A stretch of 64,000 nt of DNA from Paludibacteraceae bacterium (GTDB taxonomy: Bacteria > Bacteroidota > Bacteroidia > Bacteroidales > Paludibacteraceae), in assembly GCA_024405855.1 (NCBI GenBank), contig JAKSNZ010000007.1, positions 1 through 64,000 of the forward strand, written 5' to 3'. Positions within the stretch are counted from its first letter, which is position 1. Each line of letters begins with the position of its first letter. The notes under the pieces were generated by a model. The model was given only the letters and a program-made list of their open reading frames with translations. It was not told the DNA's origin and searched no databases. Below are positions 1-64,000 of the stretch, in pieces. The position numbers were made by a program, and so were the translations under genes.

Positions 1-28
1 TTTTAACATTAAAATAAGGAGTACTGTT

Positions 29-2185
29 ATGAATGTAGTAACAAAGACCATCACATTGAGTGATGGAAGGACAATTACCCTTGAGACCGGCAAGCTTGCA
101 AAGCAGGCTGACGGTGCCGTAATGGTTACAATGGGTAAGACAATGTTGCTGGCAACTGTTTGCTCAGCACAAGATGCGGTTCCAGGCACTGATTTTATGC
201 CTCTTACCGTAGAGTATAAAGAAAAATTTGCCTCTAACGGCCGTTTTCCAGGCGGTTTCACACGCAGGGAGGGTAAGGCGTCAGACTATGAAATTCTGAC
301 TGCACGTTTGGTGGACAGGGCTTTACGTCCTTTGTTCCCTGACAATTATCACGCAGAGACTTTTGTAAACGTAACACTATACAGTGCTGACGGTGAGGAT
401 ATGCCTGATGCACTTGCAGGACTTGCCGCTTCTGCCGCACTTACTGCCAGCGATATACCTTTTGGAGGTCCTATTTCTGAGGTTAGGGTTGCAAGAATAA
501 ATGGCGAGTATGTGGTTGACCCAACTTTCAAACAACTTGAGAGTGCAGACCTTGACATTATGGTTGCCGCCACTCTTGATAACATTATGATGGTTGAGGG
601 TGAGATGAAGGAGGTATCGGAGGCTGACCTTCTAAATGCAATGAAAGTGGCTCATGAGGCTATCAAACCTATGTGTCAGGCTCAACTTGAACTTATGAAT
701 GACTATGGCAAGAGCGTTAAGCGTGAGTACTGCCATGAGGTTAATGATGAGGATTTGCGTAAAGACCTCCATGACAAGACATACGCAAAGACATACGAAC
801 TTGCTAAGTCATGCAATACTGACAAGCATTCACGTGAGGCTAATTTCAAGGCTGTTTGTGAGGAGTACAAGGCTCAGTTTACTGAGGAGGAACTTGAGGA
901 GAAGGCTCCGCTTATTGACCGCTACTACCACGATATTGAGCGTGAGGCTATGCGCCGCGCCGTTCTTGATGAGGGTATGCGTCTTGATGGTAGAAAGACT
1001 ACTGAGATACGTCCTATTTGGTGTGAGGTTGGTCCGTTGCCAGGTCCTCACGGTTCATCAATTTTTACACGTGGTGAAACTCAGTCATTGTGTACCGTAA
1101 CTCTTGGCACAAAAGATGATGAAAAAATGATAGATGAGGCTCTTGTTCAAGATAATGAGAGATTCCTACTTCACTATAACTTTCCACCATTCTCTACGGG
1201 TGAGGCTAAGGCTCAACGTGGCGTAGGACGTAGAGAGATTGGTCACGGAAACCTTGCCTGCCGTGCCCTTAAGAGCATGATTCCTGATAACTACCCATAC
1301 GTGGTACGCGTGGTTTCTGATATTCTTGAATCAAACGGTTCTTCTTCAATGGCTACCGTTTGTGCAGGAACCCTTGCACTTATGGATGCAGGTGTTCAAA
1401 TCAAACGTCCTGTATCAGGCATTGCAATGGGTCTTATATCAGAGAACAAAGGTAAGAACTATGCAATTCTTTCTGATATTCTTGGTGATGAAGACCACCT
1501 TGGCGATATGGACTTTAAGGTAACAGGTACTGAGAAGGGTATTACCGCCACTCAAATGGATATCAAGGTTGACGGACTTTCATACGAGATTCTTGAGAAT
1601 GCCTTAAAGCAGGCTCATGACGGACGTATGTACATTCTTGGAAAAATCAAGGAGACTATTGCTGAACCAAGGGCTGACCTTAAGCCTCATGCTCCAAGAA
1701 TTGTAACCATGGATGTTCCAAAAGATATGATTGGTGCAATCATAGGCCCTGGAGGTAAGATTATTCAAGGCATTCAGGCTGAGACAGGTGCAACTATCTC
1801 AATTACTGAAGACGACAATAAGGGTATTGTTGAAATTGCAGCCACCAACAAGGATTCCATTGATGCAGCCGTAAACAAGGTAAAGGGTATCATTGCAGTT
1901 CCTGAAATTGGTGAGGTTTATGAATCACTTGTCAAGTCAATTATGCCTTACGGTGCTTTTGTTGAGTTCCTGCCTGGCAAGGAAGGCTTGCTTCACATCT
2001 CTGAAATAAGTTGGAACCGCATTGAGGATATGGAACACTCAGGACTTAAAGAGGGAGACCTTATTACTGTAAAATTACTTGACATTGACAAGAGGAGCGG
2101 TAAGTTCAAATTGTCTCACAAGGTGCTTACAGAGCGTCCTCCACGTCCTGCAAAGGATGAGAATCAGGCTGAAAAAGCTGAATAA
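29..2185 (+). CDS. pnp: Polynucleotide phosphorylase
   Basis: Phosphorolytic 3'-to-5' exoribonuclease and RNA polymerase of the RNA degradation machinery, cytoplasmic trimer. The 718-residue product has the usual order: two RNase PH-like domains separated by an alpha-helical linker, a KH domain (about residues 561-600, with the [10 protein letters not shown] loop) and a C-terminal S1 domain (about 627-697, MPYGAFVEF and [11 protein letters not shown]). Length is normal for the family. The ATG at 29 is preceded by AAGGAG at 16-21, a Shine-Dalgarno-like match that is rare among genes of this window. Its stop codon overlaps the next gene by one base. Confidence 0.98.
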
Positions 2186-3384
2186 TGGATAGTGTAATCA
2201 TTATTGCTGTTATAGTAGCGTTGGCTGTTGCCGGCTATTACTTTATTGTGTGCCGTTATAGAAAAACTATAGCGGCACTACAGTTTGGTCTTAATCGTGC
2301 CCAAACAAACTTAGAGACAACGCAAGATGAACTTGATTCCGCTCTAAGCGACTTAAGAATGGAACGTGAAAAGATGTTTGCACACCTTAAGGTTTCAAAA
2401 AGAGGTTTTGCCACATACTCTCCACAGCGTAAGGAGATTCTATCAAATGAACTTTTCATTCAATATATAAACATTCTTTCTGACAAGAAATGCAGTTACT
2501 CTGAGGATGTATTTGACATTCCTGAATTGGGCGAAATAATTGATTTCCTTGATGACGTGCAACGCCGCAGTGAGCAGAAACTTGAAACCAAATCAATACA
2601 GACTGACAAGAACAGCAAAATATTCTTTATATCGTGCATTATCTTCAAAGACAAGAGTTTTGAGATAACCATTGATGACATAACTCAAAAAGAGGAACAG
2701 GCTCAGCTAAAAAGGCAACTTACACAAAATATCTCTCATGAGTTAAAAACCCCTGTTGCAAGTATTCAGGGCTATATGGAAACTCTTTTGGCAAATCCTG
2801 ACATTGACAAGGAGAAAAAGGATTTCTACATAAAAAGATGTTACACTCAAGCCCAAAGGCTGACAAATCTGCTACAGGACATTTCAACCATAAACAAACT
2901 TGATGAGGCTCCTGAACTATATGTAGGAGAGGAACTTGATTTGTCTGTAATAATTGACAATGTATTTAAGGATTTGGCACTTATAATTGATGAGAAAAAA
3001 TTTACAGTAATAAAAAACATTCCTGAAAAACTAATGATTACGGGCAATGCCACGCTGCTCTACTCCATTTTTAGAAATCTTATGGACAACTGTTTGGCTT
3101 ATGCAGGTGAAAACATTACCGTTAATGTAAACTGTTACCGTTCTGACAACGATTTCCTATACTTCTCATTTTCAGATAACGGCACAGGTGTTGATGAGGA
3201 GCATTTGGACAGATTATTTGACCGTTTTTACCGCGTTGACAACGGACGTTCACGCAAGGCAGGAGGCACTGGTCTTGGTCTTTCCATTGTTAAGAACGCT
3301 GTGTTATTTCATGGTGGCAGAATTACTGCAAAGAACCATCAAGGCGGAGGTCTTGAGTTTTTGTTCACACTAAAGAAAAACTGA
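2185..3384 (+). CDS. Membrane-anchored sensor histidine kinase, orphan
   Basis: Two-component sensor kinase of 399 residues. One membrane segment at residues 4-22 is followed by a coiled-coil-like stretch (about 30-65), a poorly conserved PAS-like region, the H-box with phosphoacceptor His185 in NISHELKTPVAS, an N-box near 297-307 (RNLMDNCLAYA) and G-boxes DNGTG (about 330) and GGTGLGLS (about 360). The ATG overlaps the pnp stop (TAATG), so it is probably translated with pnp. There is no second membrane helix or periplasmic sensing loop, and no response regulator adjoins it here. PhoR-like by architecture; the signal and partner are unknown. Confidence 0.93.
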   Translation: MDSVIIIAVIVALAVAGYYFIVCRYRKTIAALQFGLNRAQTNLETTQDELDSALSDLRMEREKMFAHLKVSKRGFATYSPQRKEILSNELFIQYINILSDKKCSYSEDVFDIPELGEIIDFLDDVQRRSEQKLETKSIQTDKNSKIFFISCIIFKDKSFEITIDDITQKEEQAQLKRQLTQNISHELKTPVASIQGYMETLLANPDIDKEKKDFYIKRCYTQAQRLTNLLQDISTINKLDEAPELYVGEELDLSVIIDNVFKDLALIIDEKKFTVIKNIPEKLMITGNATLLYSIFRNLMDNCLAYAGENITVNVNCYRSDNDFLYFSFSDNGTGVDEEHLDRLFDRFYRVDNGRSRKAGGTGLGLSIVKNAVLFHGGRITAKNHQGGGLEFLFTLKKN

Positions 3385-3385
3385 T

Positions 3386-5293
3386 TTATTTTCTACCGCC
3401 AAGCAGTGCTGATATTTGGGTTCTGCTGGTGTTAAGAGAGTGGAGTTCCCGTAGCAGCTCGTCCACTTTTTCATTATTTCCCGATGCAGTTGCCTCTTCA
3501 ATAGACTTTTTTACCAAGGCACACCTCTCTTTTATTATTGCAAAACGGTATTCAAACATAATTGTCTGAACTTCACCTGACATTCTTACTTTATGGGCTG
3601 ACTCGCTCTCCTCTGTTACATACAAGGCACTTTTCTCATATTTGTCTTCTGTAAGGGAAAAAGCATAGTTTTGGATTTCCATATCGGGGTGGTTAAGGAA
3701 ATAGGAACGCAAATCACTGTTACAAGTCAGAGCCTCTTCAAGTATCTGTATATGAATAGGATACCTTAACGGCATATCATCTGCCTCTATACTTCCTGCT
3801 ATATACTCCAAGACTGAAATCTCTATGTTGTTACCGTTGGAGTTTATATCAATAAGGTCTCTTCCGTATCGGAGTACATATTTTATAAGCTGGCGTTCCT
3901 CTTTGAATGTTACAGGACGACTTTGAGACTGACTGCTTTCTATTGTAGCCTTCTCTATTCCACCCGATGTAGGCTTTGGCTGTTCTGCAACTGTTTTCTG
4001 ACGCTTTGCAACCTCTTGGACAAGCACCTCTTCACGCATTGAAAATCTGACAGCACACTCCTTAATATATATAGCCTGCTGAATCTTGTCTGATATTACA
4101 GCTATACTATCCACTATATCACCAATTAGAGCCGCCTTTTTTATGGGGTCATTGCCTGCCTCCTCTAAAAGCAGCGATGTCTTGAATGATATGAAGTTAG
4201 TTTTGTGAGTGTTTATATACTCTATGAACTTTGTGGAATCCTGGCTGCGGGCAAATGAATCAGGGTCTTCTCCGTCTGGCAACAGAACCACCTCCACATT
4301 CATACCCTCTTCAAGCAGCATGTTTATGCCACGGATTGAGGCCTTTATTCCTGCCGAATCCCCATCATAAAGCACCACAATATTGGAGGTAAACCTGTGA
4401 ATAAGTCTTATTTGACCTGTTGTAAGTGATGTTCCTGACGATGCCACCACATTCTCAACCCCTGCCTGATGCATTGATATTACATCAGCATAACCCTCTA
4501 CAAGATAACAGACATCATTTTTTTGAATGGCGTTCTTTGCAAAATATAGTCCGTAGAGTTCATTGCTTTTATGGTATATTTCTGATTCAGGGGAATTTAC
4601 ATATTTACCAACATTCTCTGCCTTTTTCAGCACCCTGCCTCCAAATGCTACAACTTGACCTGATATGGTATGTACCGGAAACATTACTCTGCCACGGAAA
4701 CGGTCTGTCAAGCCTCCTTTTTGGTTTTCTGTACAAAGTCCGGTATCTATAAGGTATTTACGGCTGTACCCTGATTTAAGGGCGGCAACGCTTACTGCCT
4801 CAAACTTATCAGGGCAGTAGCCAAGTTGGAATTTCTGAATGGTGGCATCGGTAAAACCACGCTCACGAAAATATGCCAAACCTATGTTTCTTCCCTCATC
4901 TGTATTGAGCAGGGAATTTGTAAAGTATTTTAGGGCAAAGGCGTTCATGGCAAACATGTTCTCACGGTCTGAACGTTTGTCAAGTTCCTCCTTTGTAAGT
5001 TCCTTTTCAACTATTTGTATTCCGTATTTCTTTGCAAGATACCTGAGGGCATCAGCGTAAGATAGGCTTTCATGCTCCATAATGAAGTTTACAGGAGAGC
5101 CACCCTTGCCACAACCAAAGCAGTGACAGATGTTTTTTGCTGGGCTGACCGTAAATGAAGGGGTCTTCTCATTATGGAACGGACACAATCCTATAAGATT
5201 CACCCCCCTGCGTTTAAGGGTGACAAAGTCTGACACCACATCTTCAATGCGGGCGGTGTCAAGAATCTTTTGGACTGTAGCGTGGTCAATCAT
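3386..5293 (-). CDS. dnaG: DNA primase
   Basis: Synthesises RNA primers at the replication fork. The N-terminal CHC2 zinc ribbon shows Cys37, His40, Cys58 and Cys61. The TOPRIM catalytic core follows (YLVEGYADVIS with its Glu, then VVLYDGDSAG with the metal-binding acidic pair), and then a helical C-terminal region expected to bind the DnaB helicase. 635 residues is normal for the phylum. It is convergent with the histidine kinase gene, one base apart, and lies 42 bp downstream of fmt on the same strand, separated by a short purine-rich tandem repeat. Confidence 0.98.
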   Translation of the reverse strand: MIDHATVQKILDTARIEDVVSDFVTLKRRGVNLIGLCPFHNEKTPSFTVSPAKNICHCFGCGKGGSPVNFIMEHESLSYADALRYLAKKYGIQIVEKELTKEELDKRSDRENMFAMNAFALKYFTNSLLNTDEGRNIGLAYFRERGFTDATIQKFQLGYCPDKFEAVSVAALKSGYSRKYLIDTGLCTENQKGGLTDRFRGRVMFPVHTISGQVVAFGGRVLKKAENVGKYVNSPESEIYHKSNELYGLYFAKNAIQKNDVCYLVEGYADVISMHQAGVENVVASSGTSLTTGQIRLIHRFTSNIVVLYDGDSAGIKASIRGINMLLEEGMNVEVVLLPDGEDPDSFARSQDSTKFIEYINTHKTNFISFKTSLLLEEAGNDPIKKAALIGDIVDSIAVISDKIQQAIYIKECAVRFSMREEVLVQEVAKRQKTVAEQPKPTSGGIEKATIESSQSQSRPVTFKEERQLIKYVLRYGRDLIDINSNGNNIEISVLEYIAGSIEADDMPLRYPIHIQILEEALTCNSDLRSYFLNHPDMEIQNYAFSLTEDKYEKSALYVTEESESAHKVRMSGEVQTIMFEYRFAIIKERCALVKKSIEEATASGNNEKVDELLRELHSLNTSRTQISALLGGRK

Positions 5294-5335
5294 AATTTTT
5301 AAAGGAGAAAGGAAAAAGGAGAAAGGAAAAAGGAC
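5294..5335. repeat. Short tandem repeat between fmt and dnaG
   Basis: A 14-bp unit (AAGGAGAAAGGAAA), itself two near-heptamers, is repeated about 2.4 times in this spacer. It fills the whole gap and abuts the fmt stop codon. It belongs to the short-period intergenic repeats seen elsewhere in the window. Read on the transcribed (minus) strand it is pyrimidine-rich, so it does not supply a ribosome binding site for dnaG. Confidence 0.8.
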
Positions 5336-6280
5336 TCATTTCTCCTTTATTTTGTATCCATTTAGGAACTCCTTAATTGTCATCACTTTTTTGCCAGCTG
5401 GTTGAATTTGGTCTAAGTATATATATCCGTCTTTTACAGCAATTTTTATATAACTTTTATTATCAGTAAGCACTGCTCCTATTGACTCTTTGCGTTCTGA
5501 TTGCTCTGGCAAAACTTTCAAAACCTTAACCCTTATTTCTTCTCCTTTTTGGGTTTTAAGTGTTGTGTATGCGGCAGGATATGGTGACAGGCCTCTTACA
5601 AAGTCATTGACTTGTTTTGCTGACTTGTCCCACAGTATGAGACAATCTTCCTTGAATATTTTAGGTGCAGGCTTAAGCTCCTGACTTTCATCTTGAGCGT
5701 ATGTCTTTACACTCCCCGATGCTATTTTATCAACTGTCTGCAGCACAACTCCAGCCCCTATCTGCATCAGACGGTCATAGAGCGTGCCAATGTTGTCATC
5801 GGGGTTAATTGGAGTACGCTCCTGCATTATTATATTTCCTGTATCGATATTATGATTAAGGAAGAATGTTGTAACGCCTGTCTCCTTTTCTCCGTTTATG
5901 ATTGCCCAATTTATTGGTGCGGCACCTCTGTATTGTGGTAGCAGTGATGCGTGCAAATTGAAAGTTCCTTTGGGAGGCATATTCCAAACTGCTTCAGGTA
6001 GCATCCTAAATGCTACAACTATTTGCAAATCAACACTATAACTTCTTAAAACTTTCAGAAATTGAGGGTCTTTGAGCTTTTCAGGCTGCAACACAGGCAA
6101 ACCAGCCTCTAAAGCATACTGCTTTACGGCTGAATACTGGAGTTTCATGCCACGCTGTGCAGGCTTGTCAGGCATAGTGACCACTGCCACTACATTGTAG
6201 CCGTTATCTACCAACGCCTTTAAGGGTGCCACAGCAAACTCCGGCGTACCCATGTATATTATTCGCAACAAGTTGCTCAT
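5336..6280 (-). CDS. fmt: Methionyl-tRNA formyltransferase
   Basis: Formylates the initiator Met-tRNA using 10-formyl-THF. The N-terminal Rossmann-type catalytic domain begins IIYMGTPEFAVAPL and carries the signature FNLHASLLPQYRGAAPINW with the catalytic Asn and His, plus the downstream Asp in HNIDTGNI. A C-terminal OB-like tRNA-binding domain follows from about residue 205. At 314 residues it is full length. It lies upstream of dnaG and downstream of the OmpH-like gene on the minus strand, with a 45-bp heptamer-repeat spacer before its start. Confidence 0.98.
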   Translation of the reverse strand: MSNLLRIIYMGTPEFAVAPLKALVDNGYNVVAVVTMPDKPAQRGMKLQYSAVKQYALEAGLPVLQPEKLKDPQFLKVLRSYSVDLQIVVAFRMLPEAVWNMPPKGTFNLHASLLPQYRGAAPINWAIINGEKETGVTTFFLNHNIDTGNIIMQERTPINPDDNIGTLYDRLMQIGAGVVLQTVDKIASGSVKTYAQDESQELKPAPKIFKEDCLILWDKSAKQVNDFVRGLSPYPAAYTTLKTQKGEEIRVKVLKVLPEQSERKESIGAVLTDNKSYIKIAVKDGYIYLDQIQPAGKKVMTIKEFLNGYKIKEK

Positions 6281-6325
6281 AATTAGTGAATAGTGAATAA
6301 AGGAATTCTTTATTAACTATTAACT
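6281..6325. repeat. Heptamer-type intergenic repeat
   Basis: The whole spacer between the OmpH-like gene and fmt consists of words such as GTGAATA and TTAACTA arranged head to tail. The GAATAG word (CTATTC on the plus strand) continues into the OmpH-like gene and supplies its stop codon. A 7-bp stem AATAAAG/CTTTATT lies in the middle. Similar words occur at 11644-11680 and 42843-42904. Confidence 0.75.
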
Positions 6326-6973
6326 CTATTCATTGTTTATCAATTTGACTATATCGTCAGTAATATCATATCCCGGATTGCCGTAAAGTATTACCGCACT
6401 GCCGGTATTGCTGAATATGAAATGATAGCCTTTATCTGCGTTATACTGCTCTACTGTATTGTCAATTATTGTCATAAGGGAATCAAGCATATATGCCTGT
6501 TTTGCAGCAAGTTCCTGTGTAAGACGTGCATCAAGTTGCTCAAGTTCCTGTTGCATACGCATAATCCTTTCCTGCTCTGAACGTGCACGCTCTTCTGAAA
6601 GGAACGCACGATTTTCAAGTTTGTTCTGAAAATCCTGAGCATCGGCTTGTAAAGCACTTGCTTTTTGGTTAAGAGTTGCCCTTGAACGCTCCTGTTGTGC
6701 CAAAAGTTCCTCCTGCATTTGCTGATAAATAGTACTCTTTGCAAGCAATGAGTCCATTTCAACGTATGCAATAGGAAGTTGCTCATCAGGTGCAATTTCA
6801 GGCACATCTGCCGCTCCACCGCACTTTGGAACAAAGAACAATATGTAAAGCACTATTACCGCAACAGCAAGTATTCCCATACATATATGAGGCATATACT
6901 TGCAGCACTTACAACATTTGCAACTCTCTTTTTCCTTTACTTCAGTCTCCTGATTCAAATTTTCTGTTTCCAT
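6326..6973 (-). CDS. OmpH/Skp-like protein with cytoplasmic Cys cluster
   Basis: A 215-residue protein with a short N-terminal cytoplasmic tail, one membrane helix (about residues 32-48) and a long coiled-coil periplasmic part resembling the OmpH/Skp chaperone family (start IAYVEMDSLL, then the Gln/Glu-rich helical arm). Skp normally has a cleaved signal peptide and is soluble; this one looks membrane-anchored. The tail just before the helix is unusual: Cys18, 20, 21, 23 and 24 form a CKCCKCCK pattern, followed by Cys31 and Cys51. Its start lies 3 bp after the stop of the small membrane protein gene. A role in envelope protein handling is inferred from the family only. Confidence 0.8.
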   Translation of the reverse strand: METENLNQETEVKEKESCKCCKCCKYMPHICMGILAVAVIVLYILFFVPKCGGAADVPEIAPDEQLPIAYVEMDSLLAKSTIYQQMQEELLAQQERSRATLNQKASALQADAQDFQNKLENRAFLSEERARSEQERIMRMQQELEQLDARLTQELAAKQAYMLDSLMTIIDNTVEQYNADKGYHFIFSNTGSAVILYGNPGYDITDDIVKLINNE

Positions 6974-6976
6974 AAT

Positions 6977-7162
6977 CTATTGTTTTTTGCGTGCCGCCCT
7001 ATCTTGAGAGCGTGCACAGGTTATTCCTTTTTTTCTTAGTGCGGCATTGCCCTCTACATGACTGTTTGGAAATTTGCCGTTTTTGGTAAAGAACACTCTG
7101 AAACCCATAAGCAGCACCGCCGCTAACAGCAAAACAAATATTATGAGAAAAAGTTTCAGCAT
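6977..7162 (-). CDS. Small conserved membrane protein
   Basis: A 61-residue protein with an N-terminal membrane helix (about residues 3-22) and a basic soluble tail containing FPNSHVEGNAALRKKGITCA. I recall short Bacteroidota membrane proteins with a very similar FPxxHVxxNxALRxxGIxC tail, so this is probably real rather than a chance frame. No function is known to me. It lies 3 bp upstream of the OmpH-like gene and is likely cotranscribed with it. Short length keeps confidence moderate. Confidence 0.7.
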   Translation of the reverse strand: MLKLFLIIFVLLLAAVLLMGFRVFFTKNGKFPNSHVEGNAALRKKGITCARSQDRAARKKQ

Positions 7163-7191
7163 CTTTTACATTATATTTTGCGAAATTACAA

Positions 7192-7228
7192 AAAAAATAC
7201 GGAAACTACAAACGCTTCCGTATTTTTT
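7192..7228 (-). terminator. Rho-independent terminator after the beta-barrel gene
   Basis: A 13-bp perfect inverted repeat, AAAAAATACGGAA at 7192-7204 and its complement at 7216-7228, with an 11-nt loop. It lies 18 bp past the stop of the minus-strand barrel gene and before the small membrane protein gene. A-tract and T-tract flank both arms, so it could work in both directions. Confidence 0.85.
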
Positions 7229-7246
7229 AGGATATTTGAATATTTA

Positions 7247-8116
7247 TTATTTCTTAACAGGGAATGTGTAGCTTACAGCAATCTTAAGTTGGTCGTTGGT
7301 TATTGAATAAGAAGTACTCACCACTTTACGGACATAACTCAAGTTTTCCAAACCAAAATCATAAACTACAGAGAAATTGAAATTCTTGTAGCCGAATCCT
7401 GCACCTAAACCCCAAGTAAGATTGCAACGATTCAACTCTGCTTGCGGTTCACCTTCCGTAACATCATTTCCGTCTAAATAAGATTTTCCTGTATAGGCAT
7501 CATATTTTTCAATGTGGCTTTTTCCGTCAATTGAATATCTTGAATTGTACTTTACATTGAACGTACTGGATAATCCTATTTCAAACTCAGGACCTGTCAT
7601 AACCCAAATATTCCAGTTTTTACCAAGATTGAATGTATATGAAAGGCGGATAGGAAGCAACAATGAATGTTGATAAGTTGCATAAGTTCTATAACTTTTC
7701 TCTTCTGCCATTGCTTCACGTTCATACTTTGTATCAAAAATATGACCAGGAGTGGTTAAAAATTGATACTCCAATGCAAATCTAAGTCCAAGACCCATTC
7801 TGTCACTAAAGCGGACATCAAACGTAGGACCTACATGGAAACCGTTCATTTGAGGAGTACGACCTGTATCTGCTGTCTTTCTTTCTCTATGAATTCTTCT
7901 ACTTCCCTGATACACTTCATCTATCTCCTCGTATTTTGTAGAGTATTGATTTTTTTCAGTAATTAAAGTAATATTACCACTTTTTACATCGGCGATACTT
8001 GACTGACGATAGTGAGAGAAGTCATAACCTGCTTCCACACCAATGTTAACCTTAGAGGCATACGCACTTGTTACAAATGCTGCTGCAAGAGCAATGAGTA
8101 AAAATTTTTTCTTCAT
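7247..8116 (-). CDS. Outer-membrane beta-barrel protein
   Basis: A 289-residue exported protein. The signal peptide MKKKFLLIALAAAFVTSAYA is followed by alternating amphipathic strands (for example LGLRFALEYQFL, PIRLSYTFNLG, FNFSVVYDFGLE) and a C-terminal strand LKIAVSYTFPVKK, which is typical of a small OmpA/PorT-type barrel. I cannot assign a substrate or partner. It stands alone between its own promoter and a terminator, divergent from pepD. Confidence 0.8.
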   Translation of the reverse strand: MKKKFLLIALAAAFVTSAYASKVNIGVEAGYDFSHYRQSSIADVKSGNITLITEKNQYSTKYEEIDEVYQGSRRIHRERKTADTGRTPQMNGFHVGPTFDVRFSDRMGLGLRFALEYQFLTTPGHIFDTKYEREAMAEEKSYRTYATYQHSLLLPIRLSYTFNLGKNWNIWVMTGPEFEIGLSSTFNVKYNSRYSIDGKSHIEKYDAYTGKSYLDGNDVTEGEPQAELNRCNLTWGLGAGFGYKNFNFSVVYDFGLENLSYVRKVVSTSYSITNDQLKIAVSYTFPVKK

Positions 8117-8145
8117 GATTAAATAAATTAAAAGTTAAACTGCAC

Positions 8146-8153
8146 AAAGGTAA
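8146..8153 (-). promoter_or_regulatory. -7 box for the beta-barrel gene
   Basis: The minus strand reads TACCTTTG, a perfect match to the Bacteroidota -7 element TAnnTTTG, 29 bp upstream of the barrel start codon. A TTTG -33 box at the right distance is not evident. It faces away from the pepD -7 box at 8176-8183. Confidence 0.6.
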
Positions 8154-8175
8154 TGGTTTTTGAAACAATATTTCG

Positions 8176-8183
8176 TATTTTTG
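8176..8183 (+). promoter_or_regulatory. -7 box for pepD
   Basis: TATTTTTG followed by CA matches the Bacteroidota -7 element TAnnTTTG and lies 19 bp before the pepD ATG, implying a leader of only about 12 nt. No well-spaced -33 element is visible. Confidence 0.6.
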
Positions 8184-8202
8184 CAGAAAAATTATAAAAA
8201 AT

Positions 8203-9627
8203 ATGAAAATCACTGATTTAGCACCAAAAGAGGTTTGGAAATATTTTGACGGCATTTGCAACGTACCAAGAGGTTCAGGTAATGAGGCTGGGGTGCGTGA
8301 GCATATAATTGAGTTTGCCAAACAGCACCGTTTTGAATATATGGTTGATGAAGTGGGGAACCTTATAATAAGGAAGAACGGCATAGGTAAAAGCATTGTT
8401 CTTCAGGGACATTTGGATATGGTGTGTGAAAAGAACTCAAACGTAAACCATGACTTTAAGAAAGACCCTATTCAAACAATTGTAAGTGGCGATACTGTTA
8501 CGGCTGACGGCACAACTCTTGGCGGAGATGACGGCATAGGTCTTGCCATTGCCATGGCTTTACTGACAGATACTGACATAAAACGTCCGTTGGAAGCCCT
8601 ATTCACCGTTGAGGAGGAGACAGGACTTACAGGTGCAACTTACTTAAAATCAGGAATATTGAAATCTAAAACTATGATAAATCTTGATTCTGAGGATGAT
8701 GAGGAGATTATTATAGGGTGTGCCGGTGGAATGGACACAGTAATGTATCTTGACATAAACAAAGAGCAAACTGAATTCAAGCCGTTTGGCTTGCATATTG
8801 CTGTAAAAGGGCTTACTGGAGGACACAGTGGTTCTGACATTGACAAGCCGCGTGCCAATGCAAACAAACTGTTGGCAACTTTTCTTAAAAACTTAAAGAC
8901 AGATTACAAAATTGTTACAATAAATGGTGGCGGACTGCGCAATGCCATACCAAGAGAGGCGGAGACTGTAATTGCAGTTCCATGGAGTGAGAAGGAGAAT
9001 GTGCGTGTGGCTTGGAACGTTTTTGAATCGGAGTGTCAGGATAAATGGTTGAAGGACGAACCGCAAATGAAACTTGAAATGGAATCCTGTAAAATTGACG
9101 GGAACTCCTTTACAAAAAAACTTACAGAAAGTATTGTCAATATTCTATATGATATTCCACACGGAGCGTTGGAGTTTTTCAAAAACAACCCTTCACTGGT
9201 TTACGCATCTACAAATTTGGCTTACATAAGAGAGGAGGACGGGAAGTTAGCAATTGGAACAAGCCAACGTTCTGCCAACGATGCCAAAAGAGATGAGGTT
9301 GCACATAAAATTGAATCGATAGGAAAATCATACGGTGCCACAGTGGTTATGTCAGGTCAATATCCCGGTTGGGAACCAAAAGAAAATTCAATATTACTCA
9401 ACACCGCTGTCAAAGTTTATAAAGAGTTGTTTGGCAGTGAACCAAGGGTAAAAGCCATTCACGCAGGACTTGAATGCGGACTGTTTACAAAATCATATCC
9501 TGCAATGGATGTGATTTCAATAGGTCCTAAAATCCTTGACATTCACTCCCCTGCTGAGACACTCTACATAAGCACAGTTGAAAAATGTTGGATGTTCACA
9601 AAAACACTGTGTCAGACTTTGGAATAA
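8203..9627 (+). CDS. pepD: Aminoacyl-histidine dipeptidase (M20 family)
   Basis: Zinc-dependent cytosolic dipeptidase (peptidase D, carnosinase-like), 474 residues. The metal site is visible: His70 and Asp72 in GHLDMVCEKN, the bridging Asp in GGDDGIGLA (109-110), the catalytic Glu pair in VEEETGLTGA (about 138-143), and the C-terminal IHAGLECG and DIHSPAE motifs. Length is as expected for the family. It has its own short-leader promoter, and the dnaX promoter overlaps its 3' end. Confidence 0.96.
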   Translation: MKITDLAPKEVWKYFDGICNVPRGSGNEAGVREHIIEFAKQHRFEYMVDEVGNLIIRKNGIGKSIVLQGHLDMVCEKNSNVNHDFKKDPIQTIVSGDTVTADGTTLGGDDGIGLAIAMALLTDTDIKRPLEALFTVEEETGLTGATYLKSGILKSKTMINLDSEDDEEIIIGCAGGMDTVMYLDINKEQTEFKPFGLHIAVKGLTGGHSGSDIDKPRANANKLLATFLKNLKTDYKIVTINGGGLRNAIPREAETVIAVPWSEKENVRVAWNVFESECQDKWLKDEPQMKLEMESCKIDGNSFTKKLTESIVNILYDIPHGALEFFKNNPSLVYASTNLAYIREEDGKLAIGTSQRSANDAKRDEVAHKIESIGKSYGATVVMSGQYPGWEPKENSILLNTAVKVYKELFGSEPRVKAIHAGLECGLFTKSYPAMDVISIGPKILDIHSPAETLYISTVEKCWMFTKTLCQTLE

Positions 9628-9649
9628 TTTGGATTTTTTTATATCTTTG
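9618..9649 (+). promoter_or_regulatory. dnaX promoter (TTTG-N20-TATCTTTG)
   Basis: TTTG at 9618-9621 and TATCTTTG at 9642-9649, spaced 20 bp, match the Bacteroides sigma consensus fully. The -33 box lies within the last codons of pepD. The dnaX ATG follows 9 bp after the -7 box, so the transcript would be nearly leaderless. Confidence 0.75.
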
Positions 9650-9658
9650 CAGGGATAT

Positions 9659-10765
9659 ATGGATAATTTTGTAGTTTCAGCATTAAAGTACAGACCGGAC
9701 ACGTTTGACACGGTTGTAGGGCAGAAATCGCTTGTAACAACGCTGCGTAATGCAGTAAAGTCAGGTCAGATTTCCCACGCATACCTGTTCTGCGGCCCAA
9801 GGGGTGTGGGTAAAACCACTACTGCACGTATTCTTGCTAAAAACATAAATTGTCTTAATCCAAAAGAGAACGGCGATGCCTGCGGTGAGTGTGAATCGTG
9901 CAAAGCATTTCAAGAGAAACGTTCCCTTAACATTCATGAACTTGATGCGGCTTCAAACAACAGTGTTGACGATATTCGTGGGCTTATTGACAAGGTTCGC
10001 ATACCGCCACAAATAGGAAAATACAGTGTCTATATTATTGATGAGGTTCACATGCTCTCACAAAGTGCATTCAACGCATTTCTTAAGACACTTGAGGAAC
10101 CGCCTTCATACGCAATATTTATTCTTGCAACCACTGAAAAGAACAAGGTTCTACCTACAATAATTTCAAGATGTCAGGTGTTTGATTTCAACAGAATGAG
10201 CGTAGATGATATTGTAGGGCATTTGAAGGACATTGCAAGCAAGGAGGGCATTGAAGCGGAGGAAGAGGCATTGGGAGTTATTGCAATGAAGGCTGACGGA
10301 GGCATGCGTGACGCTCTCTCAATTTTTGACCGTGTTGTAAGTTTTTGCGGCAACAAGATAACATACAGGAATGTGATTGATGACCTTAACATTCTTGACT
10401 ACAACTACTATTTCAAAGGTGTTGACTTTTTCTTGAACCAAGATATAAGCGGTGCACTGCTTATGCTTGATGAAATCCTTGCAAACGGCTTTGACGCCCA
10501 CAATTTTGTGCTTGGGCTAATGGAGCATGTACGTAATATTCTGGTTTGCAAAGATGCCGCCACCGCCTCATTACTTGAAACAGGAGAGAGTGTTAAGAAG
10601 AGTTATGTGGAGCAAGCGGCAAAATGTCAGCAGGAGTTCCTCTTCAATGCACTTGAAATAATAAATGACTGCGATATAAGTTACAGGCAAAGCAAGAGCA
10701 AGAGGCTTACAGTTGAATTGATGTTAATCCGTTTGTGCCAACTTTCGGAGCAAAAAAAAAATTAG
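9659..10765 (+). CDS. dnaX: DNA polymerase III subunit gamma (unslipped dnaX frame)
   Basis: Clamp-loader ATPase of the replicative polymerase. I place the start at the ATG at 9659 (MDNFVVSALKYRP); an upstream in-frame ATG lies before the promoter -7 box and so cannot be the start. Visible features are the Walker A GPRGVGKT (46-53), zinc-site cysteines 65, 75, 78 and 81, Walker B YIIDEVHML (about 123) and the sensor region TTEKNKVLPTIISRC. The frame ends after 368 residues, two nucleotides past a run of ten A (10752-10761), as ..SEQKKN-stop. The usual C-terminal half is encoded immediately downstream in the +1 frame, so this product corresponds to gamma. Confidence 0.93.
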   Translation: MDNFVVSALKYRPDTFDTVVGQKSLVTTLRNAVKSGQISHAYLFCGPRGVGKTTTARILAKNINCLNPKENGDACGECESCKAFQEKRSLNIHELDAASNNSVDDIRGLIDKVRIPPQIGKYSVYIIDEVHMLSQSAFNAFLKTLEEPPSYAIFILATTEKNKVLPTIISRCQVFDFNRMSVDDIVGHLKDIASKEGIEAEEEALGVIAMKADGGMRDALSIFDRVVSFCGNKITYRNVIDDLNILDYNYYFKGVDFFLNQDISGALLMLDEILANGFDAHNFVLGLMEHVRNILVCKDAATASLLETGESVKKSYVEQAAKCQQEFLFNALEIINDCDISYRQSKSKRLTVELMLIRLCQLSEQKKN

Positions 10766-11348
10766 GCTGAGAAAAAAATTCCCGTTAAAACCGTTCTTCC
10801 CTGAAGATACTGCCACACAACAATTTACCGTTCCGGTGAAACAGGCTGTCACTGAGCAGCAACCACAAGAGCCACAGCGAATATCGTTTGTAAAAGGGAA
10901 AATAGACCTTTCAATGGGTGCCGCCCTTAATACGGAGAAAGCGGAAAGTCAGCAGAATAAGGAGACGGCAAAACAGACCTTAAGGGAGAAAGAGGTTAAC
11001 GAGGAGGATGTTTTCAAGGCATGGATTAAGTTCCCTTCTAAAATAAGGGACAAGCAAAGCCTTCATTTCATATTTGCAAGGCAACCTCTGTGGGAGCAGG
11101 AAAACACGACCGTTACAACTGATGTGCCTGGAGACCTTGTGGCAACAGAGATGAATGAAATTTTGGATTTGCTGACATTGCATCTGAGGAATGAGTTGCA
11201 GAATGACCACATAAAGGTTAAGATTAATGTTACTGAAATAAGCAGAAAGGAACTGAGCCTTACACCAAAGGAGAAGGCAAAGGCAATGGCTGACAAAAAT
11301 GAGAAACTGAGGGATTTATGCCGCCGTCTGCATCTTGATTTTGTATAA
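10752..11348 (+). CDS. dnaX: DnaX tau-specific C-terminal region, other frame
   Basis: Starting at the A10 run, the frame one base ahead of dnaX is open for 198 codons, reading KKKIRLRKKFPLKPFFPE and on. It has a low-complexity linker (about 10830-10990), then a conserved-looking part (EDVFKAWIKFPSKIRDKQSL) and a basic end (KLRDLCRRLHLDFV), as expected of the tau domain in this phylum. Loss of one A, or gain of two, in the transcript would join it to the upstream frame and give a protein of about 562 residues, a normal tau length. The only internal start is a GTG at 10836, so I do not regard it as an independent gene. Slippage, true frameshift mutation or sequencing error are all possible; slippage is favoured. 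Confidence 0.75.
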   Translation, partial: KKKIRLRKKFPLKPFFPEDTATQQFTVPVKQAVTEQQPQEPQRISFVKGKIDLSMGAALNTEKAESQQNKETAKQTLREKEVNEEDVFKAWIKFPSKIRDKQSLHFIFARQPLWEQENTTVTTDVPGDLVATEMNEILDLLTLHLRNELQNDHIKVKINVTEISRKELSLTPKEKAKAMADKNEKLRDLCRRLHLDFV

Positions 11349-11355
11349 ACTGACG

Positions 11356-11655
11356 ATGGATAAGGAAAAAGCAAAGAACATACTGAAAAAAATCTTCAAC
11401 AAATACACTCTCACTCTTGCTGTATTTCTGTTCTTCATGTTTTTGGGCGAAAAACATAATGCCGTTCAACGCATTGAATATAAGCACAAAATAAAGGCGT
11501 TGGAGCAGGAGATTGAATACTACAAAGAGGTGACACGCAAGAATCAGGAGAAGCTTAAGCAACTGCAATCTGACAATGAGGATTTGGAAAAATTTGCCCG
11601 TGAGCAATACCTGATGAAGAATCCTGATGAGGACATCTTTGTTATTAGTGAATAG
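11356..11655 (+). CDS. FtsB/DivIC-family cell-division protein
   Basis: A 99-residue protein starting at the ATG at 11356 (MDKEKAKNIL). A short cytoplasmic stretch, one membrane helix (about residues 18-33) and a periplasmic coiled coil (KALEQEIEYYKEVTRKNQEKLKQ) ending in FAREQYLMKNPDEDIFVI match the septum formation initiator family, including the conserved LEKFAREQY. It probably stabilises the divisome with FtsL- and FtsQ-like partners. It lies 7 bp after the tau stop. Its last codons are made of the GTGAATAG intergenic repeat. Confidence 0.88.
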   Translation: MDKEKAKNILKKIFNKYTLTLAVFLFFMFLGEKHNAVQRIEYKHKIKALEQEIEYYKEVTRKNQEKLKQLQSDNEDLEKFAREQYLMKNPDEDIFVISE

Positions 11656-11680
11656 TGAAGAAAGTTAACTATTCTTTATT
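11644..11680. terminator. Repeat-built hairpin between convergent genes
   Basis: GAATAGT at 11650-11656 and ACTATTC at 11668-11674 form a 7-bp stem with an 11-nt loop, with a T-rich stretch on the plus side. The hairpin contains the stop codons of both the FtsB-like gene (plus) and the FemAB-like gene (minus). A role as weak bidirectional terminator is inferred. Confidence 0.4.
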
Positions 11681-12621
11681 TTGTGCCACAGCTTCAGTAT
11701 GGGGTTATTGATTTTGATGATGCTGGAATAAGGTATTTGCACAGCACCAAATGATTGATTCTTAAGGGCTACACCCTTTATCATGCTTCCTTCAAAATCA
11801 TAACTTTCACTCTTTCCCTGTAAGAACCGCAATGCCTCCCATACTATTCTTGTGGATGCACCGCTGCTTCTGAATTCAGGTGGTATGACTATCACCATAT
11901 TGTAAGCGGACATTCTGTCCCAAAGTATCCACAGTGCAGCATGTATGGTATCGCCGTGATAAAGAGATATGATTTGCCCTTGCCCCCTGTCTGCCGCCGC
12001 CTTATGCAGTTTCAAAAAGTACTCCTTTGAATACATTATTTTACTTCCTCTCCCTTTCAACTCCAATGCATACATATCATAAAAGACATCTGCCGGCAAG
12101 TCAAATGACACTGCGTATCCATCTTCAGCCTTCGCCAACGGTTTCTGTCTTTTCCTATGAGACATCTGACTATATACGTAGTCCAAATTTGAAATATCTT
12201 CAATTCTGAATGTGTATCTTGAGGTTTGCTTATATCCGCACCAGTAAAAAGGTTGCCAATTGGTTTGGGAATAATGAAAATTCTGCACATATAGTCCTGC
12301 ATCAAGTTTTGCCAACTGACCTATCAAATCATTCATTACATAATTTTCAAAACTGTACCGTTCCTCTAACTTTACATTGTCAGGATAAAAAAGCCATGTT
12401 CCGCTATATGGTGTTAGGACAGCTGGCAACACCGCAAAAAAACCAAACCTTTTTTTGTAATGAAACACAAGCACGCCTCCAACATCGCCCGACTTGGTTC
12501 TTGATATGAGTACATTCCATTCATTACCACAAGCGGCATCCATCCACCAACTCTGCAAAAAGAGCGGAATTTCTGAATGTAAGGCACACAAGTCTCTATA
12601 TGTATCTTTGTTGTCTGTCAT
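11665..12621 (-). CDS. FemAB/GNAT-like acyltransferase
   Basis: A 318-residue cytosolic protein of the FemAB/CelD-like acetyltransferase superfamily. Signs are the central YSQMSHRKRQKPLAKAEDGY and the GNAT-like second half with ISLYHGDTIHAALWILWDRMSAYNMV and FEGSMIKGVALKNQSFGAV, the last typical of FemAB-type proteins in glycan clusters. It lies at the edge of a surface-polysaccharide cluster next to a hexapeptide acyltransferase, so transfer of an acyl or amino-acyl group to a sugar is plausible but unproven. Its stop lies in an intergenic repeat. Confidence 0.72.
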   Translation of the reverse strand: MTDNKDTYRDLCALHSEIPLFLQSWWMDAACGNEWNVLISRTKSGDVGGVLVFHYKKRFGFFAVLPAVLTPYSGTWLFYPDNVKLEERYSFENYVMNDLIGQLAKLDAGLYVQNFHYSQTNWQPFYWCGYKQTSRYTFRIEDISNLDYVYSQMSHRKRQKPLAKAEDGYAVSFDLPADVFYDMYALELKGRGSKIMYSKEYFLKLHKAAADRGQGQIISLYHGDTIHAALWILWDRMSAYNMVIVIPPEFRSSGASTRIVWEALRFLQGKSESYDFEGSMIKGVALKNQSFGAVQIPYSSIIKINNPILKLWHKIKNS

Positions 12622-12622
12622 A

Positions 12623-13168
12623 TTACACTTGTCCGTTACCGCTGTAAGGAGGAATGGTCTTAATTATCTTTGCAGGACAGCCTGCTAAAATACAATTTCC
12701 TTGTAAAAATGATTTTGTTACAACCGCACCTGCCGCCACTATTGTGTGCTCTCCAAGTTCAACGCCTGCTAAAACGGTACTACCACAGGCAAGCCAACAG
12801 TGTTTGTGCAATATGATTGGTGAATCATTAGAATATTGGTTGTAGTCTTCTGTATTGTGGTTTTTGCTTATAATTGACACTTTGGGACCAACAATAACAC
12901 CCTGTTCAATTATAATTCTGTTTCTTCCGTCAATGTAACAACCCATTGCATAACCGGGAGCACGCATTCCGCTATTGTTGTCAATGAGTTCAGGTGCAAT
13001 CACTTTTGATGTAAAGTGCACAGGCCACGGTGTGCTTCTGTTTATGCCGCAGATTTTCTGCCAGAAAATATATTTGAGAATAGTGCTATTAATGAATACA
13101 TCGTTGTGAAAATGAGGATAAAACACTTTCCCAAACGCCCTCCAAATATGTTTTGTAAACTTTGACAT
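12623..13168 (-). CDS. Hexapeptide-repeat acyltransferase (WcaF-like)
   Basis: A 181-residue left-handed beta-helix acetyltransferase. Imperfect hexapeptide repeats run from about residue 80 (IDGRNRIIIEQGVIVGPKVSI) to 170 (HTIVAAGAVVTKSF, GCPAKIIKTI), and the His in ISKNHNTEDY is the likely catalytic residue. I start it at the ATG at 13168 because the upstream in-frame TTG at 13183 lies within the promoter -7 box. The stop is one base before the FemAB-like start, indicating an operon. It likely O-acetylates a sugar of the local polysaccharide. Confidence 0.85.
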   Translation of the reverse strand: MSKFTKHIWRAFGKVFYPHFHNDVFINSTILKYIFWQKICGINRSTPWPVHFTSKVIAPELIDNNSGMRAPGYAMGCYIDGRNRIIIEQGVIVGPKVSIISKNHNTEDYNQYSNDSPIILHKHCWLACGSTVLAGVELGEHTIVAAGAVVTKSFLQGNCILAGCPAKIIKTIPPYSGNGQV

Positions 13169-13180
13169 ACACACTTCTTG

Positions 13181-13229
13181 CAAAATTAGTCATTTTTTTT
13201 TAACATTAATAAAATTTTAAGTAAATTTG
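13181..13229. promoter_or_regulatory. Divergent promoter pair, acyltransferase and flippase
   Basis: The minus strand carries TAATTTTG (13181-13188) toward the acyltransferase and the plus strand carries TAAATTTG (13222-13229) toward the flippase. Both are full matches to TAnnTTTG, and each is 8-13 bp from its start codon. A T-run and AT-rich stretch lie between; neither has a clear TTTG -33 box. Confidence 0.6.
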
Positions 13230-13237
13230 TCTGCTGT

Positions 13238-14491
13238 ATGAAAGATTTGGTTAAAAACTCTTCCATTATGTTGGGTGGAAATACTATTGCCCAGATAATA
13301 TCTCTTGCCATATACCCTGTTCTATCAAGGTTATATTCAACTGATGATTTTGGATTGCTGAATCTTTTTTTAAGCATTGCAGGCATTATGGTTCTGTTTG
13401 CTACTGCGGAATACCAAGATGCAATACTTCTGCCAAATAATGACAACAAGGCATCGGCGTGTTTTCAAACGGGATTTGCATGTACATTAGCAGTTACGCT
13501 AATATGCCTTTTATCCTTGCCGTTCTCACACATTATTGCTTCAGTTTTTAACGCTCCACCACTTGCTGATATCTTTTACCTTATTCCATTATATGTGTTT
13601 TTTTCAGCTTTGTGGATGTTACTCAGCCACTGGTTCTACAGAAAAAAGGAGTTTATGAAGATAAGCGGCTACACAATAACCCAAAGTGTCTTTAATGCCT
13701 CAGCAAAAAGTGCATTAGGTATATGGGGAAACACCGCTTACGGAATGATAATATCAATGACCATTGCACCCATTATAGCATTTGCAGGGTGTTTGTCAAA
13801 AAACTTAAGGAAAGTATTGTCTCCGCTTTTTAGTGTAAATAAGACAGAATGCATCTCTATGGCAAAAGAGTATTCTGACTTTCCAAAATACTCATTACCA
13901 CGTTCAATTATAAATAATTTTAGCGGAAGCCTGCCTGTATTTATATTGACTCCGTTCTTCTCTCTGTCTGAAATAGGAATTTACGGCATGGCTCTTACAT
14001 TGGCTTTCAAACCTATAAATCTTTTTAACTCATCTGTACATGGTGTGTTATACCAACGTTTTTCAGAAAAGGTTTCAAACAATGAAACGCTTATACCTAT
14101 TCTGTCTTATTTCACAAAAACAGCACTATGTATAGTGATTCCGGTTTTTGCCGTCCTGTATTTTTTTCTCCCGTGGCTTGCCGCCGTCATTCTTGGGGAG
14201 GAATGGAGAGAATCAGGTGAATATATCAGAATTATGTTGCCATGGCTGGCAATACTTGTTGTTTTGGGCTCTGTGCATTTTATTCCTAATCTGTTCAAAC
14301 AGCAAAAAGGTCTTTTGATTTTTGAAACGGCATACTTTGTATTAAGAATTGTGGCACTGATAATTGGAATCCTTCAAAATGACTTCAAACTTGCCATTGT
14401 CTTGTTTTTCAGTGTAAGTACGCTTGTACTGCTTGCTCAACTTATATGGATGTTCATTTTGGTAAGAAATCATGACAAAATGGTATCATGA
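13238..14491 (+). CDS. Polysaccharide flippase (Wzx/MATE-like), first copy
   Basis: A 417-residue integral membrane protein with about 12 hydrophobic helices, beginning with the family's typical MKDLVKNSSIMLGGNTIAQI and the conserved YSTDDFGLLNLF after helix 1. It would move undecaprenyl-linked glycan units across the inner membrane. It is the first plus-strand gene of the cluster and overlaps the asparagine-synthetase-like gene by 20 bp. A second, dissimilar flippase lies at 17521. Confidence 0.88.
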   Translation: MKDLVKNSSIMLGGNTIAQIISLAIYPVLSRLYSTDDFGLLNLFLSIAGIMVLFATAEYQDAILLPNNDNKASACFQTGFACTLAVTLICLLSLPFSHIIASVFNAPPLADIFYLIPLYVFFSALWMLLSHWFYRKKEFMKISGYTITQSVFNASAKSALGIWGNTAYGMIISMTIAPIIAFAGCLSKNLRKVLSPLFSVNKTECISMAKEYSDFPKYSLPRSIINNFSGSLPVFILTPFFSLSEIGIYGMALTLAFKPINLFNSSVHGVLYQRFSEKVSNNETLIPILSYFTKTALCIVIPVFAVLYFFLPWLAAVILGEEWRESGEYIRIMLPWLAILVVLGSVHFIPNLFKQQKGLLIFETAYFVLRIVALIIGILQNDFKLAIVLFFSVSTLVLLAQLIWMFILVRNHDKMVS

Positions 14492-15977
14492 CAAATATAT
14501 ATCAGTAACAGGTTACTGCTACGCAAACGGCAATCTTTTGACAGACAAAGGATTGGCAGACTATTTTTGTATCACCGATACTGACATTCTCCTTGAAAAA
14601 CTACGCACTGCAAACGGTATATTCTCTTTCATTATTGACACACCTGACTTTAAGGCGACAAGCGTTGGTGACACAAGAATTTATCCTGTTTACTACAAAG
14701 AAGACACTGACGGTTTGCAAATCTCAAATGATTTCAGAAACTTACTCTCAAAAAGTGACAAATTAAGTGATTTTGCCGTACAGTTTTATAAAGCATCAAG
14801 TTTCACACCTGCAGGATTAACTCTTATTGACGGCATCAAGCAAGTAAAACCGTTCCACTTGTTGGTGCGTTCAAATAACAACACTTCTGAATTCTGTTAC
14901 AAAACCTACCTGCACTTGGCAGAGGAGGAACAAAGTATGACAGAGTGCCAAATTATGAAAATAATTGACAATGCATTCAAACGTACTATTGATTCCGTTA
15001 ACGGAAGGCAGATTGTTATTCCACTAAGTGGAGGATATGACTCAAGGCTTATTGCCTGCATGATGAAACTTAATGGATATGAAAATGTAATTTGTTATAC
15101 AATTGGAGCAAAAGAGAGTCAGGAATGTTCCACTGCCTTTAAGGTTGCCAAACAATTAGGATTCAGAATTTATTTAATAAACCCCGCCGATGCTGACGCC
15201 AAGGAGTTGTTTTCAACATCTGAATTCAGGCAATACAGTAGTTTTACGGGCGGATTGACCAACTTCTTATGGCTATATGAGTTTTTTGCAATAAAAAAAC
15301 TGAAATCATTAGGGGTATTGGAAGATGGAGCCGTATTTATTCCAGGTCATTCCGGTGATTTTTTGGCAGGAAGCCAATTATATAAATCAAGACTCACAGA
15401 CTCATCTTCATCACAATCATTCTGCAAAGCAATATTGGATGATAGGTTCATTTATGGACATAACAGGATTACTGACAATTATGTTTTCAACCAAATATCA
15501 GAAAACATTAGTGCAGGATACACAAGCATATCATCATTTAATTGGTTTACAATGACCCATCTGCTCACACATTGTATAAACAATGCCGCCAGAGCATATT
15601 TGTTTTTTGATTATGATGTAAGGCTTCCATTCTGGGACAGGGAACTCTTGGATGCATTCCTCTCCTTACCATTTACAGACCTTAAAAATTGCAGTTTATA
15701 TAGAAAAACTTTGACTGACAATGTATTCAATCCTCTTCAAGTAAATTTTGCAAGCGATTTGCCGTCTGTAGGAACACTACGCCTGCAACACTTCAAAAAC
15801 AGAATCAAAAAACTTATACCTTCATCATTGACCTCTCTTCTCCCCCTGAAACATGACATTACCGGAGAATGGCTGCTTGCCAAGGAACTTGTCAAGGAGT
15901 TCTCTGAAATAAAAGGGTGCAGCACAAATGAACTACTTCTTAAATGGTATCTTATGATAGTAAATAAACAGCCATAA
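14472..15977 (+). CDS. Asparagine-synthetase-like protein lacking the Cys nucleophile
   Basis: A 501-residue protein with the AsnB fold order: a degenerate N-terminal Ntn-type glutaminase-like domain (about 1-150) and an ATP-pyrophosphatase synthetase domain from about 160, with the PP-loop IPLSGGYDSRL. The residue after the start Met is Thr, not the Cys used by glutamine-dependent enzymes, so glutaminase activity is unlikely. It overlaps the flippase gene by 20 bp inside a polysaccharide cluster, which suggests amidation or amide-like ligation of a sugar acid or precursor. That role is inference; an ordinary asparagine synthetase is the alternative. Confidence 0.8.
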   Translation: MTKWYHDKYISVTGYCYANGNLLTDKGLADYFCITDTDILLEKLRTANGIFSFIIDTPDFKATSVGDTRIYPVYYKEDTDGLQISNDFRNLLSKSDKLSDFAVQFYKASSFTPAGLTLIDGIKQVKPFHLLVRSNNNTSEFCYKTYLHLAEEEQSMTECQIMKIIDNAFKRTIDSVNGRQIVIPLSGGYDSRLIACMMKLNGYENVICYTIGAKESQECSTAFKVAKQLGFRIYLINPADADAKELFSTSEFRQYSSFTGGLTNFLWLYEFFAIKKLKSLGVLEDGAVFIPGHSGDFLAGSQLYKSRLTDSSSSQSFCKAILDDRFIYGHNRITDNYVFNQISENISAGYTSISSFNWFTMTHLLTHCINNAARAYLFFDYDVRLPFWDRELLDAFLSLPFTDLKNCSLYRKTLTDNVFNPLQVNFASDLPSVGTLRLQHFKNRIKKLIPSSLTSLLPLKHDITGEWLLAKELVKEFSEIKGCSTNELLLKWYLMIVNKQP

Positions 15978-16003
15978 TATATGTTTTTTGCTATTTTTTT
16001 TTG

Positions 16004-16011
16004 TATCTTTG
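16004..16011 (+). promoter_or_regulatory. -7 box for proS
   Basis: TATCTTTG followed by CA, 26 bp before the chosen proS ATG. Its position after the in-frame ATG at 15981 rules that codon out as the start. Confidence 0.65.
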
Positions 16012-16037
16012 CAAATTTAGGACAAAAACACTTTTTT

Positions 16038-17510
16038 ATGGCAAAAGAACTTACATCACGCAGTGAGAACTATTCACAGTGGTACAATGATTTAGTGGTA
16101 AAGGCAGACCTTGCAGAGCAGTCTGCGGTCAGAGGTTGTATGGTTATAAAGCCATACGGTTATGCTATTTGGGAAAAAATGCAGCATGAACTTGACCGTA
16201 TGTTTAAGGAAACTGGACATGTAAACGCCTATTTTCCACTGTTTATACCTAAATCCTTTTTAAGCAAGGAGGCTGACCATGTTGAGGGATTTGCAAAAGA
16301 GTGTGCCGTTGTAACACACTATAGATTAAAGACAAATCCTGACGGCAGCGGTGTTGTTGTTGACCCCGATGCCAAGTTAGAGGAGGAACTTATAGTACGC
16401 CCTACATCAGAAACCATTATATGGAGCACATACAAGAATTGGATTCACTCTTATAGAGACCTTCCTATACTTTGCAACCAATGGGCTAACGTAGTACGCT
16501 GGGAGATGCGTACACGTCTGTTCCTACGTACTGCAGAGTTCCTGTGGCAAGAGGGGCATACGGCACACGCCACACGCGAAGAGGCTGAGGCAGAGGCTAA
16601 AAAGATGCTTGGCGTTTATGCAGATTTTGCAGAGAACTTTATGGCTGTACCTGTGATACGTGGTGTAAAATCAGCCAATGAGCGTTTTGCAGGAGCGTTG
16701 GAGACTTACTGCATTGAGGCACTTATGCAAGACGGTAAGGCACTACAAGCAGGAACCTCACACTTCCTTGGACAGAACTTTGCAAAAGCATTTGATGTTA
16801 CATTCCTCAACAAAGAGAACCAACAGGAACTTGTATGGGCTACATCGTGGGGGGTATCAACCCGTTTGATGGGTGCATTAATTATGACCCATTCTGATGA
16901 CAACGGACTTGTACTACCTCCAAATCTTGCTCCATATCAGGTGGTTATAGTTCCAATTTATAAAAACGAGGAACAACTTGCCACTATTGATGCCAAAGTA
17001 GCGGAGATAACCGCTAAACTAAAAGCCCTTGGCATATCATATAAATACGACAACTCTGACAACAAACGCCCTGGATTCAAGTTTGCAGAATATGAGCTTA
17101 AGGGTGTTCCTGTAAGGCTTGCCATAGGTGCAAGAGATATAGAGAACGGCACCATTGAGGTATTCCGCCGTGACACTATGGAGAAGGAAACACGCTCAAT
17201 TGACGGCATCGATGCACATATTAAGGAACTGCTTGCTGATATTCAGAAAAACATATTTAAGAAAGCATTTGACTACAGAGCGTCTGTCACAAGAAATGTG
17301 GACACATACGATGAGTTTAAGGTGGAGATAGAGAAGGGTGGATTCTTAATGTGCCACTGGGACGGCACCACGGAGACTGAAGAAAAAATCAAGGAAGAGA
17401 CAAAAGCCACCATACGCTGCATTCCACTTGACGGAGACAAGACACCTGGCAAATGTATGGTTACAGGCAAACCGTCAAAACAAAGAGTGGTATTTGCAAG
17501 AGCATACTGA
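16038..17510 (+). CDS. proS: Prolyl-tRNA synthetase, archaeal/eukaryotic type
   Basis: Charges tRNA-Pro. The 490-residue protein starts at the ATG at 16038 ([15 protein letters not shown]). It shows class II motif 2 ([20 protein letters not shown]) and motif 3 ([13 protein letters not shown]), an anticodon-binding domain (about 300-400) and a C-terminal domain ending in VVFARAY, as in the short ProRS that lacks the bacterial editing insertion. That type is usual in Bacteroidota. It sits between two blocks of polysaccharide genes with its own promoter. Confidence 0.97.
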
Positions 17511-17520
17511 TAATTAGCGT

Positions 17521-18780
17521 ATGGGGATTCAACTGCTTAAACAACAGGAATTTAGAGATGTATTTTACCTTGTGCTGCTGCAAGGCTTGAATTACATTGC
17601 ACCTATTTTGGTATTCCCCTATCTTATGGCTGTATTAGGAGCGGAAAAATTCGGCTACATAAGTTTTTCCCTTGCAGTGTGCCAATATCTGATGCTTATT
17701 GTAGATTTTGGATTCAATCTAAGTGCCACTAAAAAGGTGGCATTGGCAAAAAACAATCAAGAAGCCCTGAATAAGATATTTACCGATACCCTAAATGCAA
17801 AAGCCATTTTGCTTGCAATATCTTTTGTGTTTTTGGTAATTCTTTCAGTTATACCTGAATTTGCTGTATATAGGACAACAATGTTCATAATGTTCCTGAT
17901 TGTCATTGCATATACATTCTCTTTTGTATGGCTTTTTCAAGGATTAGGTCAAATAAGGCTTGTTTCAATAGTAAACACTGTATCCAAATTGTCAATTCTA
18001 CCACTATGTTTCATTTTTGTAAAATCGCCCGATGATTTTCTTATTGCCGCACTGATTCAAAGTTCAGTATATATTGCATCAACTGTCATTTCTATTGGCA
18101 TTATCAAGAATAAGCATTGGGTAAAGTACACACCATCCACAAAACAGGGTATTAGGGAAGAGTTGAATGACAGTTTTCCCCTTTTCCTGTCAATAGCCGC
18201 CACCAGCATATACACAGCATGCTTTATTATTATTTTGGGCTATTTTGCACCTCCTGCAAAAGTTGGACAATATGCCGCAGTTGACAAACTGATGCGAGCA
18301 TTCTGTTTTTTGATTCTGTCACCTATATTGCAGGCTTTTTACCCTAAAATAAGTGCAATGTCAAAAGAGAGAAGGGAAGATGCCGTTGAACTGGCAAAAA
18401 AATTGCTGTTTGTTGTATTGGCAGGTATGATAGCGTTACAACTTGCAATGTTCTTTGGGTCTCCTATTGCCATTAAATACCTTGGCAATGACTATGCCGA
18501 ATCTGACATCCTGTTCAAAATCATGTCATTTGCACCAATATTCATAGGTGTGGGAGGAGTTATGGCACAACTTTTCCTTCTTGCGTTAGGAGGAGAAAAA
18601 GAGAAGAAACATTATAGAAATATTTATTTGTGTGCCGGAGTAATAGCGTTAGTCTCTGTTTTTTCACTAACCCCGGCGTGGGGGGCTATAGGTACCACCA
18701 TCTCTCTTTTGATAACAGAGTTATTTGTGTGCATACTAATGACATATTACGGAATCCTTATATTTAGAAAGACAACATGA
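17521..18780 (+). CDS. Polysaccharide flippase (Wzx/RfbX-like), second copy
   Basis: A 419-residue membrane protein with 12 or more predicted helices. The N-terminus has FRDVFYLVLLQGLNYIAPILVFPYL and AEKFGYISFSLAVCQY, the hallmark of O-antigen translocases of the PST family. It overlaps the EpsG-like gene by 4 bp (ATGA), and that gene overlaps the first GT2 gene in the same way, so the block 17521-23470 looks like one operon. It is only distantly like the flippase at 13238. Confidence 0.92.
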   Translation: MGIQLLKQQEFRDVFYLVLLQGLNYIAPILVFPYLMAVLGAEKFGYISFSLAVCQYLMLIVDFGFNLSATKKVALAKNNQEALNKIFTDTLNAKAILLAISFVFLVILSVIPEFAVYRTTMFIMFLIVIAYTFSFVWLFQGLGQIRLVSIVNTVSKLSILPLCFIFVKSPDDFLIAALIQSSVYIASTVISIGIIKNKHWVKYTPSTKQGIREELNDSFPLFLSIAATSIYTACFIIILGYFAPPAKVGQYAAVDKLMRAFCFLILSPILQAFYPKISAMSKERREDAVELAKKLLFVVLAGMIALQLAMFFGSPIAIKYLGNDYAESDILFKIMSFAPIFIGVGGVMAQLFLLALGGEKEKKHYRNIYLCAGVIALVSVFSLTPAWGAIGTTISLLITELFVCILMTYYGILIFRKTT

Positions 18781-20006
18781 ATATCCTTGTAATAGCGGCA
18801 TTGGTGGTTTTTCTATTCTCTTTCACAGATTTCATTCCGTTTAAGAAAGAGCGTGATCATGATATATGTTATAAAACAGCATTCTTTCTTACATATTTCC
18901 TCTTTACTATCAAGTATTATTATGGAGCGGACTTCATTTTTTACACAGAAATACTTGATAACGTTGAGAGTCCGCTGACATTGCTAAGACAAAATTCAAA
19001 ATATAGCGATTATTATGAAACTGGTTTTTTACTCCTATTTAGCATATTCAAGCAATTAAACATCTCTTTTTGGTTAGCCACAGCACTTATCAGCACACTA
19101 TATTTTTACGCTATATATCAATTGTTCAAGTATTTACCTGAAAAAAAATGCCTGGCTTTATGTGTTTTAGTTATACTTGACTACAATCAAATATTTGCTA
19201 CGCTACGGCAAACTATTGCCATAAGTCTTTTCATACTGGCCATAATATCTTTTGATAAAGGGAAATATGTAAAATTAATTGTTTTTGTTGTTGTATCATT
19301 TTTCTTTCACAAGTCAGCACTATTGGTTGAGTTACTTGTTATGATAATATTATTTACCTCATATAGGAAAAATATAACAAAAACATATTTTGCAATAGCA
19401 ACTGTCATTTTAGTTGTTTTCTCTTTACTTCCTTTGCAAACAATTTTTGCTACAATAGCGGATGTAGCACCTATATCCCCACAAGCAAAAACGTCCATTA
19501 CACATCACCTGCTTCAGGCTAAAAGGATTCAATGGATACTTCTATTGTACATTCCAATATGTTTATATCTCTCATTTACGGACATTAAAGCAAACACTAG
19601 GACAGACCGTATTTTTGTCTCTTGTCTGCTCGCCGGAGTTTTGATAACAGCGTTTATGTACCAACTCTTCTATATGCTGATTAGAATCAGGTCATATTAT
19701 CTACCCCTTGCAATAGTCTCCATTATCAGACAACTTAACTATGACAAGCTTTCTAACAGATTGATTAACGGACTAAAGCAGGTACTTCTACTATGCACAT
19801 TTCTGTTTAATACATATTCAATTCTACTTATGTATCATAGGCAAAACAGGGTTCCAAGTCACATATATGATTCATCAACAGTATTTGATTTATTGCATAA
19901 AAGTAAAGATGAAATAATTCAAGAGCAGAGTCTGAAAGCCATGGACTACTGGAGCAAAGACCTTAATAAATTTCTACATTATAATGATGAAAAAGAGTTA
20001 AAATGA
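18777..20006 (+). CDS. EpsG-like polysaccharide polymerase
   Basis: A 409-residue membrane protein with 10 or more hydrophobic segments. Features of the EpsG/Wzy-type family are YYGADFIFYTEI after the second helix, LATLR-like FATLRQTIAISLFILAI and FFFHKSALLVELLVMI. It likely polymerises repeat units at the periplasmic face. Four-base overlaps with both neighbours imply translational coupling. Confidence 0.82.
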   Translation: MNILVIAALVVFLFSFTDFIPFKKERDHDICYKTAFFLTYFLFTIKYYYGADFIFYTEILDNVESPLTLLRQNSKYSDYYETGFLLLFSIFKQLNISFWLATALISTLYFYAIYQLFKYLPEKKCLALCVLVILDYNQIFATLRQTIAISLFILAIISFDKGKYVKLIVFVVVSFFFHKSALLVELLVMIILFTSYRKNITKTYFAIATVILVVFSLLPLQTIFATIADVAPISPQAKTSITHHLLQAKRIQWILLLYIPICLYLSFTDIKANTRTDRIFVSCLLAGVLITAFMYQLFYMLIRIRSYYLPLAIVSIIRQLNYDKLSNRLINGLKQVLLLCTFLFNTYSILLMYHRQNRVPSHIYDSSTVFDLLHKSKDEIIQEQSLKAMDYWSKDLNKFLHYNDEKELK

Positions 20007-20812
20007 TTGACATTCTTTTATCTACATACAACGGAGAAATGTTTATACGCGAGCAACTGGATTCAATAATCGCTCAGACATATAAAGATTGGAGGCTATT
20101 AATAAGAGATGACGGCTCAAGAGATAATACCGTCTCTATAATTGAATCATACGCAAAAAATTATAATAACATTGAGTTGCTTCCAAGCAACGGAAATATT
20201 GGTGTTGTAAAATCATTTGAGACCCTTCTGAAAGAATCAAATGCTGAATATTTTATGTTTTGCGACCAAGATGATGTATGGCTGCCAAATAAGATAGAGG
20301 ATACTTTTAACAAGATGGCGGAACAAGAGTCTTTATTAGGAAAATCAACACCTATTTTGATTCATACAGATGTAACCGTTGTTGATTCGGAACTGAATAT
20401 TATAGCCCCATCATTTTTTGCTTACAGGAATTTGCAACCGGACCTCATTCATTCAAATCTGAATTATACCCTACTGTATGCATGCACAACGGGTTGCACC
20501 ATGCTGTGCAATATGGCTGCCGGCAGAGTATCCCTCCCATTCCCGGACAATGTTGTTATGCACGACAATCATATTGACAGGGCTGTCGCTATGAATGCGG
20601 GGAAATGTGTAGCACTACATAAATCTACAATGCTTTATAGGCAACATAGGGATAATGTTTGTGGTGCAAACAAACCTATGTCATTAAAAGAAAGAATCAG
20701 AAAACAAAAGAGTGACTACGAATCCTATAAACAATATGTCAAAAGATTCTCTTTTACAAAATATCTATTTTGGAAAACATTATTTTACGTTAAATCACGA
20801 TGGCACAAATAG
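20003..20812 (+). CDS. Family 2 glycosyltransferase, copy 1
   Basis: A 269-residue GT-A-fold enzyme. N-terminal ILLSTYNGEMFIREQLDSI, the nucleotide-binding RDDGSRDNT and the metal-site region MFCDQDDVWLPNK are clear; LYRQHRDNVCG near the end matches rhamnosyltransferase-type GT2 proteins. It is the first of three tandem relatives that share the DQDDVW motif. Sugar specificity cannot be read from the sequence. Confidence 0.9.
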   Translation: MIDILLSTYNGEMFIREQLDSIIAQTYKDWRLLIRDDGSRDNTVSIIESYAKNYNNIELLPSNGNIGVVKSFETLLKESNAEYFMFCDQDDVWLPNKIEDTFNKMAEQESLLGKSTPILIHTDVTVVDSELNIIAPSFFAYRNLQPDLIHSNLNYTLLYACTTGCTMLCNMAAGRVSLPFPDNVVMHDNHIDRAVAMNAGKCVALHKSTMLYRQHRDNVCGANKPMSLKERIRKQKSDYESYKQYVKRFSFTKYLFWKTLFYVKSRWHK

Positions 20813-21630
20813 AGATTTTAATGTCAACATATAATGGTGAGAGATATTTGCCGGCACAAATTGATTCATTGCTTAATCAATCATATACAGATTGGCATCT
20901 CACTGTCCGTGACGACAACTCATCGGATAGCACTCTGAAAATTCTGCGGGAATATAGCTCTCTATACCCTAAAAAAGTATCAATAATACCCTCTAACAGC
21001 AATTTGAAAAGCAAACAAAGTTTTGAGGTTCTGCTTACAAACTCCAACGCAGATTACTATATGTTTTGTGACCAAGATGATGTGTGGGAAAGAGATAAAA
21101 TAAGCACAGCGTTATATGCCATTAAAGATGCCGAATGTAAGTATGGTTCAATACCAATAATCGTTTGTTCTGACCTAAAACTTGTTAATGAGAGCCTAAA
21201 ACCACTGGGCAATACATTATGGGGTGCCGCAAAAATCAATGTAAACATACTTCAAACGCCAGAATATCTATCCGTCAATAATTATATTGCGGGATGCACA
21301 ATGTTATTTAATAACAAAGCCAAAGAAATTTCCTTACCATTTGGGAAAAACGCAATAATGCACGATGCCTGGATATCCCTTGTCACTATTGCAAACTCAG
21401 GCAAAATAGTCATATTGCCTGAGTCACACATCCTTTACAGGCAACATGGGAGCAACGTAGTAGGAGCCTCTGAAATTAAGATAGGGATAAAATATTTTGC
21501 AAACAAAATAATGGGAATCAAGAGCGTAATTAAAAACAATTACGCCAACTACAAACAGTCTAATGAGGTTCTTAAAATATCGCTGCCGTCATTTATTATA
21601 AAGAGGGTAATTTATTTGATAAAAAGATGA
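20800..21630 (+). CDS. Family 2 glycosyltransferase, copy 2
   Basis: A 276-residue paralogue of its upstream neighbour: ILMSTYNGERYLPAQIDSLL, RDDNSSDST, MFCDQDDVWERDK, AGCTMLFN and LYRQHGSNVVG occupy the same positions. The start overlaps the previous gene by 13 bp and the stop overlaps the next by 4 bp. It probably adds the next sugar of the same repeat unit. Confidence 0.9.
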   Translation: MAQIEILMSTYNGERYLPAQIDSLLNQSYTDWHLTVRDDNSSDSTLKILREYSSLYPKKVSIIPSNSNLKSKQSFEVLLTNSNADYYMFCDQDDVWERDKISTALYAIKDAECKYGSIPIIVCSDLKLVNESLKPLGNTLWGAAKINVNILQTPEYLSVNNYIAGCTMLFNNKAKEISLPFGKNAIMHDAWISLVTIANSGKIVILPESHILYRQHGSNVVGASEIKIGIKYFANKIMGIKSVIKNNYANYKQSNEVLKISLPSFIIKRVIYLIKR

Positions 21631-22349
21631 TTTCTGTTTGTATTGCAACATATAACGGGGAACGCTTCATAGGGGAGCAAATTCAGTCCATTCTTCCTCA
21701 ACTTGGCAAGAATGATGAGATTATTGTTTCTGACGCAGGCTCAACAGACCACACTATTGAAGTCATTTCCAGACTAAATGACAAAAGAATAACTGTTTTA
21801 ACATATTGCGGAGTGACAAAACCTTGCAAATACCCTGTTTTTGAAAAAATGGACAAAATACGAGGTAACTTTGCAAACGCCCTTGCAAACGCTAAGGGTG
21901 ATTACATTTTTTTGGCAGACCAAGATGATGTGTGGATGCCAGACAAGTTGGAAAGATGTTTGAAAATATTGCAAGACTATGATTGTATAGTGCATGATTG
22001 CGAGGTTTGGGACGGCGAAAAGACTCTAATGCCATCATTTATTGATTTCATGAAACCTGGACAAGGTATTTTTGGCACTCTGTACAAATCTCCTTTTATG
22101 GGTTGCTGCATGGCATTTAACAGGAAGGTTCTGGATTATGTACTACCTATGCCGGATATTCACATTGAACATGACACCTATATAGGTTTGTGTGCATACA
22201 AAATAGGCAAAGTAGGCATTGTAAAAGAGCCTCTTATTAAATACAGGAGACATGGGAACAATGTATCTACATGTGCTGAAGGAAGCAAAAATAGTTTATG
22301 GATTAAATTTTTACGAAGATGGTATATGTTGATTTCAATATTAAAATAA
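21627..22349 (+). CDS. Family 2 glycosyltransferase, copy 3
   Basis: A 240-residue GT2 enzyme with ISVCIATYNGERFIGEQIQSIL, VSDAGSTDHT, LADQDDVWMPDK, a CCMAFNRK acceptor-side motif and KYRRHGNNVSTC. It is shorter at the C-terminus than the two upstream relatives and more diverged. It ends 2 bp before the GT4 start. Confidence 0.9.
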   Translation: MISVCIATYNGERFIGEQIQSILPQLGKNDEIIVSDAGSTDHTIEVISRLNDKRITVLTYCGVTKPCKYPVFEKMDKIRGNFANALANAKGDYIFLADQDDVWMPDKLERCLKILQDYDCIVHDCEVWDGEKTLMPSFIDFMKPGQGIFGTLYKSPFMGCCMAFNRKVLDYVLPMPDIHIEHDTYIGLCAYKIGKVGIVKEPLIKYRRHGNNVSTCAEGSKNSLWIKFLRRWYMLISILK

Positions 22350-22351
22350 AA

Positions 22352-23470
22352 ATGAAAATGAAAAAAAAACATATTTTATTAATGGGAAATACCTCATGGA
22401 GCATGTATAACTTCAGAGGTGGTCTAATTAAACGACTTTGTGAACAAGGCTACCATGTTACCGTTGTGGCTCCACAAGATGGCATCTTTGAAAAAAAAAT
22501 AGTTGAAACAGGTGCTCATTTTAAAAATATAAACATAAGTGCAAAAGGAACAAATCCATTAACTGACAGCATGTTAGTCTTGAGACTTGTAAAACTTTTA
22601 AAAGAACTAAAACCTGATTTCGCCTTCTTCTACACAATAAAGCCAAATATTTACGGAGGATTAGCCGCACATCTATGCAACATACCATTTATTGCAGTTA
22701 CTACCGGACTTGGATACACATTCATAAACAATAACATAATATCTAAAATTGCCAGATTTTTATACAAGCAATCATTCAAACACGCCAATCAGGTATGGTT
22801 TTTAAACAGTGATGATTGCAATGACTTTCTTAAATACAAACTTCTGCCGACAGATAAATGTTACGTTCTGAATGGAGAAGGTGTTGATACAGAAAAATTT
22901 GCACTCGCTCCTTTGCCTAAGCAACCATCATTTATTTTAATTGCAAGATTATTGTGGGACAAAGGAATTGGAGAATACGCAGATGCTGCGAGAATAGTCA
23001 AAAAAGATTTCCCTGATGTAAAATTCAAGCTATTAGGATTCCTAAATGTACAAAATCCAAGTGCCATAACAAAAGAGCAAGTAGATAAATGGGTAAATGA
23101 AGGTATTATTGAATATTTAGGTGAAACTAAAGATGTTATTCCATATATTAAGGACTCTACATGTATAGTACTACCATCCTACAGAGAAGGAATACCAATG
23201 ACCCTTTTAGAAGGAGCGTCAATGGGAAGAATAATAATAACTGCCGATACAGTAGGATGTAGAAACATCGTTGACGATAAAGTGACTGGACTCCTTTGCA
23301 AGCCTAAAGATGCTACGGATTTGGCTGCCCAAATAAAGAAAGTTATAAATTTAACATATTCAGAAAGCACAAAAATGGGACTGTCTGCACGTAACAAGGT
23401 AGTATCAGAATTTGAACAAAATATCATCATCAATAAATATCTTTTAACACTTGATTCAGTGCTTTTATGA
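22352..23470 (+). CDS. Family 4 glycosyltransferase
   Basis: A 372-residue GT-B-fold enzyme. I use the ATG at 22352 (MKMKKKHILLMGN), just past the previous stop, over an in-frame ATG at 22319 inside the upstream gene. The N-terminal domain has SMYNFRGGLIKRLCEQGYHV, and the C-terminal domain has LIARLLWDKGIGEYADA and the E-x7-E-type region YREGIPMTLLEGASMG. Similar to capsular galactosyl- or N-acetylhexosaminyltransferases that act early on the lipid carrier; exact sugar unknown. The start region contains an A9 run. Confidence 0.92.
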   Translation: MKMKKKHILLMGNTSWSMYNFRGGLIKRLCEQGYHVTVVAPQDGIFEKKIVETGAHFKNINISAKGTNPLTDSMLVLRLVKLLKELKPDFAFFYTIKPNIYGGLAAHLCNIPFIAVTTGLGYTFINNNIISKIARFLYKQSFKHANQVWFLNSDDCNDFLKYKLLPTDKCYVLNGEGVDTEKFALAPLPKQPSFILIARLLWDKGIGEYADAARIVKKDFPDVKFKLLGFLNVQNPSAITKEQVDKWVNEGIIEYLGETKDVIPYIKDSTCIVLPSYREGIPMTLLEGASMGRIIITADTVGCRNIVDDKVTGLLCKPKDATDLAAQIKKVINLTYSESTKMGLSARNKVVSEFEQNIIINKYLLTLDSVLL

Positions 23471-23574
23471 GACACAAAACTCTACAAATCCTATTCCTTA
23501 GTTTGATTATATTTTCCATTAGAGCATGTAAGGAAAAAGAGATATTAGACAGATTGGATAAAGTAGAATCATAA
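23467..23574 (+). CDS. Tiny lipoprotein-like ORF or remnant
   Basis: A 35-residue frame whose ATG overlaps the GT4 stop (ATGA). It has a hydrophobic stretch LQILFLSLIIFSIRAC ending in a lipobox-like Cys21, then a charged tail KEKEILDRLDKVES. This looks like the N-terminus of a lipoprotein. It could be a genuine mini-lipoprotein coupled to the operon or the surviving start of a larger deleted gene. The 76 bp after it carry only the next promoter. Confidence 0.4.
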   Translation: MRHKTLQILFLSLIIFSIRACKEKEILDRLDKVES

Positions 23575-23584
23575 ATATCCCTTT

Positions 23585-23617
23585 TATTGCATATTTTATA
23601 AATATGTACTATATTTG
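23585..23617 (+). promoter_or_regulatory. Promoter of the TonB-C protein gene
   Basis: TATTG at 23585-23589, then 20 bp, then TATATTTG at 23610-23617, followed by CA. It matches the Bacteroidota consensus except that the -33 box is ATTG instead of TTTG. The start codon is 33 bp downstream. Confidence 0.65.
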
Positions 23618-23650
23618 CAGACAGATATATAACTTAAACTCAATATTGTT

Positions 23651-24196
23651 ATGAAAAAACTATTACTTATCTCAATTATGGCATTAGTTGCCTCATTTGC
23701 CTTTGCTGAAGATTGGGCTACCACAATCAACGATGCCCCAGATGGTGCAAAATACCTTATAAACGGAAAGTCCGTTAAAAAGGCTGTAGCACAGGAAATG
23801 GATATGACTACTGTTGAGTCTGTCACCATCTCTAATGATTCTGTAATGATTTACACTAAAGTTCACCAACTGTCTGAAGGAGAGAAGCAAGAGGCTCACT
23901 TCCCTGGTGGCAAAGAGGCTTTGGACGCATTCTTTGCTGAAAATCTTGTATATCCTGAGGCTGACAAGCCTAACAAAATCAACGGCTATGTTGTGGTGAA
24001 ATTCATGATTTCTTCAGAAGGCAAGATAGTATCTCCTGAAGTTGTACGTAGTCTGTCTCCAACAATTGATGCAGAGGCTTTGAGACTTGTCAATATGATG
24101 CCTGATTGGATACCTGGTTATGTGTCAGGGCAAGCGGTAACATCAATTTATCAGTTACCTATACTATTTAAGTGTCCTAAACCTGAAAAAAAATAA
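23651..24196 (+). CDS. Exported TonB C-terminal-domain protein
   Basis: A 181-residue protein with signal peptide MKKLLLISIMALVASFAFA and one TonB C-terminal domain (about 90-178: FPGGKEALDAFFAENLVYP, NGYVVVKFMISSEGKIVSPEV, SLSPTIDAEALRLVNMMPDW). It has no N-terminal membrane anchor or proline-rich spanner, so it is not a classical energy transducer for ExbB/ExbD. Free TonB-C proteins are common in Bacteroidota; function unknown. The mtnN start follows 5 bp after its stop. Confidence 0.85.
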   Translation: MKKLLLISIMALVASFAFAEDWATTINDAPDGAKYLINGKSVKKAVAQEMDMTTVESVTISNDSVMIYTKVHQLSEGEKQEAHFPGGKEALDAFFAENLVYPEADKPNKINGYVVVKFMISSEGKIVSPEVVRSLSPTIDAEALRLVNMMPDWIPGYVSGQAVTSIYQLPILFKCPKPEKK

Positions 24197-24201
24197 GAGG
24201 A

Positions 24202-24876
24202 ATGACAATAATTGGTCTGATTGTAGCAATGGAGATTGAGTTTGCCTTAATGAAGCAAACTCTTTCTAATATTACTGTGGATATGCCCGGATACTGTATT
24301 GGTATGTTGGGCGACAAAAAGATAATATTGCAAAAAAGCGGAATAGGAAAGGTGAATTCAGCCCTTGCCACCGCTAAACTGATAGCAACAGAACACCCTG
24401 ACTACATTATAAACAGTGGTGTTGCAGGTGGTCTTGACCGCTCTGTAGCACAAGGTGATGTGGTTGTAGGCGAATATACCGCTTACCATGACCTTGACAT
24501 AGGTGAGGAGATTGCATCTCAAGATGATTTGGGCTTTCCAAAACTAATACCTGCTGACCCTAAGTTACTTGCCCGTATAAAGGATATAACCGCATACGAC
24601 GATACCGTAAAATACGGACTTATATGTACAGGTGACCAATTTATTACAAACAACGATGCCCTGATGGTTATAAAGGGAAAGTTCCCTGAGGCTCTTGCTG
24701 TGGACATGGAGTCAAACAGCATAGCACACGCCTGCTATCAAAATGGTGTACCTTTTATCAGCATAAGAATAATAAGCGACACTCCGTGGGTTGACTATCA
24801 GCCTGAACAATATGCCGCATTCTGGAAATCAGCACCACAAAGGCTGTTCCAAATAGTATCAGAAATAATACGATGA
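24202..24876 (+). CDS. mtnN: 5'-methylthioadenosine/S-adenosylhomocysteine nucleosidase
   Basis: Hydrolyses MTA and SAH to adenine plus the thio-sugar. At 224 residues it is family length. Visible residues are the base-activating Glu11 in VAMEIEF, the ribose-binding Met-Glu in VDMESNSIAHAC and the catalytic Asp in IRIISDTPW; GIGKVNSALAT and INSGVAGGLD are the phosphate-site and core motifs. It lies between the TonB-C protein gene and rsmE. A futalosine-hydrolase role is possible for this fold but the VDMES motif favours MTA/SAH. Confidence 0.93.
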   Translation: MTIIGLIVAMEIEFALMKQTLSNITVDMPGYCIGMLGDKKIILQKSGIGKVNSALATAKLIATEHPDYIINSGVAGGLDRSVAQGDVVVGEYTAYHDLDIGEEIASQDDLGFPKLIPADPKLLARIKDITAYDDTVKYGLICTGDQFITNNDALMVIKGKFPEALAVDMESNSIAHACYQNGVPFISIRIISDTPWVDYQPEQYAAFWKSAPQRLFQIVSEIIR

Positions 24877-24950
24877 TTCGGTTAATTGTTGAATCGGTTA
24901 ATCGTAATAAGATAATCCGATTCAACAGTTCACCGGTTCTCCGATTAACC
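24873..24950. repeat. Palindromic GGTTAATCGG-type intergenic repeat
   Basis: The spacer between mtnN and rsmE contains GTTGAATCGG (24888-24897) and its exact complement CCGATTCAAC (24917-24926). Outer GGTTAAT and ATTAACC words allow a longer imperfect hairpin. Related words (GGTTAATCGG, GATTCACC.GTT) recur at 38369-38407. It lies in the apparent N-terminal extension of the rsmE frame, which is why I start rsmE after it. Confidence 0.7.
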
Positions 24951-24953
24951 AAT

Positions 24954-25664
24954 ATGTTTCAGTTCTACGCTCCAAACATACTGACCGACAACACTCTGCC
25001 TGAGGAGGAGTCTCATCACGCGGTAAAAGTATTGCGGCTTCAGGCAGGAGACAGTGTGCTTGTTATGGACGGTCAAGGCACTATGTACCACGCCACAATT
25101 GCGGTGGCACACCCAAAACATTGCGTACTTAACAGTTTGGAGAAAGTTGATGCTCCACGTACCCGTAACTACCATCTTCATATTGCCATAGCACCTACTA
25201 AGAATATGGATAGGCTGGAGTGGTTTGTAGAAAAAGCAGCTGAAATTGGCATTGATGAAATTTCTCCAATATTCTGCACATTCTCAGAACGTAAAGTTCT
25301 AAAAACAGACCGCATTGAGAAGATTCTTGTATCGGCAATGAAGCAATCAATGCAGCCATACCTCACAAAACTTAACGAACCCTGCTCTTTTAAGGAGTTT
25401 CTGAAGCGTAGCAACTCTTTTGACGGACAAAAGTTCATAGGTCATTGCCATAGTGGAAATAAGGAGATGCTTGCAAAGGCAGCTAAGCCTGATGGCAAAT
25501 ACCTTATTATGATTGGACCGGAAGGCGATTTCAGTGAAGAAGAGGTATCGGAGGCAGTGAAAAACGGTTTCACACCTATTTCTTTAGGTAGTATGCGGTT
25601 ACGCGTTGAGACAGCGGCACTCTACAGCTGCTCTGTTGTGGCGGTAAAGAATCAACTTTCTTGA
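24954..25664 (+). CDS. rsmE: 16S rRNA m3U1498 methyltransferase
   Basis: SPOUT-family methyltransferase acting on the assembled small subunit. I start it at the ATG at 24954 (MFQFYAPNIL), giving 236 residues; the upstream frame is only repeat sequence. The N-terminal PUA-like domain has LPEEESHHAVKVLRLQAGD, and the C-terminal trefoil knot has LIMIGPEGDFSEEEV and ISLGSMRLRVETAAL, the SAM-binding motifs of RsmE. Confidence 0.95.
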   Translation: MFQFYAPNILTDNTLPEEESHHAVKVLRLQAGDSVLVMDGQGTMYHATIAVAHPKHCVLNSLEKVDAPRTRNYHLHIAIAPTKNMDRLEWFVEKAAEIGIDEISPIFCTFSERKVLKTDRIEKILVSAMKQSMQPYLTKLNEPCSFKEFLKRSNSFDGQKFIGHCHSGNKEMLAKAAKPDGKYLIMIGPEGDFSEEEVSEAVKNGFTPISLGSMRLRVETAALYSCSVVAVKNQLS

Positions 25665-25689
25665 TATTTGATTACTTTTGGGAAAATTC

Positions 25690-25712
25690 ATTTTCAAAAG
25701 TGAAAATTTTTT
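25690..25712 (+). terminator. Possible weak terminator after rsmE
   Basis: ATTTTCA (25690-25696) and TGAAAAT (25701-25707) form a 7-bp AT-rich stem with a 4-nt loop, followed by a T-run, 26 bp past the rsmE stop. The lack of G-C pairs makes it a weak candidate. Confidence 0.35.
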
Positions 25713-25714
25713 CA

Positions 25715-25734
25715 TAACTTTGGGGGTATTTTTG
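25715..25734 (+). promoter_or_regulatory. Two candidate -7 boxes for the oad operon
   Basis: TAACTTTG (25715-25722) and TATTTTTG (25727-25734) both match TAnnTTTG. They lie 65-85 bp upstream of oadG and may give alternative starts. No TTTG -33 box is well placed for either. Confidence 0.5.
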
Positions 25735-25798
25735 CTTAAAGACTGCATATATACACAATTTATGCAAAAAAATATAGACCAAAAAGATTAAAATAAAT

Positions 25799-26047
25799 AT
25801 GGAAAATTTTATTTATGCTTTGGAGTTAATGGGAATTGGAATGGGAACGGTATTTGTTGTTCTTATTCTTGTAATAGAACTTGGCAAACTGCTTATTCTG
25901 ATAGTGAACAAGTTTGCTCCTACAGAGGAAAAAACACAGACAATCGCTACTGCAACAGTACCTGCAAACATAGCACAAGCAATTTCTCAAGCAGTGAATG
26001 TGATTACAGGTGGTAAAGGTAAAGTAGAAAAAATTGAAAAAAAATAA
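25799..26047 (+). CDS. oadG: Sodium-pump decarboxylase gamma subunit
   Basis: An 82-residue protein with one N-terminal membrane helix (MGIGMGTVFVVLILVIELGK) and a short Ala/Thr-rich soluble tail, the pattern of OadG subunits that stabilise the membrane decarboxylase complex and link alpha to beta. Its stop is 3 bp before oadA. The assignment rests mostly on gene order plus the conserved GMGTVFVVL helix. Confidence 0.88.
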   Translation: MENFIYALELMGIGMGTVFVVLILVIELGKLLILIVNKFAPTEEKTQTIATATVPANIAQAISQAVNVITGGKGKVEKIEKK

Positions 26048-26050
26048 GAT

Positions 26051-27904
26051 ATGGCAAACAAAAAGAAAGAAGTAAAATTCTGTCTGCTCTTCCGCGATAT
26101 GTGGCAAGCCGCAGGCAAGTATGTTCCACGCGTTGACCAACTTGTAAAGGTTGCTCCGGCAATTGTCAAGATGGGGTGTTTTGCACGTGTTGAAACAAAC
26201 GGTGGTGGTTTTGAACAGGTTAATCTGTTATTTGGTGAAAATCCTAACAAAGCGGTACGTGAATGGACAAAACCTTTTAAGGAGGCTGGCATTCAGACCC
26301 AAATGCTTGACCGTGGACTAAACGGACTTAGAATGAGTCCTGTGCCAAGCGATGTTAGAAAACTTTTCTACGTAGTTAAGAAAAAGCAAGGTACTGACAT
26401 AACACGTACCTTCTGCGGACTTAATGACCTTAGAAACATAATTCCCTCAATAGGATATGCAAAGGCAGGAGGTATGATTTCACAATGCAGCCTTTGTATA
26501 ACATTCTCGCCCATACACACAGTTGAGTACTATACAAACATGGCATTCAAACTTATTGAAGCAGGTGCAGACGAAATTTGTTTGAAGGATATGGCTGGCA
26601 TAGGCAGACCTGTAACACTAGGTGCCATTGTAGCCGGCATTAAGGCAAAATACCCTGATATTCCTATTCAATACCACTCTCACGCAGGTCCTGGTTTTAG
26701 CATGGCTTCAATTCTTGAAGTGTGCAAAGCAGGCTGTGATTATGTGGATGTAGGTATGGAACCTCTCTCTTGGGGTACTGGACACGCAGATGTGCTTGCA
26801 GTTCAGGCAATGCTTAAAGATGCAGGATTCAGCGTTCCTGAAATAAATATGGAGGCATACATGGAGGTAAGAACTCTTGTTCAAGGCATGATAGATGACT
26901 TCCTTGGTTATTACATACCTTCACGTAACCGTCTGATGAACTCTCTGCTTATTGCCCCTGGACTTCCTGGCGGTATGATGGGTTCTCTTATGACAGACCT
27001 TGAAACTAACCTTGAAAGCATTAACAAGTATAAAGCAAAGAACAACAAGCCTGCCATGACACAGGATGAACTGCTTATAAAGCTATTCAATGAGGTGTCT
27101 TACATCTGGCCTAAGATGGGCTATCCTTGCTTGGTAACTCCATTCAGCCAATATGTAAAGAACATGGCACTTATGAATGTAATGCAGATGGAGAAAGGGA
27201 AGGAGCGTTGGTCTATGATTGCTGACGATATATGGGATATGATGCTTGGTAAGGCTGGTGCCCTACCTGGTCCTCTTGCTCCTGAACTTATTGAGAAAGC
27301 AAAGGCTGAAGGACGTGAATTCCATAATGAAGACCCTCAATCAAATTACCCCGATGCTCTTGACACCTTCCGCAAGGAGATGGCAGAGAACAACTGGGAT
27401 TTGGGAGAAGATGAAGAGGAACTCTTTGAACTTGCAATGCACCCACAACAATATCGCCTATACAAAGCTGGTAAGGCAAAGGCTGACTTTGAGGCTGACC
27501 TTGCAAAACGTAAAGCTGAAAAGGCTGGAGAAAAAGGTGGTATAGCACTTCCGCAAACAGTTACCGTTGATGTAAACGGAGAGAAATATTCTGTTACAAT
27601 TGGCGCAAATGAAGGTGTTGCAACACCTGCTACCACCACAACTGCCGCTGCAACTGCCGCTCCTGGTGAGGGCAAGGAACTGCAATCACCTCTTGAAGGC
27701 AAATTCTACCTTGTAAAATCTGCTGGAGATACCGCGGCAAAGGTTGGAGACACAGTAAAGAAAGGTCAGACAGTGTGCTTCATAGAGGCTATGAAAACCT
27801 TTAACGCCATTGCTGCAGAGTGTGACGGTGTCATTACGGAAATCTGTTTCAAAAGCGGTGATTCTGTATCGGAAGACGATGTACTTATGAAAATTAAAGG
27901 ATAA
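26051..27904 (+). CDS. oadA: Biotin-dependent decarboxylase alpha subunit (OadA-like)
   Basis: Carboxyltransferase subunit that moves CO2 from oxaloacetate (or a related acid) to biotin. Residues 1-480 form the TIM-barrel carboxyltransferase: FRDMWQAAGKY with the metal-binding Asp, ICLKDMAGIG with the carboxylated Lys, and YHSHAGPG with the metal His pair. An Ala/Thr linker (about 518-540) leads to a C-terminal biotinyl domain with EAMKTFNAI, where the Lys is the biotin site. The usual FRDxHQS reads FRDMWQA here, so substrate choice may differ from classical enzymes. It lies between oadG and oadB, with birA close by. Confidence 0.9.
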   Translation: MANKKKEVKFCLLFRDMWQAAGKYVPRVDQLVKVAPAIVKMGCFARVETNGGGFEQVNLLFGENPNKAVREWTKPFKEAGIQTQMLDRGLNGLRMSPVPSDVRKLFYVVKKKQGTDITRTFCGLNDLRNIIPSIGYAKAGGMISQCSLCITFSPIHTVEYYTNMAFKLIEAGADEICLKDMAGIGRPVTLGAIVAGIKAKYPDIPIQYHSHAGPGFSMASILEVCKAGCDYVDVGMEPLSWGTGHADVLAVQAMLKDAGFSVPEINMEAYMEVRTLVQGMIDDFLGYYIPSRNRLMNSLLIAPGLPGGMMGSLMTDLETNLESINKYKAKNNKPAMTQDELLIKLFNEVSYIWPKMGYPCLVTPFSQYVKNMALMNVMQMEKGKERWSMIADDIWDMMLGKAGALPGPLAPELIEKAKAEGREFHNEDPQSNYPDALDTFRKEMAENNWDLGEDEEELFELAMHPQQYRLYKAGKAKADFEADLAKRKAEKAGEKGGIALPQTVTVDVNGEKYSVTIGANEGVATPATTTTAAATAAPGEGKELQSPLEGKFYLVKSAGDTAAKVGDTVKKGQTVCFIEAMKTFNAIAAECDGVITEICFKSGDSVSEDDVLMKIKG

Positions 27905-27909
27905 GCGGT

Positions 27910-29154
27910 ATGGAGAATATTTGGGAAAAAATATATGGAATGACTGCTCTCAGCGATATTATTGCAGACCCACGATTCCTTATAATGTACTGCCTTGCTT
28001 TCTTACTGCTTTATCTTGGCATTAAGAAGGAGTTTGAGCCTCTTCTGCTTGTACCTATTGCATTTGGTGTGCTTATTGCAAACTTTCCCGGAGGTGGAAT
28101 GGGAGTGCTTGGTGCAGACGGAGAAGGTCTTGTTCATTATGTAAAAGACGGAGTTGAAGTGTCAAAGAATGTTTATTCAATGACGCTTCCTGAAATTGCA
28201 CATGATTTAGGGCTTATGAACTACATTTATTATGCCCTGATTAAGTCAGGTCTGCTGCCGCCTATCATATTCATGGGTGTAGGTGCCTTGACTGACTTTG
28301 GTCCTATGCTACGCAACCTGAAACTTGCAATTTTTGGTGCTGGAGCACAATTCGGTATATTTGCCGTGCTGCTTGTAGCATCACAATTCTTTACAATGAA
28401 AGAGGCTGCATCTCTTGCAATCATAGGTGGTGCAGACGGTCCTACAGCAATTTTCACCACTCTTAAACTTGCTCCGCATCTACTTGCACCTATTGCCATT
28501 GCAGCATACTCTTATATGGCTCTTGTGCCTGTAATAATTCCTTTAGTGGTTAAACTCACCTGCTCTAAAAAGGAACTTATGATTAACATGAAGGAACAGG
28601 ATAAGCTATACCCTAACAAAGTGGAGTTTAAGAATATGAGGGTTCTGAAAATTGTATTCCCTATAGCGGTTACAACTATTGTTGCAATTATTGTACCCGA
28701 TGCGGTGGCTCTTGTAGGAATGCTTATGTTCGGTAATCTTTTGAAGGAGATTGGTGCAAATACATTCCGTTTGTTTGATACTGTCTCTAACGGCATTATG
28801 AATGCCGCCACTGTGTTTTTAGGGCTGTCAGTAGGTGCAACCATGACTGTAGATGCATTCCTTAACTGGACCACACTTGGTATTGTTGCAGGCGGATTCC
28901 TTGCATTCGGATTCTCCATATTCGGAGGCATAATGCTTGTAAAGATTATGAATCTGTTTACAAAGAAGAAAATCAATCCGCTTGTTGGAGCTACTGGCTT
29001 AAGTGCCGTTCCTATGGCATCACGCGTGGCTAATGACATAGCACTTAAATATGACCCAAAGAACCATGTATTGAACTACTGTATGTCAAGTAATGTGGCA
29101 GGTGTCATTGGTTCTGCGGTTGCGGCAGGTATTCTTATATCATTCTTAGGATAA
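27910..29154 (+). CDS. oadB: Sodium-translocating decarboxylase beta subunit
   Basis: A 414-residue membrane protein that couples decarboxylation of carboxybiotin to sodium export. About 9-11 hydrophobic helices and the family motifs are present: FMGVGALTDFGPML, IIGGADGPTAIFTT (with the Asp of the sodium path) and GATGLSAVPMASRVAN. It begins 5 bp after oadA, completing a G-A-B operon that would feed the sodium gradient during fermentation. Confidence 0.96.
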   Translation: MENIWEKIYGMTALSDIIADPRFLIMYCLAFLLLYLGIKKEFEPLLLVPIAFGVLIANFPGGGMGVLGADGEGLVHYVKDGVEVSKNVYSMTLPEIAHDLGLMNYIYYALIKSGLLPPIIFMGVGALTDFGPMLRNLKLAIFGAGAQFGIFAVLLVASQFFTMKEAASLAIIGGADGPTAIFTTLKLAPHLLAPIAIAAYSYMALVPVIIPLVVKLTCSKKELMINMKEQDKLYPNKVEFKNMRVLKIVFPIAVTTIVAIIVPDAVALVGMLMFGNLLKEIGANTFRLFDTVSNGIMNAATVFLGLSVGATMTVDAFLNWTTLGIVAGGFLAFGFSIFGGIMLVKIMNLFTKKKINPLVGATGLSAVPMASRVANDIALKYDPKNHVLNYCMSSNVAGVIGSAVAAGILISFLG

Positions 29155-29167
29155 TATATTTCCAATA

Positions 29168-29935
29168 TTGCAGGTTAAGGCTAAGAAATATTTAGGGCAG
29201 CATTTCCTGACAGATTTGAATGTTGCAAAGCGTATAGCGGACACAGTAGATGTGTCCGCTGAGCGTAATGTGCTTGAGATTGGTCCTGGTATGGGTGTGC
29301 TTACCCAATTCCTGCTTAATAAGGATAAGAACCTGCAAGTTATTGAGATAGACGGGGAATCGGTTGATTATCTGAAACAGAACTTCAAGACAGAACTTGC
29401 TGACCGCATAATTTTTGATGATTTCCTAAAATTTGACATCGGGGAATTGTTTAACGGAGAAAAATTTGCACTTATAGGAAACTACCCTTACAACATTTCA
29501 AGCCAAATATTCTTTAAGGTACTTGATAATAAGGAGCGAATTCCGTTTGTGTCAGGCATGATACAGAAGGAGGTTGCAAAGAGGTTGGCATCGGGTCCTG
29601 GAAATAAGGATTACGGTATTCTGAGTGTGCTTCTTCAAGCCTATTATGATATAGAATACCTTTTTACTGTGCCGCCTGGGGTGTTTGCTCCGCCGCCAAA
29701 GGTTGACTCAGCGGTAATTATTATGAAACGCAATGGCGTAAAGGAGTTGCCTTGTAATGAAAAACTTTTCAAAACCGTAGTCAAAACCGCATTTAATCAA
29801 AGACGCAAGACATTGAGAAACTCCCTAAAGCCAATGATGTCCGAAGGTTTTTCAACAACCGATGCCATTTGGAACAAACGTCCTGAGCAACTGAGCGTTG
29901 CAGACTTTATTAACCTTACACTCCTGTTCCAATAG
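29168..29935 (+). CDS. ksgA: 16S rRNA dimethyladenosine transferase
   Basis: Dimethylates A1518 and A1519 of 16S rRNA during 30S maturation. 255 residues, with KYLGQHFLTDLNVAKRIADTV, SAM motif VLEIGPGMGVLTQ, catalytic motif IGNYPYNISSQI and GVFAPPPKVDSAV. The only suitable start is a TTG at 29168, giving an N-terminus of family length. It follows oadB by 13 bp and precedes birA by 3 bp. Confidence 0.96.
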   Translation: MQVKAKKYLGQHFLTDLNVAKRIADTVDVSAERNVLEIGPGMGVLTQFLLNKDKNLQVIEIDGESVDYLKQNFKTELADRIIFDDFLKFDIGELFNGEKFALIGNYPYNISSQIFFKVLDNKERIPFVSGMIQKEVAKRLASGPGNKDYGILSVLLQAYYDIEYLFTVPPGVFAPPPKVDSAVIIMKRNGVKELPCNEKLFKTVVKTAFNQRRKTLRNSLKPMMSEGFSTTDAIWNKRPEQLSVADFINLTLLFQ

Positions 29936-29938
29936 CGT

Positions 29939-30679
29939 ATGAATTTCACCTTTGAATTTTTACCTGAATGTGTATCAACTAACAAAATGTTACTTGACAG
30001 GCTTGCAGGTGGCATACAATACGCTGACGGACATACTCTATATACAGCGTTTCAAAGCGGCGGTTACGGGCAGATAGGTAACAAATGGGAGTCAGAGAGA
30101 GGAAAGAATCTGTTATGCTCAATATTGTTGCACCCTAACAGGGTTAAGGCAACGGAGCAGTTTTTTATATCGGAAGCCGTATCGCTTGCCATAGCAAACG
30201 TATTATCAGCTGAAACAGAAGGCATTAGCATCAAATGGCCTAATGACATCTATTGGAATGACAAGAAAATAGCCGGCATTTTGATTGAAAACAATTTAAG
30301 TGGCTCATACATTGCTGATTGCATAATAGGCATAGGTCTTAACCTTAATCAGAAAAAATTTATGAGCGATGCCCCAAATCCTATATCACTCAGCAATATC
30401 ACTAATAAAGAATATGATATAGAACATATCTTAAAGAGAATTTTGGACTTGTTTAATGAGTTTTACGCTATGGGAGAGCAGAATAGGAGTGAACTTCATA
30501 AACACTACATATCTTTTCTATATAGATTTGGCGTACAATCCCCCTACTCCGATACCAACGGCACTTTCTTAGGTGAAATTTCCAATGTTGATGCAGACGG
30601 GCATCTGCATATAATTGATGATAAGGGTATTGACAGAGTATATGCTTTTAAGGAGGTAAAGTATGAACAAATACATTAA
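29939..30679 (+). CDS. birA: Biotin-protein ligase without DNA-binding domain
   Basis: Activates biotin and attaches it to the Lys of biotin carrier domains. The 246-residue protein contains only the catalytic and C-terminal domains: CVSTNKMLLDRL, a Gly-rich biotinyl-AMP loop FQSGGYGQIGNKWESERGK, SIKWPNDIYWNDKKIAGIL and IGIGLNLNQ. No winged-helix repressor domain is present. The nearby OadA biotinyl domain is an obvious substrate. It overlaps comF by 17 bp. Confidence 0.95.
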   Translation: MNFTFEFLPECVSTNKMLLDRLAGGIQYADGHTLYTAFQSGGYGQIGNKWESERGKNLLCSILLHPNRVKATEQFFISEAVSLAIANVLSAETEGISIKWPNDIYWNDKKIAGILIENNLSGSYIADCIIGIGLNLNQKKFMSDAPNPISLSNITNKEYDIEHILKRILDLFNEFYAMGEQNRSELHKHYISFLYRFGVQSPYSDTNGTFLGEISNVDADGHLHIIDDKGIDRVYAFKEVKYEQIH

Positions 30680-31352
30680 AGGACTTATATCTCTCTTATA
30701 CCCAAAGAATTGCGGAGGTTGTGGCGGTTATTTGGTACAAGGTGAAAATGAAATTTGCACCAACTGCCTATGCAATTTAAGCCATACAGGTTTCCATAAC
30801 ATTCCTGACAACGATGCTGAAAAACTTTTTTGGAACAAAGTTCCCGTTGAATACGCCACCGCATATTGCTATTTTCACAAGGGCGGCATTGCACAAAGAA
30901 TGTTGCACAATTTGAAATACAAGGGCTATAAATCCCTTGGCTTTGAAATGGGCAAACTTTTAGGTGAGGAGATAAAAGGCAGTGAGGTTGCTAGTGTTGA
31001 TTATATTGTTCCTGTTCCTCTACACCCCTCTAAACTTAAGAAAAGGAGGTATAATCAGGCAGAGGTTTTGGCTCAAGGCATAAGTTCTGCCTTATGTATT
31101 CCCATTGACACATCGTCTCTTGTCAGAACACACGAGAATACCACTCAAACAAAAAAAAATATAAATGAGAGATACCAAAATTCCCTTGATTTGTTCTCTT
31201 TGGCAAATACAGAGAAATTGAAAGGTTGCAGGGTGATGCTTGTTGATGATGTCATTACAACAGGTGCCACTCTTGAGGCTTGTGTAAGGGAATTGCTAAA
31301 GATTGAAGGTGTCAAGGTTAATTGTGTTGCTTTTGCAATTGCAGGACATTGA
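30663..31352 (+). CDS. comF: ComF-family phosphoribosyltransferase-like protein
   Basis: A 229-residue protein with an N-terminal zinc-ribbon-like set of Cys pairs (NCGGCGGYL and ICTNC), a middle region IVPVPLHPSKLKKRRYNQAE and a PRTase loop VMLVDDVITTGATLEAC. Homologues support DNA uptake and recombination in transformable species; the biochemical role is unclear. It contains an A9 run (31151-31159) yet stays in frame. The start lies inside birA. Confidence 0.92.
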   Translation: MNKYIKGLISLLYPKNCGGCGGYLVQGENEICTNCLCNLSHTGFHNIPDNDAEKLFWNKVPVEYATAYCYFHKGGIAQRMLHNLKYKGYKSLGFEMGKLLGEEIKGSEVASVDYIVPVPLHPSKLKKRRYNQAEVLAQGISSALCIPIDTSSLVRTHENTTQTKKNINERYQNSLDLFSLANTEKLKGCRVMLVDDVITTGATLEACVRELLKIEGVKVNCVAFAIAGH

Positions 31353-31369
31353 TTTTTTTTGTACATTTG
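31339..31369 (+). promoter_or_regulatory. lgt promoter
   Basis: TTG at 31339-31341, 20 bp, then TACATTTG at 31362-31369 followed by CA. The -33 box lies within the end of comF, and the lgt ATG is 24 bp after the -7 box. Confidence 0.7.
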
Positions 31370-31393
31370 CAACCTAAAAAATTGTGTTATTTT

Positions 31394-32212
31394 ATGGATT
31401 TGTTGTCAGTAATATGGAATGTTGACCCTGTGGCTTTTTCAATAGGTCCTGTTGAGGTGCGTTGGTATGGTTTGTTGTATGCTACAGGATTCCTTTTTGC
31501 AATATGGTTGCTTGGCAAGATGTTCAAGAGTGAAGGATGTCCTGATGAATGGGCTGACAAGGTGTTTATTTATATGGTAATAGCCGTAATAGTAGGTTCA
31601 AGGTTAGGTCATGTGTTTTTTTATGATTGGGCATACTATAAAGACCATTTAAGTGAGATTCCTATGGTTTGGCGTGGCGGATTGGCAAGCCACGGCGGTG
31701 CAATAGCCATAATCCTGTGTGTATGGCTTATGGCTAAATATATGTGTCATAAGAGTTTCTTCTGGCTTGCAGACAGAATGTACGTAATATGCGCTCCTGT
31801 TGCAGGTATAATAAGAATAGGAAATCTTATGAACTCTGAAATTTATGGTTGTGAGACCACCGTTCCGTGGGCTTTCAAGTTTGTAAGGGATTATCCTGGA
31901 ATACCTATTGAATCAATTCCTGAATGCCATCCTACACAACTTTATGAGGCTGGGGCATACTTTCTTATGTTTTTCTTCCTACTTTGGCTATATTGGAAGA
32001 CTGATGCCCGTAAACATGAAGGATTGTTGGCAGGTATAGGTTTTGCATGGACATTCATTGCAAGATTCTTTATAGAGTTCATAAAGAATGACCAATCTGA
32101 TTTTGAGGCTGGTATGGTATTGAATATGGGACAGTTACTAAGTATACCGTTCATAATATTCGGTATTTGGATTATTATTAGGGCAATGAGGAGTGATAAA
32201 GTTAAAAGTTAA
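31394..32212 (+). CDS. lgt: Prolipoprotein diacylglyceryl transferase
   Basis: Adds diacylglycerol to the lipobox Cys of prelipoproteins at the inner membrane. 272 residues from the ATG at 31394, which is chosen because an upstream in-frame start lies before the promoter. About seven membrane helices; [39 protein letters not shown] and HPTQLYEA carry the family's active-site region. The tail ends in an AGTTAAAA octamer repeat. Confidence 0.97.
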
Positions 32213-32235
32213 AAAATAAATATTGTTTACATAAT

Positions 32236-34293
32236 ATGCAGAATTATAAACGTACTACCATTACATCAGCGCTACCATACGCAAATGGTCCTGTTCACAT
32301 AGGACATTTGGCAGGAGTATATGTACCTGCTGACATTTATGCTCGTTATTTAAGGCTAAAAGGTGAAGATGTAATCTTCATAGGCGGTTCAGATGAACAT
32401 GGTGTGCCTATTACAATTAAGGCACGCAGAGAGGGAGTATCGCCGCAAGACATTGTAGACAGATACCACAATCTTATAAAAAAGTCTTTTGAGGAGTTTG
32501 GCATATCGTTTGACATATATTCACGTACAACATCTGACACTCATACCCAAGTGGCATCTGACTTTTTCAAGACCATTTATGACAAGGACGGGTTCATAAC
32601 TAAGGAGAGCGAGCAATACTTTGATGAGGAGGCAGGAGTTTTTCTTGCTGACAGATACATTACGGGTGAATGCCCTCATTGCCATGAGCAGGGTGCGTAC
32701 GGAGACCAATGTGAAAAGTGCGGTACAGCCTTGTCACCTGATGAACTTATAAATCCAAAGTCAACAATCAGTGGCAGCAAGCCTGTAAAGCGTATGACAA
32801 AGCATTGGTATCTGCCTCTTGACAAGCATGAGGAGTGGCTACGCAAGTGGATTCTTGAAGACCATAAGGAGTGGAGACCGAATGTGTACGGTCAGTGCAA
32901 GAGTTGGCTTGACATGCACCTTCAACCACGTGCCGTAAGCCGTGATTTGGATTGGGGTATTCCACTTCCTATAGATAATGCAAAGGGCAAGGTTCTTTAT
33001 GTTTGGTTTGACGCACCGATAGGCTATATATCAAACACTAAGGAGTTATTGCCTAATGATTGGGAGAAGTGGTGGAAAGACCCTGAAACACGTCTTGTCC
33101 ACTTTATTGGTAAAGATAACATTGTTTTCCACTGTATAGTCTTCCCTGCAATGTTGAAGGCTGAAGGTTCATTCATTTTGCCTGACAATGTGCCTTCAAA
33201 TGAGTTTCTTAACCTTGAAGGAGACAAAATTTCAACATCAAGGAATTGGGCTGTATGGCTTCATGAATATTTGGCTGATTTTCCTGGCAAACAGGACGTG
33301 CTACGTTATGTTCTTACCGCTAACGCTCCTGAAACTAAGGATAATGACTTTACATGGCGTGATTTTCAAGCCCGCAATAATAATGAACTTGTTGCCATTT
33401 ACGGTAACTTTGTAAACCGTACTCTTGTGCTGACACACAAGTTCTTTGACGGTAAGGTACCTGTATCTGGTGAACTTACAGACTATGACAAGGCTACACT
33501 TAAAGAGTTTGCTGATGTTAAGGCTGAAGTTGAGAAACTGCTTGATAACTTCAAGTTCCGCGATGCTCAAAAGGAGGCAATGAATCTTGCCCGCATAGGC
33601 AACAAATACCTTGCTGACACTGAACCTTGGAAAGTTGCAAAAGAGGATATGGGCAGAGTTGCCACCATTCTTAACCTTGCATTGCAGATTACTGCAAATC
33701 TTGCCATTGCATTTGAGCCGTTCCTGCCGTTCAGCAGCAGAAAACTGCGTGAAATGATAAATCTTAAGGAGTGGTCATGGAACAAACTTGGAAGCCTTGA
33801 TTTGCTTGCTACAGGTGCTTCAATAAACAAGCCTGAACTTTTGTTTGAAAAGATTGAAGATGCTCCTATTGAGGCTCAAATAAACAGACTAGAGGAAATC
33901 AAGAAAAAGAATGAGGAGGCAAAGCGTTTGGAGGAACTAAAGAATTTCAAACCTGCACAGGTTGCAGAAAACATACCTTTTGAAGATTTTGAAAAACTTG
34001 ATGTGCGTGTAGGTACTGTACTTGAATGTTCAAGGGTGCCAAAGGCAGACAAACTGCTACAATTCAAGATAGATGACGGTATGGGCTGCCGTACCATTGT
34101 ATCAGGCATTGCGGCATACTATAATCCTGAAGATTTGGTAGGCAAACAGGTTTGCTTTGTTGCAAATTTTGCACCTCGTAAACTTAAAGGTGTTGAAAGT
34201 CAGGGCATGATACTCTCTGCCCAAGATGCAGACGGCAGGCTTGTTGTAATTTCGCCGTCAGCAAATGTACATAACGGTGTAAAGGTTTGCTAA
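32236..34293 (+). CDS. metG: Methionyl-tRNA synthetase
   Basis: Class I synthetase, 685 residues. Visible are the HIGH-type motif [12 protein letters not shown], zinc-knuckle cysteines in [18 protein letters not shown], the KMSKS equivalent DKISTSRNW, and a C-terminal tRNA-binding OB domain from about residue 580 ([23 protein letters not shown]), joined by a charged helical linker. This is the type that dimerises through the added OB domain. Confidence 0.98.
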
Positions 34294-34302
34294 TTTTCCT
34301 TT

Positions 34303-34341
34303 TGTAACATATCTGTAACACATCTGTAAGGGGTTTGTAAC
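34303..34341. promoter_or_regulatory. Four phased TGTAA boxes after metG
   Basis: TGTAAC, TGTAAC, TGTAAG and TGTAAC begin at 34303, 34314, 34324 and 34336, spaced 10-12 bp, about one helical turn. They sit 10 bp past the metG stop and about 45 bp upstream of the small-RNA promoter. A binding array for a regulator is possible; no protein is assigned. Confidence 0.35.
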
Positions 34342-34386
34342 AAATAAAAGAAAAATAATCAAATATTGAAAATAATTATAAATACC

Positions 34387-34418
34387 TATTGTTGCATATT
34401 TAAAAAGCGTTACTTTTG
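34387..34418 (+). promoter_or_regulatory. Promoter of a candidate small RNA
   Basis: TATTG at 34387-34391, 19 bp, then TACTTTTG at 34411-34418 followed by CA. No plus-strand gene follows; about 65 bp downstream comes a hairpin with a T-rich tail. Confidence 0.6.
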
Positions 34419-34424
34419 CATTGT

Positions 34425-34491
34425 GATTTTTTCATAGTATTTGATTTTAAGGTTAGCAAATAGGTGTTCAAGCGTGAACACCTTTTGTTAT
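34425..34491 (+). ncRNA. Candidate small RNA, about 65 nt
   Basis: Bounded by the promoter ending at 34418 and by a terminator hairpin AGGTGTTCA (34462-34470), AGCG loop, TGAACACCT (34475-34483) and a T-rich tail TTTTGTTATTTT. It is an intergenic unit of typical small-RNA size that converges on the XRE regulator gene. No coding frame of note. The 5' end is estimated from the -7 box. Confidence 0.45.
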
Positions 34492-34494
34492 TTT
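34462..34494 (+). terminator. Rho-independent terminator of the small-RNA unit
   Basis: A 9-bp perfect stem with a 4-nt loop, followed by TTTTGTTATTTT on the plus strand. On the minus strand the bases after the stem are ATTTGCTAACC, so it is oriented for plus-strand transcripts. Confidence 0.7.
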
Positions 34495-34506
34495 ATGGGG
34501 TTTTGT

Positions 34507-34902
34507 TTACGCTCCCGAATCAGGTGTATCGGCTGTGCGGTATTCTGCAGGTTTCTCAGCCGCTATATAATGAGAAAGCGTATCTATTTTCTTGTTCATT
34601 GATATTATTTCAAGAAAAATATCACGCATAAGCATATTGTTGACAGGTATCTCTGTCAACATATCAGGCGCGTTAATGCCAAGAATATCCGCTAATTGTT
34701 TTAATCTTGTGGTAGATATGCCACTCTCTCCTCTCTCAATCTTGGAATAAGCAGTAGTTGTTATTCCCATTTTGTCTGCAACAGCCTCTTGTGTTAAATC
34801 AAGTATTCTTCGCCTTGTTCTTAAACTTTGACCGAATGCAATTCTTTCTTCATAATCCGCTTTACTTACTTTGCTCTTGAAATTGTAAAATTTTCTTTTC
34901 AT
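34507..34902 (-). CDS. XRE-family transcriptional regulator
   Basis: A 131-residue DNA-binding protein. A Lys-rich N-terminus precedes a Cro/C1-type helix-turn-helix (about residues 27-80: LRTRRRILDLTQEAVADKMG, TTTAYSKIERGESGISTTRLKQLADILG). The C-terminus contains a short helical part that may dimerise. A 21-22-bp inverted repeat just upstream may be its own operator. The target genes are unknown; it is not flanked by a toxin or phage genes. Confidence 0.88.
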   Translation of the reverse strand: MKRKFYNFKSKVSKADYEERIAFGQSLRTRRRILDLTQEAVADKMGITTTAYSKIERGESGISTTRLKQLADILGINAPDMLTEIPVNNMLMRDIFLEIISMNKKIDTLSHYIAAEKPAEYRTADTPDSGA

Positions 34903-34908
34903 AACTAA

Positions 34909-34985
34909 TTAATTATAGATTAAAACTAAAATAAACATAACGATTGTAAAGTTAATGACTATCTTAGTTTAATTTCTATAATTAA
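34909..34985 (-). promoter_or_regulatory. Dyad upstream of the XRE regulator
   Basis: Arms at 34909-34929 and 34964-34985 are near-complementary over about 20 bp (TTAATTATAGA.TTAAAACTAA against its complement with a few changes), separated by 34 bp. A near-consensus -7 box for the regulator (CAAATTTG, one change from TAnnTTTG) lies just beyond at 34992-34999. The layout suits autoregulation by a dimeric HTH protein with DNA looping. Confidence 0.45.
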
Positions 34986-35030
34986 AAGTTGCAAATTTGT
35001 AACTAAAACGCGGTTTTATGACTAAAAATA

Positions 35031-35062
35031 AAAAAATCGGACATCATTTTTGCCCGATTTTT
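35031..35062 (-). terminator. secA terminator
   Basis: On the minus strand, AAAAATCGG and CCGATTTTT pair across a 13-nt loop and continue into a T-rich tail, 10 bp past the secA stop. Confidence 0.85.
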
Positions 35063-35071
35063 CTTTTTTTT

Positions 35072-38000
35072 CTATAATCCTCTGCCGCAGCAGTTCTTAT
35101 ACTTCTTTCCACTACCGCAAGGACACGGGTCATTTCTGCCTACAGTCTTTTCAACATGAACAGGCTGTGGTTTCTGCTTGTCACGTGTATCTTGCTCTCC
35201 AGCCTTCATAATGTCACTCTTGTGTGCCTGGTACTTGCTGTAGTCATTACGTTGGCGTTGTTGTGCCTCACGCACTGAATCGCCTTCCCTTACAGGAATC
35301 TGGGCACGCATCAGAATGGTTATTGCCTTCTTGTTTATGGTCTCTATCATGCTCATAAACAATCCGTGAGCCTCTATTTTGTAGATTACAAGTGGGTCTT
35401 TCTGTTCATACGATGCGTTCTGAACGCTTGTACGCAATTCATCCAAATCTCTTAGATGCTCTTTCCAAGCCTCATCTATGGTGTGTAGAAGGACTGCCTT
35501 TTGGAACTCCTTGACAACTGCCTTTGCTTCAGTATCGTACGCTTCCTTTAGATTTACAGGTATGTTATACATAGCCTTACCGTCTGTAAACGGAATTATT
35601 ATGCGTTCATACATCTGACCTTGCTCCTCATACACTTTCTTAATTACCGGATAGGCAATTTTTGCTGTAAGTTCACACTTGCGTGAGAATGACTCATACA
35701 CCTTATTGTATATCTGGTCTGTCAAATCCTGTATCTTTGTGTGACGGATTGTATCAGGATTTATATCAATATCAGCAGCAAACTGACGGAGAATATCCAT
35801 ACGCATTGATTCTGCATCGGCAGAGTCATAATAAGTATCAACTATTACAGCAACTCCGTCATAAATCATATTTACAATATCAATACCGATACGCTCTCCC
35901 ATAAGTGCGTGGTGACGGCGGGCATAAATGTTTGTACGCTGTTTGTTCATAACGTCATCATACTCAAGCAGTCGTTTACGTATGCCAAAGTTATTCTCCT
36001 CAACTTTCTTCTGCGCACGCTCTATTGATTTTGAGATTTGGTTATGCTCCATCATCTCATCTTCCTGTAGTCCAAGGGCATCCATAACCTTTACAATACG
36101 GTCTGAACCAAAGACACGCATCAGGTTATCTTCAAATGATACATAGAACACTGAAGAACCCGGGTCTCCCTGACGGCCTGAACGACCACGCAACTGGCGG
36201 TCAATACGGCGGCTCTCATGACGTTCTGTACCTATGATTGCAAGACCACCAGCCGCTTTTGACTCAGGTGTAAGTTTGATATCGGTACCACGACCTGCCA
36301 TATTGGTAGCAATGGTAACAGTTCCCGGACGGCCTGCAAGTGCCACAATCTCAGCCTCTTTTTGGTGTAACTTGGCATTTAGGACATTATGCTTGATTTT
36401 ACGCATGCTGAGCATCTTGCTCAAAAGTTCTGATGTTTCAACAGCAGTTGTACCTACAAGCACAGGTCTTCCCTCTCCAATAAGTCTTTCAATCTCAGCA
36501 ATAACCGCATTGTATTTTGCACGTTTCGTCTTGTAGATGCGGTCATTCATATCGTCACGTATTACAGGACGGTTTGTAGGAATTGTAACCACATCAAGTT
36601 TATAGATATCCCAAAACTCACCTGCTTCAGTTTCAGCGGTACCTGTCATACCTGCAAGCTTACGATACATACGGAAGTAGTTCTGCAAGGTGATGGTTGC
36701 AAATGTTTGTGTGGCTGCCTCAACTTTCACTCTCTCCTTTGCCTCAATAGCCTGATGCAAACCGTCTGAATAACGTCTGCCTTCCATAATACGTCCTGTC
36801 TGCTCATCAACAATCTTAACTTGTCCGTCATCAATTACATATTGGTCATCCTTTTCAAATAGGGTGTAAGCCTTAAGAAGTTGGGTTACAGTATGCACAC
36901 GCTCTGATTTGACAGCGTAGTCCGACATAAGTGCATCGTGGCGTGTAAGTTTTTCATCTTCAGAAAGTTGCATATTCTCAAGTTCTGAAAGTTCAGAACC
37001 TATATCAGGCAACACAAAGAACTTTGAATCTCCGGTATCGGCGGAAATAAGGTCAATACCTTTATCAGTAAGTTCAATGCTATTGTGCTGTTCCTCAATC
37101 ACAAAAAATAGGTCATCGGTAATTTCGGGCATACGCTTGTTGTTCTGCTCCATATACACAGCCTCAGTCTTAAGCATTGCCGCTTTTACTCCCGGCTCAC
37201 TCAAGTACTTTATAAGTGGCTGATATTTAGGCAATCCCTTAAACGCACGATACAAATAGATTACACCTTGTGACTGTTCTTCAGGATTTGATGAAGCCAT
37301 AAGTTTTTTGGCATCAATAAGCAAACGAGTTACAAGCGCCTTTTGGGCGGCCACAACCTTTTCAACCTTAGGACAATACTCATCAAACATCTGGTCTTCT
37401 CCCTTTGGAACAGGACCTGATATGATAAGTGGTGTACGGGCATCATCTATCAAAACGGAGTCAACCTCATCAACTATGGCATAGTTATGACGGCGTTGCA
37501 CCAAATCTTCAGGCGCCGATGCCATATTATCACGTAAGTAGTCAAAACCAAACTCATTATTGGTACCAAATGTAATGTCAGCATTGTAAGCCTGACGGCG
37601 TTCATCTGAATTTGGTTTGTATTTATCTATACAGTCAACGCTGAGTCCGTGGAACATATACATAGGTCCCATCCACTCAGAGTCACGTTTTGCCAAATAA
37701 TCATTGACGGTAACAACATGCACTCCGTTGCCTGTAAGAGCATTAAGGAATACAGGAAGTGTGGCTACAAGGGTTTTACCTTCACCAGTTGCCATCTCTG
37801 CAATCTTACCTTTATGCAAAACAACACCACCAATGTACTGCACATCATAGTGAGCCATATCCCATTTTACCATATTGCCACCTGCCATCCATTCGTTCTT
37901 ATAAACGGCATTGTCTCCATCAATGGTTACAAAGTCAAACTTGACTGCAAGTTTGCGGTCAAAGTCAGTGGCTTTTACGATTATGGTTTCGTTCTCTTTG

Positions 38001-38362
38001 AATCGCTTGGCTGTTTCACGAATTATTGAAAACACCTCAGGCAAGAAATAGTCAAGTTTCTCATCCATGGCATCAAGTGCCTTCTTGTCAAGCTTGTCAA
38101 CCTCTGCATATAGTGCCGCACGCTCTTGAAAATCAGTTTGTTCAATAGTTGCCTTAATTTCATCAATCTTTGCAAGGCTTTCTTTTGCAACTGAACGGAC
38201 AGCCTCTCTTATCTCTGCAGAGCGATTACGTAATTCATCATTTGACAGTTTTTCAACTTGAGGATATACCGACTTGATTTTATCAAGATACGGAGCCACC
38301 TCTCTCATATCCCTATCGGCTTTTGTGCCGAACAACTTTGCTAAAATTTCATTAAATCCCAT
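35072..38362 (-). CDS. secA: Preprotein translocase ATPase SecA
   Basis: Motor of the Sec export pathway at the inner membrane. At 1096 residues it is long but normal for Bacteroidota, which have an insertion in the first nucleotide-binding domain. Walker A lies in [15 protein letters not shown], the DEAD-like motif is [10 protein letters not shown], and [10 protein letters not shown] and [20 protein letters not shown] lie in the second motor domain. The C-terminal zinc tail [13 protein letters not shown] that contacts SecB or ribosomes is intact. It probably shares transcription with the M23 peptidase gene upstream. Confidence 0.98.
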
Positions 38363-38407
38363 ATATTTTTGTTTAATCGGTTAATCGGTTCCACGATTCA
38401 CCAGTTT
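38363..38407. repeat. GGTTAATCGG-type intergenic repeat
   Basis: The spacer between the M23 peptidase gene and secA contains two overlapping copies of TTAATCGGTT followed by GATTCACCAGTT, words shared with the repeat before rsmE at 24873-24950. It is an 8-bp-period repeat (GGTTAATC). Confidence 0.65.
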
Positions 38408-39331
38408 TTAACTTACTCTGAGCTTACGCCCTATCTTTAATACAGTCTTAGGGGTTATATTATTTAATTTACACAGTTTTGACACTGTTGTGCCACTCCT
38501 TTTTGCTATGCTTGAAAGGTTATCTCCCTTCTTGATTGTATAATATGACAAATTGACACCCTTATATTTGAATGTTTTGTCACATATCACCAAAACTGAA
38601 TCCTTAACAAGTCCTGTTTCAAAATCAACCACATCAACAGGATTTATGGCATTGCCCACATATCTTATTTCATAATGAAGATGTGAACCTGTACTACGCC
38701 CCGTGTTTCCGCCCAATGCTATAGGGTCTCCGCTTCTGACGTATGTTCCCGGTTCAACAAGCAACTGACTGCAATGTCCGTAAATTGTCTCCAATCCGTT
38801 ATCATGACGAACCAATACATAATAACCATAACCTGTACCCCACTTTGATATACGCACCAATCCGTCAAATGCTGACCTTATTGTATCGCCTATAAGGAGT
38901 TTTACATCTGTTCCATAATGCCAACGATACGTCCTCATTCCAAAATTTGATGTTATCCTGCCAAGAAACGGATGAGTATATCCACTCATATCAATCTTTA
39001 CTGTATCCTTCATTTTATACAGATTGATATTGTAGGGATTCACATCAAAATTTGTCCATACATGGTTATATACCCCTTCGTATGAGTTTTCATCAAACCA
39101 TTGGGTATGAACCATCTGCGTTGAGTCAGCTGAATTATTTATAGCCAATGAGTCTGTTTCAGGGTTATCAACATCGCTTTCATCATCGTCATCATCGTCA
39201 TTTTCATACTCTGTGTTTGCTCCGGTCTCTTCAAAAACAACATTCTCAATTCCAAAGATATTGTCTATCTCCTTACTTTGTACGGCAAAAACCGTGCCTA
39301 ACATCAAAAATATCAACAAAAATCTCTTCAT
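38408..39331 (-). CDS. Secreted M23 peptidase with LysM domain
   Basis: A 307-residue cell-wall endopeptidase starting at the ATG at 39331 (MKRFLLIFLMLGTVFA signal peptide). An acidic Asp-rich spacer (about 35-65) precedes an M23 lysostaphin-type domain with metal ligands HYGTD and HLHYE (first His and Asp, then the His pair), and a C-terminal LysM repeat begins YYTIKKGDNLSSIAKRSG. It likely trims peptidoglycan crosslinks. Its promoter -7 box TATATTTG lies 25 bp upstream, so the longer upstream frame, which runs into the repeat element, is not translated. Confidence 0.93.
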   Translation of the reverse strand: MKRFLLIFLMLGTVFAVQSKEIDNIFGIENVVFEETGANTEYENDDDDDDESDVDNPETDSLAINNSADSTQMVHTQWFDENSYEGVYNHVWTNFDVNPYNINLYKMKDTVKIDMSGYTHPFLGRITSNFGMRTYRWHYGTDVKLLIGDTIRSAFDGLVRISKWGTGYGYYVLVRHDNGLETIYGHCSQLLVEPGTYVRSGDPIALGGNTGRSTGSHLHYEIRYVGNAINPVDVVDFETGLVKDSVLVICDKTFKYKGVNLSYYTIKKGDNLSSIAKRSGTTVSKLCKLNNITPKTVLKIGRKLRVS

Positions 39332-39355
39332 TTGCACTACTGTGGTAATAAATTG

Positions 39356-39363
39356 CAAATATA
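39356..39363 (-). promoter_or_regulatory. -7 box for the M23 peptidase gene
   Basis: The minus strand reads TATATTTG followed by CA, a full TAnnTTTG match 24 bp before the start codon. The expected -33 position falls inside the inverted-repeat element at 39382, where no TTTG is present. Confidence 0.6.
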
Positions 39364-39381
39364 ATAAAATTTCACCAAATA

Positions 39382-39560
39382 TTAATAGTTTTGTTAAGAG
39401 TTTATATACACCCATTCCAGTGGCTCATACCTTCTGTGAAGGTATTCGGCCCTCCCGTAACGGTTCTGTGAACCTACGGGTCCCTCCCACTATACGGCTG
39501 CGTGGGTGCAGACGCACTGTTATGGGTGTATATAAACTTTTCTTATAACAAAACTATTAA
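39382..39560. repeat. 179-bp nested inverted-repeat element (MITE-like or structured RNA)
   Basis: Outer arms are two perfect 15-bp blocks: TTAATAGTTTTGTTA (39382-39396) with 39546-39560, and TTTATATACACCCAT (39401-39415) with 39522-39536. Inside, CAGTG/CACTG (39418-39422, 39515-39519) closes a junction holding at least three hairpins: ATACCTTC-TGT-GAAGGTAT (39427-39445), CCCGTA.GGTTC-TGT-GAACCTACGGG (39454-39480) and CCCAC/GTGGG (39486-39506). The core is visibly GC-richer than its AT-rich surroundings. Both tips carry the same TTCTGTGAA. It contains the recG stop codon at one end and encodes no protein. Confidence 0.85.
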
Positions 39561-41644
39561 CTTATGAAACTCCAGTTTACAACATTCTGAGTTTTTTGGT
39601 GAAGTTGATCAAGAAGTAAGGCATTATCTGCAGAAGAGAGCATTGGGTCTGACTTCAGAATTTCTGAAGCCTCATCACGTGCAAGGGTTAGGATTTGTCC
39701 GTCACGGCTCAAGTCTGCAACTCGGAGTGTAAACGGAAGTCCGCTTTGAAGTGTGCCTTCCATATCACCAGGTCCGCGAAGTCGTAGGTCAGCCTCAGCA
39801 ATTTCAAAGCCGTTTGTAGTTTGTGTCATTATTTCAACTCTCTTTCTTGTATCGGACGATATTTGATACTTGGTTATAAGCAGACAATATGACTGATTAC
39901 CACCCCTGCCCACTCTACCACGCAACTGATGCAACTGTGAAAGTCCGAATCTTTCTGCGTTCTCTATGACCATTACTGTAGCGTTAGGCACATTTACCCC
40001 CACCTCTATTACTGTGGTTGAGACAAGCATATTTGCCCTTCCGCTTACAAACTCCTGCATCTGTGCCTCTTTTTCAGCGGGTTTCATTTTGCCATGAACC
40101 ATGCACACCTTAAATTCAGGGAACACCTGCTTCATTGCCTCAAATCCATTCTCCAAATCCTTCATGTCGGCTTTTTCTGACTCCTTTATAAGCGGATAAA
40201 CCACATATACCTGTCTGCCTTCAGCCATCTGTTTTCTCAAGAAATTATTAAGAGCAGGACGTTTCTCATCAAAAATATGCTCAGTATGAATCTCTTTTCT
40301 ACCAGGGGGCAGTTCATCAATAACGCTTACGTCCAAATCTCCGTAAAGTGTCATTGCAAGTGTACGAGGGATAGGTGTGGCTGTCATTACCATAACGTGT
40401 GGCGGACGAATGTTCTTTCCCCACAGTTTTGACCTTTGCTCCACTCCAAATCTATGTTGCTCATCAATTATTACAAGCCCTAATTTGGCAAACTGCACCT
40501 TATCTTCAAATACTGCATGTGTCCCTATAAGTATTTTCAGTGACCCCGATTCCAACCCTTCCGCTATGATTTCTCTCTCTTTCTTCTTAGTTGAACCTGT
40601 AAGCAGCCTAACCTCAAGGCCTAAAGGTTGTAACATCTTACTCATGCTCTCAAAGTGCTGTGTAGCAAGAATTTCCGTTGGAGCAACAATACAGGTTTGG
40701 TAATCATTGTCAACCGCCATAAGCATACTTAGCAGAGCCACAATGGTCTTGCCGCTGCCAACATCGCCTTGAAGCAGACGGTTCATTTGTCCGGGACCTC
40801 TTACATCGTTCCTTATTTCACGCAAAACCCTTTTTTGTGCGTTTGTAAGGTCAAACGGCAGGCACTCTTTGTAAAAAGTGTTGAAATAATGACCTATTAC
40901 GGGGAACGGATGCCCCATTGCCTTGCTCTTAAACTGGTTTGCCTGTCTTAAAATGGCAAGTTGAATATAGAACAACTCTTCAAATTTCAGTCTGGCAAGT
41001 GCCTTGTCAAGCGATGCCATGTCTTGTGGGAAATGTGCCCTTACAAGGGAATCGGAGGCATTAGGGAAATGATATTTGTCAAGAATATATTTTGGCAAGG
41101 TCTCTGGTACTGTATTTCTGTCAATACTTTTTAATGCTGTAAGAATCAGTTTCTGCAAAGCCTTGGAATTAAGAAAATGGTTCTTCATCTTCTCTGTTGT
41201 GTGATATAGTGGCATAAAGCCTGTTACACGGTCAGGTGAAGGCTTCTCTATTTCAGGGTGAATGAAACTGAACTTGCCGTTAAAAAGGTTTGGTTTTCCA
41301 AATACAATATACTCTGTATCAAGTAAATAAGCATCAAGTATATAATTCAAACCCTTAAAGAATATTATTTCAATAAAATCATCTCCGTCAGTAAAGGTTG
41401 CCACAAGCCGCTTTGCCCTGCCCTCTCCCACTTGTCTGAAGCCTGTAATAACACCTCTTATCTGAATATATGCCGTAGCCGTTTCTATCTCTCTGATTTT
41501 ATAGAACTTACTGCGGTCAATATATCTGTATGGGAAGCAATGAATCAGGTCTGAAACTGTTTTCACATCCAGTTCCTTCTCCAAGATTTCAGCCTTCTTA
41601 GGACCTACTCCAGGCAAATATTTTATTGGGGAGCCTAATTGCAT
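39557..41644 (-). CDS. recG: ATP-dependent DNA helicase RecG
   Basis: Remodels stalled replication forks. 695 residues: N-terminal wedge/OB domain (about 60-150), then helicase motifs I LLQGDVGSGKTIVALL, Ia CIVAPTEILATQHF, II VIIDEQHRFGVEQR, III MTATPIPRTLAMTLYGD and the C-terminal RecG signature including QLHQLRGRVGRGG. The last codon and stop lie within the right arm of the inverted-repeat element, so the C-terminus VVNWSFIS may have been altered by that element. The start is 1 bp after ispD. Confidence 0.97.
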   Translation of the reverse strand: MQLGSPIKYLPGVGPKKAEILEKELDVKTVSDLIHCFPYRYIDRSKFYKIREIETATAYIQIRGVITGFRQVGEGRAKRLVATFTDGDDFIEIIFFKGLNYILDAYLLDTEYIVFGKPNLFNGKFSFIHPEIEKPSPDRVTGFMPLYHTTEKMKNHFLNSKALQKLILTALKSIDRNTVPETLPKYILDKYHFPNASDSLVRAHFPQDMASLDKALARLKFEELFYIQLAILRQANQFKSKAMGHPFPVIGHYFNTFYKECLPFDLTNAQKRVLREIRNDVRGPGQMNRLLQGDVGSGKTIVALLSMLMAVDNDYQTCIVAPTEILATQHFESMSKMLQPLGLEVRLLTGSTKKKEREIIAEGLESGSLKILIGTHAVFEDKVQFAKLGLVIIDEQHRFGVEQRSKLWGKNIRPPHVMVMTATPIPRTLAMTLYGDLDVSVIDELPPGRKEIHTEHIFDEKRPALNNFLRKQMAEGRQVYVVYPLIKESEKADMKDLENGFEAMKQVFPEFKVCMVHGKMKPAEKEAQMQEFVSGRANMLVSTTVIEVGVNVPNATVMVIENAERFGLSQLHQLRGRVGRGGNQSYCLLITKYQISSDTRKRVEIMTQTTNGFEIAEADLRLRGPGDMEGTLQSGLPFTLRVADLSRDGQILTLARDEASEILKSDPMLSSADNALLLDQLHQKTQNVVNWSFIS

Positions 41645-41645
41645 A

Positions 41646-42290
41646 TCAGTTGAGATTCAAATCATTCTTAACTGTTATTTTCTTGTTCTCTACATTGCCT
41701 TTGGTAAGGGTTATGGAATAGCCGGCACACTCCACTACTGAAGCATCGTCAGTAAAGGCAGGGGAATAATCTACATTATACGCCTTTTTCAAAATTGAAG
41801 CCCTGAATACCTGTGGGGTCTGAACCAACTTTACTAAATTCCTGTTAATTGGTGCATTACTGCCGTCCTCCGCTATTATTCTGACAGAATCAACACAATC
41901 AATTACTGGAACCGCACTGCCTTTCTCCTCTGCCACTTTAAAAGCCTCTTCTATTACAACGTCCGATACAAACGGGCGCACTCCATCATGTATTGCCACA
42001 ATGGCGTCATCGGGTACAAACTCTAAGGCGTTCTTTACTGAATGAAACCTTTCCTCTCCACCTTCAACCACCTTGCATGGCACTTTGAAATCATACCTCT
42101 CACACAACTGATTCCAATACTCAATATCCCTGCCTGACAGTACCAATATTTTGTTTGGCACAGAGTGGAATGCCTCTATTGTACGCATAAGTATGGGTTT
42201 GCCGTCAATGGGCAGAAACTGTTTTGGAATATCCGTTCCCATTCTTTTGCCGCTGCCTGCAGCCGTAATTATTACATATCTGTTAACCAT
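41646..42290 (-). CDS. ispD: 2-C-methyl-D-erythritol 4-phosphate cytidylyltransferase
   Basis: Makes CDP-ME in the non-mevalonate isoprenoid pathway. 214 residues, with the nucleotide-binding N-terminus VIITAAGSGKRMGTDIPKQF, the conserved HDGVRPFVS and the C-terminal TDDASVVE. It shares a transcript with recG and has a strong promoter divergent from the SPOR gene. Confidence 0.95.
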   Translation of the reverse strand: MVNRYVIITAAGSGKRMGTDIPKQFLPIDGKPILMRTIEAFHSVPNKILVLSGRDIEYWNQLCERYDFKVPCKVVEGGEERFHSVKNALEFVPDDAIVAIHDGVRPFVSDVVIEEAFKVAEEKGSAVPVIDCVDSVRIIAEDGSNAPINRNLVKLVQTPQVFRASILKKAYNVDYSPAFTDDASVVECAGYSITLTKGNVENKKITVKNDLNLN

Positions 42291-42309
42291 AATGCAATGT
42301 ATTATCTTA

Positions 42310-42341
42310 CAAATTTAATAAAAATAGTATTATTTGTCAAA
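42310..42341 (-). promoter_or_regulatory. ispD-recG promoter (TTTG-N20-TAAATTTG)
   Basis: On the minus strand, TTTG (42338-42341) and TAAATTTG (42310-42317), spaced 20 bp, both match the consensus exactly, 19 bp upstream of ispD. Its -33 box lies immediately next to the -33 box of the opposite promoter. Confidence 0.75.
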
Positions 42342-42366
42342 AATCAGAGATTTTTTTTGTACCTTC
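42333..42366 (+). promoter_or_regulatory. SPOR-gene promoter
   Basis: TTTG at 42333-42336, 22 bp, then TACCTTCG at 42359-42366 (one change from TAnnTTTG), 6 bp before the start codon. The transcript would be nearly leaderless. Confidence 0.55.
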
Positions 42367-42372
42367 GCAGTC

Positions 42373-42852
42373 ATGAAACAAATTCTTGTATTGACAACAA
42401 CCCTGTTATTATGCCTTGCAACATACGCAGAGCGTATAGGTTCTGTTTCATTGAACCAACCTGCAGGGCTTGACTCCCTTGTTTATAAAAACATAGGGGC
42501 TACAGTACAACCTGCAAATCAAGTTGTTTCATGTAGCGGATTCAGAGTACAGATTTTCTCAAGCAACAGAGGTCAGAACGCCAAGAATGCGGCGTTTGAA
42601 ATGGAAAAGACCTATACTGAAGCTTTTCCTGAATCACACGCATACGTCACCTATTCCGCTCCTTTTTGGAAAGTGAGAGTGGGAGACTTTGTTTCATATT
42701 ATGAGGCATTGGTATTCAGTAACACCGTTAAGGATGCTTTTCCTGACCGTGCAACTGAAATTTTTGTAGTTAAGGAAGATATAGTCAAACCTCTTTATCT
42801 TGGCGTTGAGAACACTCCAACCATTAAAGAGGAAGAAACAATTAATAATTAA
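42373..42852 (+). CDS. Exported SPOR-domain protein
   Basis: A 159-residue protein starting at the ATG at 42373: signal peptide MKQILVLTTTLLLCLATYA, a short linker, then a SPOR domain (about 50-140: FRVQIFSSNRGQNAKNAAFE, FWKVRVGDFVSYYEAL, AFPDRATEIFVVKEDI). SPOR domains bind denuded glycan at division sites, so a periplasmic peptidoglycan-associated role is likely. An upstream in-frame start lies before the -7 box and is rejected. Confidence 0.88.
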   Translation: MKQILVLTTTLLLCLATYAERIGSVSLNQPAGLDSLVYKNIGATVQPANQVVSCSGFRVQIFSSNRGQNAKNAAFEMEKTYTEAFPESHAYVTYSAPFWKVRVGDFVSYYEALVFSNTVKDAFPDRATEIFVVKEDIVKPLYLGVENTPTIKEEETINN

Positions 42853-42904
42853 CAATTAACTTTTCACTATTCACTATTCTTTATTCACTATTAACTATTA
42901 ACTA
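42843..42904. repeat. Heptamer repeat before the TPP riboswitch
   Basis: Head-to-tail 7-bp words, TTAACTA, TTCACTA and TTCTTTA, run from the end of the SPOR gene to the riboswitch. They resemble the spacers at 6281-6325 and 11644-11680. Confidence 0.75.
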
Positions 42905-42905
42905 A

Positions 42906-42998
42906 TCATCGGGGTGCTACGTTTTGTGGCTGAGATTATACCCATTGTACCGGATACAGATAATGCTGATACCGGGATGCGGCAGAATTGGCACCTCA
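42906..42998 (+). promoter_or_regulatory. TPP (thiamine pyrophosphate) riboswitch
   Basis: The thi-box sequence is well preserved: TCGGGGTGCTACG, GGCTGAGATTATACCC and ACCGGATACAGATAATGC followed by TGATACCGGGA, in the correct order and spacing. A downstream hairpin GCAGAATT (42982-42989) with AATTCTGC (43001-43008) lies 5 bp before the receptor start codon, and GCACCTC (42991-42997) can pair instead with GGGGTGC (42911-42917) of the aptamer. The layout suggests control of translation initiation of the thiamine receptor operon. Confidence 0.93.
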
Positions 42999-43013
42999 TA
43001 AATTCTGCTGAAT

Positions 43014-45170
43014 ATGTCAAGAATTAAAACACTGATTATTATTGCCTTAATGCCTGCATTATGTATGGCGCAAGGGCTTAACCTGCTTGAGCAGGAGAAT
43101 GACTCCACTTACACAAAAGTATTGGAACAGATAGAGGTTAGCGCGTTACGTACCGCTGACAATGCCCCTGTTGCATTAAGCATTATTGACAAAAGTGAAT
43201 TTCAAAAACAAAACAATGCTGACGATGTTCCATACTTGCTTCAAAACACAGTTTCTGTAATTGCCACCTCCGATGCAGGCAACGGTGTGGGTTACACAGA
43301 CTTACGCATGCGTGGCTATGACGGCACAAGAATAAATGTAACCGTTGGCGATGTTCCCCTGAACGATGCAGAAAGCCATAAAGTGTATTGGGTTGATACT
43401 CCTGACCTGCTACAAACCGCAGAGAACGTGCAGATAGGCAGAGGTGCAGGTTCTTCAACAACGGGAACAGGCGCCTTTGGCGGTTCAATAAACATGGAAC
43501 CTAAGAAATTCTCAGAAAAACTTGGGGGCAAAGTGGAAGTATTGTACGGCAGTTACAACACTAACAAAGAGGTAATAAATGTAACATCGGGGTTACTAAA
43601 AGAGAAATGGGCTATAGAAGGAACTATATCTCATACAGGTTCTGACGGTTATATGGAAAGGGCAACCTCTCAACTTCACTCGTATATGTTACAGACAGGA
43701 TACCTTGGCACATACACATCAGTAAAACTGCTATCGTTCGGAGGTTTTGAAAGCACCTATAACGCTTGGGACGGAATAACAAAAGAGCAGATGGCTAAAA
43801 ACCGCCGATACAACCCTTGCGGAGAGATACTGGACAAGAACGGAAATGTTACAGGATTTTATGACAACCAGAAGGACAACTATTTTCAAACAAACAACCA
43901 CCTGATATTCAAGCACCAATTCAATGGTTTTTGGACACTTAACACAACTGCCCACTACACTTACGGAGACGGCTGGTATGACCAATACAAAAACTCACGC
44001 ACACTATCAGAGTATATGCTCTCTGACCTTTATGATGCCTCAGGACAACTTCTGAAAAAAAGTAACCTTACAAGGCAAAAAAAACAAAAGAGCCACTTTG
44101 GTGGCATTATTGCATACGCGGCATTCAAAAACAAAAGTGTTACAACTAATTTTGGAGCATCGTGGAATATGTACGGAAGTTTTCATAACGGATATGTTAC
44201 AAGCGTGGCTGATGCAGTAAATTTCAAAGGCAACTCTGAGTATTACAGGAACAACTCCCTGAAAAATGATGTGAGCGTTTTTGCAAAGGTTGATTGGGAA
44301 GCGTACAAAGGTCTGTTTGTGTATGCTGACATTCAATACAGATATGTAAATCATAAGATTGACGGACTAAATGATGTTTATGACTATACAAAAGGCGGCA
44401 TGCAGGACATTAATGTAAACAAGACATACAATTTCATTAATCCTAAAATTGGACTGAGTTATAATTTCTGCAAACTGCATAAGGTTTACGCATCGGGGTC
44501 AATGGCTAACCATGAACCTACAAGAAGGGATTTTGTGAATGCCGTAAAAGGTGATGAACCAAAACCTGAAAGACTGTATGATGTTGAGGCAGGCTATCAA
44601 GTTAACTCCAAATGGGTGAAAGGTTCTCTTAACCTTTATTATATGATTTATAAAGACCAACTTATTCTTACAGGGGCTCAAAACCCCGATACATACGAGG
44701 CACTTTACACCAACATACCTGACAGCTACCGCCGAGGCATTGAATTGGAGGCAACCGTCACCCCTCTTAAATGGCTGTGGTTTGGAGGAAATGTTACACT
44801 AAGTCAGAATAAGGCTGTAAATGCAAACTCATGTACTACAGACCTATCTTATTCTCCGTCAGTTACTGCCTTGATAAAGGCAGGCGTTGAAACTCATGGA
44901 TTTACAGTTAGTTGGCTGACAAGATATGTGGGCAAACAATACATAACCAACACATCAGATGAGAATTTCACACTTGACTCCTATTGGGTTACAGACCTTC
45001 AGTTAGGTTATGCCCTGAAGGTCAAGAATGCCTGTACAATAAATTTTGGAGTGTCTCTAAATAACTTATTTAATGCAGAATATTGTGCAAATGCTTTTGC
45101 ATACGATGAAGCATACTATTTCCCACAAGCCAAATTCAATGCCACAGGGAAGATTTCAGTAGAATTTTAA
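43014..45170 (+). CDS. TonB-dependent thiamine receptor
   Basis: A 718-residue outer-membrane transporter. Signal peptide (about 1-19), plug domain with LEQIEVSALRTADNAPVAL and DLRMRGYDGTRINVTVGDVP, IGRGAGSSTTGTGAFGGSIN, then a long 22-strand barrel ending in an aromatic residue (KFNATGKISVEF). The TPP riboswitch upstream and the PnuT-type gene 13 bp downstream identify the cargo as thiamine or a derivative. Bacteroidota omr1-pnuT operons under THI-element control are established in comparative genomics. Confidence 0.92.
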   Translation: MSRIKTLIIIALMPALCMAQGLNLLEQENDSTYTKVLEQIEVSALRTADNAPVALSIIDKSEFQKQNNADDVPYLLQNTVSVIATSDAGNGVGYTDLRMRGYDGTRINVTVGDVPLNDAESHKVYWVDTPDLLQTAENVQIGRGAGSSTTGTGAFGGSINMEPKKFSEKLGGKVEVLYGSYNTNKEVINVTSGLLKEKWAIEGTISHTGSDGYMERATSQLHSYMLQTGYLGTYTSVKLLSFGGFESTYNAWDGITKEQMAKNRRYNPCGEILDKNGNVTGFYDNQKDNYFQTNNHLIFKHQFNGFWTLNTTAHYTYGDGWYDQYKNSRTLSEYMLSDLYDASGQLLKKSNLTRQKKQKSHFGGIIAYAAFKNKSVTTNFGASWNMYGSFHNGYVTSVADAVNFKGNSEYYRNNSLKNDVSVFAKVDWEAYKGLFVYADIQYRYVNHKIDGLNDVYDYTKGGMQDINVNKTYNFINPKIGLSYNFCKLHKVYASGSMANHEPTRRDFVNAVKGDEPKPERLYDVEAGYQVNSKWVKGSLNLYYMIYKDQLILTGAQNPDTYEALYTNIPDSYRRGIELEATVTPLKWLWFGGNVTLSQNKAVNANSCTTDLSYSPSVTALIKAGVETHGFTVSWLTRYVGKQYITNTSDENFTLDSYWVTDLQLGYALKVKNACTINFGVSLNNLFNAEYCANAFAYDEAYYFPQAKFNATGKISVEF

Positions 45171-45183
45171 CATTTTTTAACAA

Positions 45184-45765
45184 ATGGACTTTAACATGTT
45201 TTTACAAATAGCAGGAGTTGTACTTGGATTACTCTACCTGTGGTTAGAATACAAAGTAAATGTCTGGATGTGGGCAGTAGGCATAGTCATGCCAATTGTT
45301 CATGGTATTCTATACTATAATTCAGGGCTTTACGCTGACGCCGCCATAAATGTTTATTACATAATTGCGGGAGTTTACGGATTTTTTTGTTGGGTTATAC
45401 GTAAACCTGACACTCAAACAAAACACAGCATTCCTCACTCAATATTTGATTCAGACAAAAGACTTATACCTGTACTTATAGCATCGTATGCAGTACTTCA
45501 TATTATCATTTACTTGTTGCTTGTAAACTTTACAAACAGCACAGTACCCATTTGTGACAGCTTTACAACAGCCCTCTCAATAGTGGCGTTATGGATGCTT
45601 TCACGCAAATATACAGAACAATGGCTTGTTTGGCTTGTAGTTGATGCGGTTACCGTAGGGCTGTACATCTACAAGGGAATAGACATTACCGCAGGGCTTT
45701 ATGCCATATACTCAGTAATTGCAATAGCAGGTTATATAAAGTGGAAAAAGCAGAGTGTCAGATAA
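45184..45765 (+). CDS. pnuT: PnuT-type thiamine transporter (PnuC family)
   Basis: A 193-residue inner-membrane protein with about seven helices and PnuC-family motifs (LEYKVNVWMWAVGI, NVYYIIAGVYGFFCW, EQWLVWLVVDAVTVGLYIYKG). PnuC proteins facilitate diffusion of vitamins that are then trapped by phosphorylation. Its place behind a TPP riboswitch and receptor marks it as PnuT (thiamine) and not the nicotinamide riboside carrier. A thiamin pyrophosphokinase is not found in this operon here. Confidence 0.88.
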   Translation: MDFNMFLQIAGVVLGLLYLWLEYKVNVWMWAVGIVMPIVHGILYYNSGLYADAAINVYYIIAGVYGFFCWVIRKPDTQTKHSIPHSIFDSDKRLIPVLIASYAVLHIIIYLLLVNFTNSTVPICDSFTTALSIVALWMLSRKYTEQWLVWLVVDAVTVGLYIYKGIDITAGLYAIYSVIAIAGYIKWKKQSVR

Positions 45766-45766
45766 G

Positions 45767-47539
45767 TTACTCCGCTGAAATTTCAACAAGCATATCCCTA
45801 TATGCTGTAAGGATTCTTGATTTTGAGACAAAACCCACATATTTGTCGCCGTTCAGGACAGGAAGATTCCATGCGTGAGAATCGTCAAATTTCTTTACAA
45901 CAGATTCCATTGATTCTCCCACATAAATCTTTTCAGGCGGCGATACCATAAGTCTGCGTACACTGAATCTGTTATAAAGTTCAGGTCGGAACATAATGTT
46001 TCTGACCTCCTCAAGCGATACAATACCCAAGAACACGCCGTACCTGTCAACTACAGCAAAAATATTTCTGTTTGAAGATGAAATAAGTTTGATTAAGTCA
46101 CCAAACATAGCATTAGGACTTATGGTTTGAATATCAGTCTCAATCAAATCATCAGTCTTAAGAAGTGTGAGTACAGCCTTATCCTTATTGTGAGTCATAA
46201 GTTCACCCTTCTTTGCAAGACGCATTGAGTAAAGGCTGTGAGGTTCAAACACGTATATGGTGCAATAAGAAATTACACTGACTATCATCAAAGGAATAAA
46301 CAGAGAATATCCGCCCGTAAGTTCAGCAATTAGGAACACACCTGTAAGAGGAGCGTGCATCACACCTGACATAAGCCCCGCCATGCCAGCCAGAGCAAAG
46401 TTTTGGGCAGGCACATTTACACCAAGCAGTTCAAGTACAACTGCAACTAAAAAGCCTGTAAAGCACCCCACAAACAGCGATGGAGCAAAGATACCACCGC
46501 ATCCGCCGGCGGCGTTGGTGGCGGCAGAAGCAAAAATCTTAAACAGAATTATCATTAAAAGATATGCCACAAGCCAAAAAGTGCTGTTTTTAAGACCATA
46601 GAAAAGACTATGTTCAAATATGGCATCGTGGTTTAGATTCAAAAGATAAGATATAGAGTCATAACCTTCACCGTAAAATGGAGGAAACAGGAAAATCAAG
46701 GCACTAAGAATTACTGCACCCACAGCAAACTTAACCCAAAAATTGGTTATTTTGGCAAAGAGATTCTCAACCCAATTCATTCCGCGGGTGAAATAGAGCG
46801 ATATGAATCCGCACACAAATCCAAGAATAAGATAATACGGTATTCTTGAAATCATAAAGGCATCCTCCTGCATTGCAAATTGGGATTCGGTACCTGTAAA
46901 TATATACGCTATGGTGGTGGCGGTTACAGAAGAAATAAGCAGAGGAATTATTGAAGAGAATGTCATGTCAAGCATAAGCACCTCAACAGTAAACACAATT
47001 CCTGCAATTGGAGCCTTGAATATGCCTCCTATGGCACCTGCGGCACCACATCCAACCATCAGCATCAGAGTCTTTTGGTCAAGTTTGAAGAATCTGCCAA
47101 GATTAGAGCCAATGGCAGAGCCTGTAAGCACAACAGGAGCCTCAGCACCAACAGAACCGCCAAAGCCTATTGTCACAGAACTTGCCACAACAGATGACCA
47201 CATATTGTGCGGCTTTATTATACTTTTCCGCTGCGATATGGCAAAAAGAATCTTTGTAACACCGTGGCTTATATCGTCCTTTACTACATACTTTACAAAA
47301 AGAGCCGTCAGCAGAATACCCACGGCAGGGTAAAGCAAATATAGGAAATTCTCATTATAAATAGAGAAATTAAGAGTAAGCAGATATTGGAAAAGGTGTA
47401 TCAGTTGCTTTAGAATACATGCCGCAAAAGAGGTCAGCACCCCAACAATAAAACTGAGAATCAGCACAAATCTGTCATTAGGAATTGACTTCTCCCTCCA
47501 GTTTATAAGTCTGTCATATCTGTTTTCCCACTTTGTCAT
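45767..47539 (-). CDS. ClC-family chloride channel/antiporter with CBS domains
   Basis: A 590-residue membrane protein from the ATG at 47539. About ten to twelve ClC helices include FGGSVGAEAPVVLTGSAIGS, where a GAEAP stretch holds the position of the gating Glu, and AAGGCGGIFAPSLF. Two cytoplasmic CBS domains form the C-terminus (about 460-585, MFGDLIKLIS and FSVRRLMVSPPEKIYVGESMES). It overlaps the upstream sugar transferase stop by one base (TAATG). Whether it exchanges protons or conducts passively cannot be told. Confidence 0.93.
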   Translation of the reverse strand: MTKWENRYDRLINWREKSIPNDRFVLILSFIVGVLTSFAACILKQLIHLFQYLLTLNFSIYNENFLYLLYPAVGILLTALFVKYVVKDDISHGVTKILFAISQRKSIIKPHNMWSSVVASSVTIGFGGSVGAEAPVVLTGSAIGSNLGRFFKLDQKTLMLMVGCGAAGAIGGIFKAPIAGIVFTVEVLMLDMTFSSIIPLLISSVTATTIAYIFTGTESQFAMQEDAFMISRIPYYLILGFVCGFISLYFTRGMNWVENLFAKITNFWVKFAVGAVILSALIFLFPPFYGEGYDSISYLLNLNHDAIFEHSLFYGLKNSTFWLVAYLLMIILFKIFASAATNAAGGCGGIFAPSLFVGCFTGFLVAVVLELLGVNVPAQNFALAGMAGLMSGVMHAPLTGVFLIAELTGGYSLFIPLMIVSVISYCTIYVFEPHSLYSMRLAKKGELMTHNKDKAVLTLLKTDDLIETDIQTISPNAMFGDLIKLISSSNRNIFAVVDRYGVFLGIVSLEEVRNIMFRPELYNRFSVRRLMVSPPEKIYVGESMESVVKKFDDSHAWNLPVLNGDKYVGFVSKSRILTAYRDMLVEISAE

Positions 47540-48945
47540 TACATTCCCTTTCCTGTACAAATTGTCTTAACAGTGTATATCATAATCTTAAGGTCAAGCA
47601 ACAATGATGCATTTTCAAGATAAAGCATATCATACGATGCCCTCTCAACCATCTGCTCCACAGTATTTGCATACCCAAACTTTACCATTCCCCACGATGT
47701 TATTCCAGGCTTTACATTCTGTAGCATGTAATAATACGGAGCCAACTTAACTATCTGTTCCACATAATACTGACGTTCTGGTCTTGGTCCTACAAGTGAC
47801 ATATCCCCATTAATCACATTAAAGAATTGAGGTAACTCATCCAAACGATATTTACGCATGAACCTGCCTAATCTTGTAATTCTTGGGTCATCATTTGACG
47901 ATAGCATCGGAGTGTCCGTTTCCGCATTCAGAATCATGCTGCGGAACTTGTAAATGCTGAAAATCCTGCCATGCTGTCCAACTCTCTCCTGTGAATAGAT
48001 AGGTTTTTTTCCAACAGCAATGAAAAAGAATACATATAGCGGAGAAAGCAGGATTATGGCAAGAACTGAAAGTGCAATATCAAAAAAGCGTTTGAAGTTT
48101 ACCTCCCAGTCATTCATTTTTATGGCGGAAAGGTCAATCATAGGTATGCCGTAGATGGTGTCAAGTTTTACACTTCCCGTTACCAAATGATACTTTGACG
48201 GAATAAACTTTATGCCTACGCCCGTCTGTCCTACTGTACCTATTATGGAATATATTTTCTTATCTGTTATGTTTTCAACGGCAATAATGACTTGTGATAC
48301 AGAAAACTCACCTATAATCTCTAACAACTCCTTTCCTGTACCTAAAACCTTATTATGCGGAACCTTTATCTCTGTAGATGATTCCATGTTTACAAATCCT
48401 TTTACTATGTAGCCTGTTGATTTTGGAGTGGATAACAAGTCTTTATATAGTTTTGCCGCTTTTTCTCCAACTCCAAGAATTAATGTATTGAATCCTATTT
48501 CACCTTTGTTAATGCGTTCTGCACTCTTTACTGTTATTGCAAGCCTTGCTGTGTATGTAAATGTAAATTGCAACCCTATTAGGGTAAAGTATGACTGTAG
48601 GTATACTGAATAATCAGAAACAGCATCATCTACAATAATGAGAAAGAATAGTATTGTAGAGCCTATTATGGTTGTCAGTATGGTGGTAACCAATTCAGAC
48701 ACTCTTGACTTGAACCACACATCATTGTAATAGCCTGACATCCAATGTAGAAAGAACCAGAAAAAAGGAATTAACGGATATACTATCTTTGCGTTATACT
48801 CAGGAAGCAGGAATAAATAACTGAACTCATCAGTTCTCAATGCCGCCATAGTTCTGATGCCGTTCAATATTGCCCAAGCAAGCAATGCCATTACAGCATC
48901 ACACACAACGTATTTATATAATATGCTTCTCTTTTTCAAAGTCAA
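47539..48945 (-). CDS. Polyprenyl-phosphate sugar-1-phosphate transferase
   Basis: A 468-residue WbaP/WcaJ-like enzyme that starts glycan assembly by loading a sugar-1-phosphate onto undecaprenyl phosphate. Four to five N-terminal helices are followed by a CoA-binding-like Rossmann domain (about 145-260, LILGVGEKAAKLYKDLL) and a reentrant membrane helix plus catalytic domain (KRFFDIALSVLAIILLSPLY, IYKFRSM, YRLDELPQFFNVINGDMSLV, GPRP). It could prime the polysaccharide built by genes at 11.6-23.5 kb. It follows tsaC with no gap. Confidence 0.94.
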   Translation of the reverse strand: MTLKKRSILYKYVVCDAVMALLAWAILNGIRTMAALRTDEFSYLFLLPEYNAKIVYPLIPFFWFFLHWMSGYYNDVWFKSRVSELVTTILTTIIGSTILFFLIIVDDAVSDYSVYLQSYFTLIGLQFTFTYTARLAITVKSAERINKGEIGFNTLILGVGEKAAKLYKDLLSTPKSTGYIVKGFVNMESSTEIKVPHNKVLGTGKELLEIIGEFSVSQVIIAVENITDKKIYSIIGTVGQTGVGIKFIPSKYHLVTGSVKLDTIYGIPMIDLSAIKMNDWEVNFKRFFDIALSVLAIILLSPLYVFFFIAVGKKPIYSQERVGQHGRIFSIYKFRSMILNAETDTPMLSSNDDPRITRLGRFMRKYRLDELPQFFNVINGDMSLVGPRPERQYYVEQIVKLAPYYYMLQNVKPGITSWGMVKFGYANTVEQMVERASYDMLYLENASLLLDLKIMIYTVKTICTGKGM

Positions 48946-49530
48946 CTATTTCCTTAAAATTACAAAGGTACCGTTTTTTTCCAACTTTATTATTGATGAC
49001 GGCTGTTTTTTTTCATTATCGGAGCGTCTGTAGTTAACAATATAGTCAACACCACTCTTTATGGCGTCTGAAATTTCAGAAAAAGTTGCCGCTGTAGGTT
49101 CTCCGCTTATGTTTGCTGATGTGGATACAACAGGCTTACCCAATGCCCCACACAGATATTTTGAAAACTTCTCTCTTGATATTCTTATTCCAAGACTTCC
49201 ATCATCTGCAATAATATTTGGTGCAACCCCTTTAGCCGCAGGGTATATTACCGTTATAGGTTTTTCACTTATCTCTGTCAAGTCATACGCCATTTCAGGC
49301 ACCTGCTCCACATACATGGCAACTCTTGCCATTGAATCAACCAGGCAAAGCATTGATTTAGAGTCTTCACGCTGCTTTAACTTGTAGATTTTTGAGACCG
49401 CCTGAGCGTTGGTGGCATCACAACCTATACCCCATACCGTATCGGTGGGATAAAGAATTATACCCCCATTCTTCATAACTTCAACAGCCTTTTTTACCTC
49501 TTCAACTAATAATTTGTCATCATTTTCCAT
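48946..49530 (-). CDS. tsaC: Threonylcarbamoyl-AMP synthase (Sua5/YrdC family)
   Basis: Makes threonylcarbamoyl-AMP for the t6A37 modification of ANN-decoding tRNAs. 194 residues from the ATG at 49530 (MENDDKLLVEEV); an in-frame GTG three codons upstream is less likely. It has the YrdC core: GGIILYPTDTVWGIGCDATN, KIYKLKQREDSKSML and IRISREKFSKYLCGALGKPVVSTSANISGEPTA. Single domain, without the Sua5 extension. Head of the minus-strand tsaC-transferase-ClC unit. Confidence 0.93.
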   Translation of the reverse strand: MENDDKLLVEEVKKAVEVMKNGGIILYPTDTVWGIGCDATNAQAVSKIYKLKQREDSKSMLCLVDSMARVAMYVEQVPEMAYDLTEISEKPITVIYPAAKGVAPNIIADDGSLGIRISREKFSKYLCGALGKPVVSTSANISGEPTAATFSEISDAIKSGVDYIVNYRRSDNEKKQPSSIIKLEKNGTFVILRK

Positions 49531-49549
49531 CTTTTTCACTCTAATTCAT

Positions 49550-49557
49550 TATCTTTG
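49550..49557 (+). promoter_or_regulatory. -7 box for recJ
   Basis: TATCTTTG 20 bp before the recJ ATG, a full TAnnTTTG match. The -33 position holds a T-rich stretch with no TTTG. Confidence 0.6.
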
Positions 49558-49576
49558 TGCAAAGTTAATATTTTTT

Positions 49577-51301
49577 ATGGAAAATCGTTGGATAATAAAT
49601 AATCTATCGCCTGAAGACGAGGAGTGCAAGAGGCAACTTGTTGAGCAACTGAAAATCAGCCCTACGCTTTGTCAGCTGCTGGTACAACGCGGAATCAAAA
49701 CCATGGATGACGCAAGCCGTTTCTTCCACCCGCAACTTGACCACATTCATGACCCCTTCCTTATGAATGACATGGATAAGGCTGTTGACAGAATAAACAA
49801 GGCGTTAAGTAATAAAGAGAAAATTCTTGTTTATGGAGACTACGATGTTGACGGAACTACAGCGGTAACGCTTGTATACAAGTTTCTTCAACCTTATACA
49901 TCTGTCTCAAACATAGGTTTTTACATTCCTGACCGCAATGATGAGGGCTACGGAATCTCATATAAAGGCATTGACTACGCATTTGAAAACGGATTCTCCC
50001 TGATTATTGTGCTTGACTGCGGTATCAAGGCTATAGAAAAAGTGAAATATGCCACACAGCGTAATGTTGACATAATAATTTGTGACCATCATAATCCTGA
50101 TGACTCGCTGCCTCCCGCAGTGGCTGTTCTTGACCCTAAAAGAGTTGACTCCACATACCCTTACCCACATCTTTCAGGCTGTGGCGTAGGATTCAAACTG
50201 ATGCAGGCTTTTGCCATAAGCAATGGCATTCCGTTTGAAAAACTTACATCACTTATGGATTTGCTTGCTGTAAGCATTGCATCTGATATTGTGCCTATTA
50301 CAGGAGAGAACCGTGTGCTTATGTCTTTCGGACTTGAGCAACTCAACCAAAATCCGTGCATTGGACTGCAAGGCATAATGGACGTTTGCGGACTAAAGGG
50401 GAAAGAAGTTACCGTAAGTGACATTGTATTTAAGATAGGACCAAGAATAAACGCATCAGGCAGAATGCACTCTGCCGGTGAAGCGGTGGAACTGCTTATT
50501 ACCAAAGACCTCCATTTTGCAAAAAAAATGAGTACACAAATTGACTCATACAATCAGGAACGCAAGGATTTGGATAAGAAAACAACTGAAGATGCACTTG
50601 GGAGCATTGACAATGACGGGGAGTTTGCAAACAGAAACTCTATTGTGGTATACAATCCAAAGTGGAGTAAAGGCGTTATTGGTATAGTTGCATCACGTTT
50701 AAGTGAGAAATTCTACCGTCCGTCAGTGGTTCTTACGTTGTCTAACGGCTTTGCAACAGGCTCAGCCCGTTCAATAAGTGGATTTGACATTTACAAGGCA
50801 ATTGACTCATGCCGTGATTTGCTTGAAAATTTTGGAGGTCATATTTATGCGGCAGGTCTTACAATGAAAGAGGAGAACGTGCCTGAATTCCAACGCAGAT
50901 TTGACGAATATGTATCAGCCAATATTACAGAGGAGCAGAAAACCCCTCAAATTGACGTTGATGCAGTTATTCATTTCAGTGAGATAACCCCTAAATTCTT
51001 TAAGATACTTCAAAAGTTTGCACCTTTCGGACCAGATAATCTGAAACCTGTGTTTGCAACAGACAATGTGGTTGATTTTGGTACAAGCCGTTTAGTAGGC
51101 AAGGAGTTGGAGCACATGAAACTTGAGCTTACAGAGCCTGACAGTGAAAATGTAATGAACGGCATTGCATTTGGAATGGGTAAACAGTTCAATGACCACA
51201 TAAAAGGTCTAAAACCAATAAGCATTTGCTACACCATTGAAGAAAACAACTTCAATGGCAACAAATCAATACAACTGATGGTAAAGGACATTAAAGCGTA
51301 A
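49577..51301 (+). CDS. recJ: Single-stranded-DNA-specific exonuclease RecJ
   Basis: 5'-to-3' exonuclease for recombination and mismatch repair. 574 residues from the ATG at 49577 (MENRWIINNLSPEDE); the upstream frame extension crosses the promoter. DHH-superfamily motifs are clear: YGDYDVDGTTAVTLVY, VLDCGIK, ICDHHNPDDSLP, the DHHA1 region GFATGSARSISGFD and GGHIYAAGLTM, then a C-terminal OB domain. It overlaps ribF (convergent) by 11 bp. Confidence 0.96.
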   Translation: MENRWIINNLSPEDEECKRQLVEQLKISPTLCQLLVQRGIKTMDDASRFFHPQLDHIHDPFLMNDMDKAVDRINKALSNKEKILVYGDYDVDGTTAVTLVYKFLQPYTSVSNIGFYIPDRNDEGYGISYKGIDYAFENGFSLIIVLDCGIKAIEKVKYATQRNVDIIICDHHNPDDSLPPAVAVLDPKRVDSTYPYPHLSGCGVGFKLMQAFAISNGIPFEKLTSLMDLLAVSIASDIVPITGENRVLMSFGLEQLNQNPCIGLQGIMDVCGLKGKEVTVSDIVFKIGPRINASGRMHSAGEAVELLITKDLHFAKKMSTQIDSYNQERKDLDKKTTEDALGSIDNDGEFANRNSIVVYNPKWSKGVIGIVASRLSEKFYRPSVVLTLSNGFATGSARSISGFDIYKAIDSCRDLLENFGGHIYAAGLTMKEENVPEFQRRFDEYVSANITEEQKTPQIDVDAVIHFSEITPKFFKILQKFAPFGPDNLKPVFATDNVVDFGTSRLVGKELEHMKLELTEPDSENVMNGIAFGMGKQFNDHIKGLKPISICYTIEENNFNGNKSIQLMVKDIKA

Positions 51302-52205
51302 TGTCCTTTTGAATCTGTTTGGTAAGTTGGGCTGCACTCTCAAACTTCTCCTCTGCACGCAGGTATTTGAGAAGTTCTATTCTTATTTTCTTACCATAGA
51401 TGTCTCCGCTAAAGTCAAGGATATGCACCTCTATGGTCTTTTCTGAGCCAAGTTTTATGAAAGTTGGTCTGACACCTATATTCAAAACGCCCTTAAAAAT
51501 ATGTGATTCATCCTCAATCTTAACCTTTGTGGAATATACACCCTCCTTAGGTATCAACTTTCTTACATCATTAAGTGCAACATTTGCCGTTGGAAAACCT
51601 ATCTCCTTACCAACACTCCTGCCATGCACCACAGTACCTTCAAGAAAGTAGTTATAGCCCAAAAGTTTGGTAATGTTATCAAGTTTACCGGCTTGTAGTT
51701 GTCTGCGTATTTCAGATGAACTTACCATAGTCTTTCCTGCCGATACAGCACTCTCCTGCTCCACCTCCACACCAAACTTTGCTCCGCACTCCTTATAATA
51801 GTCTATTCCATGCTCTCTGTCGCTGCCAAAATGGTGGTCATATCCCACAAGCAGATATTTGACATTCAGTTTTTCAGCCAATACATGATTCATGAAGTAG
51901 GAACTTGAAAATTCAAAGGTTTGCTTGTCCTTTATTACATAGCAGGCATCAACGCCAAGACCCTCAAGCATTTCAATCCTCTCTGATGTGGTTGTAAGAA
52001 GTTTTGGAACATAACTTACCTTCATAAGTTCTCTTGGGTGCTGTGCAAAAGTTACAATAAGTGTCTTTAAACCTCTTTGCTCTGCAGCCTTCTTCAAACT
52101 CTCAATAAGAGCCTTGTGTCCTATATGCAAACCGTCAAAAAAACCAATGGTACATGCGTAGCCACACTCCTTGTCCACCAAATTGAAATCTTCAATAACT
52201 GTCAT
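51291..52205 (-). CDS. ribF: Bifunctional riboflavin kinase/FMN adenylyltransferase
   Basis: Makes FMN and FAD from riboflavin. 304 residues: N-terminal nucleotidyltransferase (ACTIGFFDGLHIGHKALIESL, VKYLLVGYDHHFGSDREHG, VSSSEIRRQLQAGK) and C-terminal kinase domain (GTVVHGRSVGKEIGFPTANV with the PTAN site, VLNIGVRPTF). Monocistronic with its own good promoter. Confidence 0.96.
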   Translation of the reverse strand: MTVIEDFNLVDKECGYACTIGFFDGLHIGHKALIESLKKAAEQRGLKTLIVTFAQHPRELMKVSYVPKLLTTTSERIEMLEGLGVDACYVIKDKQTFEFSSSYFMNHVLAEKLNVKYLLVGYDHHFGSDREHGIDYYKECGAKFGVEVEQESAVSAGKTMVSSSEIRRQLQAGKLDNITKLLGYNYFLEGTVVHGRSVGKEIGFPTANVALNDVRKLIPKEGVYSTKVKIEDESHIFKGVLNIGVRPTFIKLGSEKTIEVHILDFSGDIYGKKIRIELLKYLRAEEKFESAAQLTKQIQKDITL

Positions 52206-52232
52206 GATATCTGCGTTACATCAAAAATTTTG

Positions 52233-52263
52233 CAAATGTACAACTTAGTGAATAAACTGCAAA
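52233..52263 (-). promoter_or_regulatory. ribF promoter
   Basis: On the minus strand TTTG (52260-52263), 19 bp, TACATTTG (52233-52240), 27 bp upstream of the ribF start. Both boxes match the consensus. Confidence 0.7.
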
Positions 52264-52303
52264 ATTTATACCTGCTTTTTTATTAACGGAAACGGATGAA
52301 TGC

Positions 52304-52343
52304 AAAAAAAACGGGTCAAAGTTTCAAATGAAACCTTGACCCG
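52304..52343 (-). terminator. Terminator of the FISUMP lipoprotein gene
   Basis: A 14-bp stem with one mismatch (CGGGTCAA.GTTTC with its complement, 52312-52325 and 52330-52343), a 4-nt loop, and an eight-T tail on the minus strand (52304-52311). Confidence 0.9.
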
Positions 52344-52363
52344 CCTGTCAATTAAACTTTAGA

Positions 52364-53239
52364 TTAAGGCAATCTCTCATGTCTGCCCTGTTGTACAGGG
52401 TCAGATGTTGTTTCCACCTTATCTCTTGAATTTTTCAGGCAGCGTACGCTACGGGCATTCTTCTTAAAGCTGTCAAATGCCACAATATCATCGCTGTTAA
52501 AAGAGAACCAATCATCATACGCCTCATCTTGAAATTTACCTGTAAGTGCGGTTGATGTCCAAATCTGCAAATAAGCACCTACACATATAATTTGACTACC
52601 ATCTGATTCTCCTGCCGGCAATGCACAGAAATTCACGGCATCATCACCTATTATACCCTTATAAGATGACCATCCTGCTCTGGATTTTAAGTGTCTACCC
52701 TCTGTACCAGTCTTTTTGTCTCCACAAATATCTCTTACTGTTGACTCAAGCAAGTCCCACTCCACTTGACTTGGCAGGTGCCAGCCATTAGGACATATAC
52801 CCTGACGGTTGCCCTCATAAATACCCTCTTTTTTCCAAGCCTCCTCTGCTGTGGCATAACCCATTGCGGCAGCCCAATTGTAGAGCAAGCCTAATTTCTT
52901 TATCTGCACATCAGTAATATTTTCTGCAAACCTTCCACCGTCTGTCCAGTTTTCTCTTATTCTGCTATCCATATAGTACGGCTGATAGCCACTGCCCTTA
53001 CCTTTTCCATAATTTATCACCGCTCCTGCATTCTCACTTTCTGAATCATACCTATTGCAGGCAAGATTCTCTGCCATCCAAGTCTGACTACCTATTTTTA
53101 CTACCGCATACGTATTGCCGCACACATCAGTAACTGTTTCCTTTACCGGTTCAGGGGTCACTGGATAATCTCTTCCGCCACATGATGCAAGTGACAGCAT
53201 TAATAATGCCACTCCTGCAATGTACTCTAATTTTTTCAT
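52364..53239 (-). CDS. FISUMP-domain surface lipoprotein
   Basis: A 291-residue exported protein. The N-terminus MKKLEYIAGVALLMLSLASC carries a lipobox (LASC, Cys20). The rest matches the Fibrobacter succinogenes major paralogous domain: TDVCGNTYAVVKIGSQTWMA, ENLACNRYD, GLLYNWAAAM, GICPNGWHLPSQVEWDLLE and FCALPAGES. Such proteins are widespread in Bacteroidota and Fibrobacter with no settled function. It is a single-gene unit with its own promoter and terminator. Confidence 0.9.
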   Translation of the reverse strand: MKKLEYIAGVALLMLSLASCGGRDYPVTPEPVKETVTDVCGNTYAVVKIGSQTWMAENLACNRYDSESENAGAVINYGKGKGSGYQPYYMDSRIRENWTDGGRFAENITDVQIKKLGLLYNWAAAMGYATAEEAWKKEGIYEGNRQGICPNGWHLPSQVEWDLLESTVRDICGDKKTGTEGRHLKSRAGWSSYKGIIGDDAVNFCALPAGESDGSQIICVGAYLQIWTSTALTGKFQDEAYDDWFSFNSDDIVAFDSFKKNARSVRCLKNSRDKVETTSDPVQQGRHERLP

Positions 53240-53266
53240 AATGTATAAATTTATTGGTTTAGTTCA

Positions 53267-53274
53267 CAAATTTA
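53267..53274 (-). promoter_or_regulatory. -7 box for the FISUMP gene
   Basis: The minus strand reads TAAATTTG, a full TAnnTTTG match, 27 bp upstream of the start codon. The -33 region is AT-rich without a clear TTTG. Confidence 0.6.
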
Positions 53275-53342
53275 AGAAATCAAACTCAAATATCAAAATT
53301 TTTGATGATAATATAAACAACTAGTTTATATTGCAATGCTCA

Positions 53343-54635
53343 TTACGCTTTACCAATCAACAGCACATAATTCTTTTTGCCTTTTTGAACAAGCAGATAC
53401 TTGCCGTCAAGAAGCATATCTTTGCTGAATGTTGCGTTAGGGTCAGTGATTTTCACCTTATTTATAGAGAACCCGTTGTTTTGTACAAGTTTTCTCATCT
53501 CTCCCTTTGAAGGGAACACCTGCGTTTTGTCAACCATAAGGTCAGCAAGTCTTGCTCCCTCATTTTCTGAAATTGAGAACTCAAAACTTGGAACTCCTGT
53601 GAAAACATCAAGCAGAGTGGCTTCATCAAGTGATTTCAGGGAATCGGCAGTACCGTTTCCAAACAGAATACCCGATGCCTCCACAGCCTTGTCATAATCT
53701 TCACGTGAGTGTACCATAATAGTCACCTCTTCCGCAAGTTTCTTTTGCAGAACTCTTAAATGTGGTGCCTGCTGATGCTCTGCAATAAGTGCGTCAATCT
53801 CTTCTTTAGAAAGTGATGTGAATATCTTTATGTAGCGTTCAGCATCGTTGTCTGCCACATTAAGCCAGAACTGATAGAATTTGTAAGGCGATGTGTATCG
53901 GCGGTCAAGCCAAACATTACCGCTCTCTGTCTTGCCAAATTTAGTACCGTCAGCCTTAGTTATAAGAGGGCAGGTAAGGGCAAATGCCTCACCGCCAAGT
54001 TTACGGCGGATTAGTTCTGTACCTGTAGTGATGTTACCCCATTGGTCTGAGCCTCCAAGTTGAAGTCTGCAACCTTTTGTCTGATAAAGGGTCATAAAAT
54101 CAAAGCCTTGAAGAAGCTGATAGGTAAACTCTGTAAATGACAATCCGTCACGAGCCTCTCCGTTAAGACGTTTTTGAACGGACTCCTTTGCCATCATATA
54201 ATTAACGGTTATGTGCTTGCCTATTTCACGGGCAAAATCAAGGAATGTTACGTTTTTGGTCCAATCATAGTTGTTGACCATTTCAGCGGCATTAGGTTGA
54301 TTGCTGTTAAAATCAAGGAAATGCTCAAGTTGTTTCTTGATAGCCTCTTGATTGTGCCTTAACGTGGCTTCATCAAGCAAATTGCGTTCAAGACTCTTGC
54401 CTGAAGGGTCTCCAATCATACCCGTAGCACCACCAATCAGTGCAATAGGTTTGTGTCCGCATCGTTGGAAATGACGTAACATCATAACTCCACATAGGTG
54501 ACCTATATGAAGGGAATCTGCCGTTGGGTCAATACCAAGATACGCAACGGTCATCTCTTTTTGCAACTGTTCCTGCGTGCCTGGCATCATACTGTGCAAC
54601 ATTCCACGCCACTTTAATTCTTCTACAAAGTCCAT
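53343..54635 (-). CDS. tyrS: Tyrosyl-tRNA synthetase
   Basis: Class I synthetase, 430 residues: HIGH motif in [15 protein letters not shown], the tyrosine site [30 protein letters not shown] (read in two parts), the KMSKS equivalent KFGKTESGN and a C-terminal S4-like RNA-binding domain (from about 365). It starts 5 bp after tadA and is probably transcribed through from the restriction-modification genes. Confidence 0.97.
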
Positions 54636-54640
54636 AATTA

Positions 54641-55081
54641 TTATCTTTTGTTCTTAAAAAATTTTTTCATTAAATCAGCACATTCATCTGCAAGTACACC
54701 GCTTTCAACTGTTGTCTTAGGGTGCAAAGCGTTTGGTGCTATTTTTGAGTATCCGTACTTTTCATCAGGTGCTCCATAAACAAGTCTTGCTATCTTTGCC
54801 CAATACATAGCCCCTGCACACATTACGCAAGGTTCAACTGTTACATATACTGTACAGCCTTCAAGATATTTTGAGCCTAAAGTCTCCGATGCCGCCGTAA
54901 TTGCCTGTATTTCAGCATGTGCCGTAACATCAGCAAGTCTTTCAGTCAGATTATGTCCACGCCCTATTATCTGTCCGTCAAGTGTTATCACTGCCCCAAT
55001 GGGGACCTCATCAGCATCGTACGCCTTCTGAGCCTCATCCAAAGCAAGTTTCATAAACCTTATATCATCATTTACGCTCAT
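54641..55081 (-). CDS. tadA: tRNA adenosine-34 deaminase
   Basis: Converts A34 to inosine in tRNA-Arg(ACG). 146 residues with the zinc-binding deaminase signature [12 protein letters not shown] (His and catalytic Glu) and [15 protein letters not shown] (two Cys). Its ATG overlaps the stop of the upstream restriction endonuclease gene (ATGA), an unusual coupling of a housekeeping gene to a selfish cassette. Confidence 0.96.
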
Positions 55082-56160
55082 TTGTTAAACCTAATCTGTA
55101 CATTTAATTTCAAATAGGTATTACCGTCATCCTCTTTGTAAAAACTGCCGAAACCATATCTATGTCGGCTTGCATTTTCAAAATGAGTGTTGTTATATAA
55201 ATAATCCTCCACGTCATTTATATTATAAAAATGATAACATACTATATCACCGTCTTTTTTAACAACCAAATATCCACCATTGGCATCAAACTTACCATTC
55301 CACTCTTTTGCAGGTGTCATACCTAATGCAGAACTTATTAAAAGTTGTTTCATTTTATGTTCGTAAAAGGAAGTGAGATTTTTAGAATCAATATTTAACG
55401 GGTTGTCATTTGCTATGGTTTCAATTGTTTCCTTTATACTTGAAGATGATTTTGAAAGATTGCAACATAATAGGCAGTTAGCAAGTACAATAGGCATACA
55501 GTAATCAATAAACAACAAATTATTCTTAAATGTTGAATTGTCAATATCAACGTATTCCAGACTAAAACCACATTTAAGAAACTCTTCCATTCGTTTTGTA
55601 TGTTCTTCTATGTTATTTAGATATGCAATTTTATCTTCACGGATACCTTCTCCAGTAACCTTGTATGTGATATTTGTAGTATTCCCTGCATTTAATAAGG
55701 TAGATGGACTTCCAAGTTGTGATTTGATACTGAATCCAAGGCATGGACTCATCTGAGTCCTTAAATCATGAATGACAATATGGATGTCCGATTTATCATT
55801 TGATGGAGCCTTTAGCCTTTTACATCCTATTTTGTGCATAAAGCATTCAGTTTTAGGTATTTCAAAAGCAGATTCTTTGCCATTTTTTATTTGCTCCAAC
55901 AAATAGTCCGCTTCTCTTATGAAATCACTAATTGGAATACTGGCATATTTATGCCCATCTTCATTAATAATTACTATCTTTCTGTCTCTATTAGGCTTGT
56001 ATTCATATAATACTTGTTCCTGTCTAATGATATTTAAAATAGGATAAAACAAATCAAGTTTGTTTAGATTGGCATCACCTGCATACACCTGACTATCTCC
56101 CAGTAAACGAAAGAGGGTGTATATTTCACTCCATTCTCCTTTATTCCCTTTTGTTGGCAT
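55078..56160 (-). CDS. Type II restriction endonuclease, HpaII-like
   Basis: A 360-residue protein. The start KGNKGEWSEIYTLFRLLGD and the following YAGDANLNKLD match my recollection of the HpaII restriction endonuclease family, which cuts CCGG. A central LGFSIKSQLGSPSTLLNAG, with a Ser-x-Lys in a strand followed by Gly-rich turns, is a plausible catalytic core. It lies 12 bp after a C5 cytosine methyltransferase, as expected for a type II pair. Recognition of CCGG is inferred from the family. Confidence 0.85.
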   Translation of the reverse strand: MPTKGNKGEWSEIYTLFRLLGDSQVYAGDANLNKLDLFYPILNIIRQEQVLYEYKPNRDRKIVIINEDGHKYASIPISDFIREADYLLEQIKNGKESAFEIPKTECFMHKIGCKRLKAPSNDKSDIHIVIHDLRTQMSPCLGFSIKSQLGSPSTLLNAGNTTNITYKVTGEGIREDKIAYLNNIEEHTKRMEEFLKCGFSLEYVDIDNSTFKNNLLFIDYCMPIVLANCLLCCNLSKSSSSIKETIETIANDNPLNIDSKNLTSFYEHKMKQLLISSALGMTPAKEWNGKFDANGGYLVVKKDGDIVCYHFYNINDVEDYLYNNTHFENASRHRYGFGSFYKEDDGNTYLKLNVQIRFNK

Positions 56161-56172
56161 CTTCTATACTTT

Positions 56173-57501
56173 TTATATTAATCCAATAAACTCCAATTCT
56201 TTTTTTGCTGTCGCTTGAATTGCTGGAATAGCAACTGAATTTCCAAATTGTTTATAAGCGGCGGCATCCGATACTACAATATTAAAATTGTCTGGAAAAC
56301 CTTGCAATCTTGCCCATTCACGTGGTGTCATTGTACGAATGTAATTATGATTCACCTCTCCTTTGATTCTTGTAACGGGGGTAAAATCAGTCAGTCTTCT
56401 ATCTTCCACCAAATTACTTTCCCTGCCCATGCCACCTACAACAATAGCATTTGAAACACCATCTACATCAATGATTTTATAACCAAAACCATGTCCTGCC
56501 GCTTCATGTCGCTGTTTATGCTTAATCAGAGTGTTCAAATAAGTTGTTGAAAGATAATATTTTACAGAAACCTCGTTTTTCTCCATAATATCACGGAACT
56601 TAGGTCTGTCTACACCTGTGGTAATTGGTTCCGGATATTTGAATTTTGAAATGTCGGCATTTAAGTCTTTTCTGAACCCAATTATGTAGATTCTCTCTCT
56701 ATGTTGTGGAACGCCATAATCCATAGCATTAAGTATTTGTGGCTTAACAACATCATAACCGGCATTTTCAAGATGAGATAATATTGTGCATAGTGTTTTG
56801 CCTTTGTCATGACACACCAATCCCTTAACATTTTCCAAAAAAAATGCCTTAGGTTGATGTTTTCTCAAAATCTCCTCTATTTCAAAAAACAATGTTCCTC
56901 TTGTCTGATCCTGAAATCCAAGTCTCTTACCAGCAAGAGAAAATGCCTGACAAGGAAATCCCGCACACAACAAGTCAAAATCAGAAGGAATATATTTCTT
57001 TGTTGATTCTTTTGTTATGTCGCCAAAAGGCATTTCTCCATAATTCGCAAAATATGTCTCTTGTGCCTTAGCATCAAATTCAGAAGAATAAACACACTTT
57101 CCACCAAGATTTTGCATTGCAATTCTAAAACCGCCTATACCAGCAAACAAATCTATAAAAGTAAATTTAGGTTTATTTGGTGCGGGGAAAGGAACCTGAA
57201 AAAAATCCGAAAAAAGTTCATATTGGGCAGGAGATTCCGCCAATTGTAATATTGCGTCGTCATTTTTCTCTTCAAATTTATTGTCAGTATTCCTGTTATG
57301 TAAATATGAACGAATAGAATCTATAATTAACTGCCTGTTATTATCAGAAATCTTTTCATTGTTGTGCAAGAAATGACTCAAAACTGCCAAGTAATTTTGA
57401 CAAGAGACATCACCATAAATCTTAACATTATGCCTCTTGTCTACTTTCTCAGGAAAATCAGAGAATTTGACATTGCTCAATATATTTGCATCTTGTTGCA
57501 T
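56173..57501 (-). CDS. DNA cytosine-5 methyltransferase
   Basis: Protects the sites cut by the adjacent endonuclease. 442 residues: an N-terminal extension of about 110 residues, then motif I FIDLFAGIGGFR (115-126), motif IV AGFPCQAFSLAGKRLGF with nucleophile Cys184, motif VI FFLENVKGLV, motif VIII QHRERIYIIGF, a target recognition region (about 300-395) and motifs IX-X MTPREWARLQGFPDNF and QFGNSVAIPAIQA. It lies 13 bp after the RHH-like gene. Confidence 0.96.
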   Translation of the reverse strand: MQQDANILSNVKFSDFPEKVDKRHNVKIYGDVSCQNYLAVLSHFLHNNEKISDNNRQLIIDSIRSYLHNRNTDNKFEEKNDDAILQLAESPAQYELFSDFFQVPFPAPNKPKFTFIDLFAGIGGFRIAMQNLGGKCVYSSEFDAKAQETYFANYGEMPFGDITKESTKKYIPSDFDLLCAGFPCQAFSLAGKRLGFQDQTRGTLFFEIEEILRKHQPKAFFLENVKGLVCHDKGKTLCTILSHLENAGYDVVKPQILNAMDYGVPQHRERIYIIGFRKDLNADISKFKYPEPITTGVDRPKFRDIMEKNEVSVKYYLSTTYLNTLIKHKQRHEAAGHGFGYKIIDVDGVSNAIVVGGMGRESNLVEDRRLTDFTPVTRIKGEVNHNYIRTMTPREWARLQGFPDNFNIVVSDAAAYKQFGNSVAIPAIQATAKKELEFIGLI

Positions 57502-57514
57502 AAGTTAAATTTTT

Positions 57515-57736
57515 TTAATCAAACAGGCTTGGATAATCTTCATTAAGGCGTTTCATGACAGCCTTCATTATTGATTCCCTTATGAATTTTGACTTGTTTT
57601 TCACCTTATATTTGGCAAGAAAACGCTCCAGCATTGCAAATTCCTTATCGTTGAGCATAACAGTAAGTCTGTTACGCCGCAGGTAAGGATTATACCCGTC
57701 AACAGGTTTCACTATTTTTTTTGCTTTTAACGCCAA
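57515..57736 (-). CDS. Small ribbon-helix-helix-like DNA-binding protein
   Basis: A 73-residue basic protein. NRLTVMLNDKEFAMLERFLAKY followed by VKNKSKFIRESIMKAVMKRL resembles a ribbon-helix-helix fold: a short strand, a helix, a Lys/Ser turn and a second helix. I recall similar small proteins in Bacteroidota near yraN, so it may be a resident gene and not part of the restriction cassette. It could also serve as the cassette's regulator. No toxin adjoins it. Confidence 0.6.
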   Translation of the reverse strand: MALKAKKIVKPVDGYNPYLRRNRLTVMLNDKEFAMLERFLAKYKVKNKSKFIRESIMKAVMKRLNEDYPSLFD

Positions 57737-57752
57737 ATTTTTACTACCTTTG
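57720..57752 (+). promoter_or_regulatory. yraN promoter
   Basis: TTTG (57720-57723), 21 bp, TACCTTTG (57745-57752), 33 bp upstream of yraN. The -33 box overlaps the first codons of the opposite gene, and its transcription passes the opposing promoter. Confidence 0.65.
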
Positions 57753-57771
57753 TAGGCTCGCTAATAACTTG

Positions 57772-57801
57772 CAAAGTTACTAAAAATGTTTGATAACACA
57801 A
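57772..57801 (-). promoter_or_regulatory. Promoter of the RHH/restriction-modification operon
   Basis: The minus strand reads TAACTTTG (57772-57779) with TTG at 57799-57801, spaced 19 bp. It fires toward the RHH-like gene 35 bp away and crosses the yraN promoter region head-on. Confidence 0.55.
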
Positions 57802-58154
57802 TACTTGGTGAAAAAGGCGAGAAAACGGCTGTCAGTTGGTTGAAAAATGCCGGATATAAAGTGCGTGACACACGATGGCATTGCGGTCATTTGGAACTTG
57901 ATATAGTTGCGGAAAAAGACGGAATGCTGATTGTAGTTGAGGTTAAGACACGCAGTTCTGAAGATTTTGGAGAGCCGGAAGAGGCTGTCAATGACAGAAA
58001 AATACGCAGAATCATTAACGCCACTGACGGTTACATAAGGTTTTACAAACTTGATATGCCTGTAAGGTTTGACATTATGTCAATAATAAGCAATGCTGAC
58101 GGCACATTTAAGATAGAACACATTGAGGACGCATTTATGAGTCCTGTCAGATAG
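57786..58154 (+). CDS. yraN: YraN family protein (UPF0102)
   Basis: A 122-residue predicted endonuclease-fold protein. LGEKGEKTAVSWLKNAGYKV, then GHLELDIVAEKDGMLIVVEVKTRSSEDFG with the Asp/Glu-x-Lys set of a restriction-like core, matches the YraN/UPF0102 family of unproven function. It precedes the structured dapB leader. Confidence 0.92.
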   Translation: MFDNTILGEKGEKTAVSWLKNAGYKVRDTRWHCGHLELDIVAEKDGMLIVVEVKTRSSEDFGEPEEAVNDRKIRRIINATDGYIRFYKLDMPVRFDIMSIISNADGTFKIEHIEDAFMSPVR

Positions 58155-58170
58155 AAACAAGGTATTAATT

Positions 58171-58349
58171 GGAATTTATGACTGTTTGGAGTAGCGAGAG
58201 CAGAATCTGCGTAGCAGATTCAAGTTTTACAAAGGGTCCAGCCAGAATTTATTCTGAGATGGACACATTGGAAAACTTAAAAATCAGGTAAACCTGATTA
58301 TGCCGAGTCACGAACAAACATGCATAAATTTTTAGAATAAAAATTTATG
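58171..58349 (+). promoter_or_regulatory. Multibranched structured leader of dapB (candidate riboswitch)
   Basis: Outer stem GGAATTTATG (58171-58180) with CATAAATTTT (58323-58332), continued by TTTG/CAAA (58185-58188, 58315-58318). Inside are GAATCTGC-GTA-GCAGATTC (58203-58221); AAGTTTT/AAAACTT (58222-58228, 58272-58278), enclosing GTCCA/TGGAC and CAGAAT/ATTCTG; and AATCAGGT-AA-ACCTGATT (58282-58299). The 3' outer strand can instead pair, 11 bp perfect with a 5-nt loop, with 58339-58349, which contains the dapB ATG. This exclusive choice resembles a riboswitch. It matches no aptamer I recognise. Confidence 0.55.
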
Positions 58350-59063
58350 AAGATAGCATTAATAGGTTATGGTAAGATGGGGCATATTATAGAGAACATT
58401 GCCCTGAGTAGAGGGCATGAGATTGTAGCCCGCATTGATATAGATAATCAGGAGGATTTCCACACCGATGCCTTTCGCAGTGCAGATGTGGCAATAGAGT
58501 TTACCGCTCCAAGTGTTGCAGTAGAGAACTATAAGAAGGCTTTTGCAGAGGGAGTGAGCGTAGTGTCAGGAACTACAGGCTGGACAGATAAAATGCCTGA
58601 GGTACAGGCACTTTGCAAAGAGAAAGGGCTTGCATTCTTCTGGACTTCAAACTTTTCTCTTGGTGTAAACATATTCTTTGCACTTAACAAGTATCTTGCA
58701 AAGATTATGAACGGTTTTGAAAACTATAATGTGGATATGACAGAGACCCACCATATTCATAAGCTTGACGCTCCAAGCGGTACAGCCGTAACACTTGCAG
58801 AGGGGCTGTTGGAGAACATTGACCGCAAACAGAGTTGGGTTCTTGGCAAGCAACAGAATGATTCTCAAATAGGCATTGAAGCCATTAGAGAGGGTGAGGT
58901 TGCAGGTATTCACACCATAAACTATGATTCATCGGTAGATAGCATAACTATAACCCATAGTGCCAAAAGCCGTGAGGGATTTGCACTTGGAGCCGTACTT
59001 GCCGCAGAATTTACTAAAGGCAAGAAAGGAATACTTGGAATGCAGGATATGCTTAAATTTTAA
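58347..59063 (+). CDS. dapB: 4-Hydroxy-tetrahydrodipicolinate reductase
   Basis: Reduces HTPA in lysine and diaminopimelate synthesis. 238 residues, with the nucleotide-binding IALIGYGKMGHIIE, the catalytic ETHHIHKLDAPSGTA (His pair and Lys) and a C-terminal tetramerisation region. Somewhat shorter than the enterobacterial enzyme, as usual in Bacteroidota. The ATG can be buried in a hairpin of the structured leader. It precedes lepB and a WbqC-family gene, a common order in the phylum. Confidence 0.96.
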   Translation: MKIALIGYGKMGHIIENIALSRGHEIVARIDIDNQEDFHTDAFRSADVAIEFTAPSVAVENYKKAFAEGVSVVSGTTGWTDKMPEVQALCKEKGLAFFWTSNFSLGVNIFFALNKYLAKIMNGFENYNVDMTETHHIHKLDAPSGTAVTLAEGLLENIDRKQSWVLGKQQNDSQIGIEAIREGEVAGIHTINYDSSVDSITITHSAKSREGFALGAVLAAEFTKGKKGILGMQDMLKF

Positions 59064-59089
59064 TAACGGGTCAAGGGACAAGTAATACT

Positions 59090-59122
59090 CCTAAACTCCT
59101 AAACTCCTAAACTCCTAAACTC
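59090..59122. repeat. Octamer repeat before lepB
   Basis: The 8-bp unit CTCCTAAA is repeated four times with a partial fifth, filling most of the spacer up to the lepB ATG. Another member of the short-period intergenic repeats of the window. Confidence 0.85.
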
Positions 59123-59124
59123 TT

Positions 59125-60591
59125 ATGAAGCAGTGGATTAAATTCTCTATAGTGGCAGTGCTGTATGTGCTGTTTATTGTGTGGGTGGGAAACTATTGGT
59201 GGTTGTTCCTTCTTATACCTATCTTTGATATTTACATTACAAAATTCATTCCTTGGACATTTTGGAAAAAGACAAAGAACAAACACCTATATACACTTTG
59301 CAGTTGGATTGATGCCATAATATTTGCACTTGTTGCAGTATATTTCATAAATCTGTACCTATTTCAAAACTATCAGATTCCGTCATCAAGTCTTGAAAAA
59401 TCGCTGCTTGTAGGTGATTTTCTGATGGTGAGCAAAGTAAGCTACGGACCACGTGTTCCAATGACACCACTTTCAATGCCTCTTACACAGCATACAATGC
59501 CCGGAACAAAGGATACAAAATCATATATTGAGTGGCCAAAGTGGGATTACAAGCGTCTTTCAGGGCTTGACACCATTAAGGCAATGGACATTGTGGTTTT
59601 TAATTTTCCTGCCGGCGATACGGTAGCCACCTACCAACAGAACCCTGACTACTACTCATTATGTGCCCAAATAGGTGCCAACTCCCTTGCAAAAAAAGGA
59701 TATTCAATGCCGTTCCCACAGGAATTGTGCATGGCGGAAGGCAGAAACATTATTGCCACAAACCATGAACAGTTTGGAAGAGTCATTTGCCGTCCTGTTG
59801 ACCGCCGTGAGAACTATGTAAAAAGGTGTGTAGGACTGCCTGGTGATTCACTTCAAATAATTAACAACAACCTATATATTAATGGTAAAGCTATAAGAGA
59901 GCCTAAAAACAAGCAACTGAACTATTTTGTTGAGACTGATGGTCGTCGTCTCTCCGATACCCAACTTGACGGATTGGGAGTAAGTGTAGATGACAGATTT
60001 ACAATAAATGACACTTACAACGCACCACAAATTTTTGCATTCTTAGGTGTCACACCTTCAAGTGCAGGATTTTACAGTCCTGTATATTATCTTCCGCTAA
60101 CAAATGAGATGCTTGAGAATATCAAGAAATTTCCAAACGTAAAAAAGGTTACAGTTGACCCAGGTGTATTTGCTGGTCAGGTGTTCCCTGCAGGAGAGTA
60201 TTTCCCTTCATCATACAAAGGTTGGACAAGAGATAACTACGGACCTATATACATTCCAAGAAAAGGGGCAACGGTCAGCGTATCGGTGGAGAATCTGCCT
60301 CTGTATGAGCGTATTATCAAGAATTATGAGGGCAATACACTTGAGGTAAAGGACAGTGTCATTTACATAAACGGCACACCATCTGACACTTACACCTTCA
60401 AAATGAACTACTACTGGATGATGGGTGACAACCGCCACAATTCAGCGGACTCACGCTATTGGGGCTATGTACCTGAAGACCATATAGTTGGCAAGCCAAT
60501 ATTCATTTGGCTATCATGGGATAAGGACGCATCGCTACTGAAGAAAATCAGGTTCAGCCGTCTGTTTACACTGGTTGATGACATAAAATAA
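59125..60591 (+). CDS. lepB: Signal peptidase I, long Bacteroidota form
   Basis: Inner-membrane leader peptidase of 488 residues. Two N-terminal hydrophobic regions (about 5-47 and 62-80) precede the catalytic QIPSSSLEKSLLVGDF, where Ser89 is the likely nucleophile, and NYVKRCVGLPGDSL with the general-base Lys. A large insertion (about 265-425) lies before the C-terminal motif WMMGDNRHNSADSRYWG. Bacteroidota commonly have such enlarged LepB proteins. The stop overlaps the WbqC start (TAATG). Confidence 0.95.
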   Translation: MKQWIKFSIVAVLYVLFIVWVGNYWWLFLLIPIFDIYITKFIPWTFWKKTKNKHLYTLCSWIDAIIFALVAVYFINLYLFQNYQIPSSSLEKSLLVGDFLMVSKVSYGPRVPMTPLSMPLTQHTMPGTKDTKSYIEWPKWDYKRLSGLDTIKAMDIVVFNFPAGDTVATYQQNPDYYSLCAQIGANSLAKKGYSMPFPQELCMAEGRNIIATNHEQFGRVICRPVDRRENYVKRCVGLPGDSLQIINNNLYINGKAIREPKNKQLNYFVETDGRRLSDTQLDGLGVSVDDRFTINDTYNAPQIFAFLGVTPSSAGFYSPVYYLPLTNEMLENIKKFPNVKKVTVDPGVFAGQVFPAGEYFPSSYKGWTRDNYGPIYIPRKGATVSVSVENLPLYERIIKNYEGNTLEVKDSVIYINGTPSDTYTFKMNYYWMMGDNRHNSADSRYWGYVPEDHIVGKPIFIWLSWDKDASLLKKIRFSRLFTLVDDIK

Positions 60592-61184
60592 TGAAAGAGG
60601 TTATTGTATCATCCACCTATCTTGGAAACATTGCCTACTACAAGGTTTTAGCAAGTGCTGACAAGGTTATTACAGAAGTGCATGACAACTATAACCGTCA
60701 GACTTTCCGCAACAGGTGTCAAATTCTTGGCCCAAACGGGGTTGAAACCCTGACCATTCCCGTAATAAAACCACAGGAAAAAACATTGGTCAAGGATATA
60801 TTGATTGACGGAACTGCCTGGCAGACACAACATTGGCGCACTATTGAGGCTGCATACAACTCCAGCCCTTTTCTTGAATTTTACGCCGATGCCATTATGC
60901 CGTTCTACACAAAACAGTTCAGATTCCTGTATGATTTCAATCTGCTTCTGCAAACTGAAGTCTGCTCAATTTTAGGGTTCTCTTTTAATAATGACCTGAC
61001 TGAATCATACAAGCAATACTCTGAAAACATTGATTTTAGACATCTTGTAAATAAAAAAAGCACCGATACCGCACCTACTCCATATTATCAGGTCTTCAAA
61101 GAGAAATTTGGGTTTACCCCTAACCTAAGTATAATTGATTTGCTTATGAACATGGGGCCTGAGAGCATTCTGCTGCTGAAATGA
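60591..61184 (+). CDS. WbqC family protein
   Basis: A 197-residue soluble protein. VITEVHDNYNRQTFRNRCQILGP, LTIPVIKPQ, the QHWRTIEAAYNSSPFLEFY core and YDFNLLLQ match the WbqC family, whose members occur in O-antigen clusters and beside lepB in Bacteroidota. The biochemical role is not established. It is coupled to lepB by a one-base overlap. Confidence 0.92.
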   Translation: MKEVIVSSTYLGNIAYYKVLASADKVITEVHDNYNRQTFRNRCQILGPNGVETLTIPVIKPQEKTLVKDILIDGTAWQTQHWRTIEAAYNSSPFLEFYADAIMPFYTKQFRFLYDFNLLLQTEVCSILGFSFNNDLTESYKQYSENIDFRHLVNKKSTDTAPTPYYQVFKEKFGFTPNLSIIDLLMNMGPESILLLK

Positions 61185-61203
61185 TAATGTTTTTGAAAAA
61201 AAA

Positions 61204-61235
61204 TTTGCGGAAAGAATAAATTTGTTGTATTTTTG
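61204..61235 (+). promoter_or_regulatory. tRNA operon promoter (TTTG-N20-TATTTTTG)
   Basis: TTTG at 61204-61207 and TATTTTTG at 61228-61235, exactly 20 bp apart, 29 bp upstream of the tRNA-Met 5' end. A short stem CCGCTTT/AAGAGCGG lies in the leader. Confidence 0.75.
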
Positions 61236-61264
61236 CAACCGCTTTGAAAAGAGCGGACAATGAT

Positions 61265-61341
61265 GGGCTCATAGCTCAGTCGGTTAGAGCATCGGACTCA
61301 TAACCCGCAGGTCCTTGGTTCAAGTCCAAGTGGGCCCACCA
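61265..61341 (+). tRNA. tRNA with CAT anticodon (elongator Met)
   Basis: A 77-nt cloverleaf including an encoded CCA. Acceptor GGGCTCA pairs with TGGGCCC (one G-T), D-arm AGCTCAGTCGGTTAGAGC, loop CTCATAA with anticodon CAT, T-arm CTTGG-TTCAAGT-CCAAG. The paired first base excludes initiator tRNA; elongator Met is more likely than the lysidine-modified Ile form. The anticodon stem TCGGA/CCCGC has two mismatches (31-39 and 27-43). Confidence 0.93.
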
Positions 61342-61344
61342 AAA

Positions 61345-61418
61345 TTGCCTTGTCGTATAACGGTTATTACATCAGATTTTGGTTCTGGCTATCTCTGTTC
61401 GATTCAGAGCAAGGCAAC
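61345..61418 (+). tRNA. tRNA-Gln (TTG anticodon)
   Basis: A 74-nt cloverleaf without encoded CCA. Acceptor TTGCCTT pairs perfectly with AAGGCAA, anticodon stem TCAGA/TCTGG with loop TTTTGGT (anticodon TTG), T-arm CTCTG-TTCGATT-CAGAG. It follows the tRNA-Met by 3 bp and shares its promoter and terminator. Confidence 0.92.
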
Positions 61419-61420
61419 AA

Positions 61421-61450
61421 AAAAAAGGAGAGTGTTCACTCTCCTTTTTT
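61421..61450 (+). terminator. tRNA operon terminator
   Basis: GGAGAGTG (61427-61434), TT loop, CACTCTCC (61437-61444) with six A before and six T after, so it is symmetric and could also stop minus-strand transcription past recO. Confidence 0.95.
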
Positions 61451-61469
61451 CGTTGCCTTTTTTCCTTTT

Positions 61470-62150
61470 TTACGGGGTGTACATTTCTTCCAATACATCT
61501 AAGGTTTTGATGTGGGGCATATCGGGGAGGTTAAGTTTGTAGTATAAAAGGAGTGTGCGTACTAAAGTGCGGCGTTCCGGATGGGAGAATACGGCAATAT
61601 TGCCATGTGAGGCGGCATCTATCAGCCGCAAAAACAAATCCTTTTCACTTTGCTCAACAAGAGTGCCAAGAAATTCCTGAATCAAAATATTTTCAAAGTC
61701 CTGCACTGGATTAAAACCAAGAGCCTCAGCAAATTCAAGCAGAAAACGTATGGCAAAATGAGCGTCAATGGTAGCATCGGTGTTTAGAATCTTAATGGTA
61801 TCAACCACCTTATTAAATACAAGCAAATCAGGCGAGCCTTCAACCGTACAGGCGTTAACAACATCTGCCACAAACATTGCAACTGCAATTTTAGCAGGAG
61901 AAAAATTTGCGTGCATTAACGGTTTGGCATCCTTAATGTGCTGGATTTCACGGCTTGGCTTGCTATCGGTGTCTATTTCAAGAAGCGTTAGGGGCTGAAG
62001 CATGGTGGAACGCACACGGGCACGTTTGCTTTGAGGAGCATAAACCATGTATGAAACCTTACCGAAATCTTTTGTAAGAATTTGTACAATACATTGATTT
62101 TCTGAGTATTTTCCACACCTTAAAACTACCCCTTGTGTCTTGGCATCCAT
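61470..62150 (-). CDS. recO: DNA repair protein RecO
   Basis: Recombination mediator that helps load RecA with RecR. 226 residues: N-terminal OB fold (KTQGVVLRCGKYSENQCIVQILTKDFGKVSYMV, read in parts), PLTLLEIDTDSKPSREIQHI, then a helical C-terminal domain. The zinc-finger cysteines of some RecO proteins are absent, as is common in the phylum. It begins 2 bp after the secreted protease gene. Confidence 0.93.
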   Translation of the reverse strand: MDAKTQGVVLRCGKYSENQCIVQILTKDFGKVSYMVYAPQSKRARVRSTMLQPLTLLEIDTDSKPSREIQHIKDAKPLMHANFSPAKIAVAMFVADVVNACTVEGSPDLLVFNKVVDTIKILNTDATIDAHFAIRFLLEFAEALGFNPVQDFENILIQEFLGTLVEQSEKDLFLRLIDAASHGNIAVFSHPERRTLVRTLLLYYKLNLPDMPHIKTLDVLEEMYTP

Positions 62151-62152
62151 AA

Positions 62153-64000
62153 CTATTTCTTAATGAATTTATATGAATGTGACAATGTCTCAGTTTGAAG
62201 TATAAGCGTATAGAAACCTTTTGAAATTGGCACACCTATTACAGTACAACCGTCAGTTATCAGCACTTTTCCTGTAGATACAACTCTACCGTCCTCATCT
62301 TCAATCATATACTTGGCGTTGCCATTTGGGCAGTCAGCACATATCACATTAATATACAAATCAACTGGATTGGGGAACAATGACAAATTCTGAGCGGAAA
62401 CATCATCAGACTTTGTACCGCAAGCAGGAGACACTACAGGCTCTATCCAAAGCGATGCCGCCATAGGAGTGTTTGGATAGTTTTCAAAAGATTTCCAACC
62501 ACTGTTATAGTAATAGGCATAATTACCTGATGCTCTGTTAGTTGTTTGAAAAATAGCCAATGTGTCAGGCGATTCGTAATTATCAAATGACACCCCCACA
62601 AAACAATCTTTCCCAACATTTACAGGCGTATCAAACCTGACATAATTCTCTCTCATATTCCACTTTATGGTTGTTGAATATACAAACTCTCCTGCATAAT
62701 TATAATATCGGTCAGTAGGTTTGAGAACGGCGGAGGCAATTACACTGCCAGGAGTATAACCGCCACCTTCATAAACATTTACATACACAGGATGAGAGGC
62801 GTTGTACTTGCCTTTATAGGTTACGACATACAATCCGTAAAGAGTTTTGTCATCATCAAAAGTGTAATGCTCTGCGTACGCAGTGTTGCCAAGAGAATTA
62901 TGTCCTGACTGATACCCTGTTGCTCCATCTGACAACTGAACAGCCCCCATAGTATCGTCAGAATCAATATTTGTTGCTCTGTAACATGGATTGTCATCAG
63001 CGTATGGGTCTGCTCCGCTCATATAGTTTATACTTGTCTGATGAGGGTCAAGCCAACTGCGTAATGACTTGTTAGGGTCAGGAAAGAAAGACCATGCCTC
63101 TGACAATTGCCAAAAGTAGTCATCTTTTGGATATTCACAAGTGGAAGAGCCTCCGGTCAGACACCCTATTATCTTGCCGTTTGCATTTGTCAGCGGACAA
63201 CCTGAAGAACCGCCTTGGGTGGCACCTTCTGACCAAACTCCAACTTTCCAGAATGTCTGATACTTGTAATCGCCAAAATTTGCCTTTGATTTTGATACCG
63301 TTTGTGTAGCAAATGCAATTTTTGTAAAATCACCGTTAGGGTGCTGTACACATTTGTATGGTGCATTGTATCCTGCCTGTTCATTTGCATCCCACCCTGC
63401 AAAATATGGGCGATAATCTCTTGGCGGCATTTCATTAAGCTGAACAAGTGCAAAGTCAAGTTCCTGAGCCTGAGCCACTATATTTCCACCTGCAATTGAC
63501 AACTCCAAACTGCCCTGCACATCTTTAATTGGAATGTGATTTTGAAAATAGAATACGCTTGTTTTTGCGTAACTGCTTCTAAAACAATGATATGATGACA
63601 ATACATAAGGTTTCTTGTCAGGATTGTTTATAAGCACGCCTGTACTGAACCAAGACACATTATCTCCTGTTGTATAAATCATACAGACAGCATTCTTCTG
63701 CGGATTTTTAGGGTCTCTGAGTTCAATGTGTTCTGCACAAGTTATACCCTTCCATGGCTGTGATTTTTTTAATACTCCGTTGGCAGTCATGAAATTATGG
63801 CTTACCTTGCCTATTTTCAGTTTTCCCTTAAATCTGTACCCCGATGCCGCATTCTCCGGCTCCTGATACTCCACTATTACAGTATCGGAGTTCAAAGGCT
63901 GAACGGGCAATATATTTTGTTCATTATTATTAACGCTTGAAAATGAGCCTATTACATTAGTTTGAGAAGGATTGTACAGAAACAGTTTTGCACCGTCAGG
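62153..64000 (-). CDS. T9SS-secreted trypsin-like serine protease, 5' end outside window
   Basis: The frame is open to the window edge, so only the last 615 or so codons are seen. N-terminal segment DGAKLFLYNPSQTNVIGSF, then a chymotrypsin-fold catalytic domain resembling lysyl endopeptidases: His in VLSSYHCFRSS, Asp in ELDFALVQLNEM and Ser in QGGSSGCPL. A jelly-roll-like middle domain (about 62700-63000) and a C-terminal type IX secretion domain (LSLFPNPVDLYINV to SHSYKFIKK) follow. The protein should be exported through the outer membrane and anchored or released. Confidence 0.9.
   Translation of the reverse strand, partial: PDGAKLFLYNPSQTNVIGSFSSVNNNEQNILPVQPLNSDTVIVEYQEPENAASGYRFKGKLKIGKVSHNFMTANGVLKKSQPWKGITCAEHIELRDPKNPQKNAVCMIYTTGDNVSWFSTGVLINNPDKKPYVLSSYHCFRSSYAKTSVFYFQNHIPIKDVQGSLELSIAGGNIVAQAQELDFALVQLNEMPPRDYRPYFAGWDANEQAGYNAPYKCVQHPNGDFTKIAFATQTVSKSKANFGDYKYQTFWKVGVWSEGATQGGSSGCPLTNANGKIIGCLTGGSSTCEYPKDDYFWQLSEAWSFFPDPNKSLRSWLDPHQTSINYMSGADPYADDNPCYRATNIDSDDTMGAVQLSDGATGYQSGHNSLGNTAYAEHYTFDDDKTLYGLYVVTYKGKYNASHPVYVNVYEGGGYTPGSVIASAVLKPTDRYYNYAGEFVYSTTIKWNMRENYVRFDTPVNVGKDCFVGVSFDNYESPDTLAIFQTTNRASGNYAYYYNSGWKSFENYPNTPMAASLWIEPVVSPACGTKSDDVSAQNLSLFPNPVDLYINVICADCPNGNAKYMIEDEDGRVVSTGKVLITDGCTVIGVPISKGFYTLILQTETLSHSYKFIKK

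Follow-up and report, generated by a model that had tools for sequence, protein, structure and literature searches.

A riboswitch-linked vitamin B1 importer of gut Bacteroidales with a PnuT transporter from a branch that probably works without thiamin pyrophosphokinase

Receptor-PnuT operons of many Bacteroidales have no adjoining gene for thiamin pyrophosphokinase (TPK), and on sequence evidence their PnuT transporters fall together in a clade that is almost exclusively theirs and has signature residues. The window, by which we mean the whole stretch of 64,000 nucleotides analyzed here, comes from a Paludibacteraceae bacterium (contig JAKSNZ010000007.1) and almost certainly carries a TPP-responsive riboswitch together with a vitamin B1 importer. 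It is very probable that this importer, and the PnuT subfamily to which it belongs, is independent of TPK. We also lean, by a little, toward the fuller reading, namely a TPP-repressed importer built on this PnuT subfamily and feeding ThiL. Riboswitches and importers of this kind are known; what appears to be new is the TPK-free branch of PnuT, as it was not found described in the accessible parts of the open-licence literature.

The riboswitch and the operon

The source genome is a 1.76 Mb draft of a gut bacterium in 70 contigs (95.65% complete); among the receptor matches listed, the closest named ones belong to Paludibacteraceae MAGs obtained from horse faeces and ruminant gut. The relevant features are as follows.

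42334-42852: SPOR-domain gene, with a possible promoter site before it
42855-42908, forward strand: array of 7-nt direct repeats (ATTCACT-like, 7.7 copies), directly before the aptamer
42900-42995, forward strand: TPP riboswitch aptamer (THI element), RF00059 match over model positions 1-105 (Infernal, 49.0 bits, E 1.1e-8)
42911-42917, forward strand: GGGGTGC, 5' strand of the aptamer and putative target of the anti-aptamer element (from fold position and duplex test)
42980-43010, forward strand: predicted expression-platform hairpin, a 10-bp stem (42980-42989 with 43001-43010) with an 11-nt loop (fold -12.6, z -3.08)
42991-42997, forward strand: GCACCTC, putative anti-aptamer element in the hairpin loop (duplex with GGGGTGC, window p 0.017)
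43014-45170, forward strand: TonB-dependent outer-membrane receptor, OMthi/Omr1-like, 718 aa (PF00593 barrel, PF07715 plug; kin in Bacteroidales)
45184-45765, forward strand: PnuT, PnuC-family inner-membrane vitamin transporter of the TPK-less clade, 193 aa (PF04973, 168.6 bits; 4QTN, 2e-7)
45767-47560, opposite strand to the operon: ClC channel gene, the next gene after pnuT

The aptamer precedes thiamin-related genes: the receptor-PnuT operon starts 19 nt downstream of the RF00059 match, and 13 nt separate the receptor open reading frame from pnuT. The operon ends after pnuT, since the next gene lies on the other strand; the initial annotation had placed its end at the same point. The PnuC-family fold of PnuT is indicated by its matches to the Pfam family PF04973 and to the PnuC structure 4QTN, and a single-sequence structure prediction was poor (pLDDT 50.6). 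Its place in a TPP-controlled operon is what suggests that this protein transports thiamine.

The clear thi-box first seen by inspection proved to belong to a full-length match to the family model, with the CTGAGA core and P4/P5 conserved (the E value comes from a search of 501 bases) and with a 3' end that overlaps the platform hairpin. The window aptamer differs from RF00059 in its short P3 arm, its weak P1 and its score, and the leader has a platform hairpin with an anti-aptamer loop beside the ATG. Because 49.0 bits is less than the RF00059 gathering score of 54.3 bits, a default whole-window scan misses the aptamer. Sub-threshold matches are common among kin: in a set of 61 genomes (the source genome, 15 of its genus, 21 of its family, and 24 of its order), RF00059 matched in 54 and passed the cut-off in 33. 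Of the 54 genomes with a match, 21 would thus be scored as having no TPP riboswitch at the gathering score, and surveys at the Rfam threshold therefore undercount it in Bacteroidales. Further THI elements, which had been proposed as something to look for, are lacking: the window aptamer is the sole RF00059 match in the 1.76 Mb of the source genome.

Absence of TPK from the source genome and many relatives

TPK normally activates vitamin B1 after import, ThiL is the kinase that phosphorylates TMP, and ThiE is the TMP synthase. Profile searches of the source genome, operon included, gave no match to TPK (PF04263), no match to ThiE (PF02581) at E <= 0.001, and none to ThiC; ThiL matched at 1.3e-96. 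The initial annotation had correctly noted that the TPK often linked to omr1-pnuT is missing from this operon, but its expectation that the kinase should be elsewhere in the genome has to be rejected: there is no PF04263 match genome-wide, and the absence is common to many relatives. Nor does the genome hold the thiC operon that it proposed to search for.

Within the 61-genome set, TPK was found in 10 genomes and ThiL in 60. ThiC, ThiE, and TPK are all absent from 29, if PF02581 matches below the cut-off are counted as no ThiE (G011, G025, G032, G036, and G043; also a 47.6-bit match in G019, which has ThiC and is outside the 29), and ThiL matched in every one of the 29. They include G011, which is 100% complete, and G016, which is a single contig (99%). 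The receptor-PnuT operon is present in eight genomes of the genus (G002, G003, G006, G007, G008, G010, G011, and the window's own); six of these are without ThiC, ThiE, and TPK, and G002 and G006 have biosynthesis genes. ThiL is also kept in genomes with TPK but without ThiE (G017, G036, G037, and G051), and its retention is therefore not tied to the lack of TPK.

Two further arrangements were seen close to the source genome. At L050, L055, L058, L059, L065, and L067, all of the same family, a riboswitch-receptor unit occurs without an adjoining PnuT, without TPK, and without ThiE. At eight loci of the same genus (L034, L035, L037, L039, L040, L042, L043, and L044), a PF01663 phosphodiesterase/nucleotide pyrophosphatase-like gene with a signal peptide adjoins the receptor locus. 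Such a neighbor would fit a periplasmic step from TPP to TMP, but its nucleophile motif, judged by eye, looks degenerate; the gene is not in the window, and a genome search run without a positive control did not find it in the source genome (G000).

Presence and absence of TPK across Bacteroidales

A scan of species genomes gave at least 80 receptor loci; among those listed, TPK adjoins the receptor in 31 and does not in 49. The 61-genome set already contained eight of these 49, all from the source genome's genus (L086-L093), and genome-wide searches covered the other 41 Bacteroidales genomes without an adjacent TPK together with 9 that have one (50 genomes). Among the matches listed, a TPK anywhere in the genome was found in only one of the 41 (L130, Bacteroides faecis). 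As the remaining 40 have none, an assembly gap is unlikely. The searches detected TPK in 9/9 genomes with an adjacent copy, at 1e-22 or better. Five of the 41 loci had no PnuT match (L103, on a short contig, L130, L131, L142, and L143).

Four of the 40 TPK-free genomes had a ThiE match above the cut-off (G061, G062, G064, and, as a partial match, G100), which leaves 36 without it when PF02581 matches below the cut-off in the 50-genome set are counted as no ThiE (G065, G066, G068, and G078). ThiL was found at E <= 1e-20 in 36/40 (partial in G078 and G095) and was missing from G065, G067, G089, and G099. Among the matches listed, 32 of the 40 have ThiL and neither ThiE nor TPK. The importer is retained even in some TPK-free genomes that have their own TMP synthesis (G002, G006, G061, G062, and G064).

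No gene that could replace TPK in the TPK-less operons recurs across lineages, and a third operon gene as a substitute for TPK was rejected for this reason. Inspection by eye of 17 stretches around thiL gave no shared candidate kinase.

A PnuT clade largely without TPK

In a tree of 78 PnuTs (34 with and 44 without an adjacent TPK), one group of 46 comprises 43 TPK-less and 3 TPK-associated sequences (SH-aLRT 99). L121, which is of the same species as L113, is omitted from the PnuT trees; a 71-row tree also omits L051, L069, L070, L071, and L077 (four of these five have long branches), L148, and L158. On this second tree, the other side consists of 24 TPK-associated and one TPK-less PnuT with 99/99 support, and the TPK label changes 3 times, versus 21.7 in shuffles. 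The exceptions are L155, L160, and L164, which fall in the TPK-less clade and have an adjacent TPK, and L120, which falls outside it and has none. Both PnuT types are found among Rikenellaceae-labelled MAGs; thus, the split does not simply follow the species tree.

The two groups also differ in sequence, when the four exceptions and L151 are set apart. Position 40 is H, N, or Q in 42/42 TPK-less PnuTs versus Y in 31/31 TPK-associated ones, position 41 is G, S, or A versus I, V, or L, and positions 43, 166, and 167 split the groups as well. Counted from the alignment, position 40 corresponds to Tyr75 of the PnuC chain in 4QTN.

G009, a genome of the same genus (L042 and L077), has a receptor without an adjoining PnuT and a PnuT-TPK pair on another contig. 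In the 78-PnuT tree, this PnuT groups with the TPK-associated rows on a long branch, and the arrangement looks as if the module had been exchanged.

The cargo and the rival explanations

We propose that the receptor and PnuT would be translated when TPP is scarce. The receptor would then take a B1 vitamer into the periplasm, PnuT would move it across the inner membrane, and TMP reaching the cytoplasm would be phosphorylated by ThiL. TPP, once bound to the aptamer, would let the hairpin by the receptor ATG form, and translation would fall. Both the direction of this regulation, with TPP as an OFF signal, and the identity of the cargo as TMP are what we infer.

As ThiL is the sole recognizable enzyme, the incoming compound would either enter at TMP or be converted to it, and the data suggest that this bacterium and its relatives without TPK import an already phosphorylated form or use another enzyme. 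ThiL being the only recognizable step to TPP, TMP is the most likely cytoplasmic cargo, an assignment that we hold with less than even confidence. We favor it for three reasons: the operons come with no linked kinase, their PnuT differs, and the importer persists in TPK-free genomes able to make TMP. The boldest version, in which a Bacteroidales PnuT subfamily carries TMP straight to ThiL, TPP is salvaged without a thiamine kinase, and free thiamine is useless to the cells, is more tentative still.

On the one hand, PnuC is not known to carry NMN; given this and the thiamine cargo of the Bacteroides PnuT, a phosphorylated cargo would be unusual. The main rival to TMP has free thiamine imported as in Bacteroides, with a non-homologous kinase making TMP and ThiL finishing TPP (or another enzyme making TPP directly). 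APH-fold kinases of PF01636, which we take to be the fold of E. coli ThiK, are available for this in the source genome and in 58/61 relatives; they are as common in TPK-containing as in TPK-free genomes and thus name no candidate. The accessible text of PMC5613172 gives thiamine as the compound transported by the Bacteroides PnuT. On the other hand, import of thiamine by itself leaves the difference in PnuT unexplained, and neither the TPK-less operons nor, by eye, the 17 stretches around thiL offer a linked kinase; we give this rival somewhat less weight than TMP.

If instead TPP were imported intact and used directly, with ThiL only re-phosphorylating TMP from breakdown, the retention of ThiL almost everywhere (60/61 genomes) would make sense, but for a channel of the PnuC type, a phosphate ester with two charges would be expected to be an even more unusual cargo than TMP. 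Salmonella has an ABC system for the uptake of both thiamine and phosphorylated thiamine, according to the accessible part of PMC5613172; even with this precedent, intact TPP as the cargo is improbable. We rate lowest the explanation that a TPK is present and was missed through draft assembly or sequence divergence. Some room for it is left by the completeness of the source genome (95.65%) and by the many MAGs among the relatives; but near-complete genomes show the same absence, the absence follows the PnuT clade, and searches that detected every adjacent TPK (9/9, at 1e-22 or better) found none in 40 of the 41 genomes without one.

Comparison with known systems

Like the OMthi-pnuT-tnr3 system of Bacteroides (BT2390, BT2396-BT2397; PMC5613172, accessible part), the window system combines a TPP riboswitch, a TonB receptor, and a PnuC-family inner-membrane transporter, and the receptors are kin. 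It differs in that TPK (tnr3) is absent from operon and genome alike, that its PnuT falls in a separate clade with other signature residues, and that the source genome is without biosynthetic ThiC and ThiE. ThiL and omr1 without biosynthesis were described, and called salvage, in marine Flavobacteriales and Cytophagales MAGs (PMC12236431, accessible part). The combination of ThiL and receptor is the same here, whereas TPK and the inner-membrane transporter, examined here over many genomes, are not discussed in the accessible part of that paper.

Genome surveys take ThiL alone as proof of B1 use: in their accessible parts, PMC6593275 treats 'ThiL/ThiN' as a single role, and in PMC11346370 a cell in need of thiamine is recognized by its ThiL. 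For many gut Bacteroidales this leaves a gap, since nothing recognizable converts thiamine to TMP. Either the vitamer exchanged within these communities is TMP, or a kinase acting on thiamine has yet to be discovered. The accessible parts of the open-licence papers contained neither a TPK-free PnuT clade nor the question of which vitamer is imported. Our ThiE result for Muribaculaceae disagrees with the statement, in the accessible part of PMC4936053, that all of its S24-7 (Muribaculaceae) genomes can make B1.

The expression platform

The hairpin reported in the initial annotation is present, but it is longer than the 8 bp given there: the stem GCAGAATT/AATTCTGC gains two pairs in the fold (one of them G-U), which makes 10 bp and leaves 3 nt between the hairpin and the receptor ATG. 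The proposed complementarity of the loop element GCACCTC to the aptamer's GGGGTGC also stands, with 7 bp and p = 0.017 against shuffles of the window leader. Across 8 aligned leaders, 79.7% of cells in the stem are paired, versus 71.2% in shuffles (0/500 shuffles as high), and the stem slid along the alignment reaches at most 54.1%; its covariation score is 0.300 versus 0.213 in shuffles (6/500 shuffles). We take this as moderate support for the hairpin, since the alignment is small, its 8 leaders are kin, and the tested structure came from the window itself.

The wider leader set comprises 87 of 92 leaders that could be parsed (L117, L119, L122, L140, and L158 were lost). A spacer of 35-62 nt is found in 39 of the 87, and the 18 non-redundant leaders among these fold better than shuffles (mean z -2.16), with spacer pairing to the aptamer GGGGTGC that exceeds shuffles (Fisher p 6e-8). 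MAFFT gave no useful alignment of 15 platform hairpins. Another plan, read by eye in 19 leaders, mostly of Muribaculaceae, has a short spacer, and AATGAGTTT (or close to it) before the aptamer pairs with AAACTTATT (or close to it) just before the ATG.

The lowest-energy ligand-free fold of the window leader (-37.2 kcal/mol) pairs the hairpin loop and 5' arm with the aptamer 5' strand; held to the hairpin, the leader folds at -33.7, and with both aptamer and hairpin at -30.9, in folds without pseudoknots between loop and aptamer. The energy gained by the exchange is not above that of shuffled spacers (p 0.45 for the window; Fisher p 0.997 over the 18 leaders). Of the simple switching scheme first proposed, the hairpin and the complementarity therefore stand, and the energetic control does not back the look of a clean switch; for this reason we offer exchange between the hairpin and the loop-aptamer pairing as a hypothesis for the mechanism.

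The position of the hairpin next to the ATG points to translational control, and this, together with the stem kept in 8 leaders, supports the translational platform originally suggested. In its accessible part, PMC5613172 calls the way TPP riboswitches work in Bacteroidetes uncertain and describes transport operons without significant transcript change, which fits translational control. In two leaders of the same genus (L037 and L040), a different hairpin, in which a Shine-Dalgarno-like AAGGAGA close to the start codon is paired, takes the place of the anti-aptamer hairpin. This would be unusual for Bacteroidetes, and the parser's start of the open reading frame may be early there.

The region upstream of the aptamer

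A promoter-like TAnnTTTG box of the Bacteroidetes type lies within 60 nt upstream in 76 of the 87 related leaders. Unlike these, the window has no such box upstream of its aptamer, where the ATTCACT-like repeat array lies; the promoter may therefore have been lost, be atypical, or be located before the SPOR-domain gene. Similar repeat pieces occur at 6283 and 11645 of the window.
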